Shown piece by piece: positions 1 through 64,000 of a stretch of DNA of 64,000 bases. The translations under genes were made by a program, and so were the position numbers. The notes beneath the pieces were generated by a model. It saw only the letters and a program-made list of their open reading frames with translations. It did no database searches and was not told the DNA's origin. How positions within the stretch are numbered: position 1 is the stretch's first letter; each line of letters opens with the position of its first letter. The stretch is from Sorangium aterium. Its GTDB lineage: Bacteria; Myxococcota_A; Polyangia; Polyangiales; Polyangiaceae. The stretch lies in the NCBI RefSeq assembly GCF_028368935.1, contig NZ_JAQNDK010000001.1:3534001-3598000 (forward strand), read 5' to 3'.

Positions 1-489
1 GCGGCGCTCCGTCGCCGTCACCCCGCCGCCAAGGCGGGTGCGCCCCTGATTGACACCGGCTCGCCGCCCGGACGCGCTGCGCCGAAGGTGCGCCTGTGGC
101 CCACGGGGTCAGGCCGGCCCTTCGGCCCATCACCGCCCGTACGGCCGGCCCCCCGGTCCCTGCAGGCGCAGGCTGCAGCGCCTCGGCACGAGGCTCACCC
201 GAGCACGGCCCCGCGGCATGACAGGCGAGCCCTGGTGCCGTGGGTGCGCCAGCACGATCCCGACGGCCGCCGCAGGTGGGGCACGAGGCCGCCCTCATCT
301 TCCGTTTTCGTACAATTTTTCACCAAAAACACAAGGATTTGCAGGCCCCCTGTGGAAAACAAAGCAGGAGTTTCCTGATCACCGACTCAGGGACTTCCTA
401 AACCGTCTTCACATTGAGAGCCCCAACCGTACAGTCAACGTGGGATAAGCACTCGGCATGTTTCGAGAACATCTCGCCGCGACTCGCGC
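1..489. other. intergenic leader, no gene supported
   Basis: I see no convincing coding sequence here. Bases 1-290 are very GC-rich and the open frames have arginine/proline-rich composition typical of random GC-rich DNA. Bases 300-470 are much richer in A and T than the rest of the window, including short A and T runs around 310-365, so they could hold promoter or regulatory DNA. No clear -35/-10 pair or hairpin was identified. Confidence 0.5.
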
Positions 490-783
490 CTATGCCAGTG
501 GGGGCTTTCCGAGCGTGACGAGCCGTCGCTCCAGTAGCAGCGCAACCGCGAAGATGCCGTGGCGCTCTCCCGCGCCGCAATGAAACGTGTCAGGGTCAAC
601 AGGCACTTGTTCGAGGTCACGAGTTGGAATAACCTCGAAATTGTCCTGAACGGGATCAGTCGTCATAAGACAATTGTGGTCACCCCACACCATGTCGTAG
701 ACTAGGTCGAACTTAGAGCGCCGCAGCGAGGGGGGGCATCCCGCGGCGAGCGCGTCGAGGATCGCATCGAGTATCGCTCTTCT
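490..783 (-). pseudogene. possible 5'-truncated small gene remnant
   Basis: The minus frame ending at a TAG at 490 reads as protein-like sequence over about 98 codons, from roughly ILDAILDALAAGC through DLVYDMVWGDHNC to ERHGIFAVALLLERRL. The mix of residues and its moderate AT content differ from the Arg/Pro-rich noise around it. The first ATG is at 693, with no ribosome site in front, while the protein-like stretch begins about 30 codons earlier with no recognisable start. Upstream of about 783 the frame becomes noise-like. I therefore read it as a truncated or decaying gene, perhaps acquired. The family is not recognised; an immunity-type or small hypothetical protein is possible. Confidence 0.3.
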
Positions 784-1071
784 GCGGAAGCCGGTTCGAG
801 GGGAGGGCCGGCAGGAGGAGAAGCCAGAGGCAACGGCCGCGGCGACCTTTCTCCCGGCGGGTCAGGAGATCCGCTTTCCACATGGGAACGACGCGCACCG
901 GGACCGCAAACCAGACCGACCGGGGCCGGGCAGATCGCCTGACGGCGCCCTGCTGCACTGTTCGTGCTGCGCGCCTTTGACGCGCGCCGGGGTCTGCGAG
1001 GCTGATCGGATGCGGGAGTTCGAACATCAGACAGGTCTCTTGGACGAGCGAAGAAGTAGGAGGGGAACTTC

Positions 1072-1854
1072 ATGAGGTGCTGCATCGACGGCCTTAATCT
1101 GCATCCGACGAGCGTCCACGATGCTGCCGTTGTTCTCGACACCGTGACGGATCGGCTCCTCGCCGCGGGTGATCGGCGGGCGGCCTTCACCGACGTCTAC
1201 GGTATCGTCACGCGCGCGGTCGCGGCGCAGGTCGGGCGACGCGATGGCATGTTCCTCGAGCCGGCGTGGATCTCGCGGCTCGCGGGCCGGTTCTGCGAGC
1301 GCTACCTCCAGACGCTCGGCTGGTACGATCGGGGCGCGGCGCAGGACTGCGGCGCCTGGCACATCGCGTACGCGAGCACGGCGTCGCGGTTCACGCCCCC
1401 CGTGCAGAACGCGCTGCTCGGCTTCAGCGCCCACATCAACTACGACCTGATCTTCGGGATCCACGCGACGATCGTCGAGTTCGGGCACGGCGCCGACCGG
1501 GCGATGCTCGCGCGGCTCAAGCACGATCACGATCAGATCAATACGCTGCTCCGCGCCTCGGTCATCGAGGCGCTCGCGCGCCTCACCGCGCGGCACGGCT
1601 GCCCCCTCAGCGCGTTCTTCCTGGACAACGCGCCGGAGGTCGCGGTCTGGGTGTCCATGGAGATGCTCTCGCGGTGGCGCGAGCGGGTCTGGGACGACGT
1701 CCTGGCGCTCCTCGCCGCGCGCGACGGGAGCGAGCGGGCGGCGCTCTCCCGCGGGATCGAGCGGCGCTCCACGCGCATCGCCCAGATGCTCGCGCTGCCC
1801 TCGCTCCACCAGGCGCCGCATACGGCGCTCCGCCTCCTGTCAAGGGCCGCGTGA
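1072..1854 (+). CDS. DUF5995 family protein
   Basis: A 260-residue protein with the hallmarks of the DUF5995 family: an F-x-x-P-A-W stretch at residues 61-66, an A-W-H motif near 95-97, the A-H-I-N-Y-D-L signature at 120-126 and a later D-H-D-Q-I-N segment. The clustered His, Asp and Asn residues suggest a metal-binding or hydrolytic helical fold, but I know of no assigned function. The start is supported by AGGAGGGG at 1058-1065, six bases before the ATG. It is the first gene of a plus-strand run, followed after 47 bases by msrP, and may share its transcript. Family assignment is from motif recall. Confidence 0.75.
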   Translation: MRCCIDGLNLHPTSVHDAAVVLDTVTDRLLAAGDRRAAFTDVYGIVTRAVAAQVGRRDGMFLEPAWISRLAGRFCERYLQTLGWYDRGAAQDCGAWHIAYASTASRFTPPVQNALLGFSAHINYDLIFGIHATIVEFGHGADRAMLARLKHDHDQINTLLRASVIEALARLTARHGCPLSAFFLDNAPEVAVWVSMEMLSRWRERVWDDVLALLAARDGSERAALSRGIERRSTRIAQMLALPSLHQAPHTALRLLSRAA

Positions 1855-1901
1855 TCGCGGCCGACCGCAACCGGAGCCCCGCCCGATCGTAGAATGGGGG
1901 C

Positions 1902-2936
1902 ATGAGCAAGCTGCCCAAGGAACCGCCCGCCGGCGAGATCACCCCTCCAGCGCTCTACCTGCGGCGGCGCGAGCTCCTCAAGAGCGCGGCGCTCTTCGCC
2001 GGCACCGCGTCGGCCATCGGCGGCGGCCTCGTCTGGCTCACGGGCGGCGCGGCGCGCCTCTCGGCGGCGGGCGCCCCCGGCGGCGAGGCCACGCCGCTCG
2101 GCAGCGCGGCCGCGCCGCCGGGGCCGCCCGCCGCCGGCGCGTCGTCCTCTGGGACGAGCTCGAGAGACCCGTTCGTTACCGACGAAGCGCGGACCTCCTA
2201 CGAGGACATCGTTTCGTACAACAACTTCTACGAGCTCGGCCTGAGCAAGTCCGAGCCGGCCAGGAACGCCGGCCGGCTCAGGCTCCGCCCCTGGGCCATC
2301 GCGTGCGAGGGAGAGGTGAAGAAGCCCGAGGTCGTCGACCTCGACACCCTCCTCCGATGGTTTCCCCTGGAGGAGCGCGTCTATCGAATGCGCTGCGTCG
2401 AGGCGTGGTCGATGGTGATCCCCTGGCTCGGGTTCCCGCTGGGCGCGCTGCTCAGGCGCCTCGATCCGACCTCTCGCGCCCGGTACGTCCAGTTCACCAC
2501 GTTGCTCGATCGAGAGCAGCTGCCCGGCCAGCGGAGCGACGTGCTGGAGTGGCCTTACGTCGAGGGGCTGCGGATCGACGAGGCGATGCACCCTCTCACG
2601 ATGCTGGCCGTGGGCCTCTACGGCAAAACGCTGCTCGGCCAGAACGGAGCGCCCATTCGCCTGGTGGTGCCGTGGAAATACGGGTTCAAGGGGTGCAAAT
2701 CGATCGTCAGCATCAAGCTCACCGAGCGGCAGCCGGCGACGAGCTGGAGCCGCGCCGCGCCGGACGAGTATGGGTTCTATGCGAACGTGAACCCCGCGGT
2801 GGATCACCCGCGCTGGAGCCAGGCGACGGAACGGAGGATCGGTGAGCTGCGCCGCCGTCCCACGCTGCCATTCAACGGCTATGCGGAGGAGGTCGCCGGC
2901 CTCTACAGCGGGATGGACCTGCGGGAGAGCTTCTGA
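1902..2936 (+). CDS. msrP: protein-methionine-sulfoxide reductase catalytic subunit MsrP
   Basis: Periplasmic molybdopterin oxidoreductase of the YedY family (344 aa), which reduces oxidised methionines in envelope proteins using electrons from the membrane partner MsrQ. Residues 21-46 form a twin-arginine-type signal (R-R-R-E-L-L-K followed by a hydrophobic Ala/Gly-rich stretch), so the folded cofactor-loaded enzyme is probably exported by Tat. The molybdenum-ligand cysteine is C165 in the block [14 protein letters not shown], nearly identical to the E. coli motif. A low-complexity Ala/Pro/Ser linker follows the signal. The stop overlaps the next start by one base (TGATG), coupling it to msrQ. 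Confidence 0.93.
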
Positions 2937-3598
2937 TGATGCGCGCGCCAGCGAGGACGATGTCGCCGCCGCGCGCTGCCGCCGCCGGCGTGCCGGCTGG
3001 CCGGAAGCTGGCCTGGCTCCCGCCCGCGGTCGTCGCCGGCGGGCTGATCCCGCTGGCCGTGCTCGGCGTGCGCGCCGGGGCCGGGGCGCTCGGCCCGGAC
3101 CCCGTCGCCGAGGCGCTGAACCAGCTCGGCCTGCTCGCGCTCGTGCTGCTCGTCGCCTCGCTGGCGGCGACGCCGGTCAAGCTCGTGTCGGGCTGGACCT
3201 TTCCGCTGCGTATCCGCAAGGAGCTCGGGCTGCTCGCCTTCTTCTACGCGTGCGCCCACTTCCTGACCTACGCGATCGTCGATCAGGGCCTCGAGGTGCG
3301 CGCGATCGTCGAGGACATCACGGAGCGCCCCTTCATCCTCGCCGGCTTCGTCGCGCTCCTCGCGCTCGTCCCGCTCGCGGCGACGTCGACCGCGCGCATG
3401 CTGAAGCGCCTCGGCGCCGCGCGCTGGAAGCGCCTGCACCGGCTCGCCTACGTCGCCGCCGTCCTCGGGATCGTGCACTTCTTCCTCCGCGTGAAGAAGG
3501 ACACGACGGAGCCGATGATCTACGGGGCGCTGCTCGCGCTGCTCTTCGCCGTGCGCATCGCGAGCGCCGTCCTGCGCAGGCGCGCGGCGCCGCGCTGA
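2936..3598 (+). CDS. msrQ: MsrQ heme-binding membrane subunit
   Basis: Ferric-reductase-like transmembrane protein (220 aa) of the YedZ/MsrQ family, which passes electrons from the quinone pool or cytoplasmic flavin donors to MsrP. Hydrophobic helices lie near residues 26-48, 62-80, 97-116, 133-150, 170-185 and 195-212. Candidate heme ligands are H108, H168 and H181, in helical contexts typical of the family. The ATG overlaps the msrP stop by one base, and a second ATG follows directly at 2939. It carries a longer basic N-terminus than E. coli YedZ. It ends 8 bases before a short tandem repeat. Confidence 0.9.
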   Translation: MMRAPARTMSPPRAAAAGVPAGRKLAWLPPAVVAGGLIPLAVLGVRAGAGALGPDPVAEALNQLGLLALVLLVASLAATPVKLVSGWTFPLRIRKELGLLAFFYACAHFLTYAIVDQGLEVRAIVEDITERPFILAGFVALLALVPLAATSTARMLKRLGAARWKRLHRLAYVAAVLGIVHFFLRVKKDTTEPMIYGALLALLFAVRIASAVLRRRAAPR

Positions 3599-3606
3599 GC
3601 GCCGGC

Positions 3607-3642
3607 GTCACGTCGTCACGTCGTCACGTCGTCACGTCGTCG
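3607..3642. repeat. 8-bp tandem repeat (GTCACGTC)x4
   Basis: Four perfect head-to-tail copies of GTCACGTC at 3607-3638, followed by GTCG. It lies between msrQ and the SGNH hydrolase gene. The unit contains the palindrome ACGT, so alternative short hairpins are possible. It looks like a simple-sequence tract; a regulatory role is not shown. Confidence 0.8.
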
Positions 3643-3721
3643 CGGCGCGGCGAACCTGCCGCGCCGCGACGCGCGTTCGGATACCCTGGGGCTTCGACGT
3701 GGAACGCGTGAGGACGGCGTC

Positions 3722-5227
3722 ATGAAGCTCTTCACCATCGGGGACAGCATCTCTCAAGGCTTCATGTCGCTCGGCGCGGCGCGCACCCAGCTCGCCTACT
3801 CCACGTGGATCGCGTACGCGCTCGGCGTCGACGTCGGCGACGCGCTGTCGAGCCCGGCGTACCGCGTGCCCGACTACCCGGCCCACGGGCTGCTGCTCGA
3901 TCTCGAGGTGGTGCTCCGCCGCCTCCAGCTCGCCTTCGGCACCACGATCGACAGGCTCGAGTGGGCCGCCGTCCTGCTGGAGATCAACCGGGTGCTCGAC
4001 ATCGCCGAGGACTACTACGAGCGCGGCGAGGGGGCCGGCCCCTACCGCGGCGGGACCGTCCCCTGGTTCCACAACGTCTCGGTGTACGGCTTCGACGTGG
4101 CCGACGCGTGGCTCGTGACCCCGAGGCTCTGCAGGGAGCGGATCGCGGCGGCGCCCGGCGCCACGGACGGCTTCCTCCAGGGGCCCAACGCGGCGTTCTA
4201 CCGGACCGCGCTCCGCGTCCTCAACCCGTCGCGGGACGAGCGCCTCGACGGGTACAGCCAGCTCGACTGGCTCGGCCACCACGCGCGCGGCGAGGGCGTC
4301 GAGAACCTCCTCCTCTGGCTCGGCCCCAACAACGCCGTCGGCTCGGCGATCCTCCTCAGCGTCGCGGCGACCGAGGACAGGCCCGAGCGCCGGCCGGTCT
4401 CGCTCAGCTTCGACGAGCGGACCCGGGCGCAGTGGAACCTCTGGATGCCCGACGATTTCGTCGCCGAGTACGGCGAGCTGCTCGACCGGGTCGACACCCT
4501 GATGCGGCGCAACGAGAGCCCGGGCTGGCGGGTGTTCGTGGCCAACGTGCCTCACGTGACGATCGTGCCGATCGCCACGGGCGTCGGCGACCCGCTCCCT
4601 GGCTCGCCGCGCTACTTCCCCTATTACACCTATCCCCCGTTCGCTCGAGGCACCCGCCTGATCGAGGCGGGCGCGCCGCACCTCACCGCGGCGGAAGCGC
4701 GGCGCATCGACGCGACCGTCGACGCCTGCAACGCGCAGCTGCTCCGGCTCATCGAGGAGAAGAACGCCCGCCACCGCACGCCCCGGTATCACCTCGTCGA
4801 CGTCTCCGGCGGCCTGGACCGGCTCGCGTACCGGCGCACCAGCGGCGAGCCGTCGTACGAGTTCCCCGCGTACTTCGCGGCCAACGTCGCGCCGCCGATG
4901 GACACCCGCTTCTACCACGTCGATCGCGCCGGGCGCCGCAGGGCCGGCGGCATCGTCAGCCTCGACGGGGTTCACCCGAGCGTCATCGGCCAGGGCCTCC
5001 TCGCCCACGAGTTCCTCAAGGTCATGAAGGAGGCCGGCGTCCCCGGCGCCGACCCGGACCGCCTGCCGTGGCCCAGGATCGTGGCGAGCGACACGCTCTA
5101 TCAGGACCCGATCCCGCTGATGGAGGAGATCTACCAGTACGAGGAGCTGTCGTACGCGGTGCTCTCGGCTTACCGGTACCTCTTCGGAGGTTTCCAGGGG
5201 CGGCGCGGCAGCATCAAGGACTTCTAG
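3722..5227 (+). CDS. SGNH/GDSL-type hydrolase family protein
   Basis: A 501-residue protein with a split SGNH hydrolase active site. Block I is G-D-S-I-S-Q at residues 7-12, making S9 the likely nucleophile. A block III-like G-P-N-N lies near residue 202. Block V is D-G-V-H-P-S at 415-420, giving D415 and H418 as the acid/base pair. The family hydrolyses esters or lipids. There is no clear signal peptide, so it is probably cytoplasmic. The protein is about twice the length of simple GDSL esterases, with a large insertion between blocks III and V containing many aromatic residues. The substrate is unknown. A purine-rich GAGGACGG precedes the ATG. Confidence 0.8.
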   Translation: MKLFTIGDSISQGFMSLGAARTQLAYSTWIAYALGVDVGDALSSPAYRVPDYPAHGLLLDLEVVLRRLQLAFGTTIDRLEWAAVLLEINRVLDIAEDYYERGEGAGPYRGGTVPWFHNVSVYGFDVADAWLVTPRLCRERIAAAPGATDGFLQGPNAAFYRTALRVLNPSRDERLDGYSQLDWLGHHARGEGVENLLLWLGPNNAVGSAILLSVAATEDRPERRPVSLSFDERTRAQWNLWMPDDFVAEYGELLDRVDTLMRRNESPGWRVFVANVPHVTIVPIATGVGDPLPGSPRYFPYYTYPPFARGTRLIEAGAPHLTAAEARRIDATVDACNAQLLRLIEEKNARHRTPRYHLVDVSGGLDRLAYRRTSGEPSYEFPAYFAANVAPPMDTRFYHVDRAGRRRAGGIVSLDGVHPSVIGQGLLAHEFLKVMKEAGVPGADPDRLPWPRIVASDTLYQDPIPLMEEIYQYEELSYAVLSAYRYLFGGFQGRRGSIKDF

Positions 5228-5266
5228 AGCGGTTCCACCCGCCCCTGGAGCGTCGCAGAGCGGCGG

Positions 5267-5857
5267 TCACGGCACTGCAGGGGTGCTCCCACGCAGCATG
5301 AAATAGATGAGCACCCCCGTGACGGAGACGTAGAGCCAGAGGGGCAGCGTCACCCGAGCGATCTTGGCGTGCTTCGCGAAGTTCGCCTTGTAGGCGAAGT
5401 AGAACGACGTCAGCGCGAGCGGCACGATGCCCGCCGAGAGCACGATGTGCGAGATGAGGACGGCGAAGTAGACGGCGCGGAGCGGTCCGGTGCCCTGGTA
5501 CTTCGTGTCGCCGTGGACGAAGTGATAGGCGAGGTAGCCGACGAGGAACAACGACGATGCGGCGAACGCCGAGACCATCAGGTACTTGTGCACGACCATC
5601 GCGCGGCGCTTGATCGCGAACCAGCCCGCCACGAGGAGCGTGGCGGCCGTCGCGTTCAAGGCGGCGTTCAACGGGGGCATGAAGCGGAGATCCGCGCCGC
5701 CCGCGCCCCGCCGGATGATCAGGATGTAGGCGAGGAACGCCAGCGCGGCCGCGGAGAGCACGGCATTGAAGGCGTAGAACGATCGGTCGCTTGTGCGGGC
5801 GAGCAGGCCGACGGGCTTCAAGTGGCTCGAGGCGTGGGACGACATCGCGCGGTCCAT
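5267..5857 (-). CDS. DUF420 domain membrane protein
   Basis: A 196-residue integral membrane protein of the DUF420 family. It has about five to six hydrophobic segments and the family's conserved pattern: M-P-P-L-N-A near residues 60-65, H-K-Y-L-M near 89-93, Y-H near 110-111 and a helix beginning S-H-I-V-L-S near 135. The conserved histidines suggest heme or copper handling; relatives are found near cytochrome oxidase genes and some act in oxidase assembly. No oxidase gene is visible here. An alternative start lies four codons downstream (MSSHASS). It converges on the SGNH gene with 39 bases between the stops. Confidence 0.85.
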   Translation of the reverse strand: MDRAMSSHASSHLKPVGLLARTSDRSFYAFNAVLSAAALAFLAYILIIRRGAGGADLRFMPPLNAALNATAATLLVAGWFAIKRRAMVVHKYLMVSAFAASSLFLVGYLAYHFVHGDTKYQGTGPLRAVYFAVLISHIVLSAGIVPLALTSFYFAYKANFAKHAKIARVTLPLWLYVSVTGVLIYFMLRGSTPAVP

Positions 5858-5925
5858 ACCAGAGGAGCGCGCCGAGCGCGAACGCGAGCGGGCGACCTCG
5901 GATCAGCGAACGCGAGCGGACGGAA

Positions 5926-6151
5926 GCGGACGGAGAGCAGCGCCGGCGCTCACGGCCAGATCGAAGCGGACAGAGGTGGGGGCTCTTGAACCGCCAAGCC
6001 GCCAAAAGACGCCAAGAAAACAACAAAATTTGGCGTCTCTTGGCGTCTCTTGGCGACTTGGCGGTTCCATCATTCCGGGAGCGTGGGGGAGTTCTCCCAC
6101 CACAAGCGGACGGAGACGAACGCCAGCGCTCGCAGGCCGACCGAAGCGGAC
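5926..6151. repeat. pair of 46-bp direct repeats flanking a hairpin element
   Basis: Two 46-base direct repeats at 5926-5971 and 6106-6151 both begin GCGGACGGAGA and end CGAAGCGGAC, with diverged middles. Further GCGGACGGA fragments continue on both sides. They bracket the long inverted repeat at 5988-6067. The arrangement suggests a tandem array interrupted by an inserted palindromic element. Confidence 0.75.
5988..6067. repeat. 30-bp inverted repeat (hairpin element)
   Basis: Left arm 5988-6017 begins GAACCGCCAAG and right arm 6038-6067 ends CTTGGCGGTTC. The arms are complementary at 28 of 30 positions, with a 20-base AT-rich loop that itself starts another copy of the TTGGCGTC sub-repeat. 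It lies between the gor stop and the DUF420 start on the minus strand, so in RNA it could end or protect the gor transcript. A diverged relative is at 15622-15691, which points to a dispersed repeat family. Confidence 0.8.
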
Positions 6152-6185
6152 GGGCGCGGACGGAGCCGCCCCGAGCGACGGCGGG

Positions 6186-7610
6186 CTAGGCGGAGCTCGG
6201 CGCGATCCCCATCGGGGGGCTGCGCTCGAGGTTCCGCAGCGGCTCGCGCATGGTCACGAACTCCTCGGCCGCGGTCGGGTGGATGCCGATCGTGGCGTCG
6301 AACTGCGCCTTGGTCGCGCCGCACTTCAGCGCGACGGCGAACCCCTGGACGATCTCGCCGGCGTCCGGCCCGACCATGTGGACGCCGAGCACCCGGTCGG
6401 TCGCGCGGTCGACGACGAGCTTCATCATCGTCTTCTCCTCGCGCCCGGAGAGGGTGTGCTTGAGCGCGCGGAAGGTCGAGAGGTAGATGGCGACGTCGTG
6501 GTGCTCTCGCGCCTGCGCCTCGGACAGGCCGACGGTGCCGACGTTCGGCTGGCTGAAGACGGCGGTCGGGATGCCGGCGTAATCCACGCGCGCGCGCTCG
6601 CCGCGGAAGAGCGTCTTCACCAGCGCCATCGCCTCGGCGATGGCCACCGGGGTGAGCTGCACGCGCGAGATCACGTCGCCGAGCGCATAGATGGACGGGA
6701 CCGACGTCTGGAACGCGTCGTCCACCACGACCGCGCCGTCCTCGTCGAGCTTCACCCCGACCTCCTCGAGGCCGAGCCCCTTGGTCTTCGGCAAGCGCCC
6801 CGTCGCGTACAGCACGCAGTCGACCGCGAGCTCGGTGCCGTCGGCGAGCGTCGCGCAGAGCGCGTCGCCCCGCCGCTCGAGGCTCTCGATGGTCGCGCCC
6901 AGGCGGAGGTCCAGCCCCTTCTTCTGGATCTCGGCGGCAAGGAACGTCCGGATGTCGTCGTCGAAGCCGCGCAGGAGGTGCAAGCCGCGGTGGATCAGCG
7001 ACACCTCGGCCCCGAGGCCGTGCAGGATGCCGGCGAGCTCGACCGCGATGTAGCCGCCCCCGACGATGACCGCCCGCCGCGGCATCGTCGGGAAGTGGAA
7101 CAGGTCGTCGGAGCTGACGGCGAGCTCGCGCCCGGGGAGATCGGGGATCCAGGGGTAGCTGCCGGTCGCGATGAGGATCCGCTCGGCGGTGATCCTGGCG
7201 CCGTCGATCTCGACGGCGTGGGGATCGACGACCCGGGCGTGCCCCCGGCGGATGTCGGCGCCCGAGTTCTTCAGGAGCCGCTCGTAGACGCCGTTCAGGC
7301 GCTCGATCTCCTTGTCCTTGTTGCGGAGGAGCGTCGACCAGTCGAACGACGGGCCGGCATGCCCGTTCCCGCTGGCGCCGTGGCCGGGCACCGTCCAGCC
7401 GTAGCCGGCGGCGTCCTCGAAGTCCTCGGCGTAGTGCGAGGCGTAGACGAGGAGCTTCTTCGGGATGCACCCCAGGTTGACGCAGGTGCCGCCGAGGTGG
7501 CGCGACTCGGCGACGGCGACCCGCGCGCCGTAGGAAGCGGCCATGCGGGCTGCGCGCACGCCGCCGGAGCCGGCGCCGATGACGAACAGATCGTAATCGT
7601 ACTTGGACAT
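6186..7610 (-). CDS. gor: glutathione-disulfide reductase
   Basis: FAD- and NADPH-dependent disulfide oxidoreductase (474 aa), keeping glutathione or a related thiol reduced in the cytoplasm. The N-terminal FAD site is G-A-G-S-G-G at residues 12-17. The redox-active pair is C43/C48 in [13 protein letters not shown]. The NADPH site is a [10 protein letters not shown] fold near 180, followed by a basic segment (H-R-G-L-H-L-L-R) that favours NADPH over NADH. The C-terminal catalytic dyad is H444/E449 in H-P-T-A-A-E-E. Trypanothione or mycothiol reductase are alternatives, but overall motif agreement is best with bacterial glutathione reductases. Confidence 0.92.
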
Positions 7611-7735
7611 GGCGGACGACTATGCCCCATGCGGGGCGCGATCGCCGCGCGCCGTGCGGTCGCCGCGCCGCCGGCCTCCGATCCCTTCGGCTTCGGCTCG
7701 GCCACCGGCGCGGGGATTCTGCTACGGTCCCGCCG

Positions 7736-8785
7736 TTGCGCTCCTCGACCCACACTGGAACCTTCGCCGACGCTCCCTCACCGCGCCCGCGCGACGGCGA
7801 CCTGCAGGAGCGTCCCGCGCCGCGCCTCGCGGGGCGCGCGCGCCGCGCCCTGCCCTTCGCGCTGGCGGCCGCGCTCGTCGCGTTCGTGCTCGGCCGGCTC
7901 GACTTCGACGCCTTCCTCGCCGCCCTGTCGCACGTCGATGCGCCGCTCTTCGTCGCCTTCGCCGCCCTCTTCGTCCTCGCGCTCCTCGGCGCCGACACGT
8001 TCGCGACCGTCCTCGTCTACCGCCGCCTGATCGCGCCCGTCGCCTTCCGCGATTTCCTCGTGCTCCGCGGCGCTTCCTACCTCCCGTCGCTGCTCAACCA
8101 CCACGTCGGTCAGGCCTTCATCACGGTCTTCCTCGCGCGCGTGCACGCCGTGCCGCTCGCGCGCGTCGCCGGCGCGACGCTCGTCGTGTACGCGTCGTGG
8201 CTCGGCTGCCTGCTCCTCCTCGGCGCCGTCGCCGTGCCCGCGAACGGCGGGTCGCTCGCCGGGTCCGCCCTGCTCCTCGCGGCGGGCGCGCTCTACCTTG
8301 CGATCCTCGCGCTCCGCCCCGCCCGGCTCGCCCGCACGAAGCTCCTCGCCCCCCTCTTCGAGGCGGGCGTGCGCGGCCACCTCGTCGCCCTCGCCGCGCG
8401 TATCCCGCACCTCCTCGTCCTGTTCGCCGGCACCTGGCTCCCCTTCTGGTTCTTCGACGTGCGCATTCCCCTTGGAGCCGCGCTCACGTACATCCCGATC
8501 CTGATGGTGGCGGTGACGCTCCCCATCACACCGCAAGGCTTCGGCACGCGCGACGTGCTCGCCGCCGCGCTCTTCGAGGGCTTCGCGGCCGGCGCGACGC
8601 GCGACGCACGCCTGGCCGCCATCGCCGCCTCGACGACGACGTGGGCCGTGGCGCTCACCCTCGTCGAGGCCGCGCTGGGCCTGGCCCTGCTCCGGGGCGT
8701 TTTGCCCCATATGGAGGCAAAGAGCCCCACCGACGCTGCTGCCTCGGTCGCTCCCCCCTCCAGCGTCAGGGACGAATCGACATGA
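7736..8785 (+). CDS. flippase-like (lysylphosphatidylglycerol synthase TM region) protein
   Basis: Multi-pass membrane protein of the LPG-synthase transmembrane/flippase-like superfamily: about eight hydrophobic helices and a conserved L-P-I-T-P-Q-G-F-G-T-R-D segment in the C-terminal half, where the family has its P-x-x-x-G-x-G motif. Members are hypothetical lipid or polyprenol-linked substrate transporters. The longest open frame starts with ATG at 7622, but its first 38 residues are Arg-rich and noise-like. I prefer the TTG at 7736, giving 349 residues, although the start is uncertain. It is divergent from gor. No lysyltransferase domain follows. It may lead into the 9073-12253 operon, but 287 bases separate them. 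Confidence 0.7.
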   Translation: MRSSTHTGTFADAPSPRPRDGDLQERPAPRLAGRARRALPFALAAALVAFVLGRLDFDAFLAALSHVDAPLFVAFAALFVLALLGADTFATVLVYRRLIAPVAFRDFLVLRGASYLPSLLNHHVGQAFITVFLARVHAVPLARVAGATLVVYASWLGCLLLLGAVAVPANGGSLAGSALLLAAGALYLAILALRPARLARTKLLAPLFEAGVRGHLVALAARIPHLLVLFAGTWLPFWFFDVRIPLGAALTYIPILMVAVTLPITPQGFGTRDVLAAALFEGFAAGATRDARLAAIAASTTTWAVALTLVEAALGLALLRGVLPHMEAKSPTDAAASVAPPSSVRDEST

Positions 8786-9072
8786 CGCGGCTTAACGCGG
8801 CTCGCCATCGCGGAACTGTCACGGTATTTGCAATATTTTCTAAAGACGCTGTGGGTTATGGCCATTGGCTCATGGTTTGCCACCGCGTCAACAGCGTCAA
8901 CAGCGGCAAGAGCGTCAAAGCGGCCAAAGAGAGATAGGTCGGCTGGGAGAACGTTCGGCGCGACGAGTTTCGGGTTATAGTCTCCGACCCCCTGACGTTC
9001 CTTTCGTCCTTCTGGCCGGGTGCGTCCCGCTGAACATCGCAGACTGGGCAAGTCCGCGCCGAGCGACCCTCT

Positions 9073-9861
9073 ATGAAGAACCTGGTTCGTTTCCTCGCCT
9101 CCTCCGATCACGACGTCGCCCGCGCCGTTCGGCACGTGCGCCAGCAGGTCCGCGGCTTCACCCTGCCCGCGCCGCGGCCGATCGTGGTCCCGATGCGCAT
9201 GGCGTTCGAGGCGGCGCGGGAGGCGTACTACTTCGGCGCTCGCGTGCTCGTCTGCGAGCCGCACTTCAAGTCGCACTGCGCGCAGTACGGCAAGGGCGTC
9301 CGGACGGGGAATTTCATCCACTACATCCAGGGGCGGGGCGACATCCTCCTTGGCGACAACGTGGTGCTCGACGGCAAGATCAACTTCGTCTTCGCCCGGC
9401 GGTTCTGCGACCGCCCCACGCTGCGGATCGGCGACAACACAGGGATCGGGCACGGCTGCCGGATCATCGTCGGCAAGTCGATCACCATCGGCAAGCACTG
9501 CCGCATCGCGGGGAGCGTCTTCATCCTCGATTCGAGCGGCCACCCGAGCGATCCGGAGGCCCGGAAGCAGGGCCTGCCGCCCTCGGACGCCGAGGTGCGG
9601 CCGGTCGTCATCGAGGACAACGTGTGGCTCGGGGCCCGGTCGATGATCTTCCCGGGGGTCACGGTGGGCGAGGGCAGCGTGGTCGCGGCGGGCGCCATCG
9701 TGATGGCCGATGTCCCTCCGTACACCGTCGTCGCTGGCAATCCGGCCCGACGGGTGGCATCACTGCGGACCGAGCCGGCGCCCGAGGCGAATCGAGCCGA
9801 CGCGAAGAAGCACGGCGCGGACGACGCGGGGAGGCGCTCGGTCTCCGACAGCGCATCGTAA
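9073..9861 (+). CDS. hexapeptide-repeat acyltransferase
   Basis: A 262-residue left-handed beta-helix acyltransferase (WbbJ/maltose O-acetyltransferase-like). Residues about 85-235 carry hexad repeats such as [18 protein letters not shown] and V-G-E-G-S-V, and end with the classic loop [13 protein letters not shown] segment in the coil probably supplies catalytic histidine. The family transfers acetyl or other acyl groups from CoA or ACP to sugars or antibiotics. It is the first gene of a tight operon: the carrier protein starts 14 bases downstream, which makes an acyl-carrier donor plausible. The C-terminal 30 residues are charged and low complexity. Confidence 0.85.
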
Positions 9862-9875
9862 CCCTGGAGCTTCTC

Positions 9876-10103
9876 ATGGCGATCGAGTTGGATCAGGTGA
9901 CCGAGATCATCGTCACGCTCAGCAAGGTTCCCGGCATCGGGCCTGATGACGACATCTTCGACGCAGGGGTCACCTCCATTCTTGCGGTTTCACTCATCCC
10001 CGAGCTGGAGGAGCGGTTCAACGTGACCATCCCCGACGACGGCAGGTTCCTTGCGGCCCGCACGCCGCGCGCGCTGACCGCGATGCTGCGGGAGCTCGAG
10101 TGA
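9876..10103 (+). CDS. acyl/aminoacyl carrier protein
   Basis: A 75-residue phosphopantetheine-binding carrier protein. The modification site is S34 in D-A-G-V-T-S-I-L, followed by the helix II pattern L-I-P-E-L-E-E-R-F-N, as in acyl and peptidyl carrier proteins; the usual Asp before the serine is replaced by threonine. The rest fits the four-helix fold (I-G-P-D-D-D-I-F-D-A loop, R-T-P-R-A-L-T-A-M helix IV). The short reading frame begins at ATG 9876 after GGAGC, inside a longer spurious frame. Its stop overlaps the next gene, an aaRS-like ligase, so it is the probable amino acid acceptor of that enzyme rather than the fatty-acid ACP. Confidence 0.88.
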   Translation: MAIELDQVTEIIVTLSKVPGIGPDDDIFDAGVTSILAVSLIPELEERFNVTIPDDGRFLAARTPRALTAMLRELE

Positions 10104-11278
10104 TGAGAAGGACGGTCACGGTCGAGCTCGCGACGCCTGCGACCGAGATGGCGCAGGAGGAGATCCCGAAGCAGATCGCCTTCCTCTCGAAGGACATCTC
10201 GAACATCCGCTTCGTCCGCGAGGGCGCCGCGCTGGAGTTCGAGGCCCCCGAGGAGGGCGCGGGAGAGCTCGCGCGCGCGGCCGAGGGCCTCGCGCGCTCC
10301 ATGCAGCGCAGCCTGCGCCAGATCGCGCGCAAGCTCGTGTACCGCAGCCCGGCGTGCGATCGGGTGGAGTTCCGCGGCGGCGCGCTCCCCGCCGGGATCA
10401 CGCAGATGGGCCAGGGCCAGGTCGCCCTCGAGGGCATGCCGCTGCGGCTCTACCGCTACTTCGATCGCACGCTGGAGGCGCTCGGCGCGCCGTTCTCGCC
10501 GAGCCCGATCCTGGTGCCGACGTTGATCCCGGCAACGACGCTGGCGAAGTGCGACTATTTCCGCTCGTTTCCCCACATCGTCACGTTCACGTGCCACCTG
10601 CCGGAGGACATGCCGCGCATCGAGGATTTCCGGGCGAGGCACCAGGACCGGGACACCCTCGACGAGCGCGCGCTGAGCGACATGGCGCAGCCGGAAGTGT
10701 GCCTCTCGCCGGCGGTCTGTTACCACGTGTACGCGGCGAACCGGGACCGGGTGCTGCCGGCGGGCGGCGCGCGCTACGCCCTCGCGGGCCGCTGCTTCCG
10801 CTACGAGTCGAGCAAGATGGTCGACCTGCGGCGGCTCTGGGAGTTCACGATGCGGGAGATCGTCTTCCTCGGGTCGCGGGAGGAGGTCCTCGCGCTGCGC
10901 GAGCAGGGGAACGAGCTCGTGGCGCGCTACCTCGACGAGCACCGGCTCGCCGGCGAGATCCGGACGGCGAGCGACCCGTTCTTCATCGCGCCGGACGCGG
11001 CCGCCAAGACGTACTTCCAGATCAGCAGCGAGACGAAGTACGAGATCTCGCTGATGCTCCCGGAGGGCGAGCGCGTGGCGGCCGGCTCGCTGAACTACCA
11101 CACCGACTTCTTCGGCCGCGCGTTCAGCTGCGATGTCGAGGGCGCGGGCCCGATGCACAGCGTGTGCATCGCGTTCGGCCTGGAGCGGTGGGTCTACGCG
11201 TTCCTGGCCCAGCACGGCGACGATCCGAGAGGCTGGCCCGAACTCGTGCGGCGGTCTCCCGAGATGGCCAGTCTGTAG
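10100..11278 (+). CDS. amino acid--[carrier protein] ligase, class II aaRS-like
   Basis: Homologue of the catalytic core of atypical seryl-tRNA synthetases (392 aa). Class II motif 2 is visible as R-C-F-R-Y-E at residues 231-236 and motif 3 as G-L-E-R-W at 360-364. C207, E253 and C356 are spaced like the Cys-Glu-Cys zinc triad of amino acid:[carrier protein] ligases. No tRNA-binding domain is evident. Known family members activate Gly or Ala with ATP and load it onto the phosphopantetheine of a small carrier protein instead of tRNA. About 120 residues precede the core. The start is GTG 10100 (4-base overlap with the carrier stop) or ATG 10103; either couples translation. The amino acid specificity cannot be read here. 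Confidence 0.85.
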   Translation: MMRRTVTVELATPATEMAQEEIPKQIAFLSKDISNIRFVREGAALEFEAPEEGAGELARAAEGLARSMQRSLRQIARKLVYRSPACDRVEFRGGALPAGITQMGQGQVALEGMPLRLYRYFDRTLEALGAPFSPSPILVPTLIPATTLAKCDYFRSFPHIVTFTCHLPEDMPRIEDFRARHQDRDTLDERALSDMAQPEVCLSPAVCYHVYAANRDRVLPAGGARYALAGRCFRYESSKMVDLRRLWEFTMREIVFLGSREEVLALREQGNELVARYLDEHRLAGEIRTASDPFFIAPDAAAKTYFQISSETKYEISLMLPEGERVAAGSLNYHTDFFGRAFSCDVEGAGPMHSVCIAFGLERWVYAFLAQHGDDPRGWPELVRRSPEMASL

Positions 11279-11293
11279 AGAGGCTTCGCTGCC

Positions 11294-12253
11294 ATGCAGC
11301 TCGAGCGCGTCGATCCGGTCGCGGCGGCGGACGAAGCCAGCTTCGTCCTGCGCGAGGCGTGGCCGCTGCCGGTCCTCCACTACACGGCCGACTACCTGAG
11401 GTGGCAGTTCGGCTTCCCCGGACCGGCGCCGCAGGCGGTGCTCGCGCGCGAGGGCGGCGAGCCGGCCGGCTTCATCGGCGTCGCCCCGCGCCGCTTCCGC
11501 TTCCGGGGCGTCACGTCGGAGGGATATGTCCTCTCGTTCGTGAGCGTGCGGCCGAAGTTCCAGGGACAGGGGCTTGCGAGCCGGCTGTACACGGAGCTCC
11601 TCGCCGGCCTCCGGGCGACCGGCCTGCCGATCGCGGTGTTCGTGGAGGCGCGGTCCGCGCCCGCGCAGCGCGTGCTCTTCAAGGCGGTGGCGGCGGTGGG
11701 CCTCGAGCTGAAGCAGCTCACCGCGTGCCGGAACCACGGCTTCCTCCCCCGGGCCGGCGCCGCGCCGCCGCGGGCCGTGGCCGCGCCGGCGGGGGCCTTG
11801 GAAGACGCGCTCGCCGTGATGGGGGCGTGCGGCGACGAGCGCGTGCTGTGGTCGGCGCCCGACGCGGCCCAGCTCGAGCACGGCCTGCGTGATCCGCGGC
11901 CGCGCCGGCTGCTGCTCGTCGAGGAGGCAGGCGGGGCCGTCGGCGCCGCCGCGGTGTTCCTGTCGGAGATCGCGACCGCTCGTGGGATCGACCGGGTGGC
12001 GACGGTCGACACGCTCTTCCTGCCGGAGCCGACCGCCGATCGGCTCGCGGCGGTGATGCGCGCGGCGTCGGAGGCGTTCGCCGGGGAGGCGACCGCGCCG
12101 GTGGTGAGCGCGCCGAACCTGGCGATCGTCCCCCAGGAGCAGCTGAGGCCAGCCGGCGTGCGCGCGACGGCCGCGACCTTCGACGCGTTCGTGATCCACC
12201 CGAAGGGCGGGCCATGGCTGGACGCCGAGACGACCAACCTCGAGGTCGTCTGA
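11294..12253 (+). CDS. GNAT family N-acyltransferase
   Basis: A 319-residue protein whose first half is a GNAT domain: motif A is V-R-P-K-F-Q-G-Q-G-L-A-S-R-L near residues 93-106, preceded by the beta-strand S-F-V-S and followed by L-L-A-G-L-R. The second half (about 165-319) has no clear motif A but a similar alternating composition, so it may be a degenerate second GNAT lobe, as in tandem GNAT or Fem-like aminoacyltransferases. It starts 15 bases after the aaRS-like ligase and is the last gene of the operon. My inference is that it moves an acyl or aminoacyl group connected with the carrier protein; acetyl-CoA as the donor is equally possible. Confidence 0.75.
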   Translation: MQLERVDPVAAADEASFVLREAWPLPVLHYTADYLRWQFGFPGPAPQAVLAREGGEPAGFIGVAPRRFRFRGVTSEGYVLSFVSVRPKFQGQGLASRLYTELLAGLRATGLPIAVFVEARSAPAQRVLFKAVAAVGLELKQLTACRNHGFLPRAGAAPPRAVAAPAGALEDALAVMGACGDERVLWSAPDAAQLEHGLRDPRPRRLLLVEEAGGAVGAAAVFLSEIATARGIDRVATVDTLFLPEPTADRLAAVMRAASEAFAGEATAPVVSAPNLAIVPQEQLRPAGVRATAATFDAFVIHPKGGPWLDAETTNLEVV

Positions 12254-12275
12254 CCCGAAGGTGCCCCGGGGGCAT

Positions 12276-12294
12276 CCATCTATCTTGTAGATGG
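12276..12294. promoter_or_regulatory. 7-bp inverted repeat upstream of pirin gene
   Basis: CCATCTA at 12276-12282 and TAGATGG at 12288-12294 form a perfect inverted repeat with a five-base spacer. It stands 56 bases before the preferred pirin start and covers an alternative ATG at 12291. It could be an operator for a dimeric regulator or a weak hairpin closing the upstream operon; there is no T-tract. Confidence 0.4.
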
Positions 12295-12350
12295 TTCCCA
12301 TGAGAACAATGCCGATTCACAAGATGGATCGGCAGGCGCATGCTGAGGTC

Positions 12351-13085
12351 ATGACCAACAACACTTCTTCGATGGTGATCCGGCGCTCTGGCGAGCGCGG
12401 CTATGCCGACCACGGGTGGCTGCAGTCGTTCCACACGTTCTCGTTCGCCGACTACCAGGATCCGGAGCACATGGGCTTCCGTGCGCTGCGGGTCATCAAC
12501 GACGACCGCGTCGCCCCGTCGCGGGGGTTCGGGATGCACCCGCACCAGAACATGGAGATCGTCACCTATGTCCTGGAGGGGGAGCTCGCGCACAAGGACA
12601 GCATGGGCAACGGGTCGATCATCCGCCCAGGCGAGGTCCAGCGCATGTCGGCGGGGACGGGCGTGTACCACAGCGAGCACAACACCTCGCAGGCGGGCCC
12701 GACCCACCTGCTGCAGATCTGGATCGTGCCGGATCGGCGCGGATATACGCCGAGCTACGAGCAGAAGGCGTTCTCGAAGGAAGAGCGCCAGGGCAAGCTG
12801 CGGCTCGTCGCCTCGCAGGACGGGCGCGAGGGCTCGGTCACGGTCCACCAGGACGTGAGCCTGTTCGCGGGGCTCTTCGGGCAAGGCGAAGAGGCGCGCT
12901 ACGAGCTCCCGGCCGGTCGAAACGCCTGGGTCCACGTCGCGCGCGGCAGCGTCGAGCTGAACGGGACGCTGCTCGAGGCCGGAGATGCGGCGGCCATCGG
13001 CGCAGCCGGCGCGGGAGGAGCAGGTCAGTCGCTCCACCTCGTCGGGAAGGGCGCGGGCGAGGTGCTGCTGTTCGACCTCGCCTGA
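12351..13085 (+). CDS. pirin family protein (YhhW-type)
   Basis: Bicupin of the pirin family (244 aa from this start). The N-terminal cupin holds the metal site H-P-H-Q-N-M-E-I, then H-K-D-S-M-G-N-G-S and H-S-E-H-N, matching the conserved pirin blocks almost residue for residue. Bacterial members such as YhhW have quercetin 2,3-dioxygenase activity in vitro; in vivo roles are poorly defined. Several ATGs are in frame (12291, 12300, 12351, 12372). I chose 12351 because GAGG lies just before it, the family usually begins close to the M-V-I-R-R segment (12372), and a palindrome overlaps 12291. The gene seems to be monocistronic. Confidence 0.88.
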   Translation: MTNNTSSMVIRRSGERGYADHGWLQSFHTFSFADYQDPEHMGFRALRVINDDRVAPSRGFGMHPHQNMEIVTYVLEGELAHKDSMGNGSIIRPGEVQRMSAGTGVYHSEHNTSQAGPTHLLQIWIVPDRRGYTPSYEQKAFSKEERQGKLRLVASQDGREGSVTVHQDVSLFAGLFGQGEEARYELPAGRNAWVHVARGSVELNGTLLEAGDAAAIGAAGAGGAGQSLHLVGKGAGEVLLFDLA

Positions 13086-13407
13086 AAGGCGGCTCTCGCT
13101 CCCTCCGCTCGGCGGCGGCTCAAGAGACAGAGGAGACAGCGCGAGATCGCGCCCATGCTCCACGGCATCAGGAGAAGCCTGCCGCCTGCAAGGGAGCTCC
13201 CTGGGGCAAACAGGCACCTTGCGGGCGGCGGCTCGAACCACCGCCATGATCATCGTCCCCCTTCGTTCGACCCCCGCAGAGGCGCGATGTCGCCGCCGCG
13301 CTGCGGGTCCGACGCCAGGAGGCAGCTGAATCCGTGCGTCTCGATCTGGCAGGCTTTGCGCGCCTCTCCCGCTTGCTCGTCGGCGGCATCCGCTCCATAG
13401 AGGTCTC
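13086..13407. other. intergenic, no gene seen
   Basis: This 322-base stretch between the pirin and hemerythrin genes has several open frames, but all are Arg/Pro/Ala-rich and none has a ribosome site or family motif. No hairpin followed by a T-tract was found. It presumably contains the hemerythrin promoter. Confidence 0.5.
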
Positions 13408-13887
13408 ATGGATGCCATCGATCTCCTCGTAAGCCACCACCGCGAGCTCGAGCAGCGATTCTCCGAGCTGAAGGAGGCCTCTTCCGTCACCGCGGCGCAG
13501 TTCACCGCTGCCGCCGACCTCCTCGCCACCCACATCACGATCGAAGAGCAGGACTTCTACCCGGCGGTCCGGGCTCGCCGCACCGAGGATATCCTCCTCG
13601 AGTCGCTGGAGGAGCACCTGTCCATCAAGCGCGTGCTGGCCGATCTCGTGGCCCTCGACGCCGCGGACGAGACGTTCGGGGCCAAGGTCCATGTGCTCGC
13701 CGAGCAGCTCGAGCACCACCACAAGGAGGAGGAAGAGCACCTGTTCCCCAAGGTCAGGAAGCTCCTTGACGACGGCGCGCGCGAAGCGCTCGGGCAGCAG
13801 ATGCAGGCGAGGATGCGCGCGCTGCAGCAGGGGGAGCCCCGCAGGCTCGTCCTGGGCCAGACCGACGCCGCAGCGCCCCTCCCCTGA
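13408..13887 (+). CDS. hemerythrin domain-containing protein
   Basis: A 159-residue four-helix bundle protein with hemerythrin/HHE iron ligands: H10 or H11 in S-H-H-R-E-L, H42 with E46 (H-I-T-I-E), H70 in E-E-H-L-S-I-K, and the H-H-H-K-E-E-E-E-H run at 103-111. These would bind a di-iron centre used to sense or bind O2, NO or to handle iron. The family's short length and the lack of other domains suggest a cytosolic single-domain protein. The start codon follows AGGTCTC. Neighbours do not reveal a pathway, though redox genes are common in this part of the window. Confidence 0.85.
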   Translation: MDAIDLLVSHHRELEQRFSELKEASSVTAAQFTAAADLLATHITIEEQDFYPAVRARRTEDILLESLEEHLSIKRVLADLVALDAADETFGAKVHVLAEQLEHHHKEEEEHLFPKVRKLLDDGAREALGQQMQARMRALQQGEPRRLVLGQTDAAAPLP

Positions 13888-14325
13888 ACCCATGCCCCTC
13901 CAGCCCCCTCTCCTCGGTGGCCCCCGGCGCCGTGAGCGCCCGGACGCGGCGCCCGCCCATGCAAGCCCACGCGACGGCTGTTAGAAAAGATACCCTCACG
14001 CAACACGCGCGTGCTCGAGCCGGACGTAAAAACCTGAGCCGTATGCAGGCGCCGGCGCCACCCTACAAGTCATCGAAACCCGAGAAATTCGTCGGAGCGA
14101 ATGCGATTTTTCTAGTAGGAATTTCCCTATGGTCGTTATTCTAGACTGCTGCGAGTCTCGTGGCGGTGGTCCGGAATGGCCGCGGGAAGAGAGCATGGTG
14201 CGAAGAAGCCGATGGGCAGGGCCTGATGCCGTACGCCAGCTGCTCGGCGCAGCGGGCGCAGTCTGGCGCGCGAGCGAGCGATGCCCGACGCTCACCGGGG
14301 ATCTTCGACGGAGGTAGGAGGTAGG
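13888..14325. other. intergenic with AT-rich promoter-like patch
   Basis: No coding sequence is supported in these 438 bases. Around 14098-14145 the sequence becomes AT-rich against the background (TTTTTCTAGTAGGAATTTCC and GTTATTCTAG), suggesting a promoter region for the caspase-like gene at 14326. A precise -35/-10 pair could not be fixed. Confidence 0.4.
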
Positions 14326-14973
14326 ATGACGGCTCGACCTGTACTCTCGATTGACACATCCTTCGACCCGGACAGCGCGTGGTTCGCGGCCGGACGCACC
14401 CAGCTCTACGGGCGTATGGGCGAGCAGTTCTCCATCGTACCGTTCGGACGTGCCAGCGCGGAGCGGCGGAGGATACTCCGCCAGATCGCGCGCGCCGAAA
14501 GCACCGGCAATCCATTCCGGGCGATCGTGGTGTCGTCCCACGGCAAGACGAGCTGCGTTGTGGACGACGAGTCGCCCGACGGCATCCTGCTCTCGCACGA
14601 GAGCCCTGCGCAGGAGATCGAGCTCTGGGCGCGCGGTCGCGTGCTCTATTTCTGCTGTGGCGAGACAGCGAACGGGCCGCTGTTCGACAGGCTCCTCGAC
14701 GCGGGGGCGCGGGCGGTGGTCGGCTTCACGGGGAGGCTCGGCGCCACGACCGTCGACGGCAAGTTCTTCTGGCGGCTGCTCGATCACGAGCTGGTGACCT
14801 GCGCGCTGCACGACCAGCAGGTGCCGGGCTTCGAGAGGGCGAGGCAGCAGTTCCTGGAGCGCGTCACGCTGCGTCTGACGTCGCTCCCCGACGACGGAGC
14901 GGTGCGGGACGAGCTCTCGAAGATGAGGGACCAGCTCGTGTCGATGGTGATCCGGGGCCCGGGGAAGGGGTAG
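14326..14973 (+). CDS. small caspase/CHAT-like cysteine peptidase
   Basis: A 215-residue protein that looks like a compact caspase-fold (CHAT/metacaspase-like) domain. The candidate catalytic histidine is H72 at the end of a hydrophobic strand (I-V-V-S-S-H-G), and the candidate cysteine is C111 (V-L-Y-F-C-C-G-E-T), followed by a helix and strand typical of CHAT (L-L-D-A-G-A-R-A-V-V-G-F). No TPR, WD40 or effector domain is attached, which is unusual since such domains are commonly fused. The start is set by AGGAGG at 14316-14321, four bases before ATG 14326, and not by the upstream ATG at 14281. Assignment is from motif order and spacing. Confidence 0.55.
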   Translation: MTARPVLSIDTSFDPDSAWFAAGRTQLYGRMGEQFSIVPFGRASAERRRILRQIARAESTGNPFRAIVVSSHGKTSCVVDDESPDGILLSHESPAQEIELWARGRVLYFCCGETANGPLFDRLLDAGARAVVGFTGRLGATTVDGKFFWRLLDHELVTCALHDQQVPGFERARQQFLERVTLRLTSLPDDGAVRDELSKMRDQLVSMVIRGPGKG

Positions 14974-15080
14974 CAGCGCGCCGCCCAGGGGTCGTCCTGC
15001 GCGGGAGGTCTTGCCGGGGCTCCCGGCTCCCGGGGAGGTATAGGCGTTAACCAAACACCCCGCCGCGTTCTCCTACATCC

Positions 15081-15240
<160 letters not shown>

Positions 15241-15356
15241 ACGTTGGTGGCCGAACGAGCTTGGTTAACGCGTATGCCCCCGGGAGGGGGGTCGTCGCGC
15301 GGCTCGGAATCAGGGACGACGTTGCGGGAGCCCCGCTGGGACTCCTTCGAAGCGGG

Positions 15357-15593
15357 TCAGTACAGGAAACATATCCCCGGCTTCTCCTCGCATCTCCCGA
15401 GCACGCAGAAGCCCTCGCAATCGGCGTCACTCGAGCACGCCGTGCGGGCGCACGCACCGGTCGTATCGCACACGTGGTTCTTCGGACAGTCCGCTTCGAC
15501 GGCGCACGACCTCGCCCGACACCGATGATGCGGCGCGCACGTCAGCGTCGAAGGGCAGTCGGCGCGCTGCGGACCTGATTCAGGGATAGAGTC
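15357..15593 (-). pseudogene. 3' remnant of Cys-rich secreted protein gene
   Basis: The minus frame ending with TGA at 15357 encodes about 78 residues with regular D-C/C-A spacing: A-D-C-P-S-T-L-T-C-A-P, E-A-D-C-P-K-N-H-V-C-D, S-D-A-D-C-E-G-F-C-V-L-G-R-C-E-E. Such (D/A)DC..C repeats are common C-terminal modules of secreted myxobacterial proteins. Upstream of about 15593 the frame turns into repeat DNA (15622-15691) and no ribosome site or signal peptide precedes the module. It is therefore probably the tail of a gene that lost its 5' end, possibly when the hairpin element entered. Confidence 0.5.
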
Positions 15594-15621
15594 GCTGGCG
15601 CTCGAAGCGAGGAACTTCCGA

Positions 15622-15691
15622 GTCGGCAAGGACGCCGAGAGACCCCGGAAACCTCCCTCTTTATTGGCGTCTTCTGGCGTCTTGGCGGTCT
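15622..15691. repeat. degenerate copy of the TTGGCGTC hairpin element
   Basis: The right half contains TTGGCGTCTTCTGGCGTCTTGGCGGT, the same phrase as the hairpin at 5988-6067. The left half (GTCGGCAAGGACGCCGAGAGA) is an imperfect complement. The copy is more diverged than the first. It separates the Cys-rich remnant from the protease gene. Confidence 0.55.
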
Positions 15692-15753
15692 GTATCCTCC
15701 TTGCCCGAGCACCGGTTGACGGTCTGCATCTTTCTCGCCCGAGCGCCGCTCCA
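15686..15753. repeat. 34-bp direct repeat, two copies
   Basis: CGGTCTGTATCCTCC at 15686 onward is repeated as CGGTCTGCATCTTTC at 15720 onward; both copies continue with GCCCGAGC and are 34 bases long. They lie 50 to 115 bases before the protease start and could include regulatory sites, but no function is evident. Confidence 0.6.
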
Positions 15754-15801
15754 GGGCGGCCCTGGTAGGACGCCGCGCGGTCCGGTAGATCCAGGAGAGC
15801 G

Positions 15802-17394
15802 ATGCGACACAAGCCCTCGGTCGTGCTCTCCTCGGCGGCGCTCCTCCTCGCCGCCACGGCGGGCGACGGCCTCGCCAGCCCGCGCGCGGCCGTGCGCGAG
15901 CAGGCAAGCGCCGCGTGGTTCATGGACGGCGGGCGCCGCGTCGACGTCGAGCGGCTCGGTCCGGCCGCGCTGGGCGCGTCCTCGACGCCGCGCGCGCTCG
16001 CGCCGGTGCGGCTCCGCTATCCAGGCGGCCGGACCGTTCAGGCGAGCGTCGGCGCGACAGCGATCGTGGAGGTCGAGCCTGGCGCCGAGGGCGCGCTCGG
16101 CGCCGCTGGCGTGGAGGTGGTGAGGCCGCTGATGCCCTCGATCGGGCTGTGGCTCGTCAGGGACACCGGCGGCGGCGATGGCCTCGACCTCGCCCAGCGC
16201 CTCCAGGGTGCGGCGCGGCCGGCCTTCGTGCGTGAGGCGATCCCGGACCTCCACGTGCGCCTCAAGGCGCACGGCGCGCCGTTCGCGCCGGACGACCCGC
16301 GCCTGCCCGACCAGTGGTACTTCGACGACCTCCGGATGCAGGAAGCCTGGGGGCGCACGCAGGGGGACGCGGCCACCTCCATCGTCGTCATCGACACCGG
16401 CTGCGACCTCGATCACCCGGACCTCGCCGCGAAGATGGATCCAGGGCTGGACGTCATCGACGGCGACGACGACCCCACCTACCAGGCAGGCGGACAGAGC
16501 GTGAACCACGGGACGGCCTGCGCGGGCCTGATCGCCGCCGACACCGACAACGGCGTGGGCATCGCGGGCGGCTGCCCCGCCTGCAGGCTGCGGTGCGTGC
16601 GGCTGCTCGACGACGAGCCGCGGCCGATCTCCGCCTCGGTCGACGCCTTCGAGTTCGCGCTGCAGGTGAACGCCGCCGTCGTGTCGAACAGCTGGGGGTA
16701 CGCCGATCCGATGCCCGTCCCCAGGGTGGTCGAAGCCGCGATCAACCGCCTCTTCGACGCCGGGCGCAACGGGAAGGGGGCGCTCGTCCTGTTCGCCGCC
16801 GGCAACGACGACCGGGAGATCCTCGACGACGAGCTCCAGGCCGTGCGGGGCGTCCTTACCGTGGGCGCCGTCAACCACCTGGAAGACGCGACGCCGTTCA
16901 CGAACCGCGGGAGATCCCTCGATCTCGTCGCGCCCACGGGGACGCTGAGCACCGATATCGCCGGGAGCGAGGGGGACGACGCGAGCGACTACACCGACCG
17001 GTTCGGCGGCACCTCGTCGGCGTGCCCTGTCGCCGCCGGCGTCGCGGGGCTGCTGGTGAGCGCCGCGCCCGAGCGGACCGCGGGCGAGCTCTACGACGTC
17101 ATGATCCGGACGGCGCGGCTGGCGCCGTACGCGGTCCCCGACGAGAGCGGGCACGATCCCATCTTCGGGCACGGGATCATCGACCCTGTCGCGGCGCTCA
17201 CGGAGGTGCTCGGGGACGCGCCGCCGCCGCTGGCAGGAGGGGGCGAGGGCGCCGACGACCAGCACGCCGGCTGCGCGTGCGCCTCGGCCGGCGCGGGCTC
17301 GGGCGAGCGGCGAGGCCTCGCGGCGGCGGCGCTCCTCGGCCTGGCCGCGGCGGCGCGCCGGCGCGGCGCGGCCCGCGCGCGCCGCGGAGGATGA
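15802..17394 (+). CDS. S8 (subtilisin-like) serine protease with MYXO-CTERM-like tail
   Basis: Secreted subtilase of 530 residues. An N-terminal signal peptide (about 1-25, ending L-A-S) is followed by a pro-region and a catalytic domain at about 165-450. The triad is D198 (V-V-I-D-T-G), H236 (N-H-G-T-A-C-A-G) and S405 (G-G-T-S-S-A), with oxyanion N335 (F-A-A-G-N-D). Near the C-terminus C-A-C-A-S-A-G is followed by an Ala/Leu-rich helix and an Arg-rich end (485-530). This matches the MYXO-CTERM sorting pattern, in which a cysteine is modified and the protein anchored to the surface. Start choice is backed by AGGAGAG six bases upstream of ATG. It converges on the STAS-like cluster. Confidence 0.92.
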   Translation: MRHKPSVVLSSAALLLAATAGDGLASPRAAVREQASAAWFMDGGRRVDVERLGPAALGASSTPRALAPVRLRYPGGRTVQASVGATAIVEVEPGAEGALGAAGVEVVRPLMPSIGLWLVRDTGGGDGLDLAQRLQGAARPAFVREAIPDLHVRLKAHGAPFAPDDPRLPDQWYFDDLRMQEAWGRTQGDAATSIVVIDTGCDLDHPDLAAKMDPGLDVIDGDDDPTYQAGGQSVNHGTACAGLIAADTDNGVGIAGGCPACRLRCVRLLDDEPRPISASVDAFEFALQVNAAVVSNSWGYADPMPVPRVVEAAINRLFDAGRNGKGALVLFAAGNDDREILDDELQAVRGVLTVGAVNHLEDATPFTNRGRSLDLVAPTGTLSTDIAGSEGDDASDYTDRFGGTSSACPVAAGVAGLLVSAAPERTAGELYDVMIRTARLAPYAVPDESGHDPIFGHGIIDPVAALTEVLGDAPPPLAGGGEGADDQHAGCACASAGAGSGERRGLAAAALLGLAAAARRRGAARARRGG

Positions 17395-17396
17395 CG

Positions 17397-17822
17397 TCAG
17401 GCTCCGGGCTGCCGCCCCGTCCGGAGCTCGTCCCGCTGCGCGAGCAGCCACGCGCGCGCCTCGCCTTCCGTGTTGAAGAACGCAATGGCGTGCGAGCGCT
17501 GCGCGAGGAGGTTCATGCTCTTGAAGATGAGCGTCCCGATGACGCGGAGGGAGAAGCTCGCTCCGAAGAGCGCGACCGCATCGAGGCGCGCCGAGCTCAG
17601 CCCTTCCGCGAACGCCTTGCGCGCCGGAGGTGAGATCGCCCCGTTGCCGCGCGCATCGGAGAGCACCAGGACGTCGCGGCCGCTGTCCCTCAGGCGCTGG
17701 CACGCCGCGGTGATCGTGCGCGCCATCTGCTCCGAAATATCGCCCACGACCGTGATGAACAAGACGCCATCGGGCTCTTCGCGGAGGTCGAGGCGCGCGC
17801 CCTCCGGTCGGGGATCGCTCAT
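17397..17822 (-). CDS. STAS/SpoIIAA-like protein, subtype A, copy 2
   Basis: A 141-residue protein built like STAS or SpoIIAA-like domains: strand L-F-I-T-V-V-G-D-I-S, helix, strand D-V-L-V-L-S-D-A-R, helix, strand L-D-A-V-A-L-F-G-A-S-F, ending in an F-F-x-T-E-x-E-A-R-A-W-L-L-A-Q-R block. It is one of four tandem paralogues and groups with the 18521 copy by L-R-E-E-P-D-G and S-x-N-L-L near the C-terminal third. The start MSDPRPEG overlaps the stop of the upstream paralogue by four bases. Partner-switch signalling is possible but unproven; no anti-sigma kinase lies nearby. Confidence 0.7.
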   Translation of the reverse strand: MSDPRPEGARLDLREEPDGVLFITVVGDISEQMARTITAACQRLRDSGRDVLVLSDARGNGAISPPARKAFAEGLSSARLDAVALFGASFSLRVIGTLIFKSMNLLAQRSHAIAFFNTEGEARAWLLAQRDELRTGRQPGA

Positions 17823-18241
17823 GCGCCCCGCCGCGCGTCCCGGAGCGCATCCCGCTGGGCGAGCAGCCATGCGCGCGCCTCGCCTTCGGTCTCGAAGAAC
17901 TCGACCGGATAGGATTGCCTCGACAGGATCTGCACGCTCTTCGCGGCGAGCGTCGAGACGACGCGCACGGCGAAGCTCGCGCCGAACAGCGCGATCGCGT
18001 CGAAGCGCACGCCGCGGAGCTCCTCCGCCATCACCTTGCGCGCCGACGCCGAGATGGTCCCGAGGCGGCGCGCATCGGAGAGCACGAGGACCGCGCGGCC
18101 GCCCTCCGACAGGCGCCTGCACGCGGCGGAGATCGCGCGCGCCGTGTCGTCCGAGATGTCGCCCTCGATGGCGGTGCACAGGATCCCGTCGGCGTCCTCG
18201 CGGAGGGCCTGGCTTGCGTCGTCGATGCGGGGGTCGCTCAT
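17819..18241 (-). CDS. STAS/SpoIIAA-like protein, subtype B, copy 2
   Basis: A 140-residue paralogue of its neighbours with the same strand-helix plan: L-C-T-A-I-E-G-D-I-S-D, V-L-V-L-S-D-A-R-R, D-A-I-A-L-F-G-A-S-F and the terminal F-F-E-T-E-G-E-A-R-A-W-L-L-A-Q-R. It is closest to the 19031 copy (shared R-E-D-A-D-G, A-E-E-L-R-G-V-R-F and R-V-V-x-T-L-A). I set the start at the MSDP codon shared by all four copies and not at the ATG 20 codons upstream. It overlaps the next gene by four bases (ATGA), so the pair is translationally coupled. A 279-base gap separates it from the first pair. Confidence 0.68.
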   Translation of the reverse strand: MSDPRIDDASQALREDADGILCTAIEGDISDDTARAISAACRRLSEGGRAVLVLSDARRLGTISASARKVMAEELRGVRFDAIALFGASFAVRVVSTLAAKSVQILSRQSYPVEFFETEGEARAWLLAQRDALRDARRGA

Positions 18242-18520
18242 GGCGTTGCACGGTAGCTCGTTTGCGCGGCGGTACGACGTTCGCTCGATCACGGACGCCA
18301 CCCGCGCGACGATCGGCGGAGCGGCCGATCGAGCGCGTGGGTCGCCGTTCAGGGCCGCGCATGCGCCGGATCATCCGCGCGCCGCGCGAGCGCGTCCGTC
18401 ACGGCTCGCGCGTGCGCCGGGGAGACGCTGGCGCGCCGCGGCGACGCGTGGAACATCGGACATGGCCCCTGCGAAGGAGACGCACATCCTGCCCCCGCGG
18501 GCGCGCCGCGGGGGGTGACG

Positions 18521-18955
18521 TCACGCCTGGGTTCGCCGCCCGGCCCGGTGCGCTCCCCGCTGCGCGAGGAGCCACGCGCGCGCTTCGGCTTCCGTCTCGA
18601 AGAACACGAGCCGAGGGAACCGCTTCGTGAGAAGGTTGATGCTCTTCATGATGAGCGTCGCCATGACGCGGATGGAGAAGCTCGCCCCGAAGACCGCGAT
18701 CCCATCGAGGCGCGCCGAGCGCATCCCATCCAGGTACACCTTGCGCGCCGCCGGCGTGACCGCCCCGCAGCGGCGCGCGTCGGCGAGCACCAGCACGTCG
18801 CGGCCGCTGTCCGTCAGGCGCTGGAAGGCGTCCACGAGCGCGCGCGCGTTGTCCTCGAGGACATCGCCGTCGGTCGCGATGACCAGGAGGCCATCGGGCT
18901 CTTCGCGGAGCTCGAAGCGCGCGCCCGCCGGACGGGGATCGCTCATGTCGGACAT
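18521..18955 (-). CDS. STAS/SpoIIAA-like protein, subtype A, copy 1
   Basis: A 144-residue member of the cluster: L-L-V-I-A-T-D-G-D-V-L, D-V-L-V-L-A-D-A-R-R, D-G-I-A-V-F-G-A-S-F-S-I-R-V and the common end F-F-E-T-E-A-E-A-R-A-W-L-L-A-Q-R. Two starts are possible, ATG 18955 (MSDMSDP) or ATG 18946 (MSDP); the latter matches its paralogues. Cys and Ala replace residues of the other copies in D-A-R-R-C-G-A-V-T. It lies 75 bases below the subtype B copy at 19031. The conserved C-terminal R-A-W-L-L-A-Q-R in all copies may be a partner-binding helix. Confidence 0.68.
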   Translation of the reverse strand: MSDMSDPRPAGARFELREEPDGLLVIATDGDVLEDNARALVDAFQRLTDSGRDVLVLADARRCGAVTPAARKVYLDGMRSARLDGIAVFGASFSIRVMATLIMKSINLLTKRFPRLVFFETEAEARAWLLAQRGAHRAGRRTQA

Positions 18956-19030
18956 GGTAGCCCATCCCCGCGACGCGCGCCCCGCGCGCCGGCGCTGCGC
19001 CGATGGCGCGCGCCTCGGAGGGCGGCAGCG

Positions 19031-19456
19031 TTATGCGCCCTGCCGCTGCGTGGCCCGGAGCGCGTCTCGCTGGGCGAGCAGCCACGCGCGCGCCTCGTCC
19101 TCCGTGTCGAAGAACGCCAGCGGATAGACCTCGCCCGTGAAGAATTGCACGCTCCTCGAGGCGAGCGTGGTCACGACGCGCAGGGAGAAGCTCGCCCCGA
19201 AGACCGCGACCCCGCTGAAGCGCACGCCGCGCAGCTCTTCCGCCAGCGCGCTGCGCGCCGCCGCCGTCAGGGTCCCGACGCGGCGGGAGTCGGAGAGCAC
19301 GAAGACCTCGCGGCCGCTGTCCGCCACGCGCCTGAACACGGCGCAGAGAGAGCGCGCGATCTCCTCCGAGATATCGCCCTCGATGGCGAAACAAAGAAAG
19401 CCGTCGGCGTCCTCGCGGAGGAAACGGCACGTGTCCTCGGAACGGGGCTCGCTCAT
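19031..19456 (-). CDS. STAS/SpoIIAA-like protein, subtype B, copy 1
   Basis: A 141-residue protein and the most upstream gene of the four-paralogue array. It has F-L-C-F-A-I-E-G-D-I-S-E-E-I, E-V-F-V-L-S-D-S-R-R-V-G, G-V-A-V-F-G-A-S-F-S-L-R-V-V-T-T-L-A and the closing F-F-D-T-E-D-E-A-R-A-W-L-L-A-Q-R. The start MSEPRSED corresponds to the MSDP of the others; an ATG 11 codons upstream lacks support. The second aspartate region (S-D-S-R) occupies the place where SpoIIAA-type proteins have their regulatory Ser, but alignment is needed. Promoter DNA should lie in 19457-19645. Confidence 0.68.
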   Translation of the reverse strand: MSEPRSEDTCRFLREDADGFLCFAIEGDISEEIARSLCAVFRRVADSGREVFVLSDSRRVGTLTAAARSALAEELRGVRFSGVAVFGASFSLRVVTTLASRSVQFFTGEVYPLAFFDTEDEARAWLLAQRDALRATQRQGA

Positions 19457-19547
19457 CTCCCGCAGGCTAGCGCATTCGGCCCACCGCAAGACGAGCGCTC
19501 GCGGGGCCGGCGAGAGAGAGCGCTCGCCGGGTGACGCGCCTCACCGA

Positions 19548-19622
19548 CCGCCGCTCCGCGCGCCGCCACTCCGCGCGCCGCCGCTCCCCGTGCCGCCACT
19601 CCGCGCACCGCCACTCCGCGCG
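19548..19622. repeat. 15-bp GC-rich tandem repeat, five units
   Basis: Five head-to-tail 15-base units of the form CCGCC(A/G)CTCC(G/C)CG(C/T)(G/A) at 19548-19622. It sits between the metalloprotease stop (19646) and the start of the first STAS-like gene (19456). No protein frame is supported across it. It might act as an RNA structure or simply be an unstable simple repeat. Confidence 0.75.
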
Positions 19623-19645
19623 TCGCCCGGCGCGTAAGCCCCCGC

Positions 19646-21280
19646 TCAGCGCCTGCGCCGGCGCGCGGCCAGCGCGAGCAGCGAGGCGCCCAGCGCGCAG
19701 CCGAAGGCCGCGGCGGAGCTCGCGGGCGCGGCGGCCGGCGCCACGACGCGGCAGCCGCACCCGCCGTCGTCGACGCCCGCTGCCCCCTCGGCAGGCGCCT
19801 CGCCGCCGGCGCCGCCGCCACCGCCGCCGGTGGCCTCCGCGTCGGCCCGGCACGCGGCGACCTCGTCCGGCGTGCCGATGCACAGCGTCGGCTTGCGCGA
19901 TTCGCCTTCTTGAAGGCCGTTCACCACGATCACGGCAAGGTCATCGGCGCCCGCCGTGTCGACGAGCGCCTCGCCCGAGGCGACGTCGCCGGCGCGCACC
20001 ACCTCGCCGTACACGCGGCCGCGCCGCGCCGCGAGCAGCAGCGCGAGGCCGGAGAGCTGCGCCGGATCGTCCGCGGGCGCCGCGAGCGCGGCCGTCATGG
20101 TCGCGCGCCCCGCGGGGGGGACGCTGAAGTACTGCGCCGACGCATGGAAGACGCGCAGCCCGTCCGCGTAGGGCGCCGCGACCTCCTCCGGGGCGAGCCC
20201 GCGGTAGCCGGACCCGGCGGCGTAGGAGCGCTGGGGATCCGCGGCGGATCCGGTGAGCAGGTTCCAGGCGGCGAACTCCACGAACGCCTCGGCGAACGTC
20301 GTCTGCGCCTGCGACGAGAGCAAGGGGTCGAGCTGCTCGAACCACACAGGATCCGCCTCGCCGTTCGCGCCGTCCTCGAGGCGCTCCCAGAGCGCGCGGA
20401 CCGTGCCGTCCCCGAAGCGCTCCTCGAGGAACTGGAAGAAGAGCGCGCTCCCGTAGCTGAAGGGGTCCACAGGGCCGGTGAAGGGCACGTCGAGCGACCG
20501 ATCCGTGTTCGCGAGGTAGCCGTCGACGAAGCCCTCGAAGTCCTTCAGCGAGGGGTCGAACGACTCGGTCGCCCAGACCGCGGTCCCCTCCGTGATCAGC
20601 GTGTCCTGGCCGTGGTCGTAGGCCGCCTGCACCGCGTGGAAGAGCTCGTGGCTCCCGAGGATCCGGTTCGCCGTCAGCGTCGACGGATAGCCGTAGCCGC
20701 TGTAGTCGTTCTCCTGGGTCATGAAGCCCGCGCAGCGGTCCCCGGCGTCCTCGGCGCAGGCGTCGACGCGGAACACGCCGTCGCCGACGCCGGCGAAGTC
20801 GACGAGGTAGACGTCGAAGCGGCCGTCGCCGCCGTTGTCGGGCAGGTCCTCGTCGCTCCTCGGCGGCCGGAAGCCGAGGACGTCTCGGTAGTGGGCGATG
20901 ACCTCGTCGTAGACGGCGGCGACCTCCTCGACGAAGTCGGGGACGCCCGTCGCGTCGTCGTCGGCGGCGGGCACCGCGCAGCGCCCCTCGCGCGCGAAAT
21001 GGACGAGGAAGCTCCCCGACGCCGACGCGAAGGTCTCGACGCCGTCGTCCGGATCGAACCGGAACTGGAGGCTCGTGCCGCGCGAGTCGGGCCGGTCGAG
21101 CGGCGCCGCGGCGGGCCCGTCGAGCGGCGCCGCGGCCGTGTCGTCCGCGCCGCAGCCCGCGAGCGACGGCGCGAGCCAGGCCGCAAGCACGGCCGCGGCG
21201 CGGCCCAGGCGGCGCCACGGGGCCGCGGCGCGGGCCAGGCTGCTGCGCCACGCAGGCTCAGCGCCGGCGGTCCGCGTCAC
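19646..21280 (-). CDS. putative zinc metalloprotease, MXAN_6640-like, lipobox plus MYXO-CTERM-like tail
   Basis: A 544-residue exported protein. HELFH at residues 211-215 is a zincin H-E-x-x-H motif, with a downstream I-T-E-G-T-A-V-W-A-T-E segment likely to supply the third ligand. The layout resembles the MXAN_6640 family of putative metalloproteases. The N-terminus has a signal peptide ending L-A-G-C (C43, lipobox). The C-terminus has C-G-C-R, an Ala-rich helix and a final Arg run, typical of MYXO-CTERM. Having both anchoring signals is unusual. The GTG start at 21280 overlaps the HmuY-like stop by four bases; a longer frame from 21355 would overlap it by 79 bases and is less likely. Confidence 0.82.
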   Translation of the reverse strand: MTRTAGAEPAWRSSLARAAAPWRRLGRAAAVLAAWLAPSLAGCGADDTAAAPLDGPAAAPLDRPDSRGTSLQFRFDPDDGVETFASASGSFLVHFAREGRCAVPAADDDATGVPDFVEEVAAVYDEVIAHYRDVLGFRPPRSDEDLPDNGGDGRFDVYLVDFAGVGDGVFRVDACAEDAGDRCAGFMTQENDYSGYGYPSTLTANRILGSHELFHAVQAAYDHGQDTLITEGTAVWATESFDPSLKDFEGFVDGYLANTDRSLDVPFTGPVDPFSYGSALFFQFLEERFGDGTVRALWERLEDGANGEADPVWFEQLDPLLSSQAQTTFAEAFVEFAAWNLLTGSAADPQRSYAAGSGYRGLAPEEVAAPYADGLRVFHASAQYFSVPPAGRATMTAALAAPADDPAQLSGLALLLAARRGRVYGEVVRAGDVASGEALVDTAGADDLAVIVVNGLQEGESRKPTLCIGTPDEVAACRADAEATGGGGGGAGGEAPAEGAAGVDDGGCGCRVVAPAAAPASSAAAFGCALGASLLALAARRRRR

Positions 21281-22071
21281 GGCAGGAGCGCCCACCGGAC
21301 CTGGAAGTTGGCGGAGCCGGTGTTCTCCATGGGGACCATCCCGGTCTCCTGGCACTGCGCCTGCGTCTGCTCATTGTAGAAGTGCGTGACGGTCAGCTTG
21401 AGGCTCCGGCCATCGGCGAGCCGGAGCACGTAGACGAGGCCGGTCATCTTCACGCACCCGGGGTAGGTCCAGTAGCCGGAGAGCGCCGTCGCCGGGGAGT
21501 CCAGCCCGGAGCCGTCGGGGATGAGCTCGCAGCTCTCGGTGAAATACTCGTCGCTGCGGAGCCTCAGCTCGCCGGGCGCCTCGGTGATCCCATCGTAGTC
21601 CGGGGTGCCCGGGAGCCGCGCCGCCGTGACGCAGGACGGCCCGGAGTGGCCGCTGTTGATGCGCACGATGTAGCGCCGGAAGGCGATGTCCCAGTCCATG
21701 GACTGGAGCGACGCCTCGTCGGAGATCTCGACCTTCTCGAGGCCGGCGTCCGTGAACCGGGCATAGACGTAGGCGTCGGGATCGGAAGCGAAGGGGCCGC
21801 CCGCGGTGGCGTCGACGAGGGAGCGGATGCCGGCGCCGTCCTGCTCGTTGAGGATCTCCCCTGCCGCCACGGTGTCCTGGAGGTTCATCTGCTGGAAGAC
21901 CTCATCCTCGCAGGGCACCGGCGTGGGCTCCGAGCAGACGGGCCCGGCGGGACCGCTGCCCCCCTCGCCGCCAGGGCCGATCGGGTCGTCGGAGCCGCAG
22001 GCGCACAGGGCAAGGAAGGCGAGGCTGGCGGCGACGAGGGGAGACGCAGTCGAGGAGCCCATTGGCGACAT
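21277..22071 (-). CDS. HmuY-like lipoprotein
   Basis: A 264-residue lipoprotein: signal peptide with lipobox ending L-C-A-C (C25), a Gly/Pro linker with Cys, then an HmuY-like domain. The diagnostic block is D-W-D-I-A-F-R-R-Y-I-V-R-I-N-S-G-H-S-G near residues 128-146, with a G-Y-W-T-Y-P block and a final N-F-Q-V-R-W strand, as in HmuY relatives. HmuY of Porphyromonas binds heme; many relatives in other phyla keep the fold without proven heme binding. The stop overlaps the metalloprotease start (GTGA), so the two are translated together; release of a ligand from host or prey protein is conceivable. Confidence 0.8.
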   Translation of the reverse strand: MSPMGSSTASPLVAASLAFLALCACGSDDPIGPGGEGGSGPAGPVCSEPTPVPCEDEVFQQMNLQDTVAAGEILNEQDGAGIRSLVDATAGGPFASDPDAYVYARFTDAGLEKVEISDEASLQSMDWDIAFRRYIVRINSGHSGPSCVTAARLPGTPDYDGITEAPGELRLRSDEYFTESCELIPDGSGLDSPATALSGYWTYPGCVKMTGLVYVLRLADGRSLKLTVTHFYNEQTQAQCQETGMVPMENTGSANFQVRWALLP

Positions 22072-22101
22072 GGTAACCCAAAGTCGGAGCCGGCGTGCCC
22101 G

Positions 22102-23769
22102 CTAGGGCGCTCGGCTGCGCTGGTAGAGCCACCAGTCTCCGACGTGGTCGACGGCGACGATGCTCGGGTCGTTCGCGAAGAGGTGGTTCGCCCCCGCGCG
22201 CCGGCGGACGAGGAACCAGTCGAAGAAGGCGCCGTGGCGGCGGACGTCGAATATCGAAGGCGTCCACTCCCACCGGAGCGGCGTGGGCGGCGGGACGACG
22301 GCGCCCGGCTCCTCGCGGGGCCTGTAGGCGACGGGCGAGGCGTCCCAGACGGCGAAGTGGAAGCTGAGCCAGCCGCCTCGCGTGGCCTGCACCCAGGCGG
22401 GGAGATGGATGAACGGCGTCGTCGTCCGAGTCGAACCGCCGTGATCGAAGACGAGGTAGAGCAGCCTCGGCGCCTGCGGGATGCGGGCGATGATGGCGTC
22501 GAAGTCCCGCGTGCTCTGGTCGAATCGGCGGTAGTTGTCGCGGACCACGGCGCCGAGGGAGAGCGCGGCGGCCGAGAGCGCGAGCACGGCCGGCACCTTG
22601 AGCCAGGGCGATCGCGGCAGGTCCGGGAAGGCGCCGAGGGCCAGGAACAGCGCCGCGACGATCTCGCGCGGGTAGACGTACCACCAGAGGCCGATCTGGA
22701 GCGGCAGGGTCAGGAACAGGCCCAGGAACACGGCCGCGCAGGCGACCGGAACGAGGGCGGCGAGGCGCGCGAAAGACCGCTGCGGCGCGTCCGTCGCGGG
22801 CGAGGGCGCAGCGTCGGCGAGCCGTGCGGCGGCGCCGGCGGCGCATACGAGCAGCGCGGCGAGCACGAAGCGCGCAGCCCGGCCGGCGGCCGCCGCCTCG
22901 GCGGGATCGGTGAAGCTCGTGAAGAGGAGCGATGGGACCTCGCGGAGCCGCTCCCAGTGGAGCGCGGGCGCGATGGGCGCCGCGTGCAGCGTGTCGGTCC
23001 TGACCGCGAGCCACGCCGCGAAGAGGGCCAGCGAGGGTGCGAGCGGGAGCGCGATGGGGCGGAGCCGCCGCGTCGCCGGGAAGACGACGATCGCTGTGCC
23101 GACCACGGCGGCGAGCGCGAACGGGAAGCGGAAGATGTGCGTGAAGAACAGGGCGACGAGCGCGAGCGCGAGCGCGATCTGCCGGCCGCGCGAGGGGCGA
23201 TCGAGGAGCAGGAGCGTCAGGCCGACGACCATCGCGAAGAGGCCGAGCGCGCCCATGTGATTGAGGAAGCCCCAGTGGGTGAGGTTGCACCAGACGAGGA
23301 GCAGGCCGAGGACGCCGAGGAGCGGGCTCCGCTTCAGGCCGTGAAAGAGGACGGCGAGGCCCGCGGGCAGGAGCGCGAGCATCGCCGCCGCCGCGACCTT
23401 CACCGCGGCCACGGGAGGGAGGACGAGCATCAGCAGGGCGCCGAGCGCGTACATGGACATGTACGGGACGGCGAGCGGCTGGAGCGTGAACTGCTCGCGG
23501 AAGTGCCACGCCGGGTCGAGGTAGTGCCTGAACGCCGCCGTCTCGGCCGCGTGGAACGGGAGATCGGTCATCGGCGGATAGCGGACGACCGCGAGCGGGA
23601 CGGCGATCACATAGACGGACGCGGCGACGACGACGAGGGCGAGCGCCGCGCTGAGCGGCGCGCGGTCGACACGCGCCGCGGCGCTCGGTCGACACGCGCC
23701 GCGGCGGAGAAGGCCGGAGAGCGCGCGGCGCGCGAGGGCGGGCGCCGTCGTGAAAGACCGGGTGTCCAA
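22102..23769 (-). CDS. multi-pass membrane protein, GT-C-like, function unknown
   Basis: A 555-residue membrane protein with about ten to twelve hydrophobic segments between residues 40 and 440. An early loop (Y-P-P-M-T-D-L-P-F-H) and a tail rich in Trp and Phe (residues 450-555) recall GT-C glycosyltransferases, where an acidic residue in the first loop is catalytic. No specific subfamily is recognised. The start is a TTG at 23769. The next gene on this strand, the HmuY-like lipoprotein, starts 31 bases downstream, so all three could be one transcript. O-antigen-ligase-like or other lipid-linked sugar enzymes are alternatives. Confidence 0.6.
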   Translation of the reverse strand: MDTRSFTTAPALARRALSGLLRRGACRPSAAARVDRAPLSAALALVVVAASVYVIAVPLAVVRYPPMTDLPFHAAETAAFRHYLDPAWHFREQFTLQPLAVPYMSMYALGALLMLVLPPVAAVKVAAAAMLALLPAGLAVLFHGLKRSPLLGVLGLLLVWCNLTHWGFLNHMGALGLFAMVVGLTLLLLDRPSRGRQIALALALVALFFTHIFRFPFALAAVVGTAIVVFPATRRLRPIALPLAPSLALFAAWLAVRTDTLHAAPIAPALHWERLREVPSLLFTSFTDPAEAAAAGRAARFVLAALLVCAAGAAARLADAAPSPATDAPQRSFARLAALVPVACAAVFLGLFLTLPLQIGLWWYVYPREIVAALFLALGAFPDLPRSPWLKVPAVLALSAAALSLGAVVRDNYRRFDQSTRDFDAIIARIPQAPRLLYLVFDHGGSTRTTTPFIHLPAWVQATRGGWLSFHFAVWDASPVAYRPREEPGAVVPPPTPLRWEWTPSIFDVRRHGAFFDWFLVRRRAGANHLFANDPSIVAVDHVGDWWLYQRSRAP

Positions 23770-24053
23770 GGTGCGGCGAGCCTACCACCGGGGATCGCCA
23801 CGGACCGCGCGTGCTTCCGGAGCGGCGGCTCGTTCTCGTCGTAGAGAACGGCGACGAACGCGGAGGCAAGCGACGATCGCGGGCTGCCCCGCATGTCACG
23901 CCGTCCTCCCGGTAAACCTCCTCGAACGGCGCAGCCCTGACGAGCTGAGCCGCCCTGGTACAGAGTCTGCGCGCCGCGCGGCGTCTTGCCACCCGTCTCC
24001 ACCCGGGAGAGTAATCGAGGAGCCTCCAGCGCGCCGAGAGAGAGGGGACGACG

Positions 24054-25673
24054 ATGGGCATGGGGACCGCACCGACCGTGAAGGCTCTCGACGGCGCGCC
24101 GGCGTCAGCGGCTCACAGGGCGGTGCTGGACAGGAACGCCATACGCCGCGCCATGCGTCCGGAGCGCGCCGCGCACGGCGAGAGCCAGCGCCGCGCGGTC
24201 CAGCGCGCGACGTACATCGGCCTGTGGGTATGGCCTGGCTTCTTCCTGTTGGATCTGTACATGGCGACGTGGGTTTATCCCAGCGCGCCCCTCTGGCATT
24301 TCGCCGCGCTCCGGCTCGCGGAGCAGGCCGCCATCGTCGCCGTCTACCGGATGTCGCTCAGGAGAGACGTCTCCCTCCGGCGCATCGCCGGCGCCGGGGA
24401 CCTGCTCTTCCTGGGAGCCGCCCTGTTCATCTCGGCGATGGCGCTCGACCTGGGCGGGGTCCGCAGCATTTACATGGATGGGCTCTCGGTCCTGATGCTG
24501 GTCCGCTGCGTCATCGTGCCGGCCCCCTGGTGGTCGGCGCTGCGGTCTCTGGCGCTCCTCGCGCTCACGTACCCCCTGGTGATGGGCACCGCCGCCGTGT
24601 TCTCCGTGCCGATCCGCGCGTCGCTGCTCGACGTGTCGGAGCTGGCGGGCGTCGCCGGACACTACGTCTTCGTGCTCGCCTCGGCCCTCGTGGGAGCGCT
24701 CTCGAGCCAGCTTGTCTGGTCCGCGCAGCAGCAGGTCTACCAGGCCCGCAAGCTCGGCCGGTACCGGCTGAAGGCGCAGATTGGCCAGGGAGGTATGGGC
24801 GAGGTCTGGCTCGCGTGGGACGAGACGCTGGGCCGCAAGGTGGCGCTCAAGCTGCTCCGCACGCAAGAAGCACCGGAGCCCGCCGATCTGAGGCGGTTCC
24901 AGCGAGAGGCTCACGCCGCCAGCGTGCTGAGCAATCCTCACACCATTCGCATCTTCGACTTCGGCGCGAGCGACGATGGCATCTATTACATCGCCATGGA
25001 GTATCTCCCGGGCGCGGATCTCGGCGCATTGCTCGCCGCGTACGGCCCGATGCCGCCGCAGCGCGCGGTGCGCTTCATCGCGCAGGCGTGCGAGTCGCTC
25101 ATCGAGGCGCACGACGCAGGGGTCATCCATCGGGACATCAAGCCGCAGAACCTGTTCGTGACGCGCGTCGGCGACGATCACGACTTCGTCAAGCTGCTCG
25201 ACTTCGGGATCGCGCGGGTTGTCCCCAGGGGGGAGCCCACCTCGGGCACCAGCACAGGCGTGATCCGCGGGACTCCCGAGTACATGGCGCCCGAGCTGTT
25301 CTGCGGTGAGCAGGCGGACGCGCGTAGCGACATCTACGGGCTCGGCGTGACGTTCTATACGCTGCTCGCGGGCGGTCCGCCGTTCGAGGGCAGCTCGCTG
25401 GCGCAGGTGATCGCGGCGCAGCTCTCGCAGCGGCCAACGCTGCCGTCGGCCCGCCGCAAGGAGCCGCTCCCTGCGCAGCTCGAGGCCGTCGTCCTCCGCT
25501 GCCTCGAGAAGGATCCGACGGCGCGCTTCCAGTCGATGCGGGAGCTCGCCAGCGCCGTGGGGGAGCTCGCCGACGACGCCGCGTGGAACGCGCGGGACGC
25601 GGAGCGGTTCTGGCGCGATCACGTCACGCAGCTGGCGAGGATGGAGGCGCCGACCCAGGAAGTTTCGGCCTGA
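24054..25673 (+). CDS. Ser/Thr protein kinase with N-terminal multi-helix membrane domain
   Basis: A 539-residue eukaryotic-like kinase. Residues about 53-225 form six hydrophobic helices, then a short linker (230-236) leads to a full kinase domain at 237-505: G-Q-G-G-M-G at 244-249, K266 in V-A-L-K, H-R-D-I-K-P-Q-N at 359-366 (D361 catalytic), D-F-G at 383-385 and A-P-E at 412-414. Most Hanks-type bacterial kinases put the kinase first and have one helix; here a polytopic sensor-like region precedes it, similar in layout to MASE-type sensor modules. The kinase should be active. The start follows GAGAGGGG. Neighbouring genes do not identify the substrate. Confidence 0.92.
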   Translation: MGMGTAPTVKALDGAPASAAHRAVLDRNAIRRAMRPERAAHGESQRRAVQRATYIGLWVWPGFFLLDLYMATWVYPSAPLWHFAALRLAEQAAIVAVYRMSLRRDVSLRRIAGAGDLLFLGAALFISAMALDLGGVRSIYMDGLSVLMLVRCVIVPAPWWSALRSLALLALTYPLVMGTAAVFSVPIRASLLDVSELAGVAGHYVFVLASALVGALSSQLVWSAQQQVYQARKLGRYRLKAQIGQGGMGEVWLAWDETLGRKVALKLLRTQEAPEPADLRRFQREAHAASVLSNPHTIRIFDFGASDDGIYYIAMEYLPGADLGALLAAYGPMPPQRAVRFIAQACESLIEAHDAGVIHRDIKPQNLFVTRVGDDHDFVKLLDFGIARVVPRGEPTSGTSTGVIRGTPEYMAPELFCGEQADARSDIYGLGVTFYTLLAGGPPFEGSSLAQVIAAQLSQRPTLPSARRKEPLPAQLEAVVLRCLEKDPTARFQSMRELASAVGELADDAAWNARDAERFWRDHVTQLARMEAPTQEVSA

Positions 25674-25686
25674 GAGGGGCCGAAGC

Positions 25687-26448
25687 TCACGGCGCCTCGG
25701 GTCCCTTGCCCCTCGCCCCCGCGGCGCTCGCAATCTGGGCCTCGAGCGCCGCCACGCGCTCCAGCGCGGCCTCCTTCGCCGCGCGCTCCGCCTCCTTCGC
25801 CGCGCGCTCCGCCTCCGCGGCGGTCGGGAAGAGCTCCTCGCCCTCGGGCCCCGTGGCCAGCCGGAGGCGCGCCTCCTCGCCGGCGCCGATCCCCCGCAGC
25901 CAGCAGCCGAGCACGCGCGCGTGGATCCGGTCGACGTTCGTCGTCTCCACCCGGACGAAGCCGCGCGTCTTCAGCCTCCGGTAGCGCTGCCACCGCACCC
26001 GATCGCGGCCCCGCTCCCAGTCGGGATCGAAGATCACGAGCTCCTTCACCCCGAGCTCCCGGTAGCGCTCGGGCGCGTCCACGTCGTCCTTGTAGGGCTC
26101 GTCCGACGAGACGACTTCGAGCGCGAAGCTCGGGGCGATGCCCGTCTCCCACACCCTCCAGCTCCGCACGCGCCGGCCCGGCGGCACGCCAGGCAGCACG
26201 TACACGTCCGGGGCCACGACCTTGGAAGGATCGAATTGCCGATAATAGATGAACTGGTCCGCCCCCACGAACCTCGGCCGACCGAGCGCCTCGTACCAGC
26301 GCTCGATGAGAGGACGGAGGAGCTCCACGATCCACGTCTGAAGGGAGTCCTCCCCCATCTTCTTCTCCACCGGATAGAACGTCGGATCACGCTCCTTGCC
26401 GTCACGGTGCGCCCGCCGATGGACCTGCCTGTGCGCCTCGGTCGACAT
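25687..26448 (-). CDS. Uma2 family (DUF820) PD-(D/E)XK-like protein
   Basis: A 253-residue protein with the DUF820/Uma2 nuclease fold: A-P-D-V-Y-V-L near residue 79, S-F-A-L-E-V-V-S-S-D-E near 109 and Y-R-E-L-G-V-K-E-L-V-I-F-D near 131. The acidic residues in the first two blocks match the PD-(D/E)XK-like site. Members are abundant in myxobacteria and cyanobacteria and are mostly uncharacterised. The C-terminal 45 residues are an Ala/Glu/Arg coiled coil with a repeated E-R-A-A-K-E-A unit. The start at 26448 (MSTEAH) follows AGGATGGGG; a longer frame reaching 26526 is Arg-rich noise. It converges with the kinase gene, 13 bases apart. Confidence 0.82.
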   Translation of the reverse strand: MSTEAHRQVHRRAHRDGKERDPTFYPVEKKMGEDSLQTWIVELLRPLIERWYEALGRPRFVGADQFIYYRQFDPSKVVAPDVYVLPGVPPGRRVRSWRVWETGIAPSFALEVVSSDEPYKDDVDAPERYRELGVKELVIFDPDWERGRDRVRWQRYRRLKTRGFVRVETTNVDRIHARVLGCWLRGIGAGEEARLRLATGPEGEELFPTAAEAERAAKEAERAAKEAALERVAALEAQIASAAGARGKGPEAP

Positions 26449-26567
26449 GCCCCATCCTACCCGACCGGGGCGCGCGCATCGACCCGCGCCGCTGCGGCGC
26501 GCGGGGCCCGCTCCTCGGCGCTGCACCTGCCCGCGCGACGCCGCCGACGCGATAGGCTGCGCCCACG

Positions 26568-28898
26568 TTGCTGCCCCTGCGCCTCGCCCCCCATCCGACC
26601 GACCTGCGCGGCCTCCCCGCCGCGTCCCGCCGCGAGGCCCGCGCGGCGCTCGCCGTCACCGCGCTCGCCACGGCGTGGTTCGCGCTCGCGGCGGCGTGGG
26701 AGATGTTCGGACCCGTCCTCGCCGGACATTACGCGTCGTCGGCGAGCGTCGGGATCATCGCGGAGAACATGCTCCGCTGGAAGATCCCCGGACCCGTCTG
26801 GGAGTACACAGCGAGCCGGCCGGCGCCCGGGATGTACTACTGCCACCACCCGTGGGGGATCTTCTGGACGACGGCCGCGTTCATGAAGGTCCTCGGGCGG
26901 CACGACGTCGTCTGCCGCCTGCCCGCCGTCCTGCTGAGCGCCGCGACGCCGCCCCTGCTCTACGCCCTCGGCCGGAGCATCTACCGCCCCGCCGCAGGGG
27001 CCGCCGCGGCGGCGGCGTTCGTCGTCCTGCCGATCACGCTGTCGTTCGCGAACTTCAACGCGCTCGAGGTCCCGGTCATGGCCTGGACGCTGCTCGGGCT
27101 CTTCGGCTACGTCCGCCTCTTACAGACGTCCAGGCGCCGCTACCTCGCGGTGAGCGCGCTCGGGCTCGCGCTCGGGATGCACGCCGACTGGCCCGCGTTC
27201 GTGCTCACGGGCGGGCTGCTCGCGTTCGGCGCGATCCGGGCCTACCTGCTCCCGAGGCGCGTCTTCGGCCCGCTCCCCGAGCGGCGCTACGCCGCGTGGT
27301 GGGTGCTCACCGCCTCGATCGCCGCCCTGACGGCCGCGCTCTACCTGGCCCTCTTCCAGCAGGCCGGCAAGCTCGGCGACCTCCTGACGAGCTACGGGCT
27401 CCGCTCCTCGGGGAACGCCGAGCCGCTCAGCAAGGTGCTCGAGAGCCGGCGGTACTGGCTCGAGCTCTCGTTCACGCCGATCGCCATCGCCGCCGGAAAG
27501 CTCGCCGCGATCGTCTGCGCGGCGCGGCTCGCCCTGCTCCGGCGCGAGCACGACGCGCTGCCGCTGCTCTACCTCGCGACCGCGGCGGTGCAGTACGTCG
27601 TCTTCCGGCAAGGCGCCGACATCCACATCTTCTGGCCGCACTACTTCGCGGCCTACTTCGCCCTCGCCGCCGCCGCCCTCGTCGACACAGGCGCGCTGCT
27701 CCTGGAGCGCGCCGCCGCCGCGCGGCGAGCCGCCCGGATCGCGACGCCGCCGGCCGGGCCGGCGCTCGACGCGCCGTCAGGCGGGCCGGCGCTCGCCACG
27801 CCGCCAGGGGGGCCGGCGCTCGCCGCGCTCGCGCTGTGGCTCGTGCCGCTCGCCGCCATCCTGCGCGACGGGATCCCGGCGCTGCGCTATGCGCGCGAGA
27901 CGGGCGGGCGCTTCAACGAGCGGGGGCACCTCATCGACTCCGACGGGGCGAAGACGGCGTTCCTGCGATGGCTCGCGCCGAGGCTGCCGGGGACGCCGAC
28001 CGACGCGCCCGTCGCGATGCACGAGAGCATGAAGGCCACCTGGGCCCAGGTCTGGGCGCTCGGCGGGCGCGTCGTGGCGCCCAACCGGCCCCCGCCGAAG
28101 GAAGCCCCGCCGCGCGGCGCCTACCTCGTGGACGCGCGGTTCATGCTCGATCGGGATCAGGCGAGCCTCGCGCAGCGCTTCGCCGTGACGGCGGTGGGCC
28201 CGTTCTGGGCGCTCGGCGCGGGCGACGGGGCGCGCACCTCCTCGGCGAGCGGCATCGAGGCGTTCTCGTTCCGCGAGCGAGAGCCGGGGCTCCTCGGCTG
28301 GTACCTCGTCTCGGGCACAGAGCCCGAGCGCGAGATCGTGCCGGATCCGTTCCTCACGTGGGAGCTCCGCACGCACTTCGGACAGCCGGCGGAGCCGCCG
28401 GCCGCGCCGCCCGAGACGCTGGAGCAGAAGCGGATCGCGCACAACATGGCGCTGGCCGCAGGCGACGGCGCGCGCGCGGCGGCGATTTTCGGGGAGATCA
28501 GCGCCGCGCTCGCGCCGATCGGGGCGCGGTTCGACGACGGCACGGAGCTGCTCGGGACGACGTTCCACGAGGGCGCCCGTTCGCTCCTCACGATCTTCGT
28601 GCGCGCGGGGGGCCCGGCGGCGAGCGACGTGGTGCTCGCGGTGCGCTCCCGGGTCGTCGAGCGCGCCCCGCTGTCCACGACGATGGCGGACCCGGTCGTC
28701 CGCGAGGTCGGACTGCCGACGGCGATCTCGCCGCAGCGCTGGAGGGCAGGCTTCCTCTATGCCGATCCGGTGCCGATCCGGAAGCGGCCAGGGACGGAGG
28801 TGTTCTGGGCGTCCCTGACGGCGCGCGAGCGCGGCCGCGCGCCGAAGCTCGTGGATCGCGGCGGCGCGTCGGAGGTCGAGGTCCTGCGGCTGCGATGA
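26568..28898 (+). CDS. glycosyltransferase family 39-like membrane protein
   Basis: A 776-residue protein with about ten membrane helices in the first 470 residues and a soluble C-terminal half. The first periplasmic loop contains N-M-L-R-W-K-I-P-G and H-H-P-W-G-I-F, the latter resembling the H-P-P-L motif of the ArnT/Dpm-O-mannosyltransferase group (GT39/GT83). These enzymes move sugars from polyprenyl phosphate donors to lipids or proteins on the outer face of the membrane. The only start consistent with the first helix is TTG at 26568; the next ATG lies inside helix one. Low-complexity repeats (G-G-P-A-L-A-x-P-P) occur near residue 400. Confidence 0.72.
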   Translation: MLPLRLAPHPTDLRGLPAASRREARAALAVTALATAWFALAAAWEMFGPVLAGHYASSASVGIIAENMLRWKIPGPVWEYTASRPAPGMYYCHHPWGIFWTTAAFMKVLGRHDVVCRLPAVLLSAATPPLLYALGRSIYRPAAGAAAAAAFVVLPITLSFANFNALEVPVMAWTLLGLFGYVRLLQTSRRRYLAVSALGLALGMHADWPAFVLTGGLLAFGAIRAYLLPRRVFGPLPERRYAAWWVLTASIAALTAALYLALFQQAGKLGDLLTSYGLRSSGNAEPLSKVLESRRYWLELSFTPIAIAAGKLAAIVCAARLALLRREHDALPLLYLATAAVQYVVFRQGADIHIFWPHYFAAYFALAAAALVDTGALLLERAAAARRAARIATPPAGPALDAPSGGPALATPPGGPALAALALWLVPLAAILRDGIPALRYARETGGRFNERGHLIDSDGAKTAFLRWLAPRLPGTPTDAPVAMHESMKATWAQVWALGGRVVAPNRPPPKEAPPRGAYLVDARFMLDRDQASLAQRFAVTAVGPFWALGAGDGARTSSASGIEAFSFREREPGLLGWYLVSGTEPEREIVPDPFLTWELRTHFGQPAEPPAAPPETLEQKRIAHNMALAAGDGARAAAIFGEISAALAPIGARFDDGTELLGTTFHEGARSLLTIFVRAGGPAASDVVLAVRSRVVERAPLSTTMADPVVREVGLPTAISPQRWRAGFLYADPVPIRKRPGTEVFWASLTARERGRAPKLVDRGGASEVEVLRLR

Positions 28899-28953
28899 GC
28901 GGGCGCCGCTATCCCCGTGGACAAGGCCCCGCGTTCCGGTTTTACCTTCGGGC

Positions 28954-29574
28954 ATGAGCTCTCGCCGAACAGGGTTGGTTCTGATCCTCGCGCTCGCCGC
29001 GGGCTGCGGCGCACCACCGCCAGCCGCCCAGTCGCCGGCGCAGCCCGCGTCGCCGGCGCAGCCCGCGTCGGAAGGGCCGACCGGCTCGACGTCCCCGGAG
29101 CCGGAGACCTCGGCCCCCCCGGCGCCGAAGCCCGCGGCGCCCCCGCCGGACGCGCAGGCCCCCGCGGCGGCCACGCCGGTCGAGGCGGCCCCGCCGCCGC
29201 CGGCCACCGCGAGACCGGACGGCAACGTGAGGCCCGGCCAGGCCACCGCGACCGGCACGCTGGGGGGCAACATCTCCGAATCGCAGGTCCGCGACGTCGT
29301 GGAGAAGCACGGCGAGCTGTTCGACGAGTGCTACAAGATCGGCGTCAAGAGCTCGCCGAAGTTCACGGGGAAGGTGACCGTCAAGGCGACCATCGGCCCG
29401 ACCGGCAAGGTGAACAAGGCTGACGTGGTGAGGTCGACCGCGAAGAATCAGCAGGTCGATCGCTGCGTGGCCGATACGTTCGAGAAGATGCAGTTCCCCG
29501 CGCCCCAGGGCGGGGTCACGACCGTCATCACCTTTCCCATCGAGTTCAGCGGCGTCGAGCTCGTGCAACCCTGA
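28954..29574 (+). CDS. lipoprotein with AgmX/PglI C-terminal domain
   Basis: A 206-residue lipoprotein. The lipobox is L-A-A-G-C with C18. A Pro/Ala-rich linker (about 19-95), including a duplicated S-P-A-Q-P-A unit, leads to a TonB-like C-terminal domain at 105-203: I-S-E-S-Q-V-R-D-V-V, F-D-E-C-Y, G-K-V-T-V-K-A-T-I-G-P-T-G-K-V and F-P-I-E-F-S. This is the AgmX/PglI C-terminal domain widespread in myxobacteria, where AgmX/GltJ relates to gliding motility. Two conserved cysteines probably form a disulfide. The linker would let the domain reach across the periplasm. It follows the GT39-like gene by 55 bases. Confidence 0.85.
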   Translation: MSSRRTGLVLILALAAGCGAPPPAAQSPAQPASPAQPASEGPTGSTSPEPETSAPPAPKPAAPPPDAQAPAAATPVEAAPPPPATARPDGNVRPGQATATGTLGGNISESQVRDVVEKHGELFDECYKIGVKSSPKFTGKVTVKATIGPTGKVNKADVVRSTAKNQQVDRCVADTFEKMQFPAPQGGVTTVITFPIEFSGVELVQP

Positions 29575-29933
29575 GGGGAGCCCTGGCCGCGCGAGGACAG
29601 GGACTTCCGGTCGGGCGTGAGGTCTCGCTGAACTGCCCGGCCCCCTGGGAGGGGGCCTGCCGGAGGCGCGCGACCATGGATGGACTTGGACGACGAGGTC
29701 CTGGGCGCGAGCTCTGTCGAAGGCCGCGTCGGGGTTGAAATTTACAATGCTTCACGGTGCGACGTCACACCGAGAGGCCATGGCACACACTGCCGACCAA
29801 AGTGTCTGTCATGAGAACCGCTATTTCGCGTTGCGCAAAGCCCCGCCGGGAAGACACTATGAAGCCTCGCTCTGGTGCTTTCGGCGGCTCGCCGGGTCCG
29901 CCGCCATCAACGCTTGACCTCTTGGAGAGAGCC
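29575..29933. other. intergenic, no gene supported
   Basis: These 359 bases lie between two lipoprotein genes. Short ATG-initiated frames that run into the next gene from 29757 and 29735 lack a signal peptide and a ribosome site. An AT-richer patch at 29735-29755 (TTGAAATTTACAATG) may mark a promoter. No terminator with a T-tract was seen. Confidence 0.45.
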
Positions 29934-30971
29934 ATGAAATCGAGATCTCGCCTGTCGTCCTTCGGTCGGGTTCCGGTCGGACATCTGCTGCGCGTCGCGT
30001 GCATCGGCGCGGCGCTGCAAGCGGCCGCGTGCTCCAGCGACGATGGCCCCAGCAGCGCCGGGGACAGCGGCGGCACGACAGGGAGCTCGGGGAGCGTGGG
30101 CAGCGCGGGCAGCGGCGGAAACGACGTCGGCGGCGCGGCCGCGGGCACCGGCGGGGACGACTTCGGCGGCTTGACCACGGGCGCCGGCAGCGGCAACAGC
30201 AGCTCGGGGAGCGGCACGCCCAGCACCGAGGACACCTGCGATGGCCTGGACAACGACGGCAATGGCATCGTCGACGACGTCGACGTCGGCGGCGACGGCG
30301 TCTGCGACTGCCTCCGCATCGCCACGCTGGGCAAACCGGGCCGGTGGGGCGACGGCGACGTCTTCGAGTCCTGGCTGAACGAGCGCAGCATCAACGGTGC
30401 CGTCGGCCTGAACGACGCCGAGCTCACCGCGGAGGAGCTCGCGAAGCACCAGGTCATCGTCATCCAGGACGTGAGCGACATCGGGCGCACGTACTCGGAC
30501 GCCGAGGTCGAGGCGCTCCGCGACTGGCTCTCGAAGGGCGGCGGCCTCATGACGTTGATCGGGTACGGCCAGACCAGGGAGCGCGCGAACGTCAACACGC
30601 TGCTCGCTCCGCTCGGCGTCAGCTACGACGAAGAGCAGATCCTCCCGAGGCGAGGCGGCGCCACCGTCCCCATCACGGAGTGGAGCGGAGGGCACCCGGT
30701 GCTCGACGGGATCGAGGCTGTCGGCGTGGACACCGGCTACCCGGTGGTCGGCGAGGGCACCACGCTGGCGACCGGCGAGGGCTACGACGTGCTGAAGGCG
30801 CTGGAGATCGGCAATGGCCATGTCCTGGTCTGGGGCGACGAGTGGATCACCTACAACAGCGAGTGGGTCGATCATCCCGAGTACCAGGTCGAGCGCTTCT
30901 GGCTGAACGCCATCAAATGGATGACGCCGGCCAACGAGTGCCAGGTGGCCATCCCACCCCAGGTCAACTGA
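29934..30971 (+). CDS. lipoprotein with Gly-rich linker and glutamine-amidotransferase-like domain
   Basis: A 345-residue lipoprotein with lipobox A-A-A-C (C33), a Gly/Ser/Thr-rich spacer (about 40-98), a calcium-type acidic motif C-D-G-L-D-N-D-G-N-G-I-V-D-D near 103-116, and a C-terminal alpha/beta domain with strand V-I-V-I-Q-D-V and G-G-G-L-M-T-L-I-G-Y, as in ThuA/class I amidotransferase-like folds. No catalytic Cys is apparent in the domain, so a binding role is more likely. The start at 29934 follows GGAGAGAG; the ATG at 29757 gives an implausible N-terminus. The D-N-D-G-N-G motif is the MopE/thrombospondin-type metal-binding pattern. Confidence 0.75.
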   Translation: MKSRSRLSSFGRVPVGHLLRVACIGAALQAAACSSDDGPSSAGDSGGTTGSSGSVGSAGSGGNDVGGAAAGTGGDDFGGLTTGAGSGNSSSGSGTPSTEDTCDGLDNDGNGIVDDVDVGGDGVCDCLRIATLGKPGRWGDGDVFESWLNERSINGAVGLNDAELTAEELAKHQVIVIQDVSDIGRTYSDAEVEALRDWLSKGGGLMTLIGYGQTRERANVNTLLAPLGVSYDEEQILPRRGGATVPITEWSGGHPVLDGIEAVGVDTGYPVVGEGTTLATGEGYDVLKALEIGNGHVLVWGDEWITYNSEWVDHPEYQVERFWLNAIKWMTPANECQVAIPPQVN

Positions 30972-30995
30972 GCCCCTCGATCTCCCGGGCATCGA

Positions 30996-32042
30996 TCACG
31001 CGGCCCGGGAGCCCTCGGCGCGCCGCGGGCCGGTCACGGTCCGGTAGAGCTCTTCGTATTTGCCCACCATCACGGCGCTGCTGAAGCGCTCGCGCGCGCG
31101 GCGCGCGCAGGCGGCGCGATCGAAGCGGGCCAGGCCCGCGGCGAGCGCGGCGAGGCGCGACAGGTCGCCCGGCGGCGCCAGGTAGCCGGTGACGCCCTCG
31201 TCGACGATCTCGGGAAAGGAACCGCGGCGAAAGCCGAGCACCGGGGTGCCGCAAAGCATGGCCTCGATGGCGATCAGCCCGAACGGCTCCTCCCACTGGA
31301 GCGGGCAGAGGACGGCGCGGGCCCCGCGCAGGAGCGCGACCTTGCGGTCGTGGCCCATCTCCCCGAGATCCGATACCCCGCTCTCCCGGAGGCGCGGGAC
31401 GACCTCCTGGAGATAATAGATCTGGTCCTTGGGGTGCGCGCGGCCCGCGAGCTTGATCGGCAGGCCCGCGGCCCTCGCGATGTCGAGCGCCAGGTGGGTC
31501 CCCTTCTCCTCGGCGTAACGGCCCAGGTGCGCGAGGTAGCCCTCGTCGCTCAGGCTCGGCGGATAACGCGCCGGCGTGACGCCGTGATGGATGACGCACG
31601 AGCGCGGCAGCGGGATCTCCAGGGCGCGCTGCCGCGCGCTGATCGCCACGTACGCGACCTCCGGGTGGCGCGCGTAGATGCGCGAGCTCTCGCCGCAGGG
31701 CGCGTGGTGCAGGGTGTGCACCGCCGGGACGCGGACGAAGCGGGTGAACGGGACGGCGATCGGGCTGTTCACGTGGATCACGTCGAACCCGTCCTCGCGC
31801 GCGATCTCCACGAAGGCCCAGGCGACGTGGTTGACCTCGTCTTCCGGCATCGGGGGCCAGATCGGGCTCCCGTAGAGGGACCGGCGACGGCAGGTGACCA
31901 CCGAATCTCCCGTCGCGAAGAGCGTGACCTCGTGTCCATGCGCCGACAGCCCCTCGGCCAGCTCGTGACAGAACAGCTCGGTCCCGCCGTACCCGGAGGG
32001 GGGCACCCGGATGAACGGGGTGGAGACGATCGCGATCCGCAT
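30996..32042 (-). CDS. glycosyltransferase family 4 protein
   Basis: A 348-residue GT4 glycosyltransferase with a GT-B fold. The N-terminal domain has P-P-S-G-Y-G-G-T-E near residues 14-22 for acceptor and phosphate binding; the C-terminal donor site includes L-G-R-Y-A-E-E-K-G, K-L-A-G-R-A and the E-x7-E motif as E-E-P-F-G-L-I-A-I-E. Retaining transfer from a nucleotide sugar is expected. The start at 32042 is chosen because GAGGAG lies about seven bases before it and the first strand (M-R-I-A-I-V-S) begins immediately; the frame's first ATG at 32141 is noise-like. Convergent to the lipoprotein gene, 24 bases apart. Confidence 0.9.
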   Translation of the reverse strand: MRIAIVSTPFIRVPPSGYGGTELFCHELAEGLSAHGHEVTLFATGDSVVTCRRRSLYGSPIWPPMPEDEVNHVAWAFVEIAREDGFDVIHVNSPIAVPFTRFVRVPAVHTLHHAPCGESSRIYARHPEVAYVAISARQRALEIPLPRSCVIHHGVTPARYPPSLSDEGYLAHLGRYAEEKGTHLALDIARAAGLPIKLAGRAHPKDQIYYLQEVVPRLRESGVSDLGEMGHDRKVALLRGARAVLCPLQWEEPFGLIAIEAMLCGTPVLGFRRGSFPEIVDEGVTGYLAPPGDLSRLAALAAGLARFDRAACARRARERFSSAVMVGKYEELYRTVTGPRRAEGSRAA

Positions 32043-32390
32043 GCTCTTTGCTCCTCGGTCGCCGCGCCGCGACCGGGGCGCCATGCTCGCCCCCGCTCGC
32101 AGCGGAGCGCATACCCGCAACCGGGACCCATCAACGAGCATGCCAGCGGGCTGCTCTCCACCTGCCCGGCCGAGGGAGCGCGCGAGGACAGCTGCTGCGC
32201 AGCAGACGCAGCGCAGCGCGGCGCGGCGCCCGCCAGGCCAGCGCGATCCGAACCAACGAGCGGCGGTGCGGCGCTTTCTTCAGGCGTCCCGTGCGTCTAG
32301 GATGCGCCCTCCCGCTCGCTCCTGCGCGCGGGGCAGCGCGGGGACCGTCGAGAGCCCGAGCGCCCCAGCCAATCTGCACACAGGTGGTCA
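32043..32390. other. divergent intergenic region, no gene seen
   Basis: These 348 bases separate the GT4 gene (minus) from a lipoprotein gene (plus) and should carry both promoters. All open frames are Arg/Ala/Pro-rich. CGCAGCAGACGCAGCGCAGCG at about 32195-32220 is a low-complexity CAG/CGCAG stretch. No clear operator was found. Confidence 0.45.
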
Positions 32391-34082
32391 ATGACTTCGA
32401 GATCGAATCGTTACGGATCCGCGCTCGCGTTGAGCATTTCGCTGGTGGCCACCGCGGGCTGCCAGATGGCGACGATGCCCGATCGCGGCCTCATCAATGA
32501 GGACACGGGAGGGGGCGGCGGACAGGGAGGCACGGGCGGAGGGGGCGGCATCGGTGGCTCCGGCGGCAATGACGGCGGGGGGAGCAGCGACGGCGGCGGT
32601 GGCTCCGGCGGTGGCGACGGTGGCTCCGGCGGTGGCGATGGTGGCTCCGGGGGTGGCAACGGCGGAAGCGACGGTGGCGCCGGCGGAGTCGATGGCAACG
32701 GTGGCAACGGCGGCGACGCAGGAGCAGGCGGCGGCGGCGGAGCAGGCGGCAGCGAGGGACCCGGCGGGGGCGGCGGAGCGGGCGGCAGCGACGGCTCCGG
32801 CGGCAGCGGCGGGGGCGGCGTCCCGTGCACCGGCGACACCGATTGCCCCGCGCCCGACAGCGAGTGCGCGATCGCGAGGTGCGCCGGCGGTGGATGCACG
32901 ACCGAGCCCGTGGCCTCGGGGACGTCCGTGAAGGTGCAGGTGGCCGGCGACTGCCGCGAACGCGTCTGCGACGGTGACGGCGCGGTCACGGAGGTCGACG
33001 ACGACGGCGACGTGCGCGACGACCACAGCGAGTGCACGGTGGACTCCTGCCGCGGCGGCTCGCCGATCAACGCCCCGGTCGAGACCGGCACCTGGTGCTC
33101 CCGGGCCGACGGCGGGCTGTGCAACCCCGCCGGGGTCTGCGTGCAGTGCCTCGTCGACACGGACTGCCCGACCGAGGTGTGCATCAACTACGTCTGCCAG
33201 GTCGCCTCGTGCGAGGATGGCCTGCGCAACGGCGACGAGGGCGGCATCGACTGCGGCGGCAGCTCCTGCCCTCCGTGCGGAGCGCCGGCCAGGGTGACGT
33301 CCGTCGACTATCCGGTCATCGCGGTCGGCGGCGCGCTCGTGCTCACCGGCTCCGGCTTCACCGGGGCGACGGGGGTGACCGTTGGCTTCACGCCGCAGCC
33401 CTTCACGGTCGACTCCGACACGCAGATCACGATCCCCGCGCTCTCGAACGAGACGCCGATCGGCCCGGGGGACATCGTCGTGAACCGGCCGGGGGCGCGG
33501 TGGACGTCGTTCCCGGTGACGGTGATCCAGCTCCAGATCAACGAGATCGACGCCGACACGGCGGACAGCAGCGACGTGCTCGAGTTCATCGAGATCAGCG
33601 CGGGCTGGCGGTACGTGAACCTCGCCGGCTACACGCTCGTGCTCTACAACGGGGCCACGGACGGCTCCTACCGCGCGATCGAGCTCAACGCGACGACGGA
33701 CGTGGGCGGCCTCCTGCTCGTCGGCAACAGCGGCGTCGTACCGGCGCCCGCCCTCGTCTTCCCGACCAACACCCTGCAGAACGGCCCGGACGCGGTCGCC
33801 TTGTACCAGGCGCTGCCCGCGGAGTTCCCCACGTCCACGCCGGCCACGGCGGCGCGCCTCATCGACGCGGTGGTCTACGGACCGGCGGCCGAGGAGGACA
33901 CGCAGCTCTTGAACGCGCTGATCTCCAGCGCTCCGGGGCGCGTTCAGGTCAGCGAGGGCGCGACCTCCGCGCTGTCGCAGACGCAGTCGATCCAGCGCTG
34001 CGCCGACGGCCTCCGCGACGGCCGCCGCTTCGGGGCGGCGGCGCCGACCCCTCGCAGGCCCAACACCCTCCCCTGCCCCTGA
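32391..34082 (+). CDS. lipoprotein with Gly-rich spacer, Cys-rich modules, IPT/TIG-like and lamin-tail-like domains
   Basis: A 563-residue surface lipoprotein. The lipobox is T-A-G-C (C24). A strikingly Gly/Ser-rich spacer spans about 40-143. Cys-rich modules follow (C-T-G-D-T-D-C-P-A-P, C-L-V-D-T-D-C-P-T-E-V-C, G-I-D-C-G-G-S-S-C-P-P-C-G). Next is an IPT/TIG-like region (A-R-V-T-S-V-D-Y-P-V-I-A-V-G-G through N-R-P-G, about 300-370). The last 190 residues resemble a lamin-tail domain (L-Q-I-N-E-I-D-A-D, D-V-L-E-F-I-E-I-S, G-Y-T-L-V-L-Y-N-G). Such modular lipoproteins are typical of myxobacteria, and roles in adhesion or calcium binding are guesses. The reading frame has no interruption. Confidence 0.78.
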   Translation: MTSRSNRYGSALALSISLVATAGCQMATMPDRGLINEDTGGGGGQGGTGGGGGIGGSGGNDGGGSSDGGGGSGGGDGGSGGGDGGSGGGNGGSDGGAGGVDGNGGNGGDAGAGGGGGAGGSEGPGGGGGAGGSDGSGGSGGGGVPCTGDTDCPAPDSECAIARCAGGGCTTEPVASGTSVKVQVAGDCRERVCDGDGAVTEVDDDGDVRDDHSECTVDSCRGGSPINAPVETGTWCSRADGGLCNPAGVCVQCLVDTDCPTEVCINYVCQVASCEDGLRNGDEGGIDCGGSSCPPCGAPARVTSVDYPVIAVGGALVLTGSGFTGATGVTVGFTPQPFTVDSDTQITIPALSNETPIGPGDIVVNRPGARWTSFPVTVIQLQINEIDADTADSSDVLEFIEISAGWRYVNLAGYTLVLYNGATDGSYRAIELNATTDVGGLLLVGNSGVVPAPALVFPTNTLQNGPDAVALYQALPAEFPTSTPATAARLIDAVVYGPAAEEDTQLLNALISSAPGRVQVSEGATSALSQTQSIQRCADGLRDGRRFGAAAPTPRRPNTLPCP

Positions 34083-34139
34083 AGGCGCGGCGCCACCGGC
34101 GTGCCGCGCCGCGCCGCCGCCCGGCGCTGGCTCCGGAGC

Positions 34140-35948
34140 TCAGCGCTCGAGGTGGACGTCGAAATCCTCGATGCTCACGGCGAGCTCGTAGCGCTCCTCG
34201 ATGAGCCCCGCGAGCTCGGGGAACCCGTTCAGCGTGTCGCGCGAGTCGATCGCGTCGCCGGTCACCGAGGGGAAGACGTCGTGGCGCTCGACCACGATCG
34301 CGGCCGGCGGGCTCGCGGCGAGGTCGCGCATCAGCGCGTCGCGCGCCTCCTGCCGGGCCCACGCCGCGCGCTGCGGGACGTTGTAGAGGTAGCGCGTCGC
34401 CGGCGGGCGATCGGCGAGATCGTAGATCACCGGCTCGAAGCCCCACACGAACACGGGGCGCCCCGGCGCGACGCGCTCGCGCAGCCACGCGGCGACCTCC
34501 CGGTTCGCCGCGGCGTTGACGTCGGCGACCGACGCGAGGCGGTCGAGGCGCGCCTGGTCCCTCGCGCCCGTGGCGAGCACCGCGAGCCGCTTGGCGCAGC
34601 GCTCGATGTAGTCGTCGGCGACGTCCTTGGTCGCGGAGCGAGCGAAGGCGGTCGCGACGAGCGCCGCGAGGAGCGCCGCCGCGGCCACCTTCACGCCGGA
34701 CCGCGTGCACCGCTGCCACGCCTTCCAGAGGCCGAGCGCGGCGAGCATCGCGGTGAGCGGCCACGTCGCGCCGTAATGGTAGGGGAAGAACTTCGCCTGC
34801 ATCACGACGCCGACGAGGTGCATGGCGATCACGCCCGCGAGCAGCGCCACGCCCGCCCGCTCGTGGCGTTCGGGGTGCAGCGCGACCAGGCAGGCGAGGC
34901 CGAACGCGAGCGGGCCGGAGTAGTGGACGAGCCACTCGCAGACGCCGTACCACGCCATGCCGAGCACGCTCGCTCCGCGCCACCCGAGCGCGGTGTAGTG
35001 CGGCGTGAAGACGAAGAGGACCTCCCGCAGATCGCCGAGCGCGCCCCTCAGGGCGAACCAGGCGGCGCAGGCGAGCACCGGGAGCACGCCGCCCAGCGCG
35101 ATGAGCAAGGCGGGCCGGAGCGCCGCCCAGAGGAGCGCGGCCGCCGTCGATCGGACCGGCCCGGACGCAGGCGTCGCAGAGCGCGCCGGCTCGCCCTGGA
35201 TCGCGGTCGGACCCGCGTCGCTCCGGCGCTGGACGGCGGCCCGCTCCGAGCCGCGCCGCGCGAGCTCGGCGAGGGCGGGCGCGGCCAGCGCGACGGCGAG
35301 CACGACGCCGCCCCCGGCGAGGGGCGGCTTGAGGAGGCCGGCGGCGCCGAAGAGCGCGCCCGACACGACCAGCGCGGCGCCGCGCGGCGCGGCTCGTGAC
35401 GCGCCGTCGCGGCCGCGCGGCGTGGCGACGAGCAGCGCGGCGATGGTGAGCATGCCCCCGAACGACTCGGGCTGCGCCGTGTGCCAGAAATCGAGCTGGG
35501 CGTGCACCAGCACGGCGAGCGCGGCGGCGACGACCCCGATCCTCCGGTCGCCGAAGAGGCGAGCGGCGAGCGACGCCATCGCGAGGCACATGCCGGCGAG
35601 GCCGAGGACCTCGAGGACGCGGATGCCCCACTGCGCGGGCCCGAAGAGGGCGCGGGCGAGCGCGTAGATGAGGAAGATGCCGGGCGGCTTGAAGTCGAAC
35701 GCGTCCCGGTAAGGCATGCCGCCGTCGAGCACCGCGCGCGCGACCATGGCGTAGATGCCCTGATCGCGGCCGTAGCCGTAGGTCAGCACCTGCAGCAGCA
35801 GGAACGCGATGACGCCGAGCGACGCCGCCCGGATCGCCCGCGCCCCCGCGACGCGCGGCGGCCCGGCGGCGAGGCGCTCGCGCGCGCTCTCGCTCGAGGG
35901 GGCCAGGGGGACGGGGGCTGCGGTCGCATCCGGCGCGGCGTCACGCAC
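34140..35948 (-). CDS. glycosyltransferase family 39 membrane protein
   Basis: A 602-residue polytopic protein with GT39/ArnT-like traits: after the first helix, Y-G-R-D-Q-G-I-Y-A and G-G-M-P-Y-R-D-A-F-D-F-K-P-P-G-I-F carry the acidic and K-P-P-G motifs of the catalytic loop. About eleven to twelve helices follow, and a short soluble C-terminus contains P-V-F-V-W-G-F-E-P-V-I-Y, common in this family. Such enzymes use polyprenyl-phosphate sugars on the periplasmic side. The start is a GTG at 35948. It ends 57 bases from the stop of the convergent lipoprotein gene. It and the genes at 22102 and 26568 form three unlinked GT-C-like genes in the window. Confidence 0.82.
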   Translation of the reverse strand: MRDAAPDATAAPVPLAPSSESARERLAAGPPRVAGARAIRAASLGVIAFLLLQVLTYGYGRDQGIYAMVARAVLDGGMPYRDAFDFKPPGIFLIYALARALFGPAQWGIRVLEVLGLAGMCLAMASLAARLFGDRRIGVVAAALAVLVHAQLDFWHTAQPESFGGMLTIAALLVATPRGRDGASRAAPRGAALVVSGALFGAAGLLKPPLAGGGVVLAVALAAPALAELARRGSERAAVQRRSDAGPTAIQGEPARSATPASGPVRSTAAALLWAALRPALLIALGGVLPVLACAAWFALRGALGDLREVLFVFTPHYTALGWRGASVLGMAWYGVCEWLVHYSGPLAFGLACLVALHPERHERAGVALLAGVIAMHLVGVVMQAKFFPYHYGATWPLTAMLAALGLWKAWQRCTRSGVKVAAAALLAALVATAFARSATKDVADDYIERCAKRLAVLATGARDQARLDRLASVADVNAAANREVAAWLRERVAPGRPVFVWGFEPVIYDLADRPPATRYLYNVPQRAAWARQEARDALMRDLAASPPAAIVVERHDVFPSVTGDAIDSRDTLNGFPELAGLIEERYELAVSIEDFDVHLER

Positions 35949-36270
35949 GGGGCCCTTGTACCGGCTGGGGCCCGCCAGCGTCTACGTGCGTCGACATCCG
36001 ATTCCAGCCGCCCTGCGCCGGGCGCCTGGGTGGAGGCGCGCCTCGGTGGAGGCGGCTCGCCGTGGGCGAGACCGACGCAACCGGCGCAACCGGCGCGACC
36101 GGCGCGCCCCCCCCATGGCCCACGCGCACGCGACCTTCACAAAGGATACACACCGGACGAACACTGTGTCGTTGCTCTCGAAGGGCGGGCGGCGTATACG
36201 ACCCTGCCGCCTTGCCCGGAGAGGAGAAAACGGGCGCTCACGGCGGCGCGCGTTGGAGGCGCGGGAAGCG
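35949..36270. other. divergent intergenic region upstream of the E2 gene
   Basis: No gene is supported in these 322 bases, though a longer frame of the E2 gene runs through with Arg-rich noise. CGCAACCGGCGCAACCGGCG around 36075-36100 is a short tandem repeat. The promoter for the E2-glyA operon probably lies at 36172-36200. Confidence 0.5.
36172..36200 (+). promoter_or_regulatory. candidate sigma70-type promoter of E2-glyA
   Basis: TTGCTC at 36172-36177 and TATACG at 36195-36200 are separated by exactly 17 bases. The pattern is a fair match to TTGACA/TATAAT, and the -10 box stands out in GC-rich DNA. It lies 71 bases before the E2 ATG. No transcription data support it. Confidence 0.45.
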
Positions 36271-37602
36271 ATGGTCGAAGTTCGCATGCCACAGCTCGGC
36301 GAGAGCGTGGTCGAAGGAACCGTCTCGCGGTGGCTCGTGCGCGAGGGCGATTTCGTCAAGCGCGAGCAGCCGCTGCTCGAGGTTGCGACCGACAAGGCAG
36401 ACACGGAGATCCCGGCGCCTATCGCGGGTCGTGTCTCGCAGATCGCGGTGGCCGAGGGGACCGTCGTCGCCAAGGAAGGTCTGCTCTGTCGGATCGACGA
36501 GACGGCGCAGGGCGAGGCCCAGGCGACGGCCCAGCGCGCGAGCGCGCCGCCGGCGCCGGCGCCGTCCGAAGCGCGGGCCGCCGCGCCGGCGCCCGGCAGC
36601 AACGGGCACGACGAGAGCGCCCGCCCCCTGACGAGCCCGTCGACGAAGAAGCTCGCGCGCGAGTCGGGCGTCGATCTGCGCGACGTGCACGGGACGGGCG
36701 ATCACGGCCGGATCACGCGCGACGACGTGATGCGCGCGGCGCACGGCGCGTCGGCCGAGCCGGCGCCTCAGCCGAGCGCGGCGGCCCAGCCGGCGAGCGC
36801 GGCCGCGGAGCTGTCGCAGCTCATCCAGGCGAGCGGCGGGTTCGTGCCGCCGGTGCCCGGCGTCGGGTACGGCGCGTACAAGGTGCCGCCCTACTCCCCG
36901 AAGCCCGGCGACAAGGTGGTGCCCTTCAGCCGGCGCCGCCGCATCACCGCCGACCACATGGTCTATTCCAAGGTGACGTCGCCGCACGTGGTGACGGTCG
37001 CCGAGGTCGACCTGCACGAGACGTCGAAGCTGCGCGACCTCCACAAGGACGAGTTCAAGAAGGCGGGCGTGTCGCTCACGTTCCTGTCCTTCATCTGCGC
37101 CGCGGCCGTCCGCGCGCTGCGCGAGCACCCGGAGTTCAACGCTCGAGTGCTCGAGAACTCGTACGTGGTGCTGCGCGACGTCAACCTCGGCGTGGCGGTG
37201 GACACGCCCGGCGGCCTCATCGTCCCGAGCATCAAGCACGCGGACGAGCTGTCGCTGCGCGGCATCGCGAGGAGCATCGACGAGCTGGCCGGGCGCGCGA
37301 AGTCCGGCAAGATCACGGCCGACGACCTCGCGAACACGACCTTCACGGTCTCGAACCCCGGCCTCAAGGGGAACCTCTTCGGCGGCGCGATCATCTCGCA
37401 GCCGAACGTGGGCATCCTCCGGATGGGGGAGATCAAGAAGCGCGTCGTGGTGGTCACGAAGGACAAGGAGGACTCGATCGCGATCCATCCGGTCATGTTC
37501 CTCGCGCTCTCGTACGACCACCGCATCATCGACGGCGTGCTGGCGAACTCGTTCCTCTGGCGCGTCACCGACATCCTCACACGCGGGGAGTTCGAGGTAT
37601 GA
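36271..37602 (+). CDS. 2-oxo acid dehydrogenase E2 component (dihydrolipoamide acyltransferase)
   Basis: A complete 443-residue E2. The lipoyl domain occupies about 1-78 with lipoyl-lysine K42 in A-T-D-K-A-D; an Ala/Pro linker follows; the E1/E3-binding peripheral domain is near 119-152 (S-P-S-T-K-K-L-A-R-E, G-D-H-G-R-I-T-R-D-D-V); the catalytic domain ends with D-H-R-I-I-D-G. The acyl group (succinyl, acetyl or branched-chain) cannot be decided from this alone. No E1 or E3 gene is adjacent, so partners must be encoded elsewhere. GGGAAG precedes the ATG. Its stop overlaps glyA by four bases (ATGA), an unusual coupling. Confidence 0.92.
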   Translation: MVEVRMPQLGESVVEGTVSRWLVREGDFVKREQPLLEVATDKADTEIPAPIAGRVSQIAVAEGTVVAKEGLLCRIDETAQGEAQATAQRASAPPAPAPSEARAAAPAPGSNGHDESARPLTSPSTKKLARESGVDLRDVHGTGDHGRITRDDVMRAAHGASAEPAPQPSAAAQPASAAAELSQLIQASGGFVPPVPGVGYGAYKVPPYSPKPGDKVVPFSRRRRITADHMVYSKVTSPHVVTVAEVDLHETSKLRDLHKDEFKKAGVSLTFLSFICAAAVRALREHPEFNARVLENSYVVLRDVNLGVAVDTPGGLIVPSIKHADELSLRGIARSIDELAGRAKSGKITADDLANTTFTVSNPGLKGNLFGGAIISQPNVGILRMGEIKKRVVVVTKDKEDSIAIHPVMFLALSYDHRIIDGVLANSFLWRVTDILTRGEFEV

Positions 37603-38870
37603 GCGCGACAAGCGAAATTCAGGGCCTGCGGCCGCTCGGCGAGGTCGATCCGGAGATCGCCGAGCTGATCCGCCTGGAAGAGCGGCGGGAGGCGGACACG
37701 CTCCGGCTCATCGCGAGCGAGAACTACGTGTCTCGGGCGGTGCTCGAGGCGACGGGCTCGGTGCTGACGAACAAGTACTCCGAGGGGTACCCGCAGAAGC
37801 GGTATTACGAGGGTCAGCAGCAGGTCGACGTGGTCGAGGAGCTCGCGCGGACGCGGGTGGCCAAGCTGTTCGGGGCCGACCACGTGAACGTGCAGCCCTA
37901 CTCCGGCAGCCCGGCCAACCTGGCCGTCTACCTCGCGTTCGCCCAGGCGAACGACACGATCATGGGCCTCGGCCTGCCCGCGGGCGGGCACCTGACCCAC
38001 GGCTGGTCGGTGAGCATCACCGGGAAGTACTTCAAGAGCGTCCCGTACGGCGTTCGCGAGAGCGATCACCGCATCGACCTGGATCAGGTCCGCGACCTGG
38101 CGCGCGCCAACCGGCCGAAGCTCATCTGGTGCGGGACGACGGCGTACCCGCGCACGCTCGACTTCGCCGCGTTCCGGTCGATCGCCGACGAGGTGGGGGC
38201 GATCCTGGCGGCGGACATCGCGCACATCGCGGGGCTCGTGGCCGCGGGGGTGCACCCGTCGCCGGTGGGCATCGCCGACGTGGTGACGTCGACGACGCAC
38301 AAGACCTTCCGGGGCCCGCGCGGCGCGATGATCCTCTGCAAGAAGGAGCACGCGAGCGCGATCGACAAGGCGGTGTTCCCCGGCCTCCAGGGCGGTCCGC
38401 ACAACCACACGACCGCGGCCATCGCGGTCGCGGCGAAGGAGGCCTCGGAGGAAGGTTTCCGGGCCTACGCGAAGCAGATCGTGGCGAACGCGCAGGCGCT
38501 CGGGCGCGCGCTGGAGTCGCGGGGCTTCCGGCTCATCACCGGCGGGACCGACAACCACCTGCTCCTCATCGACATGACGCCGAAGGGGATCGCGGGCAAG
38601 CCGTACGCGCAGGCGCTCGATCGCGCGGGCATCGTGGCGAACTACAACTCGATCCCGTTCGATCCGCGCAAGCCGTTCGACCCGTCGGGGCTCCGCATCG
38701 GCACGCCGGCGGTGACGTCGCGCGGGATGGGCGTCGCCGAGATGGAGCGCCTCGCGGCATGGATGGATGAGGTGGCGCAGAACGTGAACGACGAGGCGCG
38801 CATCGCGCGCATCGCCGCCGAGGTCGCGGAGCTCTGCCGCGGCTTCCCGGCGCCCGGCATCCGGCTTTAG
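37599..38870 (+). CDS. glyA: serine hydroxymethyltransferase
   Basis: PLP enzyme of 423 residues that interconverts serine and glycine with tetrahydrofolate, feeding one-carbon metabolism. All main motifs are present: S-E-N-Y near 40-43, Y-P-x-x-R-Y-Y-E-G at 64-72, the H-T-H-type H-L-T-H-G-W at 131-136, and the PLP-lysine K235 in T-S-T-T-H-K-T-F-R-G-P-R-G. Length is normal for bacterial GlyA. It is translationally coupled to the upstream E2 gene by an ATGA overlap, so glycine and one-carbon supply is co-expressed with a lipoylated dehydrogenase component. A tandem pair of hairpins lies directly downstream. Confidence 0.97.
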   Translation: MSATSEIQGLRPLGEVDPEIAELIRLEERREADTLRLIASENYVSRAVLEATGSVLTNKYSEGYPQKRYYEGQQQVDVVEELARTRVAKLFGADHVNVQPYSGSPANLAVYLAFAQANDTIMGLGLPAGGHLTHGWSVSITGKYFKSVPYGVRESDHRIDLDQVRDLARANRPKLIWCGTTAYPRTLDFAAFRSIADEVGAILAADIAHIAGLVAAGVHPSPVGIADVVTSTTHKTFRGPRGAMILCKKEHASAIDKAVFPGLQGGPHNHTTAAIAVAAKEASEEGFRAYAKQIVANAQALGRALESRGFRLITGGTDNHLLLIDMTPKGIAGKPYAQALDRAGIVANYNSIPFDPRKPFDPSGLRIGTPAVTSRGMGVAEMERLAAWMDEVAQNVNDEARIARIAAEVAELCRGFPAPGIRL

Positions 38871-38904
38871 CTGGCCGGCGCTGCGGCGAGCCACGGCGCC
38901 GCCA

Positions 38905-38950
38905 CCGAGGACGCCATGGAGAGCGATCTCCTGGCGTCCTCGGCGTTTTT
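38905..38950 (+). terminator. rho-independent terminator after glyA
   Basis: An 11-bp perfect stem (CCGAGGACGCC at 38905-38915 with GGCGTCCTCGG at 38933-38943) and a 17-base loop are followed by CGTTTTT at 38944-38950. It begins 35 bases after the glyA stop, a textbook position. Confidence 0.8.
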
Positions 38951-38960
38951 GTGGCCGATC

Positions 38961-38999
38961 CCGAGGACGCCACGGAGAGCGATCTCCCGGCGTCCTCGG
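38961..38999 (+). terminator. second copy of the glyA terminator hairpin
   Basis: A near-exact duplicate of the preceding hairpin: the same 11-bp stem (38961-38971 and 38989-38999) and nearly the same loop, but without a T-tract. It is either a backup structure or the remains of a tandem duplication of about 56 bases. Confidence 0.6.
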
Positions 39000-39062
39000 C
39001 GCCCTGCCAGCGTCACTTCACGTAGAGCTGCGCGGCGGCGACGCCCGAACCGGCGGTGGCCT

Positions 39063-39854
39063 TCACGATGTACTTGGCGTTATGCCGACGGGGAGCGACC
39101 AGCGGTAGCAGTTGCCTCGACCGCCGAGCACGGCGTTCGAGCCGCTCGAGTTGTCCTGCGCCAGCACCGAGGAGCCCATCGGGATCGGGGTCAGCGCGAC
39201 GAGGCTGATGTCGAGCTCGGTGATCCCCGCGCCGACGCCGACGATCGTGTAGCACTTGCCGGGCATCAGCTGGATCTGCTGCTCGAGGGTCTGTCCGGCG
39301 CTGAACTGCCCCGCGATCGGCCCTCCCTCCTTCGTCATGCCGGGCGCCTCGGTCGCAGCGAGGTTGTTCAGCGGGATCGTCGCGGCGGAGGCGAGGTTGG
39401 GATCGATCGCCGACGCGCTGCCGGAGCTGCTCCCGCCGCTCGGGGCCGGCTGCTGCCCGCCGGTCTGCTGGCCAGGGATCGGGAACGGCCAGGGAAAGCC
39501 GCCAGGCTGCGCCGTCGGAGCGGGCTGCGTCGTCGTCGGGGCAGGCTGCGTCGGGGCGGGCTGCGTGGGGGCAGGCTGCGTCGGGGCGGGCTGCTGGTAC
39601 CCGGGCTGCTGATACCCCGGCTGCTGGTACCCGGGCTGCTGATACCCCGGCTGCTGGTACCCGGGCTGCTGATATCCAGGCTGCTGGTACCCGGGCTGCT
39701 GATACCCGGGCTGCTGATACCCGGGCTGCTGGTAGTAGCCGGGCGGGGGCTGGTTCGCGTAGCTCGGCGGCGTGGACGCCTCCCGCTGTTGACAACCAGC
39801 AGCGAGGGCGACGGTGAGGACCAGGGCGGGCAGGACGCCAATCGTACGGAGCAA
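39063..39854 (-). CDS. PGYQQ-repeat lipoprotein, C-terminus frameshifted
   Basis: A lipoprotein of 263 residues as read. The start is a TTG at 39854: GAGGAGG lies five bases before it and gives a clean signal peptide ending A-A-G-C (C21). Nine P-G-Y-Q-Q units follow, then P-A-P-T-Q units, a Ser/Gly linker, and a domain also found in the gene at 40597 (Q-L-M-P-G-K-C-Y-T, I-T-E-L-D-I-S-L, N-C-Y-R-W-S-L-P). The frame then ends early with V-G-I-T-P-S-T-S, whereas the next frame continues N-A-K-Y-I-V-K-A-T-A-G-S-G-V-A-A-A-Q to a stop at 39013, matching the paralogue. One base seems to be missing near 39083-39090; restored length would be about 280. Confidence 0.75.
   Translation of the reverse strand: MLRTIGVLPALVLTVALAAGCQQREASTPPSYANQPPPGYYQQPGYQQPGYQQPGYQQPGYQQPGYQQPGYQQPGYQQPGYQQPGYQQPAPTQPAPTQPAPTQPAPTTTQPAPTAQPGGFPWPFPIPGQQTGGQQPAPSGGSSSGSASAIDPNLASAATIPLNNLAATEAPGMTKEGGPIAGQFSAGQTLEQQIQLMPGKCYTIVGVGAGITELDISLVALTPIPMGSSVLAQDNSSGSNAVLGGRGNCYRWSLPVGITPSTS
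39591..39743. repeat. 15-bp coding tandem repeat (PGYQQ)
   Basis: Nine 15-base units (CTGCTGGTACCCGGG, CTGCTGATACCCCGG and variants) plus one 18-base variant at 39726-39743 that encodes P-G-Y-Y-Q-Q. Synonymous changes alternate between neighbouring units, so pairs of units may have been duplicated together. All copies stay in frame. Confidence 0.9.
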
Positions 39855-40126
39855 AAGAACCTCCTCGAATTTCCGGCAGAACGCCGCGTTCAATCTCACT
39901 GACGGGCTCGCGACGCAACGGGTGGCTCGCGGGGAGCTCCCCGGCGCGCCCCCCGAAGCCCGCTCAACCGAGCTCCAGGTCCGTCCGCCGGATGTCGCTT
40001 TGGACGTGGCACGCCCTCGCTTTCATCGCGCCCATCCGACGGATTGATGCTGTTTCTGCCATGATTTCCCGGGTTATTGCGGCCAGGCGCGGCTGGCCGG
40101 GGCCAAAAAGTGAGGTAGCCTACGGC

Positions 40127-40408
40127 ATGACCGACCACGGCTCCCGAGCGAAGCTCGATCGTCCCGGAGAGTTTGCTCAGTGGTTCCTGGAACGAGAGAT
40201 GCTGGCGAGCGCCGGCATGGGGATCGCGGCCGACAGGGCGCGGCTGCACCTCGGACGCGCGGTCACGTTCCTGGAGCAGGGGATGCTGCGCGAGTCGCTG
40301 GTGGAGGCGAACTCGGCCGCGTACCTCGATCAGGCGATCCGACCCGAGGCGCTGCTCATTGCGCGCATGTGCATCCTGCGGGAGTTCGTGGGCGAGCCCG
40401 GCGGCTGA
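40127..40408 (+). CDS. small helical (TPR-like) hypothetical protein
   Basis: A 93-residue protein, probably all-helical: E-F-A-Q-W-F-L-E-R-E-M-L, R-A-R-L-H-L-G-R-A-V-T-F-L-E-Q-G and R-E-S-L-V-E-A-N-S-A-A-Y-L-D-Q-A-I-R resemble a pair of TPR-type helices. It could be a small adaptor. The frame is open from 39992, but the N-terminal 45 residues of that version look like noise; I set the start at ATG 40127, with a GAGG about 12 bases before it. No family is recognised. It precedes the lipoprotein gene at 40597 on the same strand by 188 bases. Confidence 0.55.
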   Translation: MTDHGSRAKLDRPGEFAQWFLEREMLASAGMGIAADRARLHLGRAVTFLEQGMLRESLVEANSAAYLDQAIRPEALLIARMCILREFVGEPGG

Positions 40409-40596
40409 GCGGCGCGGCGGCGCGAGGGGGCGAACGCCCGCGCCGGCTTGCCTGCGGGCTTGCGCCGCCGGCGCAGCCGCGCAAGACGCCTCGCACATAG
40501 CCCCCGCCCTCTGGCGGGTGTATGAGCGCCGCGAGCACAGCTGTCCCAACGAGGGGTCCGCGGCGTGCGGCAGGGCTGTGCGCGAGGAGGCCGCAG

Positions 40597-41232
40597 ATGA
40601 CGGTGACGGGTAGGTCGTTGGGTTCAGCAGTGCTCCTGGCTCTCTGGGCGGCAGCGCTGGGCTGCGGCGGCAGCAGCAAGGAGTCGGAGTTCGCGGACGA
40701 CGCCCCGGACGCGGGGACGCCGCCGCCCCCGCAGCCGACAGCGTCCGTGCCGCCCCCGGACGCCGGCCTGCCCCCGGTCGCGGCGCCCACGGTGGCACCC
40801 TGCGATGGAGTCCAGTCGCTCGCGATGACCACCATGTTCCAGGGCCGCGCCGCCGGCGAGGCGCCGAAGATGCAGCCGGAAGGGGCGCCCGTCTGCAGCG
40901 TGGTGCCCGAGGGACAGACGGCCTCGGGGCAGACCTTCATGCTCCAGCCCGGCTATTGCTATACGTTCCTGGCGCAGGCGCTCCCCACCGTCACCGAGGT
41001 GGACATCCAGCTGGAGCTCGATCTGAACGCCGGAGGGCAGCCAGGGCTCGCTGCGTTCAACCTGAAACCGGTGCTCGCCGTCGACTCGGACACCGGCCCG
41101 ACAGCCGCCATCGGAGCCAAGCAGAGCTGCTACCAATGGCCGTTCCCCATCGCGGCGACGGCCAAGCTGGTTGTCAAGGCGCGCACCGGCTCGGGACCGG
41201 TGGCGGCGCAGGCCTACAGCCGCAAGAAGTGA
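40597..41232 (+). CDS. lipoprotein, paralogue of the PGYQQ-repeat lipoprotein
   Basis: A 211-residue lipoprotein: signal peptide ending A-L-G-C (C23), acidic and Pro-rich linker (30-75), and a C-terminal domain shared with the 39063 gene: E-G-Q-T with F-M-L-Q-P-G-Y-C-Y-T, V-T-E-V-D-I-Q-L, S-C-Y-Q-W-P-F-P, and the intact end A-K-L-V-V-K-A-R-T-G-S-G-P-V-A-A-Q-A-Y. Two cysteines in the domain are conserved between the paralogues and probably pair. The start has GAGGAGG six bases upstream. The family is not recognised. It sits opposite in strand to its paralogue, with the helical gene between them. Confidence 0.75.
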   Translation: MTVTGRSLGSAVLLALWAAALGCGGSSKESEFADDAPDAGTPPPPQPTASVPPPDAGLPPVAAPTVAPCDGVQSLAMTTMFQGRAAGEAPKMQPEGAPVCSVVPEGQTASGQTFMLQPGYCYTFLAQALPTVTEVDIQLELDLNAGGQPGLAAFNLKPVLAVDSDTGPTAAIGAKQSCYQWPFPIAATAKLVVKARTGSGPVAAQAYSRKK

Positions 41233-41434
41233 GCTGACCTCGCCGCGGGGGCGGCGGCGGCATCAATCCGCCCGGCCCCCCGGCGGCGGCGCGCGTTGCC
41301 GGCACGCGACGCGGGCCGCCCCGCTGCGCGCTGGACGCCCTTCCGCCGCCCCGGCGATGGTGCGCCGAGGCCATGGAGCAAGAACGGCCACGTCGCCGTG
41401 GCCGCCCTGCGCTCCGCTGGGAGATCCCGTAAGA

Positions 41435-41773
41435 CTACAGGAGCGCGTCCTTGATGGCCTTGATCGGCCGAGCGCGGACCGACTTGCTCGCCGGCTTCGC
41501 GGCAAAGGTCATCGGCTGCTTGGTAAACGGGTTGATCCCCTGGCGCGCCTTCGTCGCAGGGCGCTTGACCACCCGGAACTTCGCGAAGCCGGGCAGCGTG
41601 AACACGCCCGACTTCTTGAGCTCGCGATGACCGATCGTGATGAGGGACTCGAGAACGTTCTTCACCTGCTTGCGGCTCAGCTCATCACCGGCAGCTTCGG
41701 TGATGGCCTGGATCAGGCCGCTCTTGCTCAACGTCTTCTTCGCGCCGCCCCCGGCCGTCTTCTTACTTGCCAT
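41435..41773 (-). CDS. HU family DNA-binding protein
   Basis: A 112-residue histone-like protein that bends DNA and shapes the nucleoid. After a basic N-terminal tail (K-K-T-A-G-G-G-A-K-K) the HU fold begins at S-K-S-G-L-I-Q-A-I-T-E; the beta-arm contains G-F-A-K-F-R-V-V-K-R-P-A-T-K-A-R-Q-G-I-N-P-F-T-K-Q-P, with the usual N-P tip. It is longer than E. coli HU by about 20 residues because of the tail. The ATG at 41773 is chosen since GAGGAG stands just ahead; the frame's first ATG (41791) contains that ribosome site. Expressed alone. Confidence 0.9.
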   Translation of the reverse strand: MASKKTAGGGAKKTLSKSGLIQAITEAAGDELSRKQVKNVLESLITIGHRELKKSGVFTLPGFAKFRVVKRPATKARQGINPFTKQPMTFAAKPASKSVRARPIKAIKDALL

Positions 41774-42123
41774 GGCACTCTCCTCGGACATGAGCTCGCG
41801 CGCGACACCTCGCCGCGCACAGCCTCAGTGAACCTTACACACGACACAGGACAAAAAAAGACAAAAATGCGGGGAGAAATAGCGATTTCTGAGACGGGGC
41901 ATCGCGCGGACCCCTGAAAGACCGCGCCGGAGCGGTGCGCCAGAGGGGGAACCAGCCGCCGGGAAGGGCGGCGGCGCGGCGCCATCGCGGGCCGGAGAGC
42001 GTCAAAAAACGCCTGGAGTGGCGCGGTTTTGCACGCTCCACGTCATGCGCGCGCCGCCTGGGGCGGCCGCGCAGGCGGCCGCCGCGACCTGGGCATACCC
42101 GCGGAGACGCGCGGGACAAGCCC
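41774..42123. other. intergenic between the TPR gene and HU gene
   Basis: These 350 bases hold no supported gene. The first 130 bases include AT-rich runs (ACAAAAAAAGACAAAAATG at about 41850-41870), which on the minus strand are T-tracts ahead of HU and should belong to its promoter or leader. Confidence 0.5.
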
Positions 42124-45100
42124 TCAGCCGGCGCGCAGCTCGTCGAGGAGCGCCCGGGCTGCCTCGAGCGAGCCGTCCTCCGAGACGGACTTGTCGAGCA
42201 TCAAGCGCGCTTTCCGGCGGTCACCGGCCGCGAGCGCCATCGCCCCGAGGTGGTAATAGGCGAGCGCCCGCGCGGCGGGCGTCGTGCCTCCCTCGCCGGG
42301 CTCGGGGGAAATCTTCATCAGGGTGACCGCGCGGTAAGCGCGCGCGGCGATGTCCTCTTCCCCCAGCCCGAGCGCGCTCTCGCCGAGCTCCATGGCGAGC
42401 TCGCCGTTCTGAGGATCGTTTTCGAGCGCCCTCGTGAGCGCCGTGAGCGACTCGTGCAGATTCCCCTCGGCGTCCTCGATGCGCGCGACGCGGTGGTAGA
42501 CGGCGCCGAGGTGCCGCGAGCGGCGCCCCTTGGCAGCCACGATGAGCTCGGCGGTGACCGCGCGCGCCTCCCTCGAGTCGCCCGCGGCGATCAGCGCGTC
42601 GACGAGCAGCAGGGCGACCTCGTTATCTTCCGGGCGCAGGGAGCGCGCCTCCCGGAGCGCCGCGGCCGCCTGCGCGGCGTCGCCGACGTCGAGCAGCAGG
42701 CGGCCGGAGGCGACGAGGAGCGTGAAGCGGCCGGCCACGTCGGAGGCCGCGGCGGCGTCCTCGAGCGTGATGGCGGCGAGCTCGCGGTTCGCGCCGATCT
42801 CGGCGTAGAGCGCGCGCAGGCGGTCGCGGATCTCGGCGTTGCCCGGCGCGGCGCGGAGCGCGCGCTCGAGCCCGCCGCGGGCGTCGCCCAGGTGGCCCGC
42901 GCGCGCGCACGCGCCGGCCAGGAGGAGCGCCGTCGCGACGAGGGCGTCGCCCTCCTCGAGCGCGATGAGCCTGCGGTAGACGGCGCTCGCGGCGTCCCAC
43001 CGCGCGGCGGACTCCTCGAGGCCGGCGAGCGCCTTGAGCGCAGCGCGGTCCTTGGAGTCGGCGTGGAGCAGATCGCCGAGGTGGGCGCGCGCGCGCTCGA
43101 CGTCGCCCGAGCGCGCGAGGATCTCGGCGAGGCGCAGCCGGAGCGCGCGCGGCGAGGCGGCGCCCGCCCCCTCCGCCGCGGCCTCGCTGGGCGCGCCCGC
43201 GGCCTCGGCCTCGGCGGACCGCGCCGCCGCGCGCGCGAGCGCCCGCTCGAGCTCGGCGACGAGCTCGGCGGCGTACTCGGCGCCGCCGAGCGCGTAGGCG
43301 CGCTCGAGATCGGCGAGGGCGCGATCGCCCTGGCCGAGCGCGCCGTGGACCTCGGCCCGCGCGCGGTGGAGCCACGGGTCGTCCGGGCTCGCCTCGAGCG
43401 TCGCCGTGAGCGCGCGGGCCGCGCGGGCGTGGTCGGAGACCGCGCCGCACGCGTCGATGAGCGCGATCAAGACGTCGCGATCCCCGGGCGCGACGCGGAG
43501 GGCGCGCTCGAGGAGCTCGGCCGCCGCCGCGGCGTCGCCCGCGCGATCGCGGAGGATCTCGGCGGCGCGGCAGAGCGACTCGACGCGCGCCTCGTCGGCG
43601 TCGGCGACGTGCGCCGTGAGCACGTGGAGCTCGGCGAGGGCGTGCCAGGCCTCGCGGGCCGCGTAGCGCGACGCGAGCTCCTCGCGGAGCCGGTCGTTCG
43701 TGGGGCAGACGGCGTACCCGGCCTTGAGGGCGGCCTCCGCCGCGGCGTCGTCGCCGCGCGCGCCGTGCAGCTCGGAGAGCTCCAGGGCGAGCTGGGCCGC
43801 CTCGCCGCCCTGCTCGGTGCGCAGGAGCTTCTCGAGCGCGTCGGTGAGGTCGTCCGCGTTGTCGCGCTTCCGGCTGAGGCGCACGAGCGCGCGGAGCACG
43901 TCGCGGTTCGCGCCGTCCCAGTCCGCGGCCCCGAGGTAGACGTCACGCGCGCCGCGATCGTCGCCGCGCTGCTCGAGGAGGGCGCCGAGGCGCATCGAGA
44001 GCGACGCGATCGAGGCGACGTCCGCGCGATCCTTGGCGGCGTCGAGCTGCAGCGCGAAGAGCTCGCCGAGCTCGTCGGTGCGGCCGGCCTCCTCGAGCAT
44101 CGTGGCGAGGAGGATGGCGGCCTCCACCTGGGTCGGATCCTCGTCGAGGATGTCGCGGAGCAGGGCCGCCGCCTTCTCCGGCGACCCCTGCGCGAGGAGG
44201 CGCGCGCGCTCGAGGCGCAGCGCGCAGCGCTCGGAGAGATCGTCGACGAGGGGCGCCGTCTCCTCGAGCAGCGCGGAGAGGCGCGCGGCGTCGCCGCTCC
44301 GCCGGTACACGCCGGCGAGGGGCGTCCAGATCTCGCGCTCGGCGGGCTCGCGGGCGCGGAGCTCCTCGTAGAGGCGCGCCGCGCGGACGAGGTCGGCGAG
44401 CGGGCCGGCGGCCAGCTCCGCGGCGTGCAGGAGCAGCGCGCGCTCCTCCTCGGGCGCCGAGGCGCGCGCGGCGCGCTCGGAGAGCCACGCGGCGGCCGCG
44501 AGATCGCCGGCCTCCTCGCGGAGCTCCGCCAGCGCGACGAGCGCCCACGCGGAGCCGGACGGATCCGACGAATCGGACGAAGACCGCGCGCCCGAGCCGA
44601 CGATGCGCTGCAGGATCGACTCGGCCAGCTCGCGATCGCCGAGCGCGCGCGCGGTGCGGACGGCCTCCTCGAGGACCCCGGGGCCCTCGACCTCGGCGAG
44701 GAGCAGCAGCGCGTCCACGAGTGCGCGCGGCCGCCCGCTCTGCCGGGCGAGGCGCTCGAAGAGGCGGATCGCCCGCGGGTTCCTCGGATCGGTGCGGAGC
44801 GCGTCGCGCAGGATCGCCTCGGCCCGGTCCGGATCGGCGTGGAGCTCGAGCGCCTCTTCGAGGAGCGAGATCGCCTGATCGACGTCCGCCGCGTCCGCCG
44901 CGAGCAGCGCGGCCAGGCGGTACCGCGGCCCGGCGCGATCCGCGCCGCCCGCGGGGGCGGCCGGCGCGTCGGCGAGGCCGATGCGCTTGCGGAGGACGTC
45001 CGCCTGCGCGGCGCGGTCGCCGAGGCGCTCGTAGATGGCCTCCAGCGAGCGCCACAGCTGCTCGATGTCGGCGCCGGCGTCGCGGCCCGCGCGGTCGTGG

Positions 45101-48100
45101 AAGGGCGCGCCGGCCGCGATCTTCGCCTCCGCGCGGCGGTAGACGGCCGCGGCGCGCTCCTGATCGGCCGGCGAGAGCTCGAGGGCGCGGCCGAAGCGGA
45201 GCAGGAGCGCGACCTCGTACGGCTCGGAGGCCGCCCGGGCGACGAGCCGCTCGACGACGTCGACGTACCGCTGCGCCTGGCCCGAGCGGCGCGCGAGATC
45301 GAGGGCGGCGTCGTGCGCGGCGCCCGCGCCCGGCGTGAGATCGAGGACGCGCAAGCGGGCCGAGAGCGCGAGCTCCGGGCGATCGAGCGGGCCTTCGTAG
45401 AGCGACGCGAGCTCGCCGAGCGCCGCGGCGGCGTCCTCGGTGGGCTCGAGCGCAGGGCCGGCGAGCCGCGCCTCGAGGGCGCGCGCGAGCAGGTCGTGGC
45501 GCCCGCGGGAGCGCAGCGCGGCGAGGAGCTTCTCGTGCTCGGCGTCGCTCTCGCGCGCCGCCTCGAAGGCGGACTCGACGTACTCCGCCTCGCGGTCGGG
45601 CGCCCCCTGCCGGCGCGCGATCTCCCCGAGCGCGAGCAGGACCTCGGCCCGGCTGAACGAGGTGGCCGACGGGAGGCCCACGCTGGAGCGCGTCGGCGGC
45701 ATCGTGCTGCGCCGCGCGCCGACGAGCCCCTCGCCCTCGTCGCGGGGCCGGCGCGCGACGAGCAGCAGCGCGCGGTAGGCGCGGTGCGCGCGCTCGAGCT
45801 GGCCGTCCTCGAGGGCGAGGCCGGCGAGGCCGTGGAGCGCGTCGGGGTGCGCGGGGTCGACGCGCAGCGCGAGGTCGAACTCCGCCATCGCGCGGGCGCG
45901 ATCGCCCGTGGCGAGCGCGACCCGGGCGAGCTCGTAGTGGACGAGCGCGCGCTCCTTGGGGCGGCGGGCGCCGAAGTCGGCGATGATCCCGCGCAGGGCC
46001 GCGGTCGCGTCGTCGGTCCGGCCGGCGGCGGAGAGGGCGCGGCTCCGCGCGAGGCGCAGCGAGAGGTCGTCCGGCGCGAGCGCGATGGCCTCGTCGAACA
46101 GCGGGATCGCGGCGGCGGGCGAGCCGCCGCGCGTGAGGTAGAGGTCCGCGGCCTCGCGGAGGAGCGAGAGCCGGGCCGGCGCCTCGTCGGCGCGCGCGGC
46201 GTCGCCCGCGATGAGCGCGGCCAGGGCGCTCCACGCGCCCGACGCGCGGTAGAGGTATGCGAGCCGCTCGCGCAGCGGCGCGGGCTGCGCGGCGCGGGGC
46301 AGCGCTCGCTCGAGGGCGGCGCGGGCGCGATCGGGCTCGCCGGCGGCGAGGTACGCGTCCGCGAGGCGGAGCGCCGCCTGGTGCAGCTCCTCGGGCCCTG
46401 CGCCGGCGCAGAGCCGCTCGAGCGCCTCGGCGGCGGCCGCGTGCTCACCGCGGCGCGCGAGCAGCCGGGCGAGCGCGTCGAGCGCCTCGACGGACCCGAT
46501 GTCCGCGGCGCGGCGGTAGCTCGCGATCGCGCGCTCGGGCTCGTTGAGCTCGTGCTCGGCGAGGGACGCCGCCTGGAGCCAGAGCTCGGCGGCCGCCCCG
46601 CCGGCGTCCGCCGACCCGCGCGCGGCCGCCTGCTCCTCGCGGAGCAGCATGAGCTCGCGGTGCAGCCCGCCCGCCTCGAGGAGCGAGGCGAGCCTGTCGA
46701 CCGACGGGCCGTGCCCCGGGCTCTCGGCGAGGTTCAGGCGGAGCAGCGCGATCGCCTCGGACGCGCGCGTGGCGTCCGCGAGGAGCTCCGCGGCGTCGTA
46801 GCGGAGGGCGACGCGGCGCTCGAGATCACCAGAGACCTCGATCTGCAACTCGCGCAGGCGCACGAGCTCCTCGCGACGACCGGCCGCACGGAGCAGCGCG
46901 GCGAGGCTCTCGCCGATCGGCTCGTCCGTCGGATCGTCCGCGAACAGCCCGCCGTAGAGGGCGATCGCCTCGCCGGGCTCCGCCGCCTCGGCCGCGACGC
47001 GCAGCAGCCGGCGCCGCTCGCTCGGCGCGAACGGGAGCGCGGCGCCGCGCCGGCACAGCGCGACGATCTGCGGCCCGTCGCCCGCGCCCGCGAGCATGCC
47101 GACGAGCGCGTCGATCGCCCAGAGGGCGGCGCGCGAGGCCGGCCACGCGCCGGGCCCAGGGGGCTGCCCCGCCTCGTCGCCGAGGCGCTGCACGGCGATC
47201 TCGAGGAGCTCCGCCGCGATCTCGCGGGCCCGCACAGCGTCGCCCGCGTCGCGCGCCGCCTCCACGGCCTCGCGGTAGAGGGCGAGATCGTGCCCGGTCG
47301 CCGCGGCGAGCCGGAGCAGCGTCGGGACGAGCGATGGCCCGCGCCGCCGCCGCAGGAGCTCCGCGAGATCGAGCAGGATCGCGCGGTTCGCCGGGTCGTG
47401 GAGGAGCGCGCGCTCGAAGGCGCGCTCGGCGGCGTCCTCGTCGGCGCGCGCGTCGCGGTGCCAGCGGCCCACGCGGGCCGTGAGGTCGCGGAGCGTGGCG
47501 GCAGGGACGTCGCCGCGGCGCTCGAGCTCGGGCAGCGCGTCGGCGATCGTGTGCCAGCGGCCCGCGAGGTCCGTGAGCCGCAGGAGGCCCTCGGGCGGCT
47601 CGGCGCCGGGCGACAGGAGGAACGCGCGGAAGGCGAGATCGAAGGCGCCCTCCCGGTCGTCGCCTCGCTCCTCGAGGAGCGCCGCGGAGGCCTTCAGGAT
47701 GGCGACCCGCTCGGCGTCCGTCCCGGCCGCGGCGAGCCGCGGTTCGAGCAGCGCGATCTGGCCGCGCCAGTCGTCCGCGTCGGCGCAGATCTCGAGCAAC
47801 GCGCCGACGGCGGCGACCAGCGCGCCGCGGTGCTCGGCCGACGCCGGGTCGATGCGGCGGAGCAGCTCCTCGAGCCCCGCGCGCGGCGCGGGCGGGCGCG
47901 CGGCGCGCTCGCCCACGCCGTCGGCCGCACCGCCGCCGCCCTCGCCGCCCGCGCGGCGCGCGTCCCGCTCGGCCTCGTGCGCGCGGCGGTAGCCCTTCAC
48001 CGCGAGCTCCCACGCGAGCGTGCGATCGCGGTGCGTGTCGCCGAGGCGCTGGAAGAGCTCCACGCTGCGCGCCGCGCCCGCCCCGCCGGGGAGCGCGCCG

Positions 48101-51100
48101 GCCGCGGACGCCTCGACCTCGAGCAGCGCGACGAGGTCGCCCCAGCGCTCCGCGCGCGTGTAGAGCGCGGCCAGCGCGTCCCCGCTCTCCGGGTCGGGCG
48201 CGAGCTCCTCGCGGATGCGGCGCCAGGTGGCGATGGCCTCGTCGGCGTCGCCGAGCTCGCGCTCGAAGAGCCGCGCGACGCGCCCGAGATCGCGCCGGCC
48301 GCCCGCGCCGCCGCGCACGGCCGCGCGGCGCTCCAGCACGGCCGCGAGCTCGCGGTACCTCCCGCCCTCCTCGAGGAGCGCCGCCAGGCCGTCGAGCGCC
48401 GCGAGATCCTGGCGGTCGTCGACGAGGCGCGCCGAGTACGCCGCGATCGCCCGCGCCTCGTCGCCGAGCCGCGAGGAGGCGAGCCGCGCGAGCTCCCCGA
48501 GGGCCTCGCGCCGCGCCGCCGGGTCCGTCTCGATCGCGGCGAGCGTGTCGAGCACGTCGCACCGCTCGGCGACGCGGTCGCCCTCCGCGAAGAGCCGATC
48601 GAGCGCGCGGGCGGCGTCCCGCGCGGCCTCCGCGTCGCCGCTCGCCTCGGCGAGCGAGAAGAGCCGGCGGAAGAGCGCGATCGCCCCGTCGGCGTCGCCG
48701 AGCCGGTCGCGGCGCAGGAGCGCGGCGTCGCGCACGAGCGAGAGCGCCTGCCGCGCGTCGCCGGCGCGCGGCTCGGCCGCGGCGAGGACCTCGGCGAGGC
48801 GGTCGTGCCGGCCGAGGCGCTCGGCGAGCTCGGCGAGCTCCGCGCGATCGCCGGCCTCCGACGGCCTGAGCTCGACGAGCTCGGCGAGCCGCGCGAACGC
48901 GCCCGGCTCGTCGCCGAGGGCGTCGCGGCGGAGCCGCACGATCTCGCGCAGCAGCGCCGGGCGATCGCCGACGTCGGCGCCCTCGAGCTGGATCTCGAGC
49001 ACGCGCACGAGGTCCGTTGGCCTCTTCTCCTCGCGGTAGTGCTTCGCGAGCAGCGCGGCCGACCGCTGCCTCGCCGCGCGGGTATCGAGCGCGCCGGCCT
49101 CGCCGGCGGGCGCCTGCTCAGGCGGCAGCGCCCCGAGGATCCGCTCGAGCAGCGCGAAGGCGCCGACGGAGCGCGGCGCCGCGCGGACGGCGCGCGGCTC
49201 CGGGGGCGCGTCGAGGAGCTCCTCGACCACGGGGAGCGCCGACGCGGCGTCGCCGACCCCCTCGATCCAGAGGAGCGCGACGCGCTCGCGGAGCCGATCC
49301 GCGGCGTCGCCGGAGAGCCTCGGCAGCTCGGCCGACAGGAGATCGATGAGCGGGCGGTGCCTGCCGTGCCGCTCGTAGAGCCGCTCGAGCGCGGCGCGGG
49401 TGCGCGCGTCGTCCTGGAGCGGGAGGAGCTGCTCGAGGTAGCGCATCGTGCGCTCGCCGTCGCCGGCGAGGTCGCGCGCGACGGCCGCGGCGTCCTCCAG
49501 GAGGAAGACGCGCTCGTCGGCCGCCGAGGTGCGCTCGAGCATCGCGTCGTAGAGCGCGAACAGGTCCTCCCAGCGCTCGGCCGCGTTGTAGGCGAGCTTC
49601 AGCCGCTCGAAGCCCCAGAGCGAGCCAGGCACGAGCTCGACGAGCCGGCGGAGCAGCGCGAGGGCGGCCTCCGGCGCGTCGAACCACTCCTCGTGGTGCT
49701 CGACGGCCCGCCGGCCGATCTCCTCGACGATGTCGGGCGGGAGCGCGGCGCCCGCGTCGAGCGCCGCGGCGTGCGCGGCCGCGACGCGCTCGGGCTGCTT
49801 CGCCCTGCGGCCGAGCTCCTCGAGCCGATCCCAGAGGTCGAGCTCGCCCGGCAGCTCGGAGACCGCGCGCAGGGCGACGTCGAGGCCGCGCGGCGCGTCG
49901 TGGTCGTGGTGCTCGAGCAGGCGCTCGAACCAGCCGCGGCGGACGGCGGCGCGCTGCGCGGCCGCGAGGCTGCCCGCGTCGAGCGCGGCGCCCGGCGCGG
50001 CGTCCGCCGGCGAGCTCGCGAGGAGCGCCTCCAGCAGCGCCACGCGCGCCTCGGGGTCGTCGACCGCGTCGCACGCGCGCTCGAGGAGGAGCGCCGCACG
50101 CGCCTGCGTCTCGGGGCGCCCGAGCGCGCGCTGCACGATCTCGAGCACCGCGGGCTCGATCGTCCCGGCCTCGATCGCGGGCGCGACCGCGTCGAGCGCG
50201 TCCGCCGGCCGATCCAGCCGATCGAAGAGGAGCGTCGCGAGCTCGACGTCGAGCGCGACCCGCGCGCCGCCCTGGCTCCGGTCGCGGCGCACCGCGAGCA
50301 CCTCCGCCGCGCCCTCGTGATCGCCCACCTCGGCGAGGAGGCGCCCCCGCGCCGCCAGCGCGTCGTCGTTCTCGGGATCCGCCTCGAGCAGCCGGGCGTA
50401 GAGCGCCGCGGCCGCCGCGCGGTTGCCGATCTCCTCTTCCCACGCGGCCCACGCGGAGAGCGCCCGCGGGCGCTCGCCCTCGCGCCCGCGCTCCACGAGG
50501 AGCGTGAAGAGCCAGCGCCGGTCCACGCGGCGCGCGAGCGTGTCGGGGCTCTGCGCGAGGAACGCGCGGAACGCCTCGAGCGCGGCGGCGTCGAGCGCGC
50601 CCGGCGCGGCGTCGCCGTCGTCCTGCGGCGAGAGCAGGCGCCGGTAGACGGACGCGGCGTCGTCCTGCCGCTCGGGATCGGCGGCGAGCACGCGCGCGAG
50701 CGCCGCCTCGATCGCCCGGACCCGCGCCGCCGCCTTGCCGGCGGGCGCGCTCCCCTCCCCCTCGGCCCTCATGCGATCACGGAGATCGAGCGCGGCGTCG
50801 ACGAAGCGCGACGTCGCGCGCGCCCGGATCGCCGCGTCCTCGAGCGCGGCGAGCGCTGCGAGCGCCTCGTCGTCGGACGCCGCCGTCTCGATCAGGACCT
50901 CGCAGACGGCCGCGAGCCGTGCCCAGGCTCCCTGACCGCGGTAGAGCGCCGCGAGGCGAGCGGCGGCGTCGCGGTGCTTCGGCGCGACGGAGAGCACGCG
51001 CTCGTAGAGCTTCTGCGCCCGCTCCGGATCCGCGAGCGGCCCCTCCGCGAGCCCGGCGGCGCGCTGCCAGGCCGTCACCGAGGCGTCGAGGTCGCCCGGA

Positions 51101-54100
51101 GCGGCCTGCGCCGCCCGGGTATCGGGCGCGTCGGGCGCGTCGGGCGCGCGGATGCCGAACGCCGCGAGCTCGCCGAGGCGCTCCAGCCAGAGCGCCTCGT
51201 CCTGCGGATCGCCCGCGGCGGCGACGCGCCGCTCGAGCACCTCGCGGAGCAGCGCCGCGTCGCCGGCGGACAGCGCGAGCGCCTCCATCGCGGAGAGCGC
51301 GGCGCCCTCGATCGCCGCGCCGCTCGCGAGGATCGCGCGGTAGTGCGCGACAGCGCTCGGGACCTCCCCGCCCCTCGCCGCAGCGTCCGCCATGCGCAGC
51401 TCGTGCGCGACGCGCGCGTCGGGCGCCACGCCCGGGAGCCGCTCGGCCAGCGCGCCGTAGAGCGCGCCCCACGCGCCGCCCGCCGCGTACGTCTCGAGCA
51501 GCGCCTCGTACGCCGCGTCGTCGCCCGGGTCGTCCTTGATGGCCGCGCGGTACGTCGCGGCCGCCCCGGCGAGGTCGCCGACGTCGCGGCGCTGGATGGT
51601 GCCGATCGCGTGCAAGAGCTCCCGCCGCCGCGCGGGCGCGCACGGCTGCGCGAGCGCCTCGCGGTAGAGCGCGAGCCGCTCCTCGGGGCTGCCCTGCTCG
51701 CGCAGGAGCGCGTCGACGCGCGCGATGAGCTCGAGCGACGAGGGCTCGAACGCGAGCGCGCGGCGGTAGAGGGCGAGCGCCTGCGTCACGTCGCCGCTCG
51801 CGAGCAGCGCCTCGCCCGCGCGCCGCGCGAGGTGCGACAGCGCCGGGCTGTCCACCGCGCGATCCCCGAGCGCCCCCGCGAGCGCCGGCGCGCGGCGCGC
51901 GGACTCGCTGCCGTGCTCCGTCAGCCGCTCGACCTCGGCGACCCACCGCGCGAGCCTCTCCGGCGCGTATGCGGTCGCGAGCGAGAGCCCGCGCGCCGAG
52001 AGATCGAGCGCCTTCTTCGGGTCCCTGAGCTCGCGCTCGGCCACGGCGGCCGCCTCCTCGAGCGCCGCGAGCCTGCCCGACACGTCGGCCGGCGTCGGCG
52101 CGGACGCGCCCGGGGCCCACGCGACGGGCCCGAGCTCCGCCTTCGTCTCGAGCACGCGCACGAGCAGCGGCGCCGCCTTCTCCGCGCGCGCGATCGGCTC
52201 CAGCACCGCGCAGGCCGCGAGCCGCTGATCGTCGGTCAGCAGGAGGTGGGAGCTCTGCCGCGACGACTCCGCGCCGGCGGCGCCGTTGCCCGGGGGCGCG
52301 CCCAGCATCTTCTCGACCGCGAGCCGGCTCGATCGGTCGGCCGGATCGAGCGCGAGCGCCTGGCGGTACGCGGCGATCGCGCCGGCCGGATCGTCGAGCC
52401 GCGCCATGCGGATCGCGCCGATCCGGGCGAGCACCGAGGCGCGCTCCTGCCCCGCCGCGAGCTCGGCCTCGGCCTCGAGGAGCGCCTCGAGCTCGGCCCA
52501 GCGCCGCTCCTGCTCGAGCAGCGGGATGAGCCGCGCGTGCGCCTCGCGCGACGCCCCGAACGCCGCGAGGTAGCGGCGCCAGGCGGCGACGGCGGCGGGC
52601 AGATCCGCGAGCCGGGTGCGCAGCTCGGCCGCGCGGAAGGCGAGCTCCCGCGCCGCGCGGCGATCCGGCTCCGCCTCGGCGCGCCGCTCGAGCACCCACG
52701 CGAGGCCCTCGTGCGCCGAGGTGGCCTCGTACAGCCGCTCGAGCGCGGCGAGCGCGCCCGGCTCGCGCGAGGAGCCCGACTCCGCGAGCCTGCGGTAGGC
52801 CGCGATCGCGCCCGCGGCGTCGCCGAGCTCCTCCTCGTAGAGCCGCGCGAGCCGCTCCGCCGCGGCCTCGCGCGCCTCGGCCTCCGGCTCGGCCCCGGCG
52901 AGCCGCTCGAGCGCGCCCGCGAGCCCGCGCGCGTCGCGCTCGCGCTCGCAGAGCTTCGCGAGCCCGCGCGCGGCGCGCCGCACGGCCGCGTCGTCGGGCT
53001 CGCCGTCGAGCGCCTGCTGGAAGGACGCGCGCGCCTTCCTGCCGTCCCCGAGGCCCTCGTACAGCTCGCCGAGCTCGGCGGCGATGCGCGCCTTGAGCGG
53101 CTTCTCCTTGGCGCCGGACGACGCGCGCACGAGCACGCGCGCCGCGTCGGCCTGGCGGTCGAGCGCCGACGCGAGCGCCACGAAGCGCTCGCGCACCGCC
53201 TCGTCGGACGGGTCGACCGCGAGGATCTGCTCCGACAGCGAGAACGCCGACGCGAGATCGCCGAGCCGCTGGAACTGCAGCTCGACGAGCCGCTTCTGCA
53301 CCTCGACGCGGCGCGGCCCGCGCAGGTTCTCGATCTGGAGGGCCATCATCCGCGCCGCCTCCTGGGCGTCCCCGCGGCGCGCGTGGGCCGCCTCGAGCGC
53401 CGCGGCCGCGCGCACGAGGACGGTCTTGCGCGCGAGCAGGGCCTCACCGGCGCGGAGGGCGGCCTCGTGGTCCGGGTTCTGCGCGAGCACCTCCTCGACG
53501 TGCGGCAGCGCCCGCTCGATCTCCTTGAGCGGGCCGCTGTAGAGGTCGATGAGCCGCGCGCGTATCTCGAGCGCGTCGGGCGGCGGCGCCTCCGCGGTGA
53601 GCGCCTGCTCGAGCATCCTCGCGATCTCCTGGTGCCGCCCGGCGCGCGCGTAGCGCGCCTCGAGCTCCCAGCGCGCCGAGGAGTCGCCCGGGTCGACCTT
53701 GAGGATCTGCTGGAGCAGCTTGATCGCGCGCTCCTCGTCGCTCGCGCCGTTTCCGCTGACGTCGATGAGGTCGAACGCGCGGTGGAGCAGCGACAGCTGC
53801 TCGGCGCGGTCCGCGCGGTGGCCCGCGGCGAGGGCGTAGAGGTCCGCGAGCTTCGGCGGCTCGTTCGCCTCCTGGAGGATGCGCTCGAGCCGGAAGAACG
53901 CCTCCTGGTGCGAGGGCAGCACGGAGAGCGCCCGCTCGAGGTAGGGGCGAGCGCCGCCGGGGTCGCCGAAGGAGTCGGCGAGGAACTCGGCCGCGCGCAC
54001 GAGGACCTCGGCCTGGGCGGCCTGCGGGAGCATCCCGAACCGCCGCTCGCCGACGAGGCGCTCGTAGGCGAACGCGAGCTCGGAGAACCGGTCGTGGCGG

Positions 54101-54270
54101 GCGGAGGCCTCGTGGAGCTTCGTCCAGAGCTCGGGGTGCAGGCTCCCCTTGGCCGCCGCGGCCACGAGCACGTCGAGCGCGGCCGCCTCGTTGTCGATCC
54201 CCTGCTCGAGCGCGGCTTCGAGGTTGTCGATACGGAACGAGACGCGCGCGCTCTTCGTGTCCTGCTGCAT
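42124..54270 (-). CDS. giant tetratricopeptide-repeat protein (4048 aa)
   Basis: An exceptionally long helical repeat protein. TPR-type helix pairs run from the N-terminus (L-W-T-K-L-H-E-A-S, A-R-P-Y-L-E-R-A-L-S-V-L-P) to the very end (A-L-A-Y-Y-H-L-G-A-M-A-L-A-A-G-D). Characteristic phrases such as R-L-G-D, A-I-A-A-Y-R-R, A-L-x-L-x-P and L-x-x-L-Y recur well over a hundred times in about 34-residue spacing. No signal peptide, membrane segment or catalytic domain is evident, so it is probably a cytoplasmic scaffold. The start is ATG 54270 (MQQDTKS); the open frame continues 105 codons upstream as noise. The opposite strand is also open for its whole length. Relation to known myxobacterial TPR scaffolds is unclear. 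Confidence 0.93.
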   Translation of the reverse strand: MQQDTKSARVSFRIDNLEAALEQGIDNEAAALDVLVAAAAKGSLHPELWTKLHEASARHDRFSELAFAYERLVGERRFGMLPQAAQAEVLVRAAEFLADSFGDPGGARPYLERALSVLPSHQEAFFRLERILQEANEPPKLADLYALAAGHRADRAEQLSLLHRAFDLIDVSGNGASDEERAIKLLQQILKVDPGDSSARWELEARYARAGRHQEIARMLEQALTAEAPPPDALEIRARLIDLYSGPLKEIERALPHVEEVLAQNPDHEAALRAGEALLARKTVLVRAAAALEAAHARRGDAQEAARMMALQIENLRGPRRVEVQKRLVELQFQRLGDLASAFSLSEQILAVDPSDEAVRERFVALASALDRQADAARVLVRASSGAKEKPLKARIAAELGELYEGLGDGRKARASFQQALDGEPDDAAVRRAARGLAKLCERERDARGLAGALERLAGAEPEAEAREAAAERLARLYEEELGDAAGAIAAYRRLAESGSSREPGALAALERLYEATSAHEGLAWVLERRAEAEPDRRAARELAFRAAELRTRLADLPAAVAAWRRYLAAFGASREAHARLIPLLEQERRWAELEALLEAEAELAAGQERASVLARIGAIRMARLDDPAGAIAAYRQALALDPADRSSRLAVEKMLGAPPGNGAAGAESSRQSSHLLLTDDQRLAACAVLEPIARAEKAAPLLVRVLETKAELGPVAWAPGASAPTPADVSGRLAALEEAAAVAERELRDPKKALDLSARGLSLATAYAPERLARWVAEVERLTEHGSESARRAPALAGALGDRAVDSPALSHLARRAGEALLASGDVTQALALYRRALAFEPSSLELIARVDALLREQGSPEERLALYREALAQPCAPARRRELLHAIGTIQRRDVGDLAGAAATYRAAIKDDPGDDAAYEALLETYAAGGAWGALYGALAERLPGVAPDARVAHELRMADAAARGGEVPSAVAHYRAILASGAAIEGAALSAMEALALSAGDAALLREVLERRVAAAGDPQDEALWLERLGELAAFGIRAPDAPDAPDTRAAQAAPGDLDASVTAWQRAAGLAEGPLADPERAQKLYERVLSVAPKHRDAAARLAALYRGQGAWARLAAVCEVLIETAASDDEALAALAALEDAAIRARATSRFVDAALDLRDRMRAEGEGSAPAGKAAARVRAIEAALARVLAADPERQDDAASVYRRLLSPQDDGDAAPGALDAAALEAFRAFLAQSPDTLARRVDRRWLFTLLVERGREGERPRALSAWAAWEEEIGNRAAAAALYARLLEADPENDDALAARGRLLAEVGDHEGAAEVLAVRRDRSQGGARVALDVELATLLFDRLDRPADALDAVAPAIEAGTIEPAVLEIVQRALGRPETQARAALLLERACDAVDDPEARVALLEALLASSPADAAPGAALDAGSLAAAQRAAVRRGWFERLLEHHDHDAPRGLDVALRAVSELPGELDLWDRLEELGRRAKQPERVAAAHAAALDAGAALPPDIVEEIGRRAVEHHEEWFDAPEAALALLRRLVELVPGSLWGFERLKLAYNAAERWEDLFALYDAMLERTSAADERVFLLEDAAAVARDLAGDGERTMRYLEQLLPLQDDARTRAALERLYERHGRHRPLIDLLSAELPRLSGDAADRLRERVALLWIEGVGDAASALPVVEELLDAPPEPRAVRAAPRSVGAFALLERILGALPPEQAPAGEAGALDTRAARQRSAALLAKHYREEKRPTDLVRVLEIQLEGADVGDRPALLREIVRLRRDALGDEPGAFARLAELVELRPSEAGDRAELAELAERLGRHDRLAEVLAAAEPRAGDARQALSLVRDAALLRRDRLGDADGAIALFRRLFSLAEASGDAEAARDAARALDRLFAEGDRVAERCDVLDTLAAIETDPAARREALGELARLASSRLGDEARAIAAYSARLVDDRQDLAALDGLAALLEEGGRYRELAAVLERRAAVRGGAGGRRDLGRVARLFERELGDADEAIATWRRIREELAPDPESGDALAALYTRAERWGDLVALLEVEASAAGALPGGAGAARSVELFQRLGDTHRDRTLAWELAVKGYRRAHEAERDARRAGGEGGGGAADGVGERAARPPAPRAGLEELLRRIDPASAEHRGALVAAVGALLEICADADDWRGQIALLEPRLAAAGTDAERVAILKASAALLEERGDDREGAFDLAFRAFLLSPGAEPPEGLLRLTDLAGRWHTIADALPELERRGDVPAATLRDLTARVGRWHRDARADEDAAERAFERALLHDPANRAILLDLAELLRRRRGPSLVPTLLRLAAATGHDLALYREAVEAARDAGDAVRAREIAAELLEIAVQRLGDEAGQPPGPGAWPASRAALWAIDALVGMLAGAGDGPQIVALCRRGAALPFAPSERRRLLRVAAEAAEPGEAIALYGGLFADDPTDEPIGESLAALLRAAGRREELVRLRELQIEVSGDLERRVALRYDAAELLADATRASEAIALLRLNLAESPGHGPSVDRLASLLEAGGLHRELMLLREEQAAARGSADAGGAAAELWLQAASLAEHELNEPERAIASYRRAADIGSVEALDALARLLARRGEHAAAAEALERLCAGAGPEELHQAALRLADAYLAAGEPDRARAALERALPRAAQPAPLRERLAYLYRASGAWSALAALIAGDAARADEAPARLSLLREAADLYLTRGGSPAAAIPLFDEAIALAPDDLSLRLARSRALSAAGRTDDATAALRGIIADFGARRPKERALVHYELARVALATGDRARAMAEFDLALRVDPAHPDALHGLAGLALEDGQLERAHRAYRALLLVARRPRDEGEGLVGARRSTMPPTRSSVGLPSATSFSRAEVLLALGEIARRQGAPDREAEYVESAFEAARESDAEHEKLLAALRSRGRHDLLARALEARLAGPALEPTEDAAAALGELASLYEGPLDRPELALSARLRVLDLTPGAGAAHDAALDLARRSGQAQRYVDVVERLVARAASEPYEVALLLRFGRALELSPADQERAAAVYRRAEAKIAAGAPFHDRAGRDAGADIEQLWRSLEAIYERLGDRAAQADVLRKRIGLADAPAAPAGGADRAGPRYRLAALLAADAADVDQAISLLEEALELHADPDRAEAILRDALRTDPRNPRAIRLFERLARQSGRPRALVDALLLLAEVEGPGVLEEAVRTARALGDRELAESILQRIVGSGARSSSDSSDPSGSAWALVALAELREEAGDLAAAAWLSERAARASAPEEERALLLHAAELAAGPLADLVRAARLYEELRAREPAEREIWTPLAGVYRRSGDAARLSALLEETAPLVDDLSERCALRLERARLLAQGSPEKAAALLRDILDEDPTQVEAAILLATMLEEAGRTDELGELFALQLDAAKDRADVASIASLSMRLGALLEQRGDDRGARDVYLGAADWDGANRDVLRALVRLSRKRDNADDLTDALEKLLRTEQGGEAAQLALELSELHGARGDDAAAEAALKAGYAVCPTNDRLREELASRYAAREAWHALAELHVLTAHVADADEARVESLCRAAEILRDRAGDAAAAAELLERALRVAPGDRDVLIALIDACGAVSDHARAARALTATLEASPDDPWLHRARAEVHGALGQGDRALADLERAYALGGAEYAAELVAELERALARAAARSAEAEAAGAPSEAAAEGAGAASPRALRLRLAEILARSGDVERARAHLGDLLHADSKDRAALKALAGLEESAARWDAASAVYRRLIALEEGDALVATALLLAGACARAGHLGDARGGLERALRAAPGNAEIRDRLRALYAEIGANRELAAITLEDAAAASDVAGRFTLLVASGRLLLDVGDAAQAAAALREARSLRPEDNEVALLLVDALIAAGDSREARAVTAELIVAAKGRRSRHLGAVYHRVARIEDAEGNLHESLTALTRALENDPQNGELAMELGESALGLGEEDIAARAYRAVTLMKISPEPGEGGTTPAARALAYYHLGAMALAAGDRRKARLMLDKSVSEDGSLEAARALLDELRAG

Positions 54271-54859
54271 GTGGATCCGGACCTCGGCTGGCGGTGGTGC
54301 AAGGGGCCGGCGTGCCGGCGCTGCCGTCGAACCTGCGCCCGCAGTGCGCTGCGGAGCGCTGCCCAAGGTAACAGGAGCGTTTCCCAAATGGGTAAATGGG
54401 CTCGGGGACGGGGCCCTGGCTCGGGCGGGAGGCCCGATCGTCGCGGGCGGCGGCCCTGCGCAGCGCGGGAGGCGCGGGAGCGTGAGGGAGGGTGGAGTCG
54501 AGCACTGGCGGAGCAGAAGAGAGGAGGAGATGCGACAGCGGTGGCACGCGCGTTCGTCCTGGTGGCCGCCCGCGGCGGGCTGCACGGCCGGGCTGCGGCG
54601 CCGAATGCGGGAGGGACGGGCTCACGGAGCTGCTGGGGTCGGCTGTACGGTTCGGTTGCAGGGCACGCGCGCGCACAGCGCCTCGATGGCTGCGGCGCGA
54701 GGTGGATCGGAAATAGGGGAGCGGAGCCCGCAAGACCCGCGGCCGTTTGGCCGCCCTCGCCGTCACCGCGAGGAGGGCCCTCTCGCCGCCGCCTGGAGCC
54801 CCGGGGCAATCGGCCCGGCAGGCGTCCTACGCGTCACGCGCGCCCCGCGTCGCCGCCGC
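54271..54859. other. intergenic upstream of the giant TPR gene
   Basis: No gene is supported in these 589 bases. Open frames on both strands are Arg/Gly-rich. GTAACAGGAGCGTTTCCCAAATGGGTAAATGGG near 54367-54400 is AT-richer than its surroundings and contains CCCA-AATGGG, a small palindrome (CCCAAATGGG), possibly part of the TPR gene promoter. Confidence 0.4.
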
Positions 54860-55080
54860 TCAATCCTTGAAGATGTCGAATTGCTCGTGATAGCCCAGCG
54901 GATCCCTGCCACGGTAATCCCAATCGAACCATAGCTCGTCGAACTGAGGTTCGATCGTCCCCAGCACCTCTCTCTCGCTCGCGTCATCGAAGACCCTGAC
55001 CTCCCCATCGACGTGGAAGAGGTTGAAGAGCCTCGGGCGCCCTCCCCTGGACCTGGCGACGACCAGGCCCCAAGGATGGG
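54860..55080 (-). pseudogene. C-terminal remnant of an unidentified gene
   Basis: About 70 codons ending at a TGA at 54860 encode a strongly protein-like stretch: L-F-N-L-F-H-V-D-G-E-V-R-V-F-D-D, I-E-P-Q-F-D-E-L-W-F-D-W-D-Y-R and Y-H-E-Q-F-D-I-F-K-D. Acidic and aromatic richness is unlike random GC-rich frames. It has no in-frame start near its 5' end and abuts the stop of the Sel1-like gene at 55084, upstream of which the frame is noise. It looks like the tail of a gene whose front was lost. Family not recognised. Confidence 0.4.
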
Positions 55081-55083
55081 GCG

Positions 55084-56169
55084 CTACTTGGCCGCTTCGA
55101 AGCCGAGCCCGAAGCGGGCGCGGCGCGAGGCAGCGCCGGCGAGGTGGATTCTCTCGACGATGCGGCTCACGCACCGCTCGCTGTCGACACCCGTGTAGCC
55201 AGCCAGCTTGGCGGCGCCGTCCGGGACGAGCTCGATGTCGAGCTCGGCGGGGCCCTTCGGCGGCTCGGCGTAGCAATACGGCACCCGGCGCGACAGCACC
55301 TCCTCGAGCAGAGCGATCTCCTGCTTGCTCAAGGCCTTCGCGCTCTCCGCGTTTGCCTTCGCGATCACCCGCACCTTGGGCTTGCCTCCCATGCGGAAGA
55401 CGTCGCACGCGATCCGGCCCTGCTGCGACCTGTCGTTCGCGGCCTCGACCCGCGCCCTCGCCGCATCGGCCTTCTTCTCGCGGTCGGTGTCCGTGTAGAC
55501 CTTCACGAGCGAACAGCACGCGTGCGCCGAGCCGCTCGCGCACGCTCGATCCAGGGCCTTCTCGGCGATCGCTGCGTGAATCTTCGCGGGCTCGAGGTCC
55601 ATGTGCAGCTCGCCGCGCTCCTCGCAGGCGGCGACGTCTCCTGCGTTGCAGGCGCGGTCGAAGCTCTCGTCGACCTCCTTGTCGTGGCCGTCCTGTCCCG
55701 AGAGCGCATCGCCGAGCGCGAAGCAGCTCTTCGCGCTCTTCTGGCAGGCGGCGCGGAGCTCCTTCAGATGGGCTTCGCGCTTGTCACACGCGCTCTTCGC
55801 GCCGAGCTTGCACGCCTCGCCGAACGCCCGCAGCGCAGACCCGAGCGAGAACCCTGGAGACTCCTTGCCTTCCGCCTTCGCGTGGAGGTCGCCCAGCGTC
55901 TCGCACGCGGCCGCCTTGCCCGCCGCGCACTCGGTCTCGCAGGTGTCGATGTCCTGCGCATCGCTGCACGTCTTCGCCGGCGCGGGGGCCGCGGTCGCCG
56001 CGCTCGACGCGGGTTCGGCGGGCGCCGGGCTCACGACCGGAGCAGGCGCCGCCCTGCTCGCACCAGGGGGCGCCTGCGCGGGCGGGGCGTCTGCGGGCGG
56101 AGCCGACGGACCGCAGGCCAGGAGCGAAACCGCGGCGCAGGACGGGAGGAGAATGGCAGCGAGGCGCAT
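55084..56169 (-). CDS. lipoprotein with Sel1-like Cys repeats
   Basis: A 361-residue lipoprotein (lipobox L-L-A-C, C19) with an Ala/Pro-rich linker (23-75) and a chain of short helical repeats of the type A-C-x-x-G-x-x-x-A-C: A-C-K-L-G-A-K-S-A-C, A-C-N-A-G-D-V-A-A-C and A-C-A-S-G-S-A-H-A-C. These are the disulfide-linked Sel1-like repeats of HcpA-type proteins. The last 110 residues are a separate domain. The start at 56169 follows from the signal peptide; the frame is open back to 56478 with noise only. Probably periplasmic or on the outer membrane, perhaps interacting with peptidoglycan or other proteins. Confidence 0.82.
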   Translation of the reverse strand: MRLAAILLPSCAAVSLLACGPSAPPADAPPAQAPPGASRAAPAPVVSPAPAEPASSAATAAPAPAKTCSDAQDIDTCETECAAGKAAACETLGDLHAKAEGKESPGFSLGSALRAFGEACKLGAKSACDKREAHLKELRAACQKSAKSCFALGDALSGQDGHDKEVDESFDRACNAGDVAACEERGELHMDLEPAKIHAAIAEKALDRACASGSAHACCSLVKVYTDTDREKKADAARARVEAANDRSQQGRIACDVFRMGGKPKVRVIAKANAESAKALSKQEIALLEEVLSRRVPYCYAEPPKGPAELDIELVPDGAAKLAGYTGVDSERCVSRIVERIHLAGAASRRARFGLGFEAAK

Positions 56170-56323
56170 TTTCACGTGCGTCACCGTACAACCATTCGGA
56201 CTCGGCAGGACGGAAAAACAGGATCGCTGGGCGCCAATGCCGTCGCAGCGCAATGCCGCTTCGAGCGCCCGAGCGTGGCGCGCCACGGTGTCGTTCGCGC
56301 GCGGCGGCCGGCTCCCCGCCGGC

Positions 56324-58408
56324 TCAGGGCGAGCAGGTCCCGGTGCCGTTGTTCTCCTCGCGCACGCTCTCGGGCGGCCAGTCGAGGCGCTCCACGAGCG
56401 CGTCGACCTCGCAGCTCGGCAAGCTCTCGTTGCCCATGATCTCGATCCAACCACCGATCGTCCGGGCGCCCAGGCCACGGAGCGTCGCGAGCGAGCGGTT
56501 CTCCGCGACGATGAGGCTATCGAGCTCGGCCAGGCCCTCGAGCCCGGTCAGCCCGAGCAGCGCGTCGTTGTCCTGGATGACGAGCTGGCTCACCCGGACC
56601 AGGCCACGCAGAGCGTCGATGTCCACGAGCGATCCGTTGCCTTCGAGCCTCACGACCTCGGTCACGCCGTCGCCCGCGCTGAACGAACCGAGCCCGTCGA
56701 GGCTGGTCAGCGCGGGGTTACCGACGATCTCGATCCCGTTTCGGACGTCGCGGAGGCCGCTCAGGTGCCGCAGATCCGTGAGCCGGGGATTGTACGCGAT
56801 CGACAGCAGAGAGAGATCCGAGATCTGCTCCACGCCTGTAAGGCTCACGAGCCCGGCGTTATGGCCCAGGGAGAGCACCGACAGCTCGGTCACGCCGGCG
56901 AGGTCGGACAGGTCCGCCAGAGAGCCACAATCGGTGATGAACAGCTCTCGCAGGCGCGTCACGCCGCCGAGATCGATCCCGGTGAGCTTGGGGTTGGAGG
57001 TGAGATAGAGCGACGGCGCATCGCCCGAGTCCGAGCGAATGTACGCGAGAGCGTCGGCGATCACCAGCTCGGGATTCGATTCGATAACGGCATACAGGAC
57101 ACCACGGAGCGAGAGCATGCCCGTGAGCGTGCCCATCGATGAATTGCCGGTGATGATGAGACCGTCGACGGTCTCGAGCCCCCCGAGCCCGACCAGGTGC
57201 CGGAGACGCTCGTTCCGCGCGATGGAGATGGATCCCGCGTGACGGAGCTGGTCGAGGCCGTACAGCGAGGTCAGCTGCGGGTTCTCCGCCAACACGAGGT
57301 TCTGGACGGTCGAGAGCCGCGAGACACCGTTCAGCTCGCGGAGCCCGTCGTTCCCGCTGATGGCGAGCTCCTCGAGATCCTCGACGGCCCCGAGGCCGTC
57401 GAGGCTGGTCAGCCCGTCGTTGTCGATCACGCTGAGCCGCCCGCTGCGCAGGCTCTCCACCCCGCGCAGCGTCGCCAGCCCGTCGTTGCCCTCGATCCAG
57501 AGCTCCCCCTCCTCGAAGTTCTCGACGCCTGGCAAGAACAGGAGCGCATCGTTGTCCACAAGGCGGAGCGTCCCCCGGCGGAGGCCCTGAAGCCCGTCCA
57601 GCGACACGAGGTGGTCATTGCCTTGGATCAAGAGCACCCCTTCCTCGAACCTCTCGAAGCCTGACAAGGAATCGAGCTCATCGTTGTCGACCACGTGCAC
57701 TTCATGTGCGTTCAGCCCGACGCCGGCGACGCTCTCGAGGATGGGGTTCTCGCGGATCTCGATGAGTCCCTTGACCTGTTGCAGGCTCGGAAGCTTGCCG
57801 AGGCGGAGCAGCGACGCGTTCCGCGCCACCTCCAGCCGCGCCCCGACGACGGAAAGGGAGTCGAGGCCGTCGAGGCTCGACAACAGCGAAGTGTCGCTGA
57901 TCACGAGGCGGCCCGTGATGGTCGTCAGACACGCGAGCGGGGACAGATCGGAGACCTCGCCGCCGATGTTGAGCCTGCCATTGAGCCGAGTGACGCCGCG
58001 CAGCTTCTCGAGATCCTCCTGGCGATTGACATTCCAGGTCCCGTTTTCCACGCGGGTCGGGTCGCACCCCTGCTCGGCGCCCCCCGCGCCCCCGGCACCT
58101 GCGCCACCGGCACCCGCGCCCTCCGCACCTGCGCCCCCCGCACCTGCGCCGCCGGCACCCGCGCCCCCGGCACCCGCGCCACCGACGCCCGGCCCGCCAC
58201 CCGAGGATTGACCGCCTGAACTGGCACTCGCGCCGATCGCCGGGTCGCCCGAGCTCGATGCCGTGGCGCCGGCACCACCAGCCCCTGCCGTCGCTCCGAC
58301 CTCGCCTTCATCCGCCGACGGTCCCTCGATGTCGAGCGCATCCCGGGCCCCACAGGCCGACGCGAGCGCAATCACCGCAAACACGCCCACCCACCACGGG
58401 TTCCGCAT
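56324..58408 (-). CDS. lipoprotein with leucine-rich (receptor L-like) repeats
   Basis: A 694-residue lipoprotein (lipobox A-S-A-C, C19). Residues about 35-113 are a Gly/Ala/Ser spacer with (G-A-G-G-A) repeats. The remainder is a solenoid of irregular repeats of about 22-25 residues with phrases such as L-x-I-x-x-N-x-x-L-x-S-L-x-G-L, as in bacterial receptor L-domain or LRR proteins: L-D-G-L-D-S-L, I-E-I-R-E-N-P-I-L-E-S, V-L-A-E-N-P-Q-L-T-S-L-Y-G-L. It ends with C-E-V-D-A-L-V-E-R-L and N-N-G-T-G-T-C, a probable disulfide cap. A binding or adhesion role is expected. It precedes the Sel1-like gene by 154 bases on the same strand. Confidence 0.85.
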   Translation of the reverse strand: MRNPWWVGVFAVIALASACGARDALDIEGPSADEGEVGATAGAGGAGATASSSGDPAIGASASSGGQSSGGGPGVGGAGAGGAGAGGAGAGGAGAEGAGAGGAGAGGAGGAEQGCDPTRVENGTWNVNRQEDLEKLRGVTRLNGRLNIGGEVSDLSPLACLTTITGRLVISDTSLLSSLDGLDSLSVVGARLEVARNASLLRLGKLPSLQQVKGLIEIRENPILESVAGVGLNAHEVHVVDNDELDSLSGFERFEEGVLLIQGNDHLVSLDGLQGLRRGTLRLVDNDALLFLPGVENFEEGELWIEGNDGLATLRGVESLRSGRLSVIDNDGLTSLDGLGAVEDLEELAISGNDGLRELNGVSRLSTVQNLVLAENPQLTSLYGLDQLRHAGSISIARNERLRHLVGLGGLETVDGLIITGNSSMGTLTGMLSLRGVLYAVIESNPELVIADALAYIRSDSGDAPSLYLTSNPKLTGIDLGGVTRLRELFITDCGSLADLSDLAGVTELSVLSLGHNAGLVSLTGVEQISDLSLLSIAYNPRLTDLRHLSGLRDVRNGIEIVGNPALTSLDGLGSFSAGDGVTEVVRLEGNGSLVDIDALRGLVRVSQLVIQDNDALLGLTGLEGLAELDSLIVAENRSLATLRGLGARTIGGWIEIMGNESLPSCEVDALVERLDWPPESVREENNGTGTCSP

Positions 58409-58730
58409 GCCGCGAGGTTGGGCTCACCGCGATCCCGCGTCAAGAACGACCGGGTGCTGGAACTGTGCGGTTACAGCACGGAAATTTTGCAGGGGACGCG
58501 GAGTGCGCCATGCCGGTCTCGCTCGTCTGCGACCTCTGATAGGTCCGCTCAGGGTGGCTGTGGAGTCAAAGCTGTTCGTCCGGCGCATGGATCATCTGTT
58601 GATAGAGCGCCGCGTCCGAAGAAGGGATCGCTTGCGATCCCGCACACGCAGCCTGATCACCAGGGGCCGCGACCGGGGAGCCACGGCGCGCGAGCTTGCG
58701 CCGAGCTCGTCTCTGCGCGATCTTCTCGCC
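58409..58730. other. divergent intergenic region, no gene seen
   Basis: These 322 bases separate the LRR lipoprotein gene (minus) and the hydratase gene (plus). The hydratase frame is open upstream of its ATG but reads as noise. CGGTTACAGCACGGAAATTTTGCAGGGG near 58467-58494 is a small AT-rich patch that may be promoter DNA. Confidence 0.4.
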
Positions 58731-59459
58731 ATGCAATTCGTCGAGGTGATCACCAGAGACGGCATCGCCGAGGTCACGCTGAGCCGACCGAAGGTCAATG
58801 CCATGAACCAGGCGGTGCTCCGCCAGCTGGCCGACGTCTTCCAGCGGCTGGCGGAGGACGACGCCGCGCGCGGCGTGCTCGTCCGGGGCGCCGGCAACTG
58901 CCTGTCTGCGGGTCTCGATCTCCGCGAGGTCGCGTCGCTCGATCGAGAGGGGCTTGGAAGCTTCCTCGACGACTTCGACGCCGCGTTCGGCGCCGCTTTC
59001 CGCTTTCCGAAGCCGTTCGCCGCCGCCGTTCACGGCCACGCGATCGCGGGCGGGCTCCTGCTCGCGATGTGCGCTGACTTCCTCGCCCTCGGCGCCGGCG
59101 ACTACAAGGTCGGTCTCCCCGAGCTCGCCGTGGGCATCGCCTTCCCGCGCGTCGCCTTCGAGATCGCCCGCGCCGCCTCTCCCCCCCGCGCGCTCCGAAG
59201 GCTCGTCTTCGGCGCGGAGCTCCATTCCCCCGCGAGCCTCTTCGACATGGGCGTGGGCGACGCGCTCTCCGCCGAGCCGCTCGAGGACGCGCGCCGCTTC
59301 CTCGCCACGGCGTGCGGCCGCCCCGCCGCGGCGTTCCGCCTCGCCAAGGCGAGCCTCCGCAGGGAGGCGTGGGAGCGGGTCGCGGCGCAGCCGACGGCCG
59401 AGCGGGAGGCCCTGATGGACGCGCTCCTCTCCTCGAAGCAGGCCTTTCTACCGGCATGA
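58731..59459 (+). CDS. enoyl-CoA hydratase/isomerase family protein
   Basis: A 242-residue crotonase-fold enzyme. Oxyanion-hole segments are G-A-G-N-C-L-S-A-G-L-D-L (near residue 53-64) and H-G-H-A-I-A-G-G-L (near 101-109). The Glu in G-L-P-E-L-A-V-G corresponds to a catalytic acid position of hydratases and isomerases. Substrate (an acyl-CoA thioester) is not deducible. Length is slightly under the family's usual 255-265 residues. The ATG at 58731 starts directly with the strand F-V-E-V-I; no good ribosome site is seen. It stands alone and converges with the LysR gene, 71 bases apart. Confidence 0.85.
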   Translation: MQFVEVITRDGIAEVTLSRPKVNAMNQAVLRQLADVFQRLAEDDAARGVLVRGAGNCLSAGLDLREVASLDREGLGSFLDDFDAAFGAAFRFPKPFAAAVHGHAIAGGLLLAMCADFLALGAGDYKVGLPELAVGIAFPRVAFEIARAASPPRALRRLVFGAELHSPASLFDMGVGDALSAEPLEDARRFLATACGRPAAAFRLAKASLRREAWERVAAQPTAEREALMDALLSSKQAFLPA

Positions 59460-59530
59460 ACGCGCAACGCGCGGCGCGCGAGGGCCGTCGCTCGCGCTCC
59501 TGAGCGCGGAGGGGACACGTCGCTCGAGCT

Positions 59531-60487
59531 TCAGCGCTTCTTGCGTCGCCCTGGGTTCGATGGGCTGGACGCCGCGTGGGCCGCATCGTGTCGCGCGGGG
59601 AGCCGGACCTCTCGTGCGCTCTCGATCAGCGCTCGCACGACGGGCGCGCGTGAATCCTCGGCGCGCCACGTGACGAACTCGCTCAGGTTGAGGTGGAGGC
59701 CTTCGATGGGGCGCCACACCATCGAGGCCTGCGAAGCCATGTCCGAGATCTTCTCCCCGGCGAAGGTGACCGCGTCGCCGATCGCGACCAGCGCCATGAG
59801 CGCCTCGAGATCGATCACCTCCGCCGTCACGTGCAAGGTCACGCCCTGGGCGCGCGCCGCCGTGATGAGGTCCGCGTGGAGCCGCGGATAGAGCTGACGT
59901 GGCTGGAGGAGCACGCGCTCGCCCTCGAGGTCGCGAAGTCGAACCTTCTTGAGGCGCGCGAGCCGGTGGTCAGGCGAGAGGAGCAGGCCGAGTCGGTCGC
60001 GGGTCATCTCCAGGTGGCCGAGGGCGTCGTCGCTGGGCGCGTAGGCGCCGTAGCCGAAGGCGATCGTCCCTTGCCGCAGCGCCGTCCACTGCTCGACGCT
60101 GCTCATGGGGACGAGCTGCAGCCCGACGCGGGGCGTTCGCCTTCGGAAGGCCGCGACGAGGGACAAGAGCGCCCCCATGAAGGTCGTCCCCGATTCGAAG
60201 CCGATGACCACGGTGCCGAGCCTTCCTTCGGCGACCCCCTTGGCTTCGTCGACGGCCGCGTCGACGCTCGCCAGGATACTCCGGGCCCTCTCGGCAAAGG
60301 ACTTCCCGGCGGCGGTGAGCTTGATGCCACGTCCCTCGGGCTCGAAGAGCTCGACGCCCATCTCCTCCTCGAGGTCCTGCATCTGCCGGCTCAGCGGCGA
60401 CTGCGAGACGTGGAGCCTCTCGGCGGCCCGCCGGAAGCTCTGCTCCTCGGCGATGATCACGAAGTAGCGCAGGTGTCGGAGTTCCAT
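59531..60487 (-). CDS. LysR family transcriptional regulator
   Basis: A 318-residue LTTR. The N-terminal winged helix (about 1-60) has the hallmark M-E-L-R-H-L-R-Y-F, F-R-R-A-A-E-R-L-H-V-S-Q-S-P-L-S-R-Q-M and L-E-E-E-M-G-V-E-L-F. The effector-binding domain follows (90-295), and the tail is basic. It is transcribed divergently from the FAD monooxygenase at 60572, with 84 bases between starts, the classical arrangement in which the regulator controls its neighbour. The start MELRHL at 60487 was preferred over the ATG 13 codons upstream. The inducer is unknown. Confidence 0.93.
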   Translation of the reverse strand: MELRHLRYFVIIAEEQSFRRAAERLHVSQSPLSRQMQDLEEEMGVELFEPEGRGIKLTAAGKSFAERARSILASVDAAVDEAKGVAEGRLGTVVIGFESGTTFMGALLSLVAAFRRRTPRVGLQLVPMSSVEQWTALRQGTIAFGYGAYAPSDDALGHLEMTRDRLGLLLSPDHRLARLKKVRLRDLEGERVLLQPRQLYPRLHADLITAARAQGVTLHVTAEVIDLEALMALVAIGDAVTFAGEKISDMASQASMVWRPIEGLHLNLSEFVTWRAEDSRAPVVRALIESAREVRLPARHDAAHAASSPSNPGRRKKR

Positions 60488-60571
60488 GGGTTCGACCGTT
60501 GCCTTGGAGGTATCATACAAGCACAATCAATGTCTTGGACGGCTCGATACCGGAAGCGTACGTAAGCTCCC
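60488..60571. promoter_or_regulatory. LysR/monooxygenase divergent promoter region
   Basis: This 84-base gap must hold both promoters. It is AT-rich for this genome around 60507-60535 (GGTATCATACAAGCACAATC). GGTATC near 60509 and GATACC near 60545 form a widely spaced inverted repeat, a possible regulator contact, but the classical T-N11-A box is not convincing. Confidence 0.45.
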
Positions 60572-61873
60572 ATGAGCATCACGAGTCCAAAGTCCCCCCG
60601 CGTGCTGGTGTCCGGCGCCAGCATCTCCGGTCTCACCACCTCCTACTGGCTCGCCCGCTATGGCTTCGAGGTCACGGTGGTTGAACGCGCGCCGCATCTG
60701 CGGCCGGGCGGTCACGCGCTCGATGTGCGCGGTCCGGCCATCGAGGTCGCGGAGCGGATGGGCATTCTCCCCACGATCCGCGATCGCAGCACGAGGCTGA
60801 CGGGCATCGCCGTGGTCGACGCGGACGGCAACGAGCTCTTCCGCAGCACCGAGAGCACGTTGACGGGCGGCCGGCTCGACAGCCCTGATGTCGAGATCCT
60901 CCGGGACGACCTCTGTCAGGTGCTTCACGAAGCCGTGGGGAGCCGGGTCGAGTACGTCTTCGGCGACTCCATCGCGTCGCTGACCCAGGACGAGTCGGGC
61001 ATCGACGTCACGTTCGCCGCCACCGCGCCCCGCCGCTTCGACCTCGTGATTGGCGCCGATGGACTGTATTCGGGCGTGCGGCGGGTTGCCTTCGGCCCCG
61101 ACGAGCAATTCCTCCGTGCCGTCGGCGACCTGTACGTCGCCACCTTCGGCATGCCGAACTTCCTCGGCCTCGAGCGCTGGCAGGTGATGTACCGGCAGCC
61201 CGACTCCGTGGGCGCGCTGGTCATGGGGTTGCGGAGGGATGTCAACGCGAGGACCTACCTCGGCTTCAACGCCCCGGAGGGGCTCGCCTACGACGTTCGC
61301 GACATCGCCGCGCAGAAGCGGATGCTGGCCGAGCGCGTCGCGGGCGCTGGATGGGTGATCCCGCAGATCGTCGAGCACATGATGCGCGCGACCGACTTCC
61401 ACTTCTACTCGCTGAGCCAGGTCCGCACGAGCACCTGGTCGCGCGGGCGCATCGTGTTGGTCGGCGATGCTGGATACGCCGTCTCTCTGGGCACGGGTCA
61501 AGCCACCTCGGTCGCGATGGTCGGCTCCTACGTCCTGGCGGGTGAGCTCGCCGCCCACAGGGATGATCTGGTGAGGGGCATCGCCTCGTACGAGGACGAC
61601 CTGCGCGCCTACGTGACTCGCAATCAGGACATCGCGCTGGAGCAGGACGCCAGGCAAGACGGACCGCCCACCGAGGACGCGATCACGGGCGGCCTACCGG
61701 ATTTCGGAGCGCTGACGCTGCCGTTCGCGCTCAAGCCCTACGAGGGTCTGGTGAGCCGCTCATCAGATCCACCAGCCGTGAACTCGCCCGGGGCCTCCTC
61801 GACGGGAACGGCCGGAGGTCGCATCAGGGGAGCGGCCCCCACAGCGTGCCGCAAACACCACCCGTGTAGTTGA
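60572..61873 (+). CDS. FAD-dependent monooxygenase (PHBH/UbiH-like)
   Basis: A 433-residue flavoprotein hydroxylase. The dinucleotide fold at the N-terminus reads V-S-G-A-S-I-S-G-L, ending in V-V-E-R-A with the ribose-binding Glu. The D-G motif is D-L-V-I-G-A-D-G-L-Y-S-G-V-R, and the G-D motif is G-R-I-V-L-V-G-D-A-G-Y. It resembles group A aromatic hydroxylases and TetX-like enzymes; R-P-G-G-H-A-L-D-V-R-G is frequent in the latter. Substrate unknown. About 40 terminal residues after L-V-S-R-S are noise-like and overlap a remnant on the opposite strand, so the native C-terminus may have been lost and extended. Probably controlled by the adjacent LysR protein. Confidence 0.88.
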   Translation: MSITSPKSPRVLVSGASISGLTTSYWLARYGFEVTVVERAPHLRPGGHALDVRGPAIEVAERMGILPTIRDRSTRLTGIAVVDADGNELFRSTESTLTGGRLDSPDVEILRDDLCQVLHEAVGSRVEYVFGDSIASLTQDESGIDVTFAATAPRRFDLVIGADGLYSGVRRVAFGPDEQFLRAVGDLYVATFGMPNFLGLERWQVMYRQPDSVGALVMGLRRDVNARTYLGFNAPEGLAYDVRDIAAQKRMLAERVAGAGWVIPQIVEHMMRATDFHFYSLSQVRTSTWSRGRIVLVGDAGYAVSLGTGQATSVAMVGSYVLAGELAAHRDDLVRGIASYEDDLRAYVTRNQDIALEQDARQDGPPTEDAITGGLPDFGALTLPFALKPYEGLVSRSSDPPAVNSPGASSTGTAGGRIRGAAPTACRKHHPCS

Positions 61874-62160
61874 TGCGGTCCACGTATCCATACCCCGTGA
61901 CTGGAGTGTCGGGACACTGGTATCGATTCGTGCCGATCGAGGTCGGGCTCTGGGACGACGGGGAGCCGGTACCCCAGTCCCCCCCGGGCGTGCTGCACCA
62001 CACCTCCGCCGGCGAGCATCCCTGGCCACCGGTCGTGATGCATCAGACCCCCGTCGCGACCTTGTCGCTGGGACAATCGGTCGTCCAGATGTGGTTCGTC
62101 GTGGACGATGGACCGGGCGTACAATAGATCCGGAATTGGGAGCGAGACGAATTGCTCTCC
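61824..62160 (-). pseudogene. Cys/Gly-rich exported-protein remnant with in-frame TGA
   Basis: A minus frame reads I-Y-C-T-P-G-P-S-S-T-T-N-H-I-W-T-T-D-C-P-S-D-K-V-A-T-G-V, then TGA (62043-62045), and continues in the same frame as C-I-T-T-G-G-Q-G-C-S-P-A-E-V-W-C, then Y-Q-C-P-D-T-P-V-T-G-Y-G-Y-V-D-R-I-N-Y-T-G-G-V-C-G-T-L-W to a stop at 61824. The Cys, Trp and Tyr content is typical of a disulfide-rich extracellular protein, and both halves agree in style. Without a start or signal peptide it appears to be a decayed gene. The family is not recognised. Confidence 0.4.
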
Positions 62161-62313
62161 CGCCTCACGGCAGGCCGAGCGCCGCGCAGGCCGGCCGCTG
62201 GCCGGCTTCGGCCGGCCGGAGCGACACTCTCATGGCTGGTGCATGCCCCCCGGAAATCGCGCAGAGCGGCTGTACGACTCCCCGCAACCCACCGTCCAGA
62301 TCGAGCCGCCCCC

Positions 62314-62991
62314 TCACTTGCCCCGCGTCTTCGCCGCCTTCTGCCGCCGCACCATCTCCGCGATCCAGACGGGCGCGAACGGCGGCGTGCAGCCAGGCGA
62401 CGCCGGGTAGTCCTTGAGCACCTCGAGCCGCTCGCCGATGGCCACTGCGCGGGCGCGCAACCCGGGGTTGTGGATGCCGATCTCGGCGAGACAGTGGTTC
62501 ATCGACCACTGCTTCGGGCCCGGCGCCGCCTTCATCTCCGCCTCGATCTGGTCGAGCAGCGCGGAGAGATCGAGGCCGGCTGGGCTCTTCACGACGCGAT
62601 CCGTCGTCAGGCTCCAGCCGGCGCGCCCGACCAGCTCGCTCGCGGAGTCCTTCCAGCGGACACGCAGCTCTTCGACGTGCCGCGACGCCTTGACCACGTT
62701 GACGATGAACCAGTCGAGGAGCTTGGGATAGCCGATCTCCCGGACCATCGCGTCCAGCTCGTCCGCCGACAAGGCCTTTGGCTTGAACACCAGCGTCGCC
62801 AGGAGGCGGGCGTCGGGGTCCCCGGTGCGCCACAGCTCGCCGGCCAGGGCGTGGTCCGTCTTCAGCTGCTTCGCGAGCGCGCGGAGCTGGGTGAGGTTCA
62901 CGCCGTGGGCGTCTCCCGCGCGGACGTTGACCTCGCGCATCTTGTCATTGCTCAGCGCGGCGAGGTCCCGCATGACGTTGGTGAGGTCCAT
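62314..62991 (-). CDS. DNA alkylation repair protein, AlkD-like
   Basis: A 225-residue all-helical HEAT-repeat protein. It begins L-A-A-L-S-N-D-K-M-R-E-V-N-V-R-A-G and has the AlkD-family signatures G-V-N-L-T-Q-L-R-A-L-A-K, A-L-A-G-E-L-W-R-T-G-D-P-D-A-R-L-L-A-T, W-F-I-V-N-V-V and W-S-M-N-H-C-L-A-E-I-G. AlkD is a DNA glycosylase for N3- and N7-alkylpurines; relatives with the W-x-x-N-x-x-L-x-x-x-G pattern are close but not always confirmed as glycosylases. Length is close to the family's 220-240. The ATG follows CGAGG. Monocistronic. Confidence 0.85.
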   Translation of the reverse strand: MDLTNVMRDLAALSNDKMREVNVRAGDAHGVNLTQLRALAKQLKTDHALAGELWRTGDPDARLLATLVFKPKALSADELDAMVREIGYPKLLDWFIVNVVKASRHVEELRVRWKDSASELVGRAGWSLTTDRVVKSPAGLDLSALLDQIEAEMKAAPGPKQWSMNHCLAEIGIHNPGLRARAVAIGERLEVLKDYPASPGCTPPFAPVWIAEMVRRQKAAKTRGK

Positions 62992-63268
62992 GGCCTCGAG
63001 CTAGCCGTATCCGCGTGCGCCGTCCAGCGACGCGGCGTCGCCTCGGGTCGCGACGCGGACTGGTCGTTGAACCAGCGTCGTTGTTCCAGGAGGGCCGGCA
63101 TGCCCCCGCGAGGACGACTACAGCGCCGGCACATCGCCGCGAGCAGCGATACCACAACCTATCATTCACACTGAAAGCGCGGGCCAGCTCGAGGAACCAA
63201 CCGACTTCCTCGGCAGAGTGGCGTACGATACTTCAGCACTCGCGCTGCGCGGGGGCAGTGGGGTCAGC

Positions 63269-64000
63269 ATGCATTCAAACCACGATCGCCAGCGGCCAGC
63301 GCACCGCCAGGTCAGCGGTTTCCTCATCAGCGGAATCGTCCTTCTCGGCTGCGAAAGCACGGTCCACTACGAGGATACCCGGCCTTCTTCCGGAGGCACG
63401 GGTCACGCGGAAGGCACCGGAGCGACAGGCGGCGGAACATCGAGCGGAGGAACGGGCGCGAGCGGCGGCCTTGGGAGCGACGCTGGGAACACGACCGCCG
63501 CCGCGGGCAACTCGGGCGGCAGCGGAGGGGCGTCGGGCGGAGCAACCGGCGAAGGCGGAGGGACCTCAGGCGGAGCAACGGGCGAAGGAACCACACCGGC
63601 GGAATGTGACGCCTGCAACGCCGGCGATTCCTGCGCCGGCGGGCTCACCCCCCAGGTGCGTTGCGACAACGGCACCTGGGATCACGACGGTGATCCTGCC
63701 ACGTGCTGCTCCCCGTGGGCCACGTGTGCTGCCGGCACGTACGTCTCGCGCGCAGGCAGCGCGGCCACGGATCGAGAGTGCACGAGCTGCCCGTCTGGCA
63801 GCTTCAGCCAGTCCTCCAACATGGACGAGTGTTCGCCGTGGACGGGTTGCGCGCCGGCTTCGAGGTCATGGCCACAGGGCGGAGTGGCGACCCCCGGAAC
63901 AGCAACCGCCGATGCCGTATGCGCCGACCCTTATTATAAATTCGGTTCGGAGGGCTTGTACGTGGCCTTTGCCGTGGCGGTCGACGGCGGCGGCAATGTT
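63269..64000 (+). CDS. lipoprotein with Gly-rich spacer and Cys-rich module (cut by window edge)
   Basis: An open frame runs from ATG 63269 to the end of the window (244 codons, no stop). It encodes a signal peptide with lipobox L-L-G-C (C28), a Gly/Ser/Thr-rich spacer (about 40-108), Cys-rich modules (C-D-A-C-N-A-G-D-S-C, T-C-C-S-P-W-A-T-C-A-A-G-T-Y-V and R-E-C-T-S-C-P-S-G-S-F) and, at the edge, Y-V-A-F-A-V-A-V-D-G-G-G-N-V. The last phrase resembles the start of a beta-propeller or SBBP-type repeat, so a propeller domain probably follows outside. It is the same design as the lipoproteins at 29934, 32391 and 56324. Confidence 0.7.
   Translation, partial: MHSNHDRQRPAHRQVSGFLISGIVLLGCESTVHYEDTRPSSGGTGHAEGTGATGGGTSSGGTGASGGLGSDAGNTTAAAGNSGGSGGASGGATGEGGGTSGGATGEGTTPAECDACNAGDSCAGGLTPQVRCDNGTWDHDGDPATCCSPWATCAAGTYVSRAGSAATDRECTSCPSGSFSQSSNMDECSPWTGCAPASRSWPQGGVATPGTATADAVCADPYYKFGSEGLYVAFAVAVDGGGNV

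Follow-up and report, generated by a model that had tools for sequence, protein, structure and literature searches.

The family PF11964 (SpoIIAA-like/DUF3478) is widespread, yet a literature search found no experimentally established function for it. Two of its members from Shewanella, with the structures 2q3l and 2ook, contain a nonpolar cavity under a lid and are predicted to make contact with membranes (PMC2954212). Between the open and closed forms of these proteins helices alpha2 and alpha3 move over the nonpolar cavity, and the dimer is the main form in solution (PMC2954212). The authors of that study read them as Sec14-like carriers or membrane-surface proteins, and described the switch residues for only about 20 close relatives (PMC2954212). 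PF11964 is also described as Sfri0576-like, and a further structure of the family is 3bl4. Related folds are found in STAS antagonists such as SpoIIAA, RsbV and RsbS and, according to PMC2954212, in the CRAL-TRIO/Sec14 lipid carriers.

The DNA analysed here is a stretch of 64,000 nucleotides (the window) from the 13.5 Mb genome of Sorangium aterium. Within positions 17397-19456 it contains four intact paralogues of 140-141 residues, all on the minus strand, in the order B1 (19031..19456, 141 aa), A1 (18521..18946, 141 aa), B2 (17819..18241, 140 aa) and A2 (17397..17822, 141 aa), as the first-pass annotation had described. For A1 we place the start at 18946 instead of the ATG at 18955, because every homologue starts with MSxPR. 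The spacers measure 84 nt between B1 and A1 and 279 nt between A1 and B2, and the start of A2 overlaps the stop of B2 by 4 nt (ATGA). The motifs that had been used to define the two subtypes are exact: REDADG and AEELRGVRF occur in both B proteins, and LREEPDG and S[IM]NLL in both A proteins. The sequence EARAWLLAQR is indeed common to all four, but does not form the very end of the proteins as had been stated, since about 11 residues come after it. Protein identity is 62% for B1/B2, 62% for A1/A2, 50% for B1/A1 and 59% for B2/A2. This likeness is far beyond chance: with A2 as the query, a search of the genome returned the other three genes and one further copy with E-values of 1e-37 to 1e-50, and no other match with an E-value below 0.02. 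The tandem arrangement of A and B subtypes distinguishes these genes from known PF11964 proteins.

Each of the four proteins matches PF11964 (E 4.8e-10 for B1, 3e-9 for A1, 1.3e-10 for B2 and 2.1e-8 for A2) with 35-42 bits over positions 1-105 of 106, and thus passes the Pfam gathering cut-off of 25 bits. Among the 38 sequences that we collected, 34 match this family at E <= 0.01. An NCBIfam search of the four proteins returned no family. The earlier label "STAS-like" is appropriate at the level of the fold but not at that of the family, which is the STAS cousin PF11964 and not PF01740 (STAS). The latter has 76 matches genome-wide, none of which falls at the locus, and is absent from the hmmscan results at E <= 10.

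The solved structures nearest by sequence are 3bl4 (E 1.9e-5) and then 2q3l. A PDB search with a profile of the four sequences gave mainly designed helical repeats, which are chance matches. AlphaFold2 models were compared with known structures for one protein of each subtype. The B2 model (pLDDT 89.8) is matched best by 4xs5 (Z 11.7), and also by 2q3l (chain A; Z 10.9, rmsd 3.2, 118 aligned residues) and 2ook (Z 9.4). For the A2 model (pLDDT 89.2) the top match is 2q3l (Z 11.9, rmsd 2.7, 119 aligned residues), and then 4xs5 (Z 11.7). As modelled, B2 and A2 have the SpoIIAA-type alpha/beta fold, with the lid helices alpha2 and alpha3 known from PF11964 structures. Sfh5 and the neurofibromin Sec-PH domain match the B2 model at Z ~7.

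The B2 model also matches two phospho-switch proteins with nearly equal scores, SpoIIAA (Z 9.3) and RsbS (Z 9.5). Since this fold is the one common to STAS antagonists (Z about 9-10 over the B2 and A2 models), the four proteins might be anti-anti-sigma factors of the SpoIIAA/RsbV type, controlled by distant kinases, with a separate partner for each copy. A profile alignment with 2q3l places residue 64 of B2 on Ser66, which corresponds to the phosphoserine of SpoIIAA; Ser or Thr occupies this position in each of the four window proteins. This residue, however, is not conserved across the family: 8 of the 16 Sorangium members have Leu, Pro or Ala instead. The lack of a match to PF01740 also argues against such a switch, and so does the gene neighbourhood. 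The immediate neighbours encode a subtilase, a putative secreted protein, an HmuY-like protein and a membrane protein; the first-pass annotation had noted that no kinase or sigma factor adjoins the four genes, which holds for these neighbours, and no HATPase kinase of the SpoIIAB/RsbW type or phosphatase is found there either. Taken together, we consider the phospho-switch unlikely. The nearest kinase is a Hanks-type Ser/Thr kinase with membrane segments (24054-25673, plus strand), about 4.6 kb from B1 and on the opposite strand; there is no evidence linking the two. A role in a defence system was rejected, since PADLOC gave a single, very weak match (E 0.003), which forms part of a large protein unrelated to these genes.

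Comparison with the Shewanella proteins suggests a different type of function. The core formed by beta4, beta5 and alpha4 (A..G, F, A..WL) looks conserved in the window proteins. In contrast, the GxLxH motif and the Shewanella switch residues His6, His31, Tyr34, Trp71 and Asp73 are not evident in the alignments with the window proteins. The CRAL-TRIO/Sec14 carriers, which share the overall fold, differ in being eukaryotic and larger, and their relation to the window proteins is not detectable by sequence. From the fold and from published homologues at <20% identity, we infer binding of a ligand or a membrane. Each protein would be small and soluble, with the SpoIIAA/Sec14 fold, and probably a dimer; helices alpha2 and alpha3 would form a movable nonpolar lid over a nonpolar pocket. 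Such a protein may bind a lipid-like ligand or a membrane surface, as a carrier or as a surface-acting protein, and A and B may be specialised for different ligands or partners. Of 19 residues that distinguish the A from the B subtype, 9 lie in the lid helices, a weak concentration that is suggestive at most (p 0.07 by a loose definition and 0.28 by a strict one). Overall, we consider it fairly likely that the locus holds two copies, made by block duplication, of a B-A unit of PF11964 proteins that bind lipid-like ligands or membranes and in which A and B have specialised.

The duplication history can be read from trees and from the DNA between the genes. The first-pass annotation had predicted that A1 and A2, and B1 and B2, would be sister pairs. 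Both relations were recovered, the second more weakly. The clade of A1, A2 and the A copy of strain So0157-2 has support of 96/93 in the protein tree and 99/98 in the DNA tree. The sister relation of B1 and B2 has moderate support (90/87 for protein and 70/90 for DNA, where the tree does not fully support it), and the single genes that three other Sorangium genomes (G002, So0157-2 and G005) carry at the same locus group with B1 and B2 (95/97, DNA tree). The opposite topology, which would join neighbours (19031 with 18521 and 17819 with 17397), was looked for and rejected: forced B1+A1 and B2+A2 clades gave p-AU values of 0.008 and 0.004 for protein and of 0.005 and 0.0001 for DNA. An origin of A from B in the window lineage only was rejected as well, since a clade of the window A and B genes with the So0157-2 pair, leaving out the single genes, gave p-AU 0.007; A therefore predates the split of the species, and its absence from this locus in the other Sorangium genomes presumably reflects loss. 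It follows from these groupings and rejections that the split between A and B is old, and that the doubling of the pair came later.

The ages of the two subtype pairs agree with this order of events. Synonymous distances were calculated by the Nei-Gojobori method, which is biased in GC-rich genomes, so that only comparisons between dS values are meaningful. No age difference is seen between B1/B2 (0.30) and A1/A2 (0.26), whose values lie 0.04 apart [-0.12, 0.20], and the distances between B and A exceed those within either subtype.

Two footprints show that the B-A unit was copied as a tandem block. The first lies between A1 and B2, where 92 bp (18362..18453, minus strand) are 80% identical to positions 20058-20149, on the same strand and inside the upstream gene. 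This gene (19646..21355, minus strand) encodes a putative secreted or lipoprotein-like protein with no Pfam match. The match has an E-value of 5e-16 and scores 76 bits, compared to 31 bits for the next unrelated match of this spacer within the window. The second footprint repeats the 3' tail of the convergent downstream gene, a subtilase (Peptidase_S8; 15802..17394, plus strand; PF00082, E 8e-43). This copy (18493..18520, minus strand) directly follows the stop codon of A1 and agrees with the tail behind A2 in 21 of 24 bases in register. Its antisense reading gives PRARRGG and a stop, compared to ARARRGG and a stop at the end of the protease. As a control, 989 other 24-mers that start with TGA were compared, and the best of these reached 17/24. 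Both flanking genes are conserved as neighbours in six of six Sorangium genomes. In the simplest account, an ancestral row of secreted-protein gene, B, A and protease would have undergone tandem copying of a block that extended from inside the secreted-protein gene through B and A to the last codons of the protease, after which the inner remnant of the secreted-protein gene would have decayed. A degraded copy of the secreted-protein gene/protease locus apparently exists elsewhere in the window genome (G000:C6:872353-872824), where 145 bp from the secreted-protein gene (92% identical) are joined to ~318 bp from the 5' end of the S8 protease gene (79% identical).

The order B-A-B-A might instead have arisen by independent gene-by-gene duplication or by gene conversion. 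GC-rich tandem paralogues can indeed convert, and the support for B1-B2 is only moderate. However, both footprints require one block in which B and A were copied together with upstream-gene sequence and the protease tail; divergence is equal in both subtypes; and sliding identity reveals no mosaic between neighbours. We consider this origin very unlikely, and conclude, as had been proposed from the first reading of the sequence, that a B-A unit was duplicated with each partner keeping its subtype.

At the same locus there is a single gene in four of the five other Sorangium genomes (G002, So0157-2, G005 and G003) and none in the fifth (G001). B2 is the closest of the four window genes to the single gene in related genomes. 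This gene is B-type in G002, So0157-2 and G005, and is related but more distant in G003. Just upstream of the single gene, G005 contains what is left of the C-terminal part of another, decayed family copy (L059:564-674), so that this genome once had at least two copies. In G003 the secreted-protein gene and the single family gene are separated by an unrelated small ORF with repeats like SWFDGKPHIRVYTLSGDGN..ESCWDKDHWY (L053, about 9450-10500).

So0157-2 has only the B-like gene at the original locus, and carries a B1-A1 pair at a second site (4663772-4664705). Its identity to the window is 93% along 1092 bp, a stretch that takes in 126 bp on the upstream side and about 29 bp from the protease tail. 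The homology stops near 18493, not far from the junction of the block. With a dS of 0.07 [0.04-0.11] to B1-A1, compared to 0.18-0.32 for seven neighbouring genes, the unit, which sits at this accessory site together with its flanks, is much younger than the neighbouring genes. The low dS suggests that the pair was probably copied or transferred between lineages after the species split, and that it arrived as a unit. The right flank of the site occurs in So0157-2 alone and the left flank is a multicopy gene family; given these flanks, no empty counterpart of the site was identifiable.

Most copies of the family are preceded by a promoter-like element. The sequence TANNNT is found 7-8 nt before the ATG in 15 of 16 Sorangium family genes, compared to 1% of all ATGs in the window. 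In the window it reads TAGCCT for B1 (19464..19469, minus strand, 7 nt before the ATG, a leaderless arrangement), TACCAT for A1 (18954..18959, minus strand, 7 nt) and TACCGT for B2 (18250..18255, minus strand, 8 nt). The one gene without it is A2, the start of which overlaps the stop of B2. Similar elements precede about 13% of Sorangium coding ORFs (18 of 137 sampled), compared to 2% in a shifted-frame control; since the element is this common, it probably represents the leaderless promoter in its local form and nothing special to these genes. Literature searches on leaderless promoters in myxobacteria, and on paralogues in Sorangium, yielded no useful information. With separate elements for B1, A1 and B2 and none for A2, the first three genes look independently expressed and only B2 and A2 coupled: B1, A1 and B2 would each be transcribed from their own leaderless promoter, and A2 would be expressed by translational coupling to B2.

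These observations bear on the question as to whether A and B form an obligate heteromer, in which case mutual need of the subunits would explain why the pair has been retained, copied and relocated as one. In favour, the unit underwent one duplication and also sits together at the second site in So0157-2; every A-type gene found lies directly behind a B-type gene (twice in the window genome and once in So0157-2); B2 and A2 overlap; and relatives with the SpoIIAA-like fold form dimers (PMC2954212). On the other hand, the same linkage follows simply from block duplication, three genomes have B-type genes without A at the same locus, and B1 and A1 have separate promoter-like elements. The residues that differ between A and B are also not concentrated at the published dimer edge. 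We regard an obligate heteromer as rather unlikely. It is doubtful, too, that B and A are the subunits of a heteromer that binds lipid or membrane and that duplicates and passes from one Sorangium genome to another as a self-contained two-gene cassette, with a leaderless promoter for each gene.

A further reading does without any function at the level of the pair: in a fast-evolving, non-essential family, tandem copies may come and go as birth-and-death noise. Family copy number ranges from 1 to 8 per Sorangium genome, the locus is empty in G001, and decayed or truncated copies occur in G005 and in So0157-2 (at 1345091). Values of dN/dS between copies and orthologues are 0.5-1.3, compared to 0.23-0.52 for neighbouring genes (So0157-2 comparison). 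Noise fits less well with the fact that all 16 full-length copies are intact, 15 of them with the conserved promoter-like element, and that the subtype signatures persist after duplication. We lean against this reading, though it deserves serious consideration. Of the copies mentioned, the further full copy in the window genome (C2:2342374) is related to a tandem cluster of So0157-2 (1345091-1346297; L056:9047-10298), which consists of two intact copies and the C-terminal fragment of a third. Far larger expansions than in Sorangium are seen in other genera of the same taxonomic family: G036 and G019 have 16-18 relatives per genome, and the 18 copies in G036 include five tandem pairs.

The four genes thus belong to a known family with a clear and fast history of birth and death. 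In itself the locus is ordinary, one well-resolved expansion of paralogues in a myxobacterial genome of very large size; what is unusual is how clearly its duplication history can be read. The block duplication, the second site and the relatives that have one subtype only make up a natural experiment on the roles of A and B and on their mutual need.
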